Shown here one piece after another: positions 1 to 64,000 of a stretch of 64,000 bases of DNA. The position numbers and the translations under genes were made by a program. Position 1 is the first letter of the stretch; every line of letters starts with the position of its first letter. Origin of the DNA: Phoenix dactylifera. Taxonomy: Eukaryota > Streptophyta > Magnoliopsida > Arecales > Arecaceae. Below the pieces are notes generated by a model. The model was not told the DNA's origin. It searched no databases and saw nothing but the letters and a program-made list of their open reading frames with translations. The DNA lies in assembly GCF_009389715.1 (NCBI RefSeq), contig NC_052397.1, forward strand, positions 13,583,355-13,647,354, in the 5' to 3' direction.

Positions 1-971
1 TGAAATTCTAAAAGGGATGTCTTTCAAAAAAATTATGAAAAATCATAAGAAGCATAGCTATGTAACTTTTAGTGCTGTTTGGGAAGGGTAGGATACCTGC
101 CTCAATAAATGCCCATGTCCCCTGCCTCTTCTATCTTTTCCTTAATCAACAGGCCTAGCCCCATTCTATATTTTTGTCAATAAGTGGATCTCACTCCTCT
201 CCTTAGCTACCAGCTAACATTCTCGCCACACAAAACCTCATATTTGTTTCTCCAATCCAACCCAGGCCCCTTTTCTATCTCTCTAATCCAAGTCTCCTAG
301 CATCCAACACTTACCTCAAGAAGATCCTGGCATGGGACACCTTTATCTGATACAATATGTAAAATAGAAATGTATAGAATCATCCAAAATGTGCTGGCAC
401 TTGGAAATTCAATAAAATGGAAGTTTCTGGGTAAGCATTACACATGTTGTGGATCATTGGTCACAATAAAGAAGACAATTTTGATTGCTTTTCATGACAA
501 AATGTGCCAAATCTATCACTAGGATGAGTTCCATGCAGCTGTATCCTTTTATTTGGTTCATGCATGCTCTTTATTTTTCCATATGATCATACGACACTTT
601 ACAAGATGCAAATAGCTCAATCTCTACTGAATTCTGTGGAAAGGGATATCTAATAGACAATTAACAATGGCCTTGCCAGATCTGGCTTTCATATTGAGGC
701 CTGTATAGTGGTTAGCAAAAAATTCCCACTATGCTTTTAGCATGGTAGGCTTTTATTATCATCAGTCAGTACCCGTCAATTGGCAAAATGGTTATGTTAA
801 ACTTGACTGGATAATTATGCCTACTTTTTCATTTCATATAATTATGCAGAAAATGATATTGTTTATTTATTTTATCTTTATTTTTTCATATTGTGGTCGA
901 CCTTTTATTTTTAATTTATTTTATATTACTGATTTAACTTATTATAAGTTTTGACCTTTACATGACATCAG
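1..971. other. AT-rich stretch before first recognised TAF4b exon
   Basis: No exon is recognised here. The TAF4b gene runs in from the left, so this is most likely intron of that gene. The stretch ends with a T-rich tract and a CAG acceptor at 969-971, just before the first supported exon. The conserved acidic start of plant TAF4b proteins was looked for and not seen, so the first exon probably lies outside the window. Confidence 0.4.
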
Positions 972-3900
972 TGGGAGTATCATCCCAAGTAAGCAGTTCT
1001 GCATCAAACAAAATGCGAGGACAATGGGAAACTTGTACGCAGGAGGACAATCCTGGCCAGCAAATCCAACAAGAAGAAGAACACCATTTGCAGTCCTCAG
1101 AGCAGCAGTTATCTCAAACAGAGCCAACACAGCAAGAATCTGGCACCAAAGATCCAGATCCACAAGTTAACAGCCAACCAGAACATGACAGGTTGCTGTT
1201 ACAACAAGAGCAATCTCATTCTGATAATCAGCAGCGACAGTCAGAATCGAATTCCCAACAATTTTCTGAAAAAGAGCAGGCCAACACGTCTGAGCAAACT
1301 ACTGTTCAGGGCCCAGAACATGAGATTGGTCAGCATTCTGAGAGCCTGCAGCAGCATACAATGCAGCAGTTGAATAGTCAGCAAGCACCAGCTGCTAACC
1401 AAGCGAACAATGCAATGAAGAGGATGAAAGTTAATTCTAGCATACCATTCCACATGTTGATTCCAATCTTACGCCCACACCTTGACAAAGACAGATCCAT
1501 GCAGCTTATGTCCATATTTTCAAAACTAAGGGTGGGTCTTTTGACAATCATATTCTTAATATTTGTGCTCTGCTATTTAGCTGGAGTCATGGTCATTTAA
1601 ATCAGAACCCAGGCTTCAGAACTAGTTGGGCAAGATCACATATGATCTGTAAAATTCAGGGAGTTGGATAAATGCTGCATCTATATTATTTCTGATGGTG
1701 CAGTAGAAAAAGAAGAGAAAATGATTAGGTCATTGATATATAGGCGAACTCAATGAATTTGTCTAATTCAGGAAATTATAGGAATTGTTTGATTAATAAC
1801 TTAAAATTTGCAGTAATACTGAGAACCATTTCCCACACCTCCTGGATAAAATCTGGACTCTGACTTTGCATTGCACTTGCTGTTTTCCCTAGACCAATGA
1901 AGTCAGCAAAGAAGACTTTTTAAGAGTCATAAGGAATATTGTTGGGGATCAGATGCTTAGGCAGGCAGCTCACAAAGTACAAATGCAGGTGAGTAGATCA
2001 TGCATTTGATGGAGTTTTGGTTATTTTTACTTAATAATTTTGGAACTTATGATCCTTGATTAGAATAATTCGTTATACATGGTTTGTCATGCCAGCCCAT
2101 CTAGATGCTACACACTTATTGTTCTGGTATTGGAATAAATTTAATTATTTTCACAATTTTCTTTTGTTAAAATCTGTCGGCAGCTTCATACCCAGGCCCA
2201 GGCAGCTCGAAATCTGCAAACAAATCCAAACCAATACTCCTTACAGACTGAAGCTTCTTCTCAGCAAATGGCATCTGGTGGTGCTCAACAGTTCATTGAG
2301 TCGCAATCAGTTCCACCTCTTCATTCAATGCCTTCATCTCAGAACCAGAAAGGCACCAGATCACCTCCACGCCAGTCTTATGTTCCTACTTCAACAGTCC
2401 AAATGCAGAATGATACTTCAAAACTTGATAGCAATAGTCAGAAGTCTCGAGAAATTGAAAAGAAGTCAGATGGGAAGGGGGTGCAGGTTACCCAGAATTA
2501 TCCCAGTAATGTGAGTACGGCAAATCCAGAAAGAGACATTTCTATGAATTCGTTACAAGCAGTTAACAAGCAGCTGCAACACACAGAACTTCCACAGACG
2601 TCTTTCTCGATGTATGGAAGCACTCAAAGTAATTTTCATGCCCATGCATATCCTAGGCCATCTATCAGTTCTGCAACAACTTCTCTTAAATCTCAAACTC
2701 AAGATTCAGTTATGAGGCAAGCTCCACATCCTCAAGGAGTGGTTATGGTGCAGTCAGGGTCAACTCGGCCAATGAATGTAATGAACATGCCTAAATATGA
2801 AGTACAAAATACTACCAGTGAAACCAAGAGACTACATGGTGGATCTTTGACGAGCCATGCAACACCACAGCAAAGTCCAGGGGCACGGCAATTATCAGCG
2901 AACAAAGAGCAGCGGAACAGTGCTTTCCCGCCAATGCCTTTTGGGAAACAAGAAGTTGCTGATCAACCTTCGGAACCTCCTAGCAAGTCTCAATTCTCAA
3001 CTTCAGAGGGCTCTTCATTTGTTTCACTGAATATTAACCAAAGAAATCAAAATCTTGGATCATCAAAGGAGGAAATATTAGAAAAACAGTCGTCTAAAAT
3101 GGGATACTCTACACTTGCAAGTGTGATGGGAACAACTCAGGTTTCAAGTCCCATGGCAACCCATGGGGAACAAACCTTGCAGGTTAGCATTCACCATTAT
3201 TTCTATGTTTCTTCATCCTTTGAGGCTAAGCATTTGAAATCATTTGTATGTCTTGAAATCAATTCTTTTTAAAACTGGAACTCTGAATTTATTGTTGAGC
3301 CATCAAAAAGTCAATATGGAAGACATTGCCTTTTGTCAATTAGATCTTTGTGTGCTATTTTCTATGACATTTCGTGCATTGTTGTCCTATTTTGCATTTA
3401 GTGATGGAAGTTTTTATAACTCAATTATATAGCTCATAACAAGGTTTGCCGAACCGGTATTGGGGCTCGTTCTGGCCGGCAACTGGTTCGGGACAGTACA
3501 AGTCCGTACTGTGCTATTCCTAAGCGTACCAAAAGAGAGAGAGAAGGGGGAGAGGGAGAAGGATAGAGAGGGAGAAGGAGGAGAGGAAGAAGAAGAGGAA
3601 GGGAGGGAGAGGATCGATCACGCGCGCATGAGAGATCTAGAGAGAGATTGATCTTATGTACCCCACCTTTTGGACCTTCGACACTGCGACATGCAACCTC
3701 AAAGACCATAGATAGGCGGCAGTCTTGCCCCCAATGGTCACCGGAGACAGTGGGAGCGAGACTAAGGATGGTGGCAAGGGCTAGATCGGTCTCCTTTTAT
3801 GGCAAATAAGTGACTTAGGGTAGATCCAGAGGTCGTAGGTGATGATGAGTCCAATGCTAGCACCACATAGATCCCGTGCATCCCCAGCATCATAGATCTC

Positions 3901-6900
3901 AAGGGATGCTCGATAGCCGAGATCATGGTCTAGGGAGTGCGAATCTAGTAGTGAAGGAGGCCATGGATGATGGAAAACTTTTCAGAGGAGGAGAGTGTGA
4001 TAGTGATGCTTGCCATCGCCTTGCCTCTTTCTTTCTTTCCTTTCCTTTCATCCTTCTTCGCTGGGCAAAGCCGTTGCTAGAGAAGGCAGCTGTGGTGAGG
4101 CTCACCATCATTGAACCTTGTCCTCCCCTTTTTCTCCATTCCCCCCCTTCTCAGAGTTTTGAGAACCCTCTAGAGGCTGCGCCCAAAAGGAAATAGATAG
4201 CCACATGTTGTGCATGATCTCTCATCATGGTGGAAGTGGGAGAGAGAGATCACGAGAGAGTGAGAGAGGGGGAGAGAGATGAGTGAAATTTGGGACTGCA
4301 GGGTCGAACCATCCTGGTCACTTGAACTGTCCGATTCTTGACTGCTTCGCTTCAGTATGCCCGATTTGGGACGGTTCTGCTAATTTTGGTTCATAATATA
4401 ATAACTTACAGTTACTTTGGAGTTATTGAAGTTGGTAGAGCTCCATTATTTGTGGTACTCATTGCAAATACCTACCTAGTATATTTCAAACCGTTAGTGG
4501 CGCACATTTTATGCATATATTCACTATTTGGAATTTCGACAACATCATGGTTTCATACTACTATATTTAAAGTCAAAAGGGGGAAACTAGAAGAGAAGTC
4601 TTCAATCAAGGCATCATAACTTTTTTGGTTTTTAAAAGCTCATGTAGCCTTAATTGCATAGCATTCCAACAGTTGTAGGATGGAAACAAAAAAAGTGCTT
4701 TTTCATTACTCTTGAAAAAGGGTAAAGCAAAAGGAAATAATAATGAAGACTTTAGTATGTTGTACTTGTAGCCCTGTTTATACATTAAGATGCTGGGTCA
4801 TTACCACTAAATGGTCCCTTGTGGAATTCAAGCCTATATATATTCTACCATATAACACCAACTCCTCTGTCACCATGCATGAGGAATGTTTGATCGTCCA
4901 TTTCCCATCCTTGTGTTTCCCCATCCCAACTGCATTGGTTAGAGCATGTGGTTGTTAACTAAGAGTTGAAAGGTTTGAATCAAGGTCTGCCGTACCGGTA
5001 CTGGTCAGCGTATCGGTGGCGGCCCGATACTGGTTCTGTACTGTCCTGTACCGGTCCGGTACTGGTTTCGTGATCCACGCTGGTCCGGCCTGGGACCGGT
5101 TCCGTACCGGTTCTCCAACGATAATCTACCGATATCGGATTCCACGCTGATCCGGTACCGGTCTCAGACTGGACCAGTACGTACCGGCCGGTATGGACCA
5201 ATATGGCAGACCATAGTTTAAATCCTTGCTCTAGAATTTATTTTTTATTTATTTTTATAAATTTTATTATTAAAAATAAAATTGCACATGTTTCGCACAT
5301 GACCTACTCTAGGTGGATACTACACCAACAATCTCATGTTGAAGGTGGTCATTCCAAGTTTTTGTTGAAGGCTGTATCGGTAATGATGATTTCTTTTATA
5401 AGTTGAGAGTTATTAGTTATCCAAAGATTTAAACAAGAGAGAGCCAAGAGAAAAGGTAAATAAAAAATGATGGAATTTGGCAGAAACTATACTTAAATGA
5501 GTTGCATATTGTGATTAGTTCCATATGAATTATGATATCTGGGAAATTTAGGTAGAATATTAGTAGCTTAGGATTACTAAGTCTTCCTCATGTTGGGAAG
5601 ATTCCACCTTGGCTGGAGAGTATCTCCAGCCATGTTACCTCATAATTATATTAGTCTTGATCGGCACATTGCATACAACTATTCAAAGAACGATAAATTT
5701 TGTTCCGTTATCGTACCACAGAATCTGGAACAACTCTTATCATGCTGATGTATTATGCAATGCAAGCCTATTCATGCATGCAAATAACAAGGCAAATGAT
5801 CTAGACCTTTGTAACAATTCAATAATTTCAATCCATGTACCAAAAAGTTTATTTCTTTCAGTGATCATATCAAAAGAAATGGTGAGAGATAAAGATGGTA
5901 ACAATTACTACTATAATTTTATCACAAAGCTTCTTTTACAAGATCTGAGTGTGGAAAGTTTTGTTAACCCAGATTGAAAATTTAGCCAATATAGACTATC
6001 AAGTTTTTTGGGGGTTTCAGTTTGCTTCTATTGAAAAGTTATCAAAGACTTGAGATTCTAGAAGTCAATAAGTGATTTTAAAAGCTATAAATGGTGGATA
6101 AAATGGAGAAGATTCTTGATAAATTTATTCAGCAAAAGATGCCATGATTTGTGGGTGTCCTAGTAAAGATGATAACAGGAAGACTTGAATTTCCATATGA
6201 AGAATGTAATAGAGAAGGTTTGTAGAAAAGTTGAGTGCAGTATGAGGGGAAATAGTTTATATATTTGTAGAGAAAGAAAGGTGAAGAAACAAAGTTAAGA
6301 AAAGAAAGAGAGCATAATTTAGATTTTACAACTTCCAGTTGAGGAGAATACCATAACTTGCTAATGACCCTAGATGACTTTTCAATGACCCGTCAAATGC
6401 TTACTTTTTGACTAGTCAAGATGATTCTTCAGTGACCTATCACATCATGTCCTTTCAACAGGTAATAACTCTTTGTGCCATAATTATTTAAAAACCTTAA
6501 GATCATGGCTTCCTTGGTGACTATTTAATTACTCATAATTGATGGTATATTAAAAAAAGTATATTAAGTCCTAACATCATCACAAAACATTCACCAATTT
6601 ATACTAAATCTACTCTGTAACTAACGAGGTGTCGTATCAAGTTCGTTCTGGGTCTAACACGTTACAAACCATCTTATCATCAAAGAAATAAGGAGCATGT
6701 ATTAGCATGATTTTAATGAATCGGTTGCTTTTGTTACTTCAAATATTATGGTGATATTATGTTGATTGCACCATTTACTTCAAACTTCAATGTTAAATGC
6801 ATTATGATGCTAACGATGCTAGTGTTGCAATGGAAAAGATAGATTGCGGATATTGGTGATATCTGTTGCAGTGTTATTAATACAAGTGTTGATGATGCTG

Positions 6901-9900
6901 TTTGCATATCCTAGATAAGATCATTGACTACATTCGTTAAAGTTATCTTGTAAGATAATTGTCTTGTTTGGATAAGAAAGGTGAACAGTGTGGCTAATGT
7001 CCTGGGAAGGTTGAAGTATGTCTTTAGATTTATTTTTACCATGATTTCTGACGATAACATTAATACCAAAGATAAATGCTTTTTTTAATTACTTAAAAGT
7101 TAAGAAGGTCAATTTGGAATAGCATTCAATCTTAACATACTATCTTGATATCAGTTAGAACTAGCAAAAACTTTGTCAACTGTGATTATAACTATGACAA
7201 TAAATTTCCCTTCTTTTCACCATAACTAGGGGTGACTATAGGAAATTTGACTCACCTAGTCAAGGAGATTTATTTGCCTATCTACCTTGTTAGTTGGCAG
7301 GATTTTATGTTCTTATAAATGACAAAATCAACAGAATTCCCTAAACTTTTTTCAACTCTTTTTCAAAATGAAGAACTGCTCTTATCTGTAGTCAAATGCT
7401 TGTGACTCCGTAGAGATGGCAAAGAACAACACACTCTAATATAATCTTCAAAGACCGTTAAATTTAACTTCTTTATTCTTTTTTGGCTAGTCCATGTTTC
7501 ACCACCAAGGATCGTTGTGCCAGTATTAGGGCTCGTACCAATCAACCGGCGGCACAGTTCGGTATTGCCCCCATGTCGTTCTATACTGGGCCCATACCAA
7601 CACAGTAGAGGGGGGAAGAGGGAGCATGGGAGGGAGGGAGAGGAAAGAAGGGAGGTGAGAGACAGTGAAGGCCGGTGGAGTGCAGTCCGAAACGATAGAG
7701 AGGGTGGGAGAGAGGAAGAACGTGAGAGAGGAAAAGCGAGAGCGAGAGAGAGAGGGAAGGAGAGGGAGAGGGAGAGAGATGGCCCCCTCTGGCGGCCTCC
7801 ATCTTTCTTCCTTCTCTCTCTCCCCCTCCCCTCCCCCCCGCTCTCTCTCTTTTCCTCTCCTTCCTTCTTCCTCTCCTCCTCCATGGCTCGGTACGTTCTG
7901 AACCAAGCAGTTCGGGATAGTTCCACATTCCTTGTTCACCACAGAATAATTTATTCACGGCATTTGCCTATTATAATTTCTCAATTTTAGAAAGAGATGG
8001 GCACATGTTGTGGACTAGTAGTTGCATTATCAAATCTTTAGGTTCTGAGTGCTACAAGTAAGCCATTGACTGGGGTACAAGTGTATTATTATTATTATTA
8101 TTAAAAGGAGAAGAGATGCAGAATTTTAGATGCTCTTCTCTTCTTCAACAGAAGGCTAAAAGTTATTGTACATCTTAATCATGCTAATAATTAATTCTAA
8201 GCAGTTTAATGAAGAGAAGGATTTATCTATTAGAGCTGCTTTCTTTTTGATAAATCAGTTTGTTGATTACGCTATCTAATAAGAATTATGTTTAGCTTCC
8301 TTTTCTCTTTTGGTGGTGAAAGTGCACTATATTATGCTTTCACCGAGGAGACATTACACATCCACTCCCAAGAGGTAGCTTACTTGAAGTGGCATCCTGC
8401 TGCACATCTTAGGCATCCAAACATGCAAACTGTCAAGCCACTTTCCATGGGTTGCTAGTGTGTGCAGACTTACAAGAGCCCTCAAATGATCCTACTTGAG
8501 GTAGCTTACTTGGGTTTCCATGGAATGTTGATTCCGATAAATCTTGTCTGTTTTACTTGGCTTTTGGCCTCTTTCAATCTCCCACCAAGCTTGAAGAATC
8601 CATTCAGCATGTATTGATGAGTAGCATACATGTCAGACACTTACTAAACAAAAAAATTTCATTTCAATAAAATTTAAATATTGCTGGACTTTAACCTCTG
8701 GAATTCAGGTCAAGTTCTAGAATCGATTCAAGCGCCACTAATTTACTCTCCTTTTCATGCACATAAAAGAAGTCATAATAATTAGAATTTAGAATATTTG
8801 AAGTCAATGTGATACAATACTTGATTGGGCTTTATCAATAGAGGAGCACTCTGTTAATTGTATAGAAGCTAAAACACTGTAACAAAATTACCTATTTAAT
8901 GTTATTCAATTATGTAGTACTGAAAATACTTAATCAGCATTTTTTGCCTATCTATGACCCTATCAATTTTTTCCCTCTTGCCCAAAGTAAATGGTCAGTT
9001 ATGTTGTTATCTAACTCTATTTTCCATCTCCATGCAAAACTGCCAGCTGCATGGCCTTTAGTATCATTATATCATTAGATTCATTACTTAGCATTCTAAT
9101 ATCTTGACCTGCTTACACGCCTTAAGAAAACACGTGAGAGGGCAGGATATGTGGTATGCTAAATTGCTCATTCTTTATAGGTATATCTGTGGAATATTGT
9201 AGAATATTGTTCTAAATTACTGAACTACTTGCTTTTATATTACTAGAAAAATTTTCTTGTTTTTTTTTTTCACCCTTGTAAAACAGCATTTCCATGTAAT
9301 GTAACATAAATATCTTAGCACTTGTAAACTCTTTTGGCCACAACTTAGAATCGGATGCAATCTCAGATTTTATCTGGTACGAAAACTCCCCAAAAGAAAC
9401 CGTCTGCTGGACAGAAGAAGCCGCATGAAGCACTAGGCACTACCCCACCCACGTCCAGGTTAGCCTCATGCCTTTAGTGTGCAGTTTTCATTCATAGTTC
9501 ATTTGATCTTATTCGTACTTCAATCTTTTTTAGTTCTGTTATTTACTTCCACAAATCTTTTAAATTATACCATTAGCAAAAAGCAAAAGACATCTGGGGC
9601 CTTTCTTGATCAAAGCATTGAACAACTAAATGATGTTACAGCTGTTAGTGGAGTTAACCTGAGGGTATGAACTTTATCTCTCGCATTTCTTTACAGAGAA
9701 TTTGTGCTTTTAGTTATTTGATTAGTTCATTATTAAATAATTTACTGTTAGAAACTTAACTTCCCACTGATTCTTTTAGGAAGAGGAAGAACAACTATTA
9801 ACTGCCCCCAAGGAGGAGAACCGAGCTTCAGAAGCAACTAGAAGAGTTGTACAAGAGGAAGAAGAACGGTTGATTCTGCAGAATGGTCCCCTTCAGAAAA

Positions 9901-12075
9901 AGCTAGCAAATATCAGTTACCAACTTTTGCACCTGAACCAGATACAATTCCTTTTCTAATTACATTTAAGATGTTATGGAAGTTGTAGAACATGAAGCAA
10001 ATGATTAATTGTGTTTGTGGCAGTGTCCGGATGTGGTTTAAAGGGCATAAGCAGTGATGTGGAGCGTTGCTTGTCAATGGTGAAATATTACCTATTAATT
10101 TCCTTTCTTAAGGTTGAATTGATGTCCTAATTTCATTTGGTTTTATTTTGCAGTGTGTGGAAGAGCGTTTGCAGGGTTTGATAAGTTATCTAATAAGACT
10201 GTCGAAACAGGTAAATATTCTTTACCCCTTAATCTTAGCCTCTTGTTATCTTCCATCTTCTAACTATGTTGTATTTGTCAATAGAGGGTTGATATTGAGA
10301 AGACAAGACATCGACTTGTCATTACTTCAGACGTTCGACGCCAGATTTTGTTAATGAACAAGAAAGCTAAGGAGGAGTGGGACAAAAAGCAGGCTGAAGA
10401 AGCTGAAAAGCTCCGTAAACTAAATGAAGTAAGTAGTTGGGTGTCTTATTATTTCTTACTGAACTTTGTTCTGTCACACTATTGGCATCATTTACTTCTT
10501 CAGCAAAATATTCCCTTAAGTTTGTCTTATTTTTATTTTGATGCTTGCTTCTCTATTTCTAGCTGTCTTTAGTAAATCTTTGTTCAACTTTCAAAGTTCT
10601 GGATGTTTTTTCCTTCTAGCTTTTTCTTTTTTTTGATCTAGTGTTCATAGGATAAGATGTGCTTAATTTTAAGAAATTATGATTGTAAGCCAGTTCATTA
10701 ATCTTCCATTAACTTCTTATGATTTTATAGTGGAAAAAATGTGAGTACCAAGGAAGTCTTCAATTAAAACTCCGCAATGTTTGAGGTCTAGCAGTTAGCT
10801 TTCACAAAGGCCAAGAAGGGAGAACAGAGTGTGAATGGATATGAAAATTGAATTGTTTAAAATCAAAGAGATAGCCCATGTACAAAGGAAGGTCCAGAGA
10901 ATCTGGAACTGGGTGTGGATTAATATATTTATTAACCTAGTACGATATAAGAGATAGGCAGTCCACCATGTAGCCGATAAATGTGATTCTATATCCTCAT
11001 TCACCATAGCATTTTCAGTGAAAATGACCATCAAATCTTGGAAGAAAACTTGAAGCATTGGTCTGTGGAAGTTTTCCCGGTCCACACAAAATGAGATTAA
11101 CATCTCTGAGCCAGGCATCCCTGCACTTCTATTTATAAATCTAGCCACTAGTTTTGATTATGAATGAAACTAAGCAGTTTTTAGGAGTCAAAATATCGCC
11201 TCAGACTTTTCTGTGTGCTGTGTTCCTTCAATTTTGTTTATGTTATTTATAAATTCAAGCATGTCCGTGAAGAGAATTGTAAATGAACAAAATCTATATT
11301 AGCTATTATTTTCCTCATCTGGAATCACAGGTGGAGGGGAATGCAGGGGCTGATGCTGACAAGGATAAGGATGAAGGGCGTTCAAAGACCCTTAAGGTAT
11401 CATTCTTTGAAACTCTTGTTCTTTATTAGGAGAGTTGTCCATGTCCTTTTTCCACTGAAGAATTTCTCCACTGCATGCAGGCCAACAAGGAAGAGGATGA
11501 TAAGATGAGAACAACAGCTGCAAATGTCGCTGCCCGAGTTGCTGTTGGGGGAGATGATATGCTTTCAAAGTGGCAACTCATGGCTGAGCAGGCTCGGCAG
11601 AAACGTGAAGGACTGGATGGAGCCTCTGGTTCACAGTCCGGTAAAACTACCACTGGCAAGCCTTTATCAAGCTTTGGAAGAATTTCAAGAGAACAGAAAG
11701 AAGCTGAAAAGAAAGGTTCATCTGCTGCTGCTGTATCTGGTAAGAGTGATGCACTCTTTTTCCTTTACTGTCTTAAAGAATAGTTATAAATTACAAAGCA
11801 TGCAGTTCAACTTGGGTTGGGTGCATGTCCCTATCCTGGAGAAAAGATTGAACTTTGAAGAACCACCGATGAATACTAAACATCTCTATTTTAATGTCCT
11901 AGGCGGCATAAGGAAATTTGGGAGAAGCACAGCGGCGGTGCCCCTTCCAAGAATGGCACACAACATTTCTGTCAAGGATGTGATCGCAGCCCTTGAGAGG
12001 GAGCCTCAGATGTCAAAATCAACTCTAATCTATCGATTGTATGAGAGATTATCTGGTGATTCTGCAGCACAGTAG
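972..12075 (+). CDS. TAF4B: TFIID subunit 4b (TAF4b), 5' end missing
   Basis: This is a subunit of the general transcription factor TFIID in the nucleus; the TAF4 histone-fold region pairs with TAF12. Exons read by eye: 972-1531, 1893-1988, 2184-3182, about 9349-9458 (start could be 9367), 9577-9664, 9780-9915, 10024-10079, 10154-10210, 10285-10428, 11331-11396, 11481-11739, 11903-12075. The frame stays open through every junction and gives about 913 residues plus a missing N-terminus. A Gln/Ser-rich region comes first. The RST domain ([17 protein letters not shown], continuing past the 1531/1893 junction to [10 protein letters not shown]) follows, then a long low-complexity linker. The C-terminal TAF4 domain starts near [17 protein letters not shown] and includes [10 protein letters not shown] and [19 protein letters not shown]. 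The protein ends in a conserved [21 protein letters not shown] tail. An ATG at 962 opens the longest local frame but is probably intronic, because the acceptor at 969-971 splits a codon in that frame. The third intron (3183-9348) is 6.2 kb and full of repeats. Confidence 0.95.
3437..4390. repeat. GGTACCGG-type repeat with purine tract, copy 1
   Basis: The copy lies in the long TAF4b intron. It opens with a TTTGCCGAACCGGTATTGGGG arm and ends with related text (GGGACGGTTC) near 4365-4377. A GA/GGA-rich microsatellite (about 3530-3655) and a second GAGAGA tract (about 4240-4282) lie between. The same arms recur at 4984, 7502, 25006, 26165, 26700, 35774 and 48490. The family is not one I can name. 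Its open frames are purine-tract artefacts. Confidence 0.5.
4984..5212. repeat. GGTACCGG-type fold-back repeat, compact copy
   Basis: This 229-bp copy begins GGTCTGCC and ends GGCAGACC, so its ends are inverted repeats. The interior is a run of near-palindromic GTACCGGT units. GTTTGAATC (4973-4981) and GTTTAAATC (5216-5224) flank it and could be a 9-bp target duplication with one mismatch, separated from the ends by 2-3 bases. It lies in TAF4b intron 3. Structure suggests a non-autonomous DNA transposon; the superfamily is not settled. Confidence 0.5.
7502..7945. repeat. GGTACCGG-type repeat with purine/pyrimidine tracts
   Basis: This is a further copy of the same family in TAF4b intron 3. 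A left arm (GTGCCAGTATTAGGGCTCGT) and a right arm (GGCTCGGTACGTTCTGAACC, then TTCGGGATAGTTCC) enclose a G/A-rich tract (about 7609-7775) followed by a C/T-rich tract (about 7800-7880). All overlapping open frames on both strands here are low-complexity Arg/Glu or Ser/Pro/Leu strings and are not genes. Confidence 0.5.
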
Positions 12076-13142
12076 TTTGAATTTGGACAACAGCAAGCAT
12101 GTCCAACCAGTTGAACCATTGTTTGCCGTTCTTAGATTCAGGATGTTTGCCACCTTCGAGTATGGAATTCAGCAGCACCCATCCTGAAGGTTATAGGGGC
12201 AAAGATTAGGAAAGTACGACTATTTGTATAGGAATCAACTACTGTATATTTATCTTATCTGTTCTTGAAAATGTAATTTGTATATTATATTAATACATCA
12301 TAATATACTGTAACATTTGTGGGTAGAGGGAGAGAGAGAAACTCCAGCCCCAGAGGATTTCTGTGTTGAAATTTTTTTTCTTTATAGCTTATAGATGAGT
12401 TGTCATATCGATAGATATAATATCTGGTGGAAAATACTTTATCCTTTTACTGTCCAGATTCTAAAAACTGCGAGAGCATCCGCAGTGGGAGTGTTGCCTG
12501 TGGAGACTCTCTTAATTGAAAGAAGAGCAAAGCAGTCAGCTGCAGTATTCTGTGCGATCTGTAGCTGAATTGTATTTCGGTAATCCAACCAACCTGACTC
12601 CATTTCCGGCCAACGGACCCAGTGTTATGGCTTATGGGAACGACCACTCTGCACGCCTCATGGTAATCTGTGGGAAACTGCAACCTCACATATGCAATAT
12701 GTGTCAGAAGAAGTATGGGAAGTAGAACCTTGCATCAATGGATTTTTTTTTTTATTTAAATGTTGCCTATATTTCTTGATAAATAGAATCCAACTTTGGG
12801 AGCTAGACTTTGTTTCCTCTTTCAGAATAAGAACTGAGCTGATAAAGAAGTATTCATCAAAGGTGAAGTAAACTATGGGAGGTGGGTAAAGAGGTAGGAT
12901 GTACAAAGATGTGCTTGGTATACAAATGCAAATCCGGACTCGGTAAAGCATTACATGGCAAGAAATGTGTTGCTGTATTTTGTCAGGCCATAATTTTTTG
13001 GAATTTAAGCTAGAAGGCTTGTGGCTTCCTTAGTTTGGTTCATTAAATCAGAAGACAACATCTAGCCTTGTAAAAGAAAAAAAGAGGTTTTTTGCGTACA
13101 TATCTTTCTAAATATTTGAATTCACATGAATACCTTCATATT

Positions 13143-13144
<2 letters not shown>

Positions 13145-13202
<58 letters not shown>
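13145..13202. repeat. (TA)n microsatellite
   Basis: An uninterrupted run of about 28 TA dinucleotides, directly readable. Confidence 0.95.
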
Positions 13203-13207
<5 letters not shown>

Positions 13208-13440
13208 TATTTTGTATGTTTTTTTTTTATATGTGTACTCATGCCATCTAACGCCGTTAAGAAGTTAGCGGTTTAAAATTGAATTGACAAAAATGCTCTT
13301 AACGGGTAAGCATGTAAAAAGAAACGTGGATATACATGTAAATAGTAATTTTGGAGAATATCCATGCAATTTCATATATTAAAGAGGGTATACAGGTAAA
13401 CAAAATTTTTTGGTTTTTTGCATAAATATCCTTCTAAATA

Positions 13441-13670
13441 AGTATATATTTTTTGATAACATGGATAATATCATACCATTGTAGTATGAGTACAACCAAC
13501 AAAATCAGAAAAGAAAAGAGGGTAAAGGAGAAGGGGAGAAGACTCCAGACCATCCCACAATAGACTACTAGAATGCTCGGCAACAAAGGATGCCACCCAA
13601 TCGGCCGTCCTATTCACTTTCCAGAACACATATGACCCAAGCGTCAAGATAACCCCGTAGCAGGCCACTG
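13441..13670 (-). mobile_element. 5'-truncated LINE with 15-bp target duplication
   Basis: On the minus strand this 230-bp insert encodes the end of a plant LINE ORF2, the RNase H-like tail: NRTADWVASFVAEHSSSLLW, then a FFSDFVGCTHT ending and a stop at about 13471. The 3' tail reads TTATCAAAAAATATATA, as expected for an L1-type element. The 15-bp sequence ATATCCTTCTAAATA stands on both sides (13426-13440 and 13671-13685), which fits target-primed insertion. It is dead by truncation. Confidence 0.85.
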
Positions 13671-15391
13671 ATATCCTTCTAAATATTAAAATTTGCATAA
13701 ATGCCCTCCAAATTGACATATATACATGCATGCCCTCATAAAATAGGAATAGCGAATGCCCCGAGAGACACGCACGGTACTTACCGGTGCTATCGGGCCT
13801 CGGAGAAAAGCTATTTTTGTATAAATACCTTTGACATAGCGATTCAGCTGATGTAGTTAGCTGAAATTATATTTATTTAAATTAAAAAAATAATTAAAAT
13901 TATGAAATTATCTTTTTACCTTTGAAGTGGGTAACATGTTAATAAGTCTCGTTGGAAATTAATATCTCTACTTCCTTTTACAAATTTTTTGATCTCCCTC
14001 GATCCTCTCTCACTTTTTCGTAATCAAAATCATTTCCTCGACTTCCTTCTCTACCCTACGCAACCCTTCATTGTATTCTTTTTTTATATGAAATTGGTCA
14101 GATCCTATTTTTAGCTTTATGAAATATAGAAAAGTGTTATGAAACCTTTGCAATATTTATCTTTTAGTGTATGAGCTTTGCAATATTTATCTTTTAGGCT
14201 CGAATAATTTTTCGTATGCATATTGGTGGTTGATTTAATATTACTGTGACAAGATGGGCCCTATACACTAGATTTTTTGTTCTTCTAGAAAATCGAAGCT
14301 TTAAAGAAAAGTGGCTTAAGGTGCACAACGTAAAGTATGACCTTCTACCATATGGCCACAGAGGTTGTTAATAATCCTTCAATGATTTTGCTTGGGGATA
14401 ATTGATATTGTTTTTCCACCTATAAACATAACAATAGCAAAGAAGCTTGATCATTATAATCTATCATGTGTCTTTAAGAGATTCTATATTTTAATGCATG
14501 CCCTTATATATACATCGATAACAATAAATATTACAAGCTATGTTTCGATGAAATAAATATAGTGGTCGTTATAAATGAAGAAGAATAAAGTAAAATAATC
14601 CCATGATTAGTAAAAGAATTTTCAAAACTCTTTGTATTATCCAATTGTTGAATAAATCTTTTTCTTGAGCAATATTTTTACAGAATATTGAGAAGTGGGT
14701 ACTAGACAAATCCGAGTATTAAAATAAGTTAAAATAGACAAAAATAAAGTTAGATTTTTTTTTCATATAAACTGTCCTAAATATATGAAATTGAATAAAT
14801 ACCCACACAAAGTTGTTATTTGCATATATACCCTTATAAATATTTTTTTATATATCTACCAATTAAAAATATTTTAGTTATTTTTAATTTTAAACTGCTA
14901 AATTTTTGACGACATTAGATAATTTAGGTACATATGCAATTAAAAAAAAGTACACACATAAAATAAATATTTAAGAATACATATATAAATATTAATTTTG
15001 AAAAAATATTTATATAAACTTCAATTTTTTAGAGAACATGGACAATAAAAAAAAAATTGAATAATTGAACACTTCTACTTTTCCTAGAGGAGTAAAAATA
15101 AAATGAGTTAGATCTGGATCCAAATCCTAATAAACTCATTCATGCCCGGACCTATTTTATTTCCGAAATCGGAGTCGGCTCACAGATCAAGATACACTGC
15201 CATCACATCGATCACATCCCCAAACGGTTACGGGCCCTCGGAAGCTCCGCGCGCGCGAACCAAGCCCGGGGCTCTGTGCAAAATCCCGTGGGCGCCCCCC
15301 AATCCGCGACGCGCCCGAGCCCCCGCGCCCTTTCCTCGTCACGCTCTCCTCGCCGCCCCAGCCCCCACTATGATATTTCCGTGTCCATCGG

Positions 15392-15398
15392 TATAATA
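15392..15398 (+). promoter_or_regulatory. Possible TATA box of CK2 alpha gene
   Basis: TATAATA stands about 140 bases before the start codon, followed by a CT-rich leader (about 15420-15455) typical of plant 5' UTRs. It is placed by sequence and position only. Confidence 0.3.
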
Positions 15399-15538
15399 CG
15401 ATCGATCGATAGGAGAAATCCTCTGCGCTCTCTCTCTGTCTATCGCTCGCCCTCTCGCGCGAAGGCCCCGACGGCCGTCGGGTGAAGCGGCCGCAGGGAT
15501 CCGCCGCGAGATCTCGTCGGAGGGCCGGCGGCGCTGCC

Positions 15539-30496
<14,958 letters not shown>

Positions 30497-31434
30497 TGGA
30501 GATTCAGGTGATCTTGGTGGCTATACTCTTCAGAATGGATGTTGTCATTGATTTGGGGCACTTATATTTGTATCAACAAGTCTTGCTGTAGTCGCGACCG
30601 GTTGCCTGAGATATTTGCAGTTTCTCTAACCGTTTGATCTGTGTTTGTTACTCTTTGTAATTTATGAATATGAATGCATGTATTAACTCCTACCTTTTAT
30701 CAGGAGAGGGGAAAAACACCTGCATTTTCCTACATGAGCCATTTATACTTGGAAAAAAAAGTTTTGCAGTATTTGTATCTGTGGAAGTGTATCTAATTGT
30801 GTTTTTTTTTGTACCTCAAACCTCAAGTTCCATATGCTCCTGGAGGAATGAATGGGCGAAGAAAAGAAGTGCTGACGGAATAGGTGCTATGAGGTGCCAC
30901 AAATCACACCAGGAGTACCTTATGCTGACGTGGCATGAGGAGGCTTGTCCTATTCACAGGTGTTTGTCAAATCAGAACGTGCCACATCAGCTCCACATAA
31001 AAAGGCAGAACATGTCCTTTTCTGGCTCATAAAATTGTTGAACAATTTGGCAATGCCAATATTTTGGTGATTTTCTGGGCTCATGCAATGAACTTTGCCA
31101 CGGAGATGATTGGGGATTTTTATCACGAAAATGGCGGTCCATCGCATTACACAAGCTTCTGATTAACCCTTCTCACGTGTATTAAATTTGCCAGGCTACA
31201 AGTGATAACAAAACTAAACTTGCAAACAACTTAAGGATTTATAAGTGGATGAGAGAGAGGGTTCCGAAGCGGATTTTGCAGTATTTAGACTAAAGGACGC
31301 TGAAATTCCTTCAGCAAGTCTACGACTTTCAAAAGCATGATCGATAGTAAAAGCTTGCACATCAAAACCAAATTCATAATCAAACAAATCAGATCAAGCA
31401 AAGAAGATAATTTAACAGTGTTAGGATGTCTTTA

Positions 31435-31613
31435 ACGACTATGCGATGGTTTCCATAGTCTATTTGTCTCATCCATATCTTTAATAGGAGGTGCAAGAAG
31501 GCAGGCAGTAGAAGAAGAAAAGGATGTCCTAGGAGTTATAGAACAGCCTCCCATCCTTACGGCCTCTCCCAAGTCGCTTTCCCGATTACTAGATCCTGCA
31601 CGAGACAACCAGA
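31435..31613 (-). CDS. Possible terminal exon of an unrecognised gene
   Basis: On the minus strand a T-rich tract and GTGCAG acceptor lead into an open stretch that reads SSNRESDLGEAVRMGGCSIT, then SSTACLLAPPIKDMDETNRL, and ends in a stop near 31435. Composition looks like protein rather than repeat. The phase fits a donor at about 33611 (ATGG|GTGAGG, minus strand), which follows LRSLMIPLHQLTTSLKPRM. No family is recognised. The intervening 2 kb holds transposon debris. It could also be chance or a pseudogene. Confidence 0.3.
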
Positions 31614-31938
31614 GACAGAAAAGGAGACAAGATATCATCCATAAGTTGTCCAACAGAAATAAGATCTGCTTCAAGATTTGCAACTTAAAGAACTTCAGAT
31701 AAATGAATGGAATGTGCAGCGGATGGAGAGACAGCAATAGAGCCAGCCCACAAACATTGAGAGCATCACCATCAGCATTTTATTTCTACTTCCACAACAA
31801 TGATGCTTTATGTGATCAAAATGTCCCTATTACCTGTCATTTGATAAGTAGCCCTGAATCTAAGACCCCGAATACCTCGAAGGGGGGTTTACTTGAACAT
31901 CTAGCTCCTGCTAGTACCTGAAAAATTTGTTGGATACC

Positions 31939-32232
31939 TCAGGTGATAGATAGGATGATGGAGAGCTTGTAGATGGATGCTGTGTAGCACGTTCTGATTT
32001 GAGTACTAGGAGGCATAGATGGGTAAGTGGTAGCTGTTGGAAAATAAGCCTTGCTTGTGGCCTCTCGAATTTGAGGTCTTTTATTACATTGGGAAATGGT
32101 ATGGCCTATTTCCTTGCAGTAGTTGTAGATAGGCAGCTTCTTGCATTGTGATGACATATGTTCCATCTTCTTACAATTGTAGCATTGGACACTGCTCCTG
32201 TCCCTCCTCAATTTTGTGTAGCCTGCAAGCAA
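31939..32232 (-). pseudogene. Copia-type gag fragment with zinc knuckles
   Basis: The reading frame contains CYNCKKMEHMSSQC, a CCHC zinc knuckle (C-x2-C-x4-H-x4-C). A second, YNYCKEIGHTISQC, follows in which the first cysteine is replaced by tyrosine. Paired knuckles of this kind are typical of the gag region of plant Copia retrotransposon polyproteins. No protease, integrase or reverse transcriptase is seen next to it, so it is a relic. Confidence 0.6.
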
Positions 32233-32518
32233 AATAATATCTGGTGAAGGTGGTTATGAAGATTGAAACCCAGGGTTTAAAGATATGAGATCAGAAAATG
32301 GCTTTATCTAACATGAGAAGAGTTTCTTGATGCATCTAGCATGCTCAAATTCTGGTTAAAACTTCATCAAAAATTGCACCAGTCAAGCGCAGTTGCAGCA
32401 TTCATAAACCATCCAAATTGCTTCACCTGAGCAGTTTGGTTCTAGATTGCCATTTCACACCATAAGGATGACATGCTAGCATAAAAATTCTTGAATGGCT
32501 TGTTTTTTTTTGTTCATT

Positions 32519-32820
32519 TGTGAGGACCCGTGCGGGTATATGTTTAGTCCTATATTGGTTATTCATCGAGAAGATTTTAGGTACTTATACAGAACTAAGG
32601 ATTCCGAAAAAATATCTTCCGGCTAGTTTTTTTCGGTGAGATTCTAAATTGTTACAAATGGTACCAGAGCGAACTCGACCCATAGCCTATGTGAACTAAG
32701 GGACACTGTAGCACGAGTTCATGACTGACCACGGGCCGATCGTGGTATTTGTGATTAGATTTGAATGAATTTAAACTTTTTTCCTGACGAAAATGTTAGA
32801 GCTTTAATGGAGGGAGTATA
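32519..32820 (+). mobile_element. TRIM-like LTR element, copy A
   Basis: A 138-bp LTR (32519-32656) begins TGTGAGGACCCGTGCGGG and ends TTGTTACA. It is followed two bases later by TGGTACCAGAGC (32659-32670), close to the TGGTATCAGAGC primer-binding site complementary to initiator tRNA-Met. About 140 bases of internal sequence end in a purine-rich GGAGGGAG. The 3' LTR is not clearly preserved. Confidence 0.7.
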
Positions 32821-33724
32821 TGAAGATCCTTGTGGATATTAGAATCTAACATCCATGTAATGGCATTTAAATTTTTGATCGACCATTCTCCAGCCTCGTC
32901 CAAATCGCTTGGCTTCACTTTTGAGTCATTCCCCAAAATCTTGTCCCCTATAAGCAAATTTTGAAAATGGAACGCGCACAAACGATAATTTTTGCAACCT
33001 AGCTTAACTATGATGGAATACTTTGATTCAGTAAGCAAGATTTCAGCTCAAGTAGTCATTATATGAAGCCAGGAGATGATTCGAGGGTGAATAAAAATCC
33101 CATTCAGACCTTCTCATTATACATATGGTCACTTCACAATAACGCCCTTATGAACGTGTACAATGCTAAAATGGTCCAATTTACAATGCTACACCAAAGC
33201 AATATAATTTTATGCTCTATGCTTTACATGGAAAACATTGGATAGAATCATAGAATGATGACATCCCAAGCTGCATCTGCTCGGACCGCTATGAAGATGA
33301 TTGAGGACTCAAAAACTCGTTCGTCCACTCCTTTACTCTACTCAAGAAGACAGGAAGGAGATTGCTGCCAATCGAGTTGGATGCAGTCGAACCGGATTGA
33401 CCTGGAACAGCACCAGTGTACTGCCTCTCCATCTCTTATCGCACAGCTTCTATCATCAATCTCTGGCCTCCCCGCCTGTTTTCATGGAAGCAGCTCCAGG
33501 GAAACAAACCTCGAACCAGAGTTGTAAAGAGCCCAGCTGTGCAGTACTTCTTTGCGTACTCATAAGCACAATTCATGCCGATCGTGCTCTCAAAGAAGTC
33601 CTCACCCATTCTTGGTTTTAGGCTTGTAGTAAGCTGGTGAAGGGGAATCATCAGCGATCTCAGATTCACTGTAAATGCAAAATTCAAAGGAATATGTTAG
33701 TAGTTGCTCCAAACTGAATTATTA

Positions 33725-34077
33725 TCACGAGGATTCGTGCGAACGTATATTTAGTCCTTTATCGATTCTTCGTCCGAGAAATCTTGGATATTTATATAGA
33801 ATTAAAAAATTTAAAAAATATCTTTCGGCTAATTTTTTTAAGTGATGCCTTATCCGGCCAATTGCCCGTATGGACTGAGGGACACTACAGTAAGGGCTCA
33901 TTGAGACTGATCACGGACTGATTATGGTACTTATGAATAGATTTAAATAAATTTGAAGCCTTGGCCTGACAAGGACGTCATGGTTTAATCGAGAGAAGTA
34001 TGTGAGAACCCGTACGGTCGGTTAAGCAAGAAGAGTATGACTAGTCTTTTTGAGTGAGGTTATGGGCGGTTATTACA
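33725..34077 (+). mobile_element. TRIM-like LTR element, copy B
   Basis: The same family as 32519: the 5' LTR start is degraded (GAGGATTCGTGCGAACGTAT) and the primer-binding site is lost by deletion. The internal region (GGACACTACAGTAAGGGC) is retained. A 3' LTR start TGTGAGAACCCGTACGG is seen at 34001, after a GAGAGAAG purine tract, and is internally shortened. Confidence 0.65.
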
Positions 34078-34518
34078 GTGTCATTGGCTCTTCTTGTTGA
34101 GAAGAGGAAAGCCAATTATGCACCACCCCTTCAAGAATTAAGGTACATATGCTATTATTTGATTTATTTTTTTAAAAAATTGACAATCATAGAAGAATGA
34201 AGAAAAATAAAAAAGAAAATGTAAAATGCATGACGCCTTTATTAGAGAAATATATATGTAATTCGATTTTCATACTTACGGGATGACTCCTCGATGATAG
34301 GTAGGTTGGGATCAAACTCAAAGCCTCAAAAAAAAAAAAAGATGTTGCTGCATTTTGCATAGAAAAATCATTGTTATGATCACCGAGACTAGTTTTCACA
34401 ATTGCACGATCCCTACATGATGGAAAGATAGAGTAGAATGGCATGGTATACTGATTCTCTCACTGCCGCCTCTATATTTTACTTCAGACTCCGGCCAATA
34501 TGGAGTGGATGGCCAATT

Positions 34519-35120
34519 TATAGCTCAAAACTGGCACTAAATACATTGCATCTAAGACGAGTGAATCCAAAACCAAATCCCAAAATGGTTCAAGATACAG
34601 AAAATTTTGGGTACACGAAATCTCAAAATGGATCTGAATATACAATGAGTGAATCCATTACCAAATCTAGTAATTAATGGCATAGTTACATGGCATCTAG
34701 CGTGAGCTAATCGAATACCAAATCTCAAAATGGCTCTAGATACATCGCATCTAGCGTGAGCGAATCCAACACCAAATCTAAAATGGTTCTAGATACATGG
34801 CTCCTAGGGTGAGTCAATCCAATGCCACATCTGAAAATGGTTCTAGATACGCGGAATCCAGAGCAAGTGAATATATGGTCAAATGTCAAAATTTTTCCGG
34901 ATATACAATATCTAGGGACTTAATACCAAATCTTAAAATGGTTTTAGGTGTAGATATCTAGGGTAAGTGAACCCAATACCAAATCTCAAAATAGCTCCCA
35001 ATAGATGACAACGAGGGAGAGTGAATCCAATGCTAGATCTCAAAATGGTTCTAAATATAGAGAAAATCTAGGATAAGCATATCTCATACCAAATCTCGAA
35101 ATGGTTCTAGAGACAGAAAA
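34519..35120. repeat. Degenerate array of ~54-bp tandem units
   Basis: About 11 units share a core ACCAAATCTCAAAATGGTTC followed by TAGATAC...TCTAGGGTGAGTGAATCCA. The 'AAATGG' core falls at about 34726, 34781, 34835, 34888, 34934, 34989, 35043 and 35098, a spacing of 46-55 bases, with older diverged units to the left. A stray unit stands near 35300-35362. No open reading frame spans the array. Confidence 0.85.
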
Positions 35121-36355
35121 AGAAATACTTTGGTGAAACCATTATGCACAAACGAAAAGTTTATCAAGTTCATACTTGCTGATTTTGCAACTCATCAATG
35201 AACTAACCTCCTTGTTTGGTTGCAAATTCCATGAGTTACGTCAATCCCTTCCTGCCCCATGGCAAGAGAATTATTTTTCTGTGCATATTATGGGAGCCTC
35301 CAATGCCAAATTTCGAACTGGTTCGAGCTTATAGGGTGAGTGAAACCAATACCAGATCATTCCCCCTAAAACCTTGCCATAATTTCTTTGTTTATGTTGG
35401 TTTTTAGATCCACAAATATATGTGCATGAAGGCACCTTTGCATCAATATCCCCATCAAGATGGGAGAGGAGCTTGTTCAGAGAAAATTTAAACGAGTTGC
35501 TCATGTAACAATTAATAAGACAACGTTTCGACAAGAATTGAATGGATCTAATACATTACATTTTCAAACTCATAAACCTTTTTTTTATCTCATTGTCAAT
35601 AAGTTAGGTTAGAGGATCAATGGATAAGAGTTAATTGGACTTGGTTTATTAGTCTCATCGAACCATTTTAAAGTAGGCCATGTAAATTCTAATGGCCGAA
35701 AATTTTTCTTACTTATCTGAAGGCTAAGATTAACTCTATAAACAATTAAAAACAAAGTTTCTGTCTCAATACGTTTGGTGGCAGTATAGTAGGTATACTC
35801 AGTATTGTGCGGTACGTATCAGTACAGTGAATCTTGTTTGAAAGGCGATCAAATCCAATAGCAGCACCTTCATGTATATCAAATCTAATGGGTAAGATTG
35901 ATTAGGATCTCGTAAGCCTATAAGAAGACTATAAATCTAAGAATTTAGTCACTGCATGCAAGTAGTTGTAGTTCCATAAAATCTCTTCCTTGCAATTACC
36001 TAGGCACGCAAGCTCCTAGGTAGGGTATATACCTTGGCCTAGAGAGATTGGACCTATAGGCAAGCAATCTCTTTCGAGCACGAGTATGGTGTCTTGGTGG
36101 TAATCACAAGTTCCTTAGGCAGTGGCAACTTTGATCAACATACTATGTCGACAATAATCCTCCATTGGTGATTAGAGAGTAGTGCAACCGGATCTATGGC
36201 TGTCATTTTTGCTCTGTTCCAATTATCCTTGCCAGTTCTTGTTGACCATGGAAATTAATCTGCAGCGTTTGGTGCATGCCTTGTGCCATAAATTTGAACT
36301 TCTTGCAGTTGATAATCTTCGGCAAAAGCCCATGCCATCTAGTTGACAGTGCATG

Positions 36356-36503
36356 GAGTGAAAACTAAAAGCAGAACAGAGAAAAGGGGGGCAGAGGAAA
36401 GATAGTTTTTCTGTTGATTTGAAGCTCAAATAGAGTGAAAAATAAAAGCAGAACAGAGAAAAGGGGGCAGAGGAAGATGGTTTTTCTGTTGATTTGAAGC
36501 TCA
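36356..36503. repeat. 77-bp tandem duplication
   Basis: Two adjacent copies (36356-36432 and 36433-36503) of a segment containing AAAAGCAGAACAGAGAAAAG and TTTTTCTGTTGATTTGAAGC. They differ by a few bases and short indels, so the event is fairly recent. Confidence 0.9.
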
Positions 36504-37781
36504 ACCACAGATAGAAGCTTGTTTTCAACTTTGTTGGGGAAGGTAAGCATTGGCTATGCACTACTCTTGTTATGATTGATTTGTTGTTCGCACCCTTTGC
36601 ACAAGCCAACTGAAATTATCAGGATGGATGACCATTTTCAAAGAAGAATTTGTCTATCAAACCTTGTACATGAAAAGGTTGAGCATCCACCTAGTCGGCA
36701 AGATTGAGCTACTCCATCGTTGATCTTTAGATTTAGTTAATGATCCATCTAAGTTTACCATGGGAACAGACTCATTGCAAGCTTGTCTAAAAGTACTCTG
36801 ACCAAAACCCCTGAAGCAGGGGGACCATTCACCCTCATGAAATATCTAACCTGAAGAAAAAGATGACTAGAGTCCCAGTCGATGGATCAAACCATCATGG
36901 AGAAAAGGGTGAGATGCAGGAGTGCATGGGTTTTCCCAGGAGTAAATTCGGATTTAGCTACTACTGCATTCAAGGACGCATGGAGGATGTAGTGAGAAGA
37001 AGCTTCTGAAACTTGCACCAGCCCTGAATGCATCTTCGTAAGACGAGAGGAAGGTGGTAGGGTATGTGAGTGTTTAAAGCTGTGCGGAGTTTCCTACTAT
37101 TGGTACTTTGTTGTTTCATTCTCGCAATGAATCAATGGCCATGATTCCATCAACCAATAAGCAAATGCCTAAGAGTATATTATAATCGGATCAAGAATTC
37201 ACAAAATCTAATTTTCTATGATTTTTAAGTTAAATTTTCTGATTGGAATGGAAAGATTATATCTCCAAATAAGATTATATATCCAAATTCAGAATATATG
37301 TTGAAACAGTTGACTAAGTTTAAATGATCGACCTGCCAAGAAACATAGTATGCGCTTATCTTCCATAGTTCCGCGAATATGTTGATACAACATGGTTCAA
37401 TTTTCGGAGGCTTCTGATGGTTAGTGCCAGGCTTGACTGTTGGGACAAAACTTCGGGCCTGTTTAAGGTTCAATTTGGTTTGCAGGGAAACACTGACAAA
37501 CAGGAACCCCACTTACAACACTAACTCATAGTTTCTAATTACTGTTTCAAGACTAGCGAGAGCTTAAATATTTTTTCGAAAAGCAATGGAAAGAAAGAGA
37601 ATCGTAAGGATATGAAAGAGTGCAATTCAGCATAATATAAACTTATCAATCTTAGCATCATCTTTGAGTGTTCATTGATGCTGTTGTAGGTAACATCATA
37701 AATATAGCTCCACCTGCCTTCCGGCTTTCTATACTTTTCTACAATAGCTTCCCTCTCCAGGGGTAGTAGATCGTGTAATGT

Positions 37782-40700
37782 TCAACATCCAAAATCATAA
37801 GGGACTAGTCCTTGCAGCTCCGGCCCATTAAGTCTGCTGTTGTTTTCAAAACTGAAATGCCAAAAGGAAAGAGAGAGGCAAACATTCAGATATTGCTAAG
37901 ACTATGATTTAGTAATAAGAACTTTGATGCCTCCATATAGCAAGAAGAGTAAAGAGTTAGCATATTAAGGTAATAAAATTATATCATTCATTTACGGTCA
38001 TCCAAGCTACTGAACTTTCTGATAGCCTAGATAGCGAATGTATATTCTGCAGTCTCATATAAACAAGAAATTGTACATGTTTACAGGAAAATTGAATAAA
38101 ATTCACAGCACTACAGTGTAAATGTTTATGTACACAAATTCGTGATCCACATTACAAGTTCATATGCACAACTTGAGATGCTTCCATTACATCACATTGG
38201 AATGGAAGCTTTCCACAGAGTGACAGTCTTTAGTATATAATGGTTTCTCTTTGTTAAAGATAGAAGTTGGTGAATTATCTCTAGGCAGGCTCACATGACA
38301 TCATGACCATACATCATGCAGGCGATACACCAACACTTGCATGAGATGTTCAAGCCCCGCATTGTTGTAAATGTCAGGTTGGCATTCGTTGGTTCACAAA
38401 CCATGGATGCAAAAGAGATGGCCTTGCACTCTTACAAGCAAGAAACCACATATGCTTGCTCTTAAACAAGGTGAGAGGCAGGATAGTTGATTCAACATGT
38501 TAACATCAACCAAATTTTAGCCATCAAACAAATGGACGACTTCTTTGCACCAAGATTTGACCACAGGTATTAACAACAATACAACAACATTATCCTGAAA
38601 ATACATGCATCAATTATAACCTAAAGATGATCTTGCAACTCAGATCTAAATAAAATGGTTTCATGAGACATTTGTAATAATTTTTCAGCAACTGATGCCC
38701 CTTCAACAATAACTGAGCAATGAAATCTCACATGAAACCACCTAAGGACCATAGCTTCTGATCTATAAGGTGATTTGGAGTCGTTGGAGATGCTGTTCAT
38801 GTGCTAGATGAAAAACAGTTGATTAGCCTTTTTAACAAGCTTCATCCCCCCTCATAACTTTGAGGATCAAGGCATTATTGTCAAAAAATAACATTCTACC
38901 CTCTTTTGCATTGGCACATGGTTCCCAGAACTTTGATAAAAGATGTGCTTGTCATGAACACTATAAGGTCAATTGGTGAGCAGAGAGACCTACCATATTC
39001 ACCATGCAGTCTAAGACATGCAGTTATGTAGCGACCTCCCAAGGTTCTGGAAAAGGGGGTGAAAGGCAAAGATTTGATCCATTGTAAAAGCCAACTTCGG
39101 AAATTGCCTATTACAAACTTCATGTTTTCAAAGAGTTCACTTTCTTTCAAGTGATCATGATGCTTTATAGGGTGACTGATTAATGATCAAGATTGCAGTG
39201 AATGAAAATTCAGAATAAAGAAGATCTTAGGATGTTAATCAATTTTCTTCTGCTTTGTTATTAAGTTTCTTTGCATGTATTCACCATTTCAAACCTATAT
39301 GTTTATTAACTGGTAAAAATTAGTTAGTGCATTTAAGTTTTGAAGCATACCTATGGGATAAAGAAATGTGCAGCTTCGATTATATTCTTATCTTGGTGCT
39401 CTAACCCCATAGATTCAGCTTCCTATTGGCTCACTGAATAAAGTCTTGAAGCTTACCTTGAAGATTTGACTGAGCTCTTGACTGTTAATCATGAAGTGTT
39501 CAACTAATGATGGTATCCAAAAGTTATCTAAGATAAATATCCATACCTTTTATGCATCATAAGTTCTCATTAAATATGCTATCTTTGTTATTTGAAATGC
39601 CTTCTTTAATACACACCAATTACTATCGCCGGCTAGATTCAAGGGCTACCTCTTGCTATTTTCTTCTTAAGTTATCCCCTTTGTAACTAGTTATTCTCCA
39701 AATTACTCTTCTCCATAGGACAAGTTTATTTCCTGACATGAAAAATCTTGATGGAAGAAATTTTTGCTCACATGAAAACAGGAATTTCTTCCTGTTAGTC
39801 AGTCTCCTCTCCAGTCCGTAACCAAAAATAAAACAAATAAGATATCATAGTTTCATGGATGTAACTACGTCTATGCATCCACATCAGAACCTGCAGCTCG
39901 ACCAGATTATATATTACTTCCATGATCTCCAAGAACCTGCTCCAATTCTTTACCGGACCAACTTACATCATTCAAATATAACTCCAACTCCACAAGTCAT
40001 ACTGATGGTTCACCCTGATTTAGCTACAGGAGTCCTGCCATTTGATTTTTCGCTCACCTGAGCTCAAGCAATTGAGTTTGCTGAGACACGCAGAGAAAAC
40101 TAATGATCATATCTTCTCACCACAGTTAGATTTTATCTAGCCCTGGGGGTCCTAGAGTCTAATTAGATGCATCCGCAAATAAGACTTCATATGCATGAAC
40201 ACTTAATAGACATTAGACGCATGGGAGAATAGAGGACCACCATATATACATATATGGTGACTTTACCAACTCAGCCAGTTGGTATCCTATACTCTTAATA
40301 TGCCCTTGATCACTCTACATTCTGCTTTCATCATATTCAAGAAAGATCAATAATACAAACATCTAAAGTCAAAGTATTTTGTGGGTGATTTGAAAAGTCT
40401 AAATTAGAAGTTAAATAGTTCTATATCATATTAAAGATGGGTTTTTCCATCATTACCTTTGGAAGGGGAAATTGGTGAACGGGCCATCGACCGGAATGGT
40501 TCCACAAAGATCATTGTTGGAAACATCACTGCAGATATCAAAAGCACCAATTCAACACTGAATCATAAAGTCATGCAAAGAAGCTACAAAAATGGTTTCC
40601 TAGTTAGTTCTTCTTACAAGACTTTTAGGTTCGAGAGAGTGGCAAGCTCTCTTGGGATGGATCCCGAAAGCTTGTTGTTGTTCAGACGCCTGTATCAACC

Positions 40701-41576
40701 ATTTCCACAAAAATTAAAGGTGAAACTTTCAGACCAAATCTTCAATTATAACATTAGAAAAAAAAATTAAAAAAAACTTTTCTATGACCACCAGGAAATT
40801 GTCAATCTTACAGGAATCGGAGCGCTTTCAACTTGGCCAAAGACTTGGGGATTTCTCCCTGCAATCGGTTTCCGTACATATCCATGCTGATGAGGCTCTT
40901 CAAATTGCCCAATTCTTCAGGGATCTTCCCCTCGAAGTTGTTCCTGTAAAGCTCCCTGTATTCACCGAGCCAAATCCAACACCAACCATCAACAAAAATC
41001 CCATCTTCGAACCAAAAACATGCATCCAAGGAAGCAAAGATTAAGACGTAGAAGTGCTCACAGATACTGAAGGTGCTGGAGGCGGCCGAGCTCGGGACCC
41101 AGAGGACCAGAGATGTTGGAATTGCCCAAATCCCTGAAAACCAAAAGAAAAAAGGCGTCGTTTTTAGGTAAACAACGAAGGAATTACTTGGAGGCAAGAG
41201 GAAGGGGGGAAGTAAGGGGCGGACAGGCGGATGACGCGGTTGCGATCGTCGCAGGTGACATGGAACCAAGTGCAAGGGTTGACGAGGGTGGGGTCCCAGC
41301 TCTGGAGCACGTTGGTCGGGTCGGAGAGCCTCGCCCTCAGCGCATGCAGCGCCTCCCCTGTTTGTCATTAACTAATCAGTACTAGGAGAAGATCAAAGAT
41401 CAAACAGAGTCAAGTTTCTCGCTTCCTGGTCGGAAGAAAGGCAGGGTGGTAGAATCCATTAAATTAGAAAGAGAAAGAGATGAGAGGAGAAGTGGAGTAC
41501 CTTCGGAGTTGGTGGAGATGGCAGGATACACAGCAAGGAGAAGAAGGAAGGAGACGAAGCGGAGCCGGGACGCCAT
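37782..41576 (-). CDS. LRR1: Secreted leucine-rich repeat protein (LRR1-like)
   Basis: A small extracellular LRR protein resembling the ectodomain of SERK-type receptor kinases, without a membrane anchor or kinase. Relatives are linked to defence and cell-surface receptor complexes; the function here is inferred. Exons on the minus strand: 41576-41501, 41357-41225, 41133-41062, 40955-40812, 40689-40618, 40528-40457, 37851-37782. They total 639 nt and give 212 aa. The start gives a signal peptide ([20 protein letters not shown]). An LRRNT domain follows ([13 protein letters not shown] ... [16 protein letters not shown]). About five LRRs come next, with exons of 72 or 144 nt that each encode one or two repeats, such as [20 protein letters not shown] and [20 protein letters not shown]. 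The tail [12 protein letters not shown] ... [14 protein letters not shown] is family-typical. A (TC)n run lies immediately before the ATG in the leader. Intron 6 is 2.6 kb; the last exon is the family's usual short one. No defect is seen. Confidence 0.95.
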
Positions 41577-41602
41577 GAGAGAGAGAGAGAGAGAGAGAGA
41601 GA
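41577..41602 (-). repeat. (GA)n in LRR gene 5' leader
   Basis: About 12 GA units (TC on the coding strand) lie directly next to the LRR start codon. A second run lies near 41732-41749. CT-rich leaders are common in plant promoters and may matter for expression; that is inference. Confidence 0.8.
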
Positions 41603-42254
41603 TGTGGATGCTTTTGAAATGGGGGAAATGGAAGTGGGGGAAGGAAGGGAGGGATGGGGAAGGTGGAAGGCACTACCAGCAGTCAACGCGAGACATCATG
41701 GAAGTCAGCAGTCAAAGGACGGAAACATAAAGAGAGAGAGAGAGAGAGCGCAAGTGGCACGCCATGCGCGTGGGCGTGGGGCTTGGCTTTGCGCGTTGGT
41801 GGGCCCCGCGGGGCAGGATTTCAAAACAAAAGTGGAAGGAGAGAGAAGGGGAGGAGTTGGTAGGTCTTCCCGACCCTCGAGTCTCGTCGTGGGGCGAATA
41901 GTCGGCAAGTCCGTCGCCGTCGTCGCATGCATGCGTCATGCTGTGTTTCGTATCACGGAAGCGGGCAGGCTGGTGGGCAGCCCGTAACTCTGAAACCCAA
42001 ATGCTAGGGCCGCACGTGACAGAAAAACCGGAGGTGGTGCAAAATTAGGCGTTAGGAGGGAGCGTGTCTTCTCATTCGACGGTGGAGATCATTTGTTGAG
42101 CTTTGAACGAGCAATAGGTTCACTCCCTATCCTTCAATCAAGCCATGGAGATCATTAACTTTTTAGAGTTTTAATTAAGAGTGGCAGTACGATCGCACAA
42201 AATACGATCCGGACCGATACATGATGGGAAAAAAAAATATCTATCAATCCAAAT

Positions 42255-42695
42255 CCGATGATCAAAAATTTAAATTCAAATTTAGCTATTTTATTAAATA
42301 GATAATCTAATCTAAGCTATAATAAATTAAAATAGCTAATTTTAATCCCCTCAGAAGTAGGTTGATATCTGAATTGATTTAAATTAGCTAGAGCACTTTG
42401 GTTCTTCTTCTCAAATAAATAAATAAATAAAACAAAAGAAAAGAAAAGTAAGGAAAAGAAAAGAAAGAAGAAGAAGTATTTTGGAGTCATTATCTAAGCT
42501 ATCCGGCGATCAAAAATTTAAATTTAAATTTGACTATTTTATTAAATAAATAATTTAATCTAAGCTATAATAAATTGAAAAAAATTATGCAAATCAAACA
42601 GTTAAGCATTGCCACTACTAATTTTAATCCCTTCAGAAGGAGGTTGATATCTGGCTTGATTTAAATTAGCTAGAGCTCTTTGGTTCTTCTTCTCA
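42255..42695. repeat. Diverged direct duplication of ~160-190 bp
   Basis: Copies at 42255-42413 and 42503-42695 share GATCAAAAATTTAAATT, TAATCTAAGCTATAATAAATT, TTTTAATCCC and GATTTAAATTAGCTAGAGC. The second copy carries a ~30-bp insertion. The spacer is an (AAAT)/(AAAAG)-rich tract, also present after copy 2, so the repeated unit is about 250-290 bp. Confidence 0.8.
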
Positions 42696-43044
42696 ATAAA
42701 AAAAAGTTTAAATAAATAGATAAATAAAATAAAATAAAAAGAAAAAAAAAAGAAACAAGAAAAAGAAGTACGCGGAGTCATTATCCATTATATTTATAAC
42801 TAGACATATACCGGCAAAAGAGCATCTTTCAGCGGAAATGTTACTACTAAGCTTGGTTTATATACCACCTTTCACTCCAGTCCAATAAAAGCAGATGGAG
42901 CTCCGCATCTACCCCTGCTAATTATTTCGCAAGAAATCTATAAACAGTAATGAGACGAGGACTTTTCACGTCCTTTGGTTCGATGTGCGAAGTTTAGAGT
43001 TAATGTTCATTCAGGTTGGAGGCAATTAGATTCACATGCGAGAG

Positions 43045-44391
43045 TAGAGTTGGGCACTGGGCCGGGCCGCCCACGGCCCGGCACGAAGCGGGCCGTGCCA
43101 GGCACGGCCCGCTAGCTACAGTGCCGGGCCGTGCCTGGCACGGCCCATTTGAGAGGGCCGTGCTGGGTCACAGGGTACTGGCCCGCGGGCCAAGCCCGGC
43201 ACGGCCCGCTCTAGGCCCGCGGGCCAAGCACGGCACGGCCCAACTATCATACCGGAATAACGCCTCAAACCCTCACCCATCTCCTCTTCCCCCAGTCTAT
43301 CATACCGGAATCCATGAGGAACCCTCCGTCCTCCCGAATCTACGGTCAGGGTTATTAGTGTTTCCGAACCCGATGGAGAAGCAGGCCTCCGGCCGGCACC
43401 CGCCAGCGGGGGCGCCGCCGCCGCTGCAGCTCTCCCCACAGGACTGGGAGACCCTCATCGACGACTTCCAGTCCGGCGTCCATGGCCGCTTCGCACGGTG
43501 GCTCTCCCTCCCCCTCCTCGATCTCGCCCTCCACGCCCTCCTCCGCCGCGACTTCCCCTCCGCCCTCAAGCCCCACCTCCTCATCTTCCTCGAGGACTCG
43601 TTCCCCCCCCTCCCCCTCCCGTCCCCCGCCGCGGCCCTCCCCCACTCCTTGACGCCCTCCGCGCCCTCCTCCAATCCCCATCCCCCGACGCCGCCGCCGT
43701 CCTCGACCAGGCCATCCTCTCCGCCACCGCCGTCGCCGTCGCCGCCCTCCCCTCTCCCCTCCCCCCCTCCGCCGCCTCCCACCTCGAGTCCCTCACCGAG
43801 GTCCTCCTCGCCGTCGCCAACCGCCCCAACCACGGCCCCGACCGCCTCTCCCGCGCCCTCGCCTGCGAGTCCCTCCGCGAGCTCGAGCGTGCCAATCCCC
43901 TCCTCCTCTCCGACGTCGCCGGACACCTCTGGGTGCTCGCCCAGGCCGAGCGCACCCACGCCGCCCAGAGCTATCTCCTCCTCCTCGCTGCCGTCGTCCG
44001 GAACATCGCCCTTCACGGTCTCCTCTCCTCCCCCTCTTCCGTCCTTTCCACCTCCACCCCCCTCGTCCCCTTCTCCGCCCCCCAATCCCTCTTCTCCCCT
44101 CCCGACCCCAATCGCGAGCCTGTGTGGTTTGGAGCCGTTGCGGGCCGTGCCTGGCACGGCCCGTTTGCGCCCGTTACGGGCCGTGCCTGGCACGGCCCAT
44201 GGCGTGCCGTGCCCGGCCCGGCCCGCCAATAGACGGGCCTGGGGCCGGGCCGGGCTGGCGTTCCGTGCTGGACGGGCCGTGCCTGGCACGGCCCGCTTCA
44301 TAAGCGGGCCGGGCCAGGCACGGCCCGTTTAATCCTCGAGCCCGGTGGGCCTGGGCCGGGCCGGCCCGGCACGGCCCGTTGCCCAACTCTA
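43045..44391. mobile_element. Non-autonomous hAT element carrying an AP-5 beta gene fragment
   Basis: The 1347-bp element has 12-bp perfect terminal inverted repeats TAGAGTTGGGCA, which fit the hAT end consensus. It is flanked by an 8-bp target duplication TGCGAGAG (43037-43044 and 44392-44399). Both subterminal zones are packed with the palindrome GGGCCGTGCCTGGCACGGCC and half-sites of it (about 43057-43245 and 44138-44380). The interior (about 43245-44130) is not transposase but host-like coding DNA. Such gene capture is well known for Pack-MULEs; here the end structure says hAT. Confidence 0.88.
43373..44130 (+). pseudogene. AP5B1: Captured 5' fragment of AP-5 complex subunit beta gene
   Basis: The frame starts MEKQASGRHPPAGAPPPLQL, then SPQDWETLIDDFQSGVHGRF, then LLDLALHALLRRDFPSALKP, resembling the N-terminus of plant AP-5 beta (an adaptor subunit in late-endosome trafficking). 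After FLEDSFPPLPLPSPAAALP the match moves to another frame: LLDALRALLQSPSPDAAAVL, then VANRPNHGPDRLSRALACES and LWVLAQAERTHAAQSYLLLL. A missing C in a C-run near 43640 explains this. The fragment stops near 44130, where it joins the GGGCCGTGCC repeats, so well over half of the normal protein is absent. Sequence before the ATG (43250-43372) may be the parent gene's leader. The open frame running across the whole element is a product of GC bias and is unlikely to be a working protein. Confidence 0.75.
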
Positions 44392-44610
44392 TGCGAGAGG
44401 ACCAGAATGGAGGGCCCACCTTACCTGACCCACGCTCTCCTGCAGCATGCTGTTGCTTTGGTACCGACCGGCTTGTCCTACGACCAAGAGGAACAGCTCT
44501 CATTTTACGGGTAACAGCAAAAGCGCAGAAAAGAGCCACAACTGGGAAAAGAAATGGCTAAATTCCAAGCAGATTAGGAGGCTGAGTTCCACTGCCAGCA
44601 GTAAGTATGA

Positions 44611-44808
44611 ATTCAGTAACCCAAACTGTGAAAGTTACCAATTCATTTACTTTCTAATCCTTAGCAACCAGCATTGGTAAATTCATCATATATCAACTGC
44701 AGTCAATTAATTCAGTATCCCAAACTCTGAAGATTACCAATTCATTTACTTTCTAACCCTGAGCAACCTGAATTGGTGGATTCATCATATATCAACTGCA
44801 GTCAAATA
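44611..44808. repeat. 99-bp tandem duplication
   Basis: Two adjacent copies (44611-44709, 44710-44808) share ACCAATTCATTTACTTTCTAA and ATTCATCATATATCAACTGC and are about 90 % alike by eye. Confidence 0.9.
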
Positions 44809-46139
44809 ATTGCTTGGAAAACACAAACGAAATAAAGGTAAAGATATTGTAAATCATAATACAGTGAAAAGAATTACTGAGCTCTCTCAGAAGCACTAAA
44901 CCTTTGTTGAGTTCAGATTCCGTATCGGATCTCTACCTGATGGCATGAAGGCCAGCACTTTGGTAGCTTACCATAAGAAGTATACTCAGATTCACGGCAC
45001 TTTGGCAAGCACAAGACCTCATCTTTAAGTCATGGAAGAATGGGGAAGTGTATGCTTTTCTAAAGATTTCACTGCAACTGAACAATCAAACCTTGAAAGA
45101 AATGAAATAGATGTACATGCCAAAATGTTTTTTTTTTATAGTTATTCCTTTATCTGGATTTCATGTTAATCACATTTGGACCAAAAACATCTTAAGGTTC
45201 ATCTGTCTTCTATTGTTCTTGTATGTTGCTCCATATCAAATAGGTCTGTAGCCAAATAAAGAGCTATCTTCCCGCCAAGCTTTGGTCCACATAGAAACAT
45301 CAGTGTCCAATCTAAAAGGAAATCCACATAAGAATTTACTCTTAGTGCACTGTCCCGCAGAAATTAGTGTTCATCATAAACAAATAAACGGAAAGAACCA
45401 ATGCATACCCATGCAACTGAAATTAGAGACAATGAGTTAGAAATCCTTATTTCATCATCCCTGTTCTGTTAGCAATCAATCATCTGGGAAATGTAGAAAT
45501 CTAACCGCATAGCTTGGAATAGAAACCTCATTATAATCTTGCAGAAATTAAAATTAGTATACTTTATACAACATATTCAGTTTCTTATTTGAGATTATCA
45601 TCTCTCCATCCTTTTGTATAATGGTATGGGAGAACCATAAATCACATGTTAGCGCAATATCATTCTTAAGTGCATCCTAATCTCTCCACATATTCCTAAA
45701 AGTCCAACAAGCCAGAAATTTTAAGAGGATTTCAATCTAAGTTCCCCATACGACTCGAATTCAAGCAAAACCCCTGGGTAGGGTCTTAATGACTAGATTA
45801 ATTATGAAATTAGGGGAATTAAATAGATAAGTATACTTACTAAATAAATGTCCTCTTTGACATGATAGGTGATCAAAGAGCCAATAAGCAAGTTTAAAGG
45901 GATTTCTGAAAAAATTAAAGTATAAGTAATCTGCCCTAATCTTATTGTTTTATAGATCATGAAAATGTTTTGTTTATAGAAATTATAAAGTATTATTTAT
46001 GCATTCTAAATTATGCACTACATGAATTGTGATGTTATGATTACATTAAAAATAGTATTTGTGGCATGAACATAAGATTAGTTGTTTAAGATGCTATTAA
46101 TGAGTTTTCACTCTACTTATGAGTATAATTTGTGAAAAG

Positions 46140-46797
46140 TACTACTTATAGTCTCTCAGATCCTATGGATGGCCCCGCCAGTGGGTAAGAATAACTTAGC
46201 ATATGGGCCCCCGCCAGTGGGTAAGAATAACTAGGCATAACAATCTTTGCCATGGGAGTTAAGTACGGCCGTAGCTAAAAATCTGAGAGTGTAGATTTTA
46301 AACCTGAATTACCGGCATAAAGTTTTACGATGCATTCTCATGAAAAGATATGTTGGCACATACACTGATTTACCAGCTAAGTATGGATATTTTATTATGA
46401 AAAATTGTTATTTGATGCACATGTTAGCTTCTCAAATCCTACTTAAAAATGTTTAGTATTATATTTGATCCGGTAAGATTATGCATAATTACTTACTGAG
46501 CCGTGTAGCTCATACCAGTTTATTTATATTTTTTCTTTCAGACCACCGCCAGGGTTAGCAGCAAGAGACTTTTTGCATCAGGGTTTTCTTTTGGGTAAAA
46601 CATACATTTTGTGTACATAAACTGTTTTAGAAGCCCTATACTTTGTACTACCCAGTAAGTTATATTGAAAATATTGTATATAAAAGTTGACCAGTTTGAC
46701 TATCCTGTTATGTGGTTATGAGGCTTCGTGCTATTGTGGGCGGCAGTCTGCAATAGCACGGCCATGTCATGGATCCAGGTCGTGACAATTAACATGT
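46140..46797. mobile_element. LTR-retrotransposon-like remnant
   Basis: A GCCAGTGGGTAAGAATAACT phrase occurs twice (about 46180 and 46213). The right part ends GGCCATGTCATGGATCCAGG then TCGTGACA, resembling the ends of plant Gypsy LTRs. A matching left end and target duplication were not found. Confidence 0.35.
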
Positions 46798-47508
46798 ACA
46801 AACTCAGCAAGAAGGCAATTTCATTAAAGAATGCTGGAAAATATAAATACAGTGGTCACTTTTTTAAGTCATCTCAGTTTTGATTAATCAATATATGGTT
46901 AGATTGATCAATAATCTATCAATATTATAGGTGCTTGTCTGCTCTAGTGTCTAGTAACAGTTTTAATATGAATATTATAGCTATATTAACATGTATATAT
47001 AAACTATGCACCATATTCCACTCCTCTCCCCCTCTCTCCAAAGAGAAAAGAAAAGCCATAAATGGAGACATATACGAACAACATAAAAAGAAAGAATCTA
47101 AATAGGGCTTCAAGGTTCAACTCATGGTACATAAATTTTACCACACTCACAAACAAGACTCATTGTTGATTCACCTTTTATTAACCAAATGGTATGATTA
47201 GATTTTAGTGTTTTACTGAGAGGATCAATCACTCTTAAAAACAAATATATCACAGAGTATGAAATAATGCTGATTGTATTCTATGCAATAAAGAACAATA
47301 AACAGCATAGGCAACAGAAGATTATGACACTTGATATCCTACAAATATGGTTTGTGATTAAGAGAGTGACTACAGGGACTAACAATTTCAAAAAGTTTGA
47401 TCAACTAAAGCATCAGGCAGAATAAGCTCAATTTCCAAAACTTAAACCTCTAAATCTCAACAGTTCCGAACTAAGAATATCAAGCAGGAAACAAGCATTG
47501 ATACCACC

Positions 47509-47668
47509 GAGCAGTTGCATGGATGGTATCACCCCTTGCCACTTGAGCAGGGGACGAGGGTTCAATTACAGTTAGAGCCAACCCTCAAGAGGTGGGGTGG
47601 GTATAGGGTAGCAGGTGGGGATTAGCCCCTCCTAAACTCAGAAGAAGAAAAAGAAAAAGAAAATACAT
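47509..47668 (+). mobile_element. tRNA-derived SINE candidate
   Basis: An A-box-like GCATGGATGGTATC is followed by a B-box-like GGGTTCAATTAC about 40 bases later, then body sequence and an A/G-rich tail (AAGAAAAAGAAAAAGAAAA). Spacing and order fit a tRNA-derived SINE. Confidence 0.5.
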
Positions 47669-48099
47669 TGCAACAGGTGGTTGCTCTCCATCTACAGCAG
47701 GCATCAATGCATCAACTTATGGTGACTATATTATTATGTGGACAAGGATAACCTTAGAATCATTTAACAGGTTAAAGAATGATTTTTTGTGTTAAAGAAT
47801 ATAAAATGCATGGTTGCCTTGCTACTCTGCTTCATCTTGAAATCAAGTATCAGATGAATCCACCAAGGTTATTTAAAATTGTGATATAGATACAGCAGGA
47901 AAAACCAAAGCAGCAAAAGGGTCTACACATAGAAACCATGTCCACTGTCATATAATATAAAGCACAGCGACACAAGACAAATTGTATGGTCTTGACAGAT
48001 AGAGTGTTCAACATATTTCATCCAGTTAGAGGGCTTATCCAGGCAAATCCCTATAAAATTTAATTTGATTCAAGGATATGCTTCCATTCTATTTTACCT

Positions 48100-50045
48100 C
48101 TATTTTCTGAGGTGGGGGAAACAGTGGTACAGATCTGACTTTGGATGTTTTGCTTCAGCATGCTCTCTGCACTTAACTTCCGATGTGGTACACATGAATG
48201 CCTGCATACACACCTTGCACTGCATTCAACAGGCATTCAGGTCAACATAAAATACAGGGAAACCATTATAAATATTACCAAAGAAAAGAGGATAAAAGTA
48301 ACAAGAACAAAGTTGTTGACTTTTAAAACAGCATTCATTGTTTATGCATTAAAACACTCGAAACCTATCACCACCTAGCATGTTAATCATGAAGAGCAAG
48401 AAAATGCTCCATAATCCCCACTCATACCACTCATAGTCGAAAACCCCATCTTAGAGTGCGTAAATTGATTAGCAGAGATACTCGTAGCCAAGGTTCGCCA
48501 TCTCAATACCGAACCCCGTACTAGTACTACACTAGCATAGTGTCAGTATGGTACGGTATAAAATTTTTTTGGTATACCGAATGTCAGTATGCCACCTGTA
48601 CCGGGTATCAGTACCGAACCGATATGGTATAGTATACCCTGTACTACCTGATTCGGGCCGGTATGGTGTACCTTGCTCACAACTATCTAAAAAAGGCTAT
48701 TAACCAGTTATGGTCCTTGCAATGCAGCATTCTAAGAGGGACTGACCGGGCTACAAACCTAACCTTTAGCCTCTTTTTTGCACAAGTGGCTTCCCTGGGA
48801 CTCAAACTGGCACCATTGACCTTGGAAGACGAATAGCTATCTCACCAATGAAATCTCAATTCAGATGTTCACTCAACATATGGTTGGATAAGTTGGCGAA
48901 ACTAACACTCAAGAATTACAAGATCAGAAACATGAAAGCAATCAGTAACTCAATCTTAAAAAGATAACCTACCCAAATGGGCTAAAACACACAATAGCTC
49001 AAAAGAAAAGGTAATGATGATTGCGCTGCAGGTACGTCAAACATCCTCTAGTTATTTTGCATGAGTACAAGAATATATTCCCATCTCGTCACAATAAATT
49101 CCAATCATAAAGCATAATAATGGTTTGATTTATTATACATTGCTCCAAAACCAAGGGAGTCCCTTACCATCTACAAAGACTTTGAGACAAGAAGCTCCTA
49201 CTCTTCTGCTCAATCTGTTACCTAACCAGTTGGCCTAATAGCCTAAGATTTTAGATAACAATGTATCTTAGGCTCAAATACTCCTCCCGTGAAGCCTAGA
49301 CCATGCACATGGAGGGATAAATGAGACGACATCAAATGAGTTGGGATAAGAACTGTATTAATTAAATAATCAATTAAGTTGGAGGAAATATGAACCGGAG
49401 ACCTTACCATGCTAATTAACTGCATGAGACCAAGAGCTTAAGTTTTTAGGGAACCGTTCATCAATGTAGATCAGGCATAACAAATCAAAAGATGAGTAAG
49501 ATTCAGATTTCACAGAGGGGGAAAAACAGGTAAAAACAACCTTCCAATGCATGATAGTTTCCATTTCCGGTCTATCCTTGGTTGACATCAGAAAGAATAA
49601 AAATTAACACCTAATTTTTGGAAAGATTGCGTGCAATTTCATAACATATATCTCTCTCATGCTCTATCCAAGAATTTGTCTTCCGATAGAGGCCAAGCGA
49701 TGAGAATTCCTAAAATTCCCAAGCCTAAAACCCTTAATATAAATTTCTGTAAAGGAAATTGAAGAAGGATTAGAAAGAAAGAAAGGCAAAACGATTAGAA
49801 CCTGGATGGTCATGGCTTTCTTGTTGGATTCCAGCTGGCTCCCTGCACAACAAATATGGAAATAAATTAACGGATCAAAGAATGAAAGAAAAAGCCGTTC
49901 AGGATTTCAACGAGATCTAGACCGAGACTAGGAGAATGACACAGAGAGAGAAGGAGCATTTTGGAAACTAACCCTTGGAGGCCTTATTCTTGTCCATGTT
50001 CTTCTCCCGCGCCATCTTGGACTTCTGAGCGTTGCCTCCGCCCAT
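48100..50045 (-). CDS. At2g23090-like small zinc-finger protein
   Basis: A small basic protein with an N-terminal segment like the 4F5/SERF family and a C-terminal C2H2-type finger (zf-met2 type); its role in plants is not established. Exons on the minus strand: 50045-49973, 49842-49802 and 48219-48100. They give 77 aa, the normal length. The start reads MGGGNAQKSKMAREKNMDKN; the middle exon encodes the end of GSQLESNKKAMTIQ. The last exon has CKVCMQAFMC and CREHAEAKHPKSDLY, giving C-x2-C and H-x4-H ligands, then HCFPHLRK and the stop. All three junctions use GT-AG and keep frame. Nothing is missing. The second intron (48220-49801) contains a GGTACC-type repeat and a SINE candidate. Confidence 0.92.
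48490..48682. repeat. GGTACC-type repeat in zinc-finger gene intron
   Basis: A run of TACCGAACC, GGTACGGTAT and GGGTATCAGTACCGAACC units between AAGGTTCGCC and GGTGTACCTTG, an inverted pair of ends. It belongs to the same family as 4984-5212. Confidence 0.5.
48690..48850 (-). mobile_element. tRNA-derived SINE candidate, copy 2
   Basis: Diverged copy of the 19100-19290 repeat. The minus strand has TTGGTGAGATAGC (A-box-like) and GTTTGAGTCC (B-box-like), then the shared CCCTCTTAGAATGC and CATAACTGGTTAATAGCC. It follows directly on the GGTACC-type repeat. Confidence 0.55.
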
Positions 50046-52098
50046 CGTCGATCGATAGATCGATCGATCTCTCCCTTGCGCGTTCGGCTTTCTTGTCGTA
50101 AGAGAAGAAAACGAGGAAAAGAAAGCTCCAAGAACACAAGGCTAACGCCGCGGAGGAGGAGGCCGGTCTCGACGAGTCGAAGGAGGGAAAAGTAAAAGAA
50201 AAGAAAAAAACGTAATAATTTAAACGAAAAGTTATATTTGCACCTTCTCGATCTCATCCGCTTACACATAGCCCCCTTTTTCTTTAAAAAGATTTAATTA
50301 AGCATGTTAGGATGCATTGGCATCCTATTTATTTTTTAAAAAATATATAAAAGTGGAAATTTTATTTCTTTTTTTTTATTTATGATAATAAAATTTTTAT
50401 TTGGTTTATATTTTTTTTACAATGCTGGTCATCGATTGTGCTAATGGTGAGAAATGAAAAGCAGGGATGAGATAGGCAATATGGTTAAAAACAAAGAAGA
50501 GAGAGAAAATAAGAATATTAATTCGGCAATAGGTCAGAGAAATGAGACCGAAGGATTGGATGGAAGAAAAAAAAATAGGTTGAGAGTAGAAGAGTGAAAA
50601 TTTATTTTTAAAAAATAGTAGTAAAATTTTTTTATTTCTCTTATATGCGAAGGTATAATTTTTTTTTGCTAATTTGAATCTTCTATTTTATTTTAAATAA
50701 TTAGTTGGCAGTGCAATAATTATATTATAATAAATATAAAATATAAAAATAGATAATATTTAATGGAAGAAAGGGGACGATTGAAATGCAACAATGGTTA
50801 CTACTGCGGTATGCGGAAACCGCAGGGAACCACGCCGAAGGGTGGGGACGGAGAATTAGAGTACTTTAGCAAGGCACAGTTGAATTCCGTGTTACATTTT
50901 TAAAAAAAATATAAAAAAAAAAGGACCAACAGGCCCCCTTTTTGTGTCTGCAATGTTGTACTTCCATCTAAGTCCATTAGTCGACCAGCAATGCAAGCCA
51001 GTGCTTGGCTGACTCAAGCCCATATTGAAAAAAATTTCTTCCAAAATTACTCTTATTCGTAGGAGAGCTTAGGATGGCAAGTTGTTTAGCAGACACAAAT
51101 AAGATCACTATGATCTTCCCCAATTAAATTGATGGAATCATCTCCATTCATGATGCCATACACCAGAAATAAAGAAAAATGATGACTATAAGGGGGCTTT
51201 TAGTATAGGGTGATAACTCCAAAATCAAGAATGACGTAGGTGAAGGTCACTGTATTTGGTTGCATCAAGATAATTCTTTTATTTTTTTATTTTCAAAAAA
51301 ATTAAATAGGCTCTTTCTCTACACAAAAGCAGGTCATCCAGTCCTCTTCACCAGGTTTTGGAGCGGCAGGCAGCAGCCACAGTGGACGGTTGCAGCAGGC
51401 AGCAATGATAAATGAGTACGGTAGCGGCAAGAGAAGCCTCCCTCCTACTAACATCCGTTTCCCTTTGGCCAGCCGAAAGGAATGCAATGATATAGTTTCT
51501 GTCACTATAACAACCACATAAAGTTCCATGCTCCTGAATTGAAGTATAACAAATCCTGAGCCTGTTTGCATGGAGGGATAATTTATCCATGAATAATATC
51601 CAAAAATGGTTGAAGGCAAGAAGAAAAGTAGCAAGACTAGTCAGCCTGTGAAAAATGGGATACTAAGTTCCTCCCTGGTGGTGATTTACCCTATCTTTAT
51701 TCTTTCTTTGGGATTGGATTTTCAGAAAGGATTAAACTCCTCCCTTGATAGCTTATCCTCTCCCATAAACATATATAGATATATTCCAGGAATTGGTTTA
51801 TTCTGGCTTCCAAACAGGCCTTTCCTTTTCAACAGTTAAGACTAACCCACAAATCATATCACAAAGTGGACCAAACATGTTATATTTCGATGAAAAGGCA
51901 GTAGCACAGTCAACCATGAACTATAATGAGTACAATTGAAGCGTTCTCCTTGTTATTTCAAGCAACCATTTGCAATAACTAGTGCCTTTTGACAGAAAGC
52001 ATTGCATATTTAGTCTCAAGAATCTCTTGCAAAAAGAGTTCATCAAAACATATGGGAATTATTGGCTTCTTACTAAATGGTTTTCACAGAAGCCAGCA
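50046..52098. other. Intergenic region, no gene seen
   Basis: It contains the promoter side of the zinc-finger gene (a GATCGATCGAT-type stretch in the leader, 50047-50070), AT-rich sequence, and a segment near 51800 with a CCAAACAGGCC phrase like a MITE end. No coding sequence is supported. Confidence 0.5.
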
Positions 52099-59990
<7,892 letters not shown>

Positions 59991-60802
59991 TCAGTATCGG
60001 TTTGCTAGAAAAATACCCATTTTATTTAATTTCAAAAACAATAATAACATATTTAAATTAAATATTTAACTAATTCAATAAAAATATCTCGAAATTCAAA
60101 AAAAATATGATTTGGTAATATTTAGTCTGCACTCTACATGATAAAAAAAAAAAAAAAAGTTAGAACCATGTCGTGCTTAATCTAATAGATAAAATCTAAT
60201 TTTAATAAGGTTCGGGGCATACTTTTCGTGCGAAGGGGTGGTTGTTTTTCTTTCATGATGCTGACCATTAGATCATACTCAACACAAATCTCAAAGCATG
60301 CTAAACTCTTTTATCCGTCCATCTACACGGATCTTAGAGCAATTGTTGTGCGATCCCAGGATGAATATTTCTTTCGCACAATAGGTACAGCACCAATCCA
60401 TTTTAATATGTGATGAATCAAGATCAATGAAATAGATTCTCAATTTAAACAATTTGCCATGCATTTTGTCGTACCATCTGTTTTGTGTTAACAAACTGCA
60501 TGGATTAGAGATTATTGAAATATATAATTTTTGATTTTTGGGTTTCTTTGATGGTATAAATAATGATCAACAATATGGAGTATGGATTTTCAATTTTGAT
60601 GTTTCATTATTGATTTTAAAATAAAGAGCTAGATATCTCTCCTCTGGAGAGAAACGGATCCCACTCTTTTTTTCTATTCATATAAAAAAAACCTCAGATT
60701 ACATCCTTTTTATGTAAGCACAGCCCATAACATTAGCACCAACTAACGAAGCATAGTTGAATTAGGAACATCAATCCACAAGAGAAAAAAGGTTTTATTC
60801 CC

Positions 60803-62018
60803 TAGAGCTGTTAACAGGCCGAGCTACTTGGGCTCAGCTCGGTAAAAGTTCGGCTCGGGCTCGACTTGTTAGTTAAACGAGTCCGAGCCCGAGCTCAAAA
60901 TGAAGCCCGTTTGAATTCAAGTCCGAGCCCGAGCTCAAGTCCGAGTAGCTCACGAGCCCAAATGACCTCATAACTTAACACGACCAAATAAGATCGGAAT
61001 TCATTTGGAAACCCTACATCCAACCGGCTCTCCTAGTCTCCTAAACGGCACATACCCTCTGCAATTGCATCTTCATTCGTTCAACTCAATTTGATGCAAA
61101 GATTTCACAATTTTCACCACATCCTTGGCAAGAATCCGCTAAAGATCCATTCAGGCTACAAACGACAACTAATGGATCAAATAAAAAGGCACCTTGCGGC
61201 GATCGATCAACGGCAAGAACTGGGCCTTGCGATGAAGGAAGAGGCGGCGGATCCCGGCGTAGTCGGGGACGTGGGTGGCGATAGACGGCCGAAAAAGGAG
61301 AAGGCAGCTCCAGAACTCTGGATCCATGGCCGACTTCACCCTGTCCGCCTCCTGAATCTTGCTGTCCCACTCTGCGCGCAGATGTGGTGCTCTATGAAAT
61401 GACTGAGTCGCACCGGGCCTTACCCGACGCTCACCCAGCACCCGTACTCCAACTCTTGAGTACCGCATGGAACCGAATAACTGAGCAGGGAACGGTAGCT
61501 CGATTGACGGTTTATTTGGATTTATGAGCTCTCATCATTTGCCTTCGTCACGTTAATGGATGCTTAATTTCTAAAAACCGAGCTTATTTTGCCGGTCGAT
61601 ACATCTTTCTCTACAACGTTCCTTCTCAAACAAATAAACAAAAAAAGGGAGACTTTTCCTCCTTTGTTCTGCAACAGACAAGTCAATCCCTCAAGTCTTT
61701 CTTCGCCCATTTTCTTCTTTTCTCGTGATAGAGGACCGTCCTATAAAAATTCTAGACATACTTCTATTAGACGGAAGCATAAAAGTAAAAAAAATTCTAC
61801 GTACTAGAAAAAAAAAGTATCGTGCTTAAGCCTGAGCCCGAGCTAGATTTATCGAGCTCGGGCTCGGATTTGAGCTTGTTATTGAAACGAGTTTTACGAG
61901 CTCAAGCCCGAGCCATTGATTTGCCAAGCAAGCCCGAGCTCGAGCCTAATACAGAGCTCGGTACTAAGCCCAAGTCCAAGCCCGAGCCTCGGCTCAGTTC
62001 GGCTCATTAACAGGCCTA
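60803..62018. mobile_element. Non-autonomous hAT element with captured coding fragment
   Basis: The 1216-bp element starts TAGAGCTGTTAACAGGCCGA. Its other end, read on the minus strand, is TAGGCCTGTTAATGAGCCGA, giving imperfect terminal inverted repeats of hAT type. The target duplication TTATTCCC stands at 60795-60802 and 62019-62026. Subterminal zones are full of GAGCCCGAGCTC-like repeats (60830-60960 and 61825-62005). No transposase is seen; the centre has host-like coding sequence. Confidence 0.85.
61170..61470 (-). pseudogene. Unrecognised coding fragment inside hAT element
   Basis: The minus strand reads SFHRAPHLRAEWDSKIQEAD, then RVKSAMDPEFWSCLLLF, then IATHVPDYAGIRRLFLHRKA, then a stop. 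Its GC-rich, protein-like composition differs from the element's repeat arms and from the AT-rich flanks, so it is most likely captured from a host gene. I do not recognise the parent family. The 5' boundary is not clear. Confidence 0.45.
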
Positions 62019-62346
62019 TTATTCCCTAATCAATTACGGTAATTGAACTCATTCTCAGAAAGTAGACATTGTTTGTGATTCATCTTCATTGTCTAGATCA
62101 TAAAATGTTTTAAAGAAGAATAACTTCAGTTGTAAACTATCATTTTCTTGGGTTGCTGCTTTTTGTTGCACTGCGGAGGCTCGGGCTCGGCTCGGCTTGT
62201 TAACAGGCCTATTATTTCCTAATGTCATCGAATACATTCTCAGAAAGTAGACATTGTTTCTGATTCATCTTTATTGTCTAGATCATAAAATGTTTTAAAG
62301 AAGAATAACTTCAGTTGTAAACTATCATTGTCTTGGTTTGCTGCTT
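61995..62346. repeat. Tandem duplication of hAT right end plus flank
   Basis: The last ~25 bases of the hAT element plus ~140 bases of flank (61995-62163) recur at about 62178-62346. Both copies carry TTAACAGGCCTATTATT, TTCTCAGAAAGTAGACATTG and TAGATCATAAAATGTTTTAA. The first copy has a few extra bases. Confidence 0.85.
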
Positions 62347-62826
62347 AAAATGACCTTGCAATGACATTAATTTTCGGCTTTCTAAAAGAAATTTCTGCTG
62401 GTACCAACCTAACATTCAACTCATCTGGTCTGATCAAGATCACTACATGCATGCCTTTTATCATATGATGCTTGTTGGAAATTCCTTTGGCGACTTGTAG
62501 ATTTTCTTTCTCTTTTCTCCCTTATTTTTTTTTTTCTTTTCGGCGAGCCGCTTTTGAAATTTGCGCTTCATCTTGGTTGATGAGCAGCATTTGAACTAGC
62601 CAAATTTAGTAGAATGGCACAAGCTGAGCAGGCTTATAATTTTGTTGTACGTAGTCCATCCAGGCCACAGGCTCCATGAACATGGAGGGTGGGGCAGTGC
62701 ATGGTAGCTAATTGCAGCTACAACATTTTGCGACTAAGGAACATCTCCTGCCTTGCTAGGTTGTAAACCATCAATGCTACTACTACAATAACTCCATTGC
62801 AATGTAAACCATTTGATAAATATTAT

Positions 62827-63128
62827 TGTAAAGATTCATACGGACGCGTATTTAGCTCCACATCGATTATTCGCCGGATAGATCTTCAGTACTTAAACAG
62901 AATCAAAAACTCAAATAATACCTTCCAACTAGCCATTTTAGGTGAAATCCTATATTGTTACAAATGGTATCAAAGCGGACTCGACTCATAACTTATGTAA
63001 ACTAGAAAATATTGTAACACGAATCCATTGGAGCTGACCATGAGTTGATCATGATATTTGTAATTAGATTTAAATAGATTTGAACCCTTAGCCTGATAAT
63101 GAACGTGTATAGAATTATGTCCAACAGG
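62827..63128 (+). mobile_element. TRIM-like LTR element, copy C
   Basis: The LTR (62827-62962, 136 bp) ends TTGTTACA and is followed by TGGTATCAAAGC (62965-62976), one base from the tRNA-Met primer-site consensus. The internal region resembles that of copies A and B. A 3' LTR is not seen. Confidence 0.65.
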
Positions 63129-63776
63129 TTGTTCACAGAAAGAAAAAAAAAATTGTATCGAAATATTTACAAATTCAGAATTCTGGATAAGTGTTCATGA
63201 AGTGTGCAAGCACAGCATGTACCAGCTTATAATTTATATATGAAGCAGCCAAGATAAACTGAGTTTGGGAAGTAGTAAAATTAAGAAAAATAAATCCTTT
63301 ATTTAGCCATCTTGCTAGACTTGATGATGTGTGCCTGCCCAGTTGGCAATTCTTAAGGTACTGCACGCAGAGGCAACGTGTGAAGAAACCACATGCCACG
63401 TGTTGGAGAGCTTCTCCCATATGCTCCCTTAGGACCACAAAAATAACATAAGATCTATTCCAGAACCATGAAATCTGAACCTAAGCTGCACCCATATCAA
63501 ACATTCTCCCAGAACCCTCGGATCTCCAATCAGAAAGCAGCTATTGTTCTCCATAATGTCCATATCATGCATTTGGTGCATAGAAACTAAGACAACAGCT
63601 GCCTCTCCGTAGATAACGGCCACAAAATTTTCCAGCTCAGTATTATTCCTACCACGTAAAAGATGCATGGCCACAAACAAAACATAGCAACCTTCTTTTC
63701 TCGCTGGATATGGTCTTCTTTTAGTTGGCTTGGAAGAAATGAAACTGAGAGTATCATGAGCTATGTGCTGAAAACT

Positions 63777-64000
63777 ATGCTCCGGCTACAGATTTCCGGC
63801 CATGCAATCAGAGACAACAGACTTCCATGTTCTGGAGGCTATCGGAACGAGCAGGTTCTTCGAGTTTGGCGAGTGAACTGCTCGTCGAGGTGGAACCATG
63901 TGAGCATTGTCAAGGCCTTGAAAGATGAGGCTGAAGGTGGTGCGGGTGGATTTGCTGGCCAAAGATGGGATCCTGGCTTGGAGATTGAAGTCCCCTTCGA
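63777..64000 (+). CDS. CGLD27: Ycf36/CGLD27-like plastid protein, first exon (cut by window)
   Basis: The frame reads MLRLQISGHAIRDNRLPCSG, a Ser/Arg-rich stretch that looks like a plastid transit peptide, then VSIVKALKDEAEGGAGGFAG and QRWDPGLEIEVPF at the edge. The last part resembles the start of the DUF1230 (Ycf36) domain of CGLD27, a conserved chloroplast protein of green plants and diatoms whose precise role is unclear. Most of the protein lies beyond the window. In-frame ATGs also exist at 63756 and 63663; 63777 is preferred because it gives the typical transit-peptide start. The family call comes from recognition of a short stretch, so it is moderate. Confidence 0.6.
   Translation, partial: MLRLQISGHAIRDNRLPCSGGYRNEQVLRVWRVNCSSRWNHVSIVKALKDEAEGGAGGFAGQRWDPGLEIEVPF

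Follow-up and report, generated by a model that had tools for sequence, protein, structure and literature searches.

Introduction

How cut-and-paste transposons acquire pieces of genes is debated. Gene capture is described as rare in hAT elements in the part of Du et al. 2011 cited here (PMC3260210), and Gisby and Catoni 2022 named the Pack-hATs of maize (PMC8903248, in the part used), which makes the remark of a first-pass annotation of the present DNA, that capture is less documented for hAT elements than for others, a fair one. For animal Pack-TIRs, the cited sections of PMC8277862 offer repair-based models of capture. Here we analyze a stretch of 64,000 nucleotides (the window) that harbors a Pack-type hAT element carrying part of an AP5B1 gene, very probably made when a broken hAT copy was repaired by template switching.

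Results

Structure of the window element

Positions 43045-44391 of the window form a 1,347-bp non-autonomous hAT element with the following features.

43037..43044, unstranded, left 8-bp target-site duplication TGCGAGAG
43045..43056, + strand, left 12-bp terminal inverted repeat TAGAGTTGGGCA
43045..43241, unstranded, left arm, corresponding to the transposase 3' side of the parent hAT family, with palindromic GGGCCGTGCC/GGCACGGCCC repeats
43242..43258, + strand, left junction, AA plus the 15-bp tract CTATCATACCGGAAT, leading via AAT into the captured segment
43256..44120, + strand, captured AP5B1 fragment with 99.2% donor identity, comprising 118 bp 5' of the ATG and ~250 codons from the first long frame of the donor
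43373..44332, + strand, 319-aa frame from the captured ATG into the right arm, off the donor frame after ~codon 89
44122..44126, unstranded, right junction filler GTGTG, beside a GCCC microhomology of donor and family
44127..44391, unstranded, right arm of 265 bp, corresponding to the transposase-upstream end of full-length members (94-97% identity)
44380..44391, - strand, right 12-bp terminal inverted repeat
44392..44399, unstranded, right 8-bp target-site duplication TGCGAGAG

The element starts with TAGAGTTGGGCA and ends with TGCCCAACTCTA, and is flanked on either side by TGCGAGAG; the 12-bp hAT-type ends and the 8-bp duplication noted in the first-pass annotation both proved perfect on checking. 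Its description of dense palindromic subterminal repeats was likewise accurate, with GGGCCGTGCC or its complement occurring 14 times in the two arms, with no occurrence in the core or among the remaining 62,653 bases of the window. Folding of the 212-nt left end yields z = -9.14 relative to dinucleotide shuffles, none out of 200 shuffles equalling it. Elsewhere in the window, a frame at 40808-41368 on the - strand matches the leucine-rich repeat family LRR_1 (2.6e-05) and may belong to an LRR protein gene; its upstream side faces the hAT element at a distance of ~1.7 kb.

The arms derive from a transposase-bearing hAT family

The first-pass annotation had made its reading depend on termini that recur elsewhere in the genome. 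The 25-base right end is found at 556 genomic places within 2 mismatches, compared with 0 for a reversed control, and the 265-bp right arm has many genomic matches at 93-97% among the 40 scored of 1,465 candidates. Among 20 longer regions that we fetched, 15 allowed an element to be delimited, the criteria being both ends and a duplication with no more than 2 mismatches; the remaining 5 were left out of the counts that follow. The 15 delimited full-length members measure 3,183-3,394 bp (~3.35 kb), and their 8-bp duplications are perfect in 14 cases and carry 2 mismatches, the delimiting cut-off, in one. The window arms align to both ends of every one of them, with 79-93% identity over ~197 bp on the left, the low values there arising because repeat units are gained and lost between members, and 94-97% over 265 bp on the right. 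The GC-rich subterminal repeats vary among full-length members (L036-L054), seemingly by whole units, so that arm length varies too. As the closest member differs by arm (L041 at 93% for the left arm, L036 at 97% for the right arm), no individual parent is singled out.

Transposase sequence is present in all 15 delimited members; its frame is open over 674 or 675 residues in six of them and shorter or broken in nine. In one member tested, the 674-aa frame matches the Pfam families Dimer_Tnp_hAT (8e-26) and hAT-like_RNase-H (3e-9), and the hAT assignment of the first-pass annotation is hence upheld by the full-length family, which shares both arms, and by its transposase. In the orientation of the window, the parent transposase reads from right to left, with its ATG ~730 bp inside the right end.

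The right-end search also returned clustered matches. Three perfect right ends in one orientation lie at G000:C14:3499516, 3503224, and 3506931, spaced 3,708 and 3,707 bp apart, and could represent a tandem array whose unit would contain a full-length element. Pairs in the same orientation at C1:32565904/32565960 (56 bp apart) and C15:3103286/3103614 (328 bp apart) suggest nested or duplicated ends.

The core is a fragment of an AP5B1 gene

The interior of the element matches a single donor locus, C17:13336883-13337749, which is the sole further core match among the 40 scored of 1,465 candidates and lies on a different contig from the copies. Core identity to the donor over 867 bp amounts to 99.2% in the window copy (C6), 99.1% in the copy on C8, 98.0% on C29, and 99.4% on C289, and to 97.4% over 611 bp in the copy on C11. 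At the donor, a 498-aa frame opening at the captured ATG matches Pfam AP5B1_middle (1.7e-16) and a 481-aa frame farther downstream matches AP5B1_C (3.5e-12); comparison of the donor frame with solved structures gave no match at E up to 0.001.

These results agree with the first-pass annotation, which had proposed that ~880 bp of AP5B1-like coding sequence replaces the transposase: the donor match spans 867 bp, and a protein search for transposase in the five copies described below returned nothing at E up to 1. The start codon that it placed in the fragment is indeed there, at 43373, preceded by 118 bp of donor sequence. It had also named an AP5B1 alignment running on past both ends as an observation that would speak against capture. 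The match of element and donor stops at both internal junctions, and the donor gene extends far beyond the piece captured. The idea that a transposon merely interrupts, or lies beside, an AP5B1 gene was rejected on the same ground, together with the position of the donor on another contig. Irrespective of the route, we regard capture of AP5B1 sequence by a hAT element as practically certain.

The chimeric element has moved as a unit

A whole-element search of the 773-Mb genome, which is probably that of a plant, in which 40 of 1,465 candidates were scored so that copy numbers are lower bounds, identified at least five copies of the chimera including the one in the window. Beyond the window these are three full-length copies at 98, 97, and 93% and a shorter one on C11, which measures 1,105 bp and lacks the first part of the captured segment together with its ATG. 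The flank of this C11 copy resembles a LINE-type reverse transcriptase by eye, and the copy may sit inside a retroelement. All five are bordered by perfect 8-bp target duplications, each different from the others (TGCGAGAG, ACTGTAAG, CTAGTGCT, GAGGAGAC, and TTGAGGAG), and the chimera has therefore moved as a unit. Chance matches of the ends were ruled out by the five copies, their five duplications, and their common arms.

Every copy that covers the site departs from the donor by a common set of four substitutions and a deletion of one base, two of which are covered by the C11 copy; all remaining differences are private to single copies. By manual count, private substitutions in the captured part number 2 in C6, 3 in C8, 6 in C29, 0 in C289, and 5 in C11, and small private deletions occur there in C6, C29, and C11. 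Because no private substitution is common to two of the five copies, the pattern suggests a spread from one source close to C289. Half of the private substitutions (8 of 16) are of the C-to-T type at CpG, with CpG bases making up 184 of 868, which is compatible with methylated copies while not being proof of methylation. Donor and C289 differ at 4 of 867 positions. With a substitution rate of ~1.3e-8 per site per year, this divergence would translate, roughly, into a few hundred thousand years.

Junction sequences and the route of capture

At the left junction, family sequence runs to GGCACGGCCC and is followed by AA, the 15-mer CTATCATACCGGAAT, and donor sequence from AATAACGCC, AAT being common to both. 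The donor locus has a single 15-mer, starting 41 bp into the captured stretch, so that the element contains it twice, 53 bp apart, the other occurrence being at 43297-43311. When 1,000 random 17-mers in which A and C were favoured were compared with 1.4 kb of the donor on both strands, the longest match was 12. The parent family was considered as a source of the left filler and rejected, AACTATCAT and CCCAACTAT being present in 0 of 15 members. At the right junction, donor GAGCCC is followed by GTGTG and then by family sequence GTTTGGAGCC, which is preceded by GGCCC in one member, while ten members have GGCCCGTCTGGAGCC. The string GTGTGG also appears in 13 of the 15 members, at a distance of 445-523 bp from the right end, but a string of this length is not informative. 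The four long copies have identical left junctions, and the right junction does not differ among the five copies save for a single C-to-T change that gives the window copy GCCT in place of GCCC.

Templated insertions and short overlaps are traces of template-switching repair or of polymerase-theta joining. Taking together the arms, core, donor, junctions, five insertions, and relatives with open transposase frames found in this genome, we infer the following pathway and order of events. A transposase-bearing hAT element of ~3.35 kb would have been broken, most likely in post-excision repair or during replication of its hairpin-rich arms. Repair synthesis would then have left the element some 200 bases into one arm and copied AP5B1, first as a 15-nt tract and, after a 53-bp slip, over ~867 bp, before re-entering the element 265 bp from its other end by way of GCCC and the brief filler. 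With both arms preserved, the chimera would have remained movable by the transposase of intact relatives, presumably those described above, which would have spread it in cut-and-paste fashion to five or more sites. The junction sequences would fit template switching and polymerase-theta joining alike, and a break at excision as much as one at replication, and do not separate these variants. No capture intermediate was found and, donor and copies being on different contigs, the proximity of donor and element cannot be judged.

Two other routes were weighed against this one; the three are mutually exclusive, and their odds therefore sum to at most one. One is joint mobilization, put forward for Pack-CACTA and other Pack-TYPE elements, which in the present case would mean that two neighbouring hAT insertions flanking an AP5B1 segment moved as one and that internal sequence was lost later. 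Gisby and Catoni 2022, in the part of their paper cited here (PMC8903248), propose it for Pack-TYPE elements of all DNA superfamilies. The 15-bp templated tract and the filler at the right junction have the look of repair synthesis instead. Across 9.9 kb spanning the donor, family-end matches with at most 2 mismatches are limited to a single 12-mer, ~630 bp upstream of the capture point, which likewise speaks against flanking insertions although not decisively, as excision could have erased them. We consider joint mobilization very unlikely.

Insertion of an AP5B1 retrocopy or mRNA-derived fragment into a hAT element would be consistent with a captured stretch that contains no intron by which an mRNA origin could be excluded; as this stretch lies within one exon-like frame, introns cannot separate a DNA from an RNA template. 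Nevertheless, neither poly(A) at the junctions nor a duplication around the core is seen; the fragment takes in 118 bp upstream of the ATG, and it starts and stops inside donor sequence with template-switch marks. Insertion of a retrocopy or mRNA-derived fragment is accordingly an extremely remote prospect, and repair synthesis with template switching to AP5B1 is the route that we retain.

Reading frames and possible effect on AP5B1

Of the four ATG-bearing copies, three stay in the donor frame as far as the captured part goes and read on to a stop in the right arm, giving 274, 286, and 326 aa. In the window copy, loss of a single C relative to the donor shifts the frame at ~codon 89 of the ~250 captured, and an AP5B1-like protein is therefore unlikely to be made from it.

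The retained right arm consists of the outermost 265 bp of the transposase-upstream side and is oriented antisense to the AP5B1 piece. Antisense transcription from it, of the kind suggested in the first-pass annotation, is possible, judging from this arrangement of an upstream arm pointing antisense to the captured piece. It is nonetheless unlikely that the element acts on its parent gene, be it by antisense RNA driven from the right arm or by copy-derived small RNAs that would lower AP5B1, an effect that would be compatible with any capture route. The leftward reading of the parent transposase from the right arm, and hence antisense to the captured piece, argues for the former, against which stands the distance of ~730 bp to the parent transposase ATG, since transcription may start beyond the remaining 265 bp. 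An action on the parent gene would also be in keeping with the C-to-T changes at CpG mentioned above, as expected of methylated copies. The broader proposal that the hAT family turns the captured 5' AP5B1 piece into a mobile source of antisense or small RNA, repressing AP5B1 in trans from five loci, appears very improbable.

Discussion

The 8-bp duplications, the short inverted repeats, and the hAT dimerization domain of a full-length relative place the present element in the hAT superfamily. Its ends are shared with a transposase family, its host fragment has a donor elsewhere, and it has moved as a unit, as is characteristic of Pack-TYPE elements, here a Pack-hAT. The Pack-hAT class is already known, and the present element adds unusually complete evidence to it. 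The donor, relatives with open transposase frames, and five young copies all come from a single genome, and the two junctions have hardly changed among the four long copies. The templated insertion points to repair synthesis, and the locus offers a good worked example for the repair model.

Similarities extend to several described elements, each compared through the part of its source that is cited. The terminal bases can be set beside those of rice Dart (PMC2956540), whose first 12 printed end bases match ours at 10 of 12 positions by hand, in a comparison of the ends alone; Dart shares the 8-bp duplications and differs in having a 19-bp terminal repeat where the present element has 12 bp. 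Maize Pack-hATs (PMC8903248) are non-autonomous hAT elements with host coding DNA, like the element described here. The same paper favours tandem insertion and re-mobilization, however, whereas the present junctions look like template switching. Among the animal Pack-TIRs (PMC8277862), the frog element Pack-hAT-N8_XT carries 291 bp of a host 5' UTR in a hAT element and is multicopy with three distinct duplications, much as ours, and microhomology at many Pack-TIR breakpoints resembles the junctions found here; Pack-TIRs differ in being animal elements that are nearly all single copy. Maize Ds2 and Ds-l4 (PMC3260210) have hAT ends and 8-bp duplications as in the present element. Ds2 further retains arms of ~200 bp from the autonomous element around an internal filler, as observed here, and the filler of Ds2-22 was copied from a gene on another chromosome, similar to the AP5B1 capture. 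The Ds elements belong to another hAT family, and Ds-l4 shares little with Ac beyond the ends. Unlike Ds2 and Ds-l4, as far as the cited part of that paper (PMC3260210) describes them, the element reported here comes with its donor, its open-frame relatives, and five moved copies in one genome.
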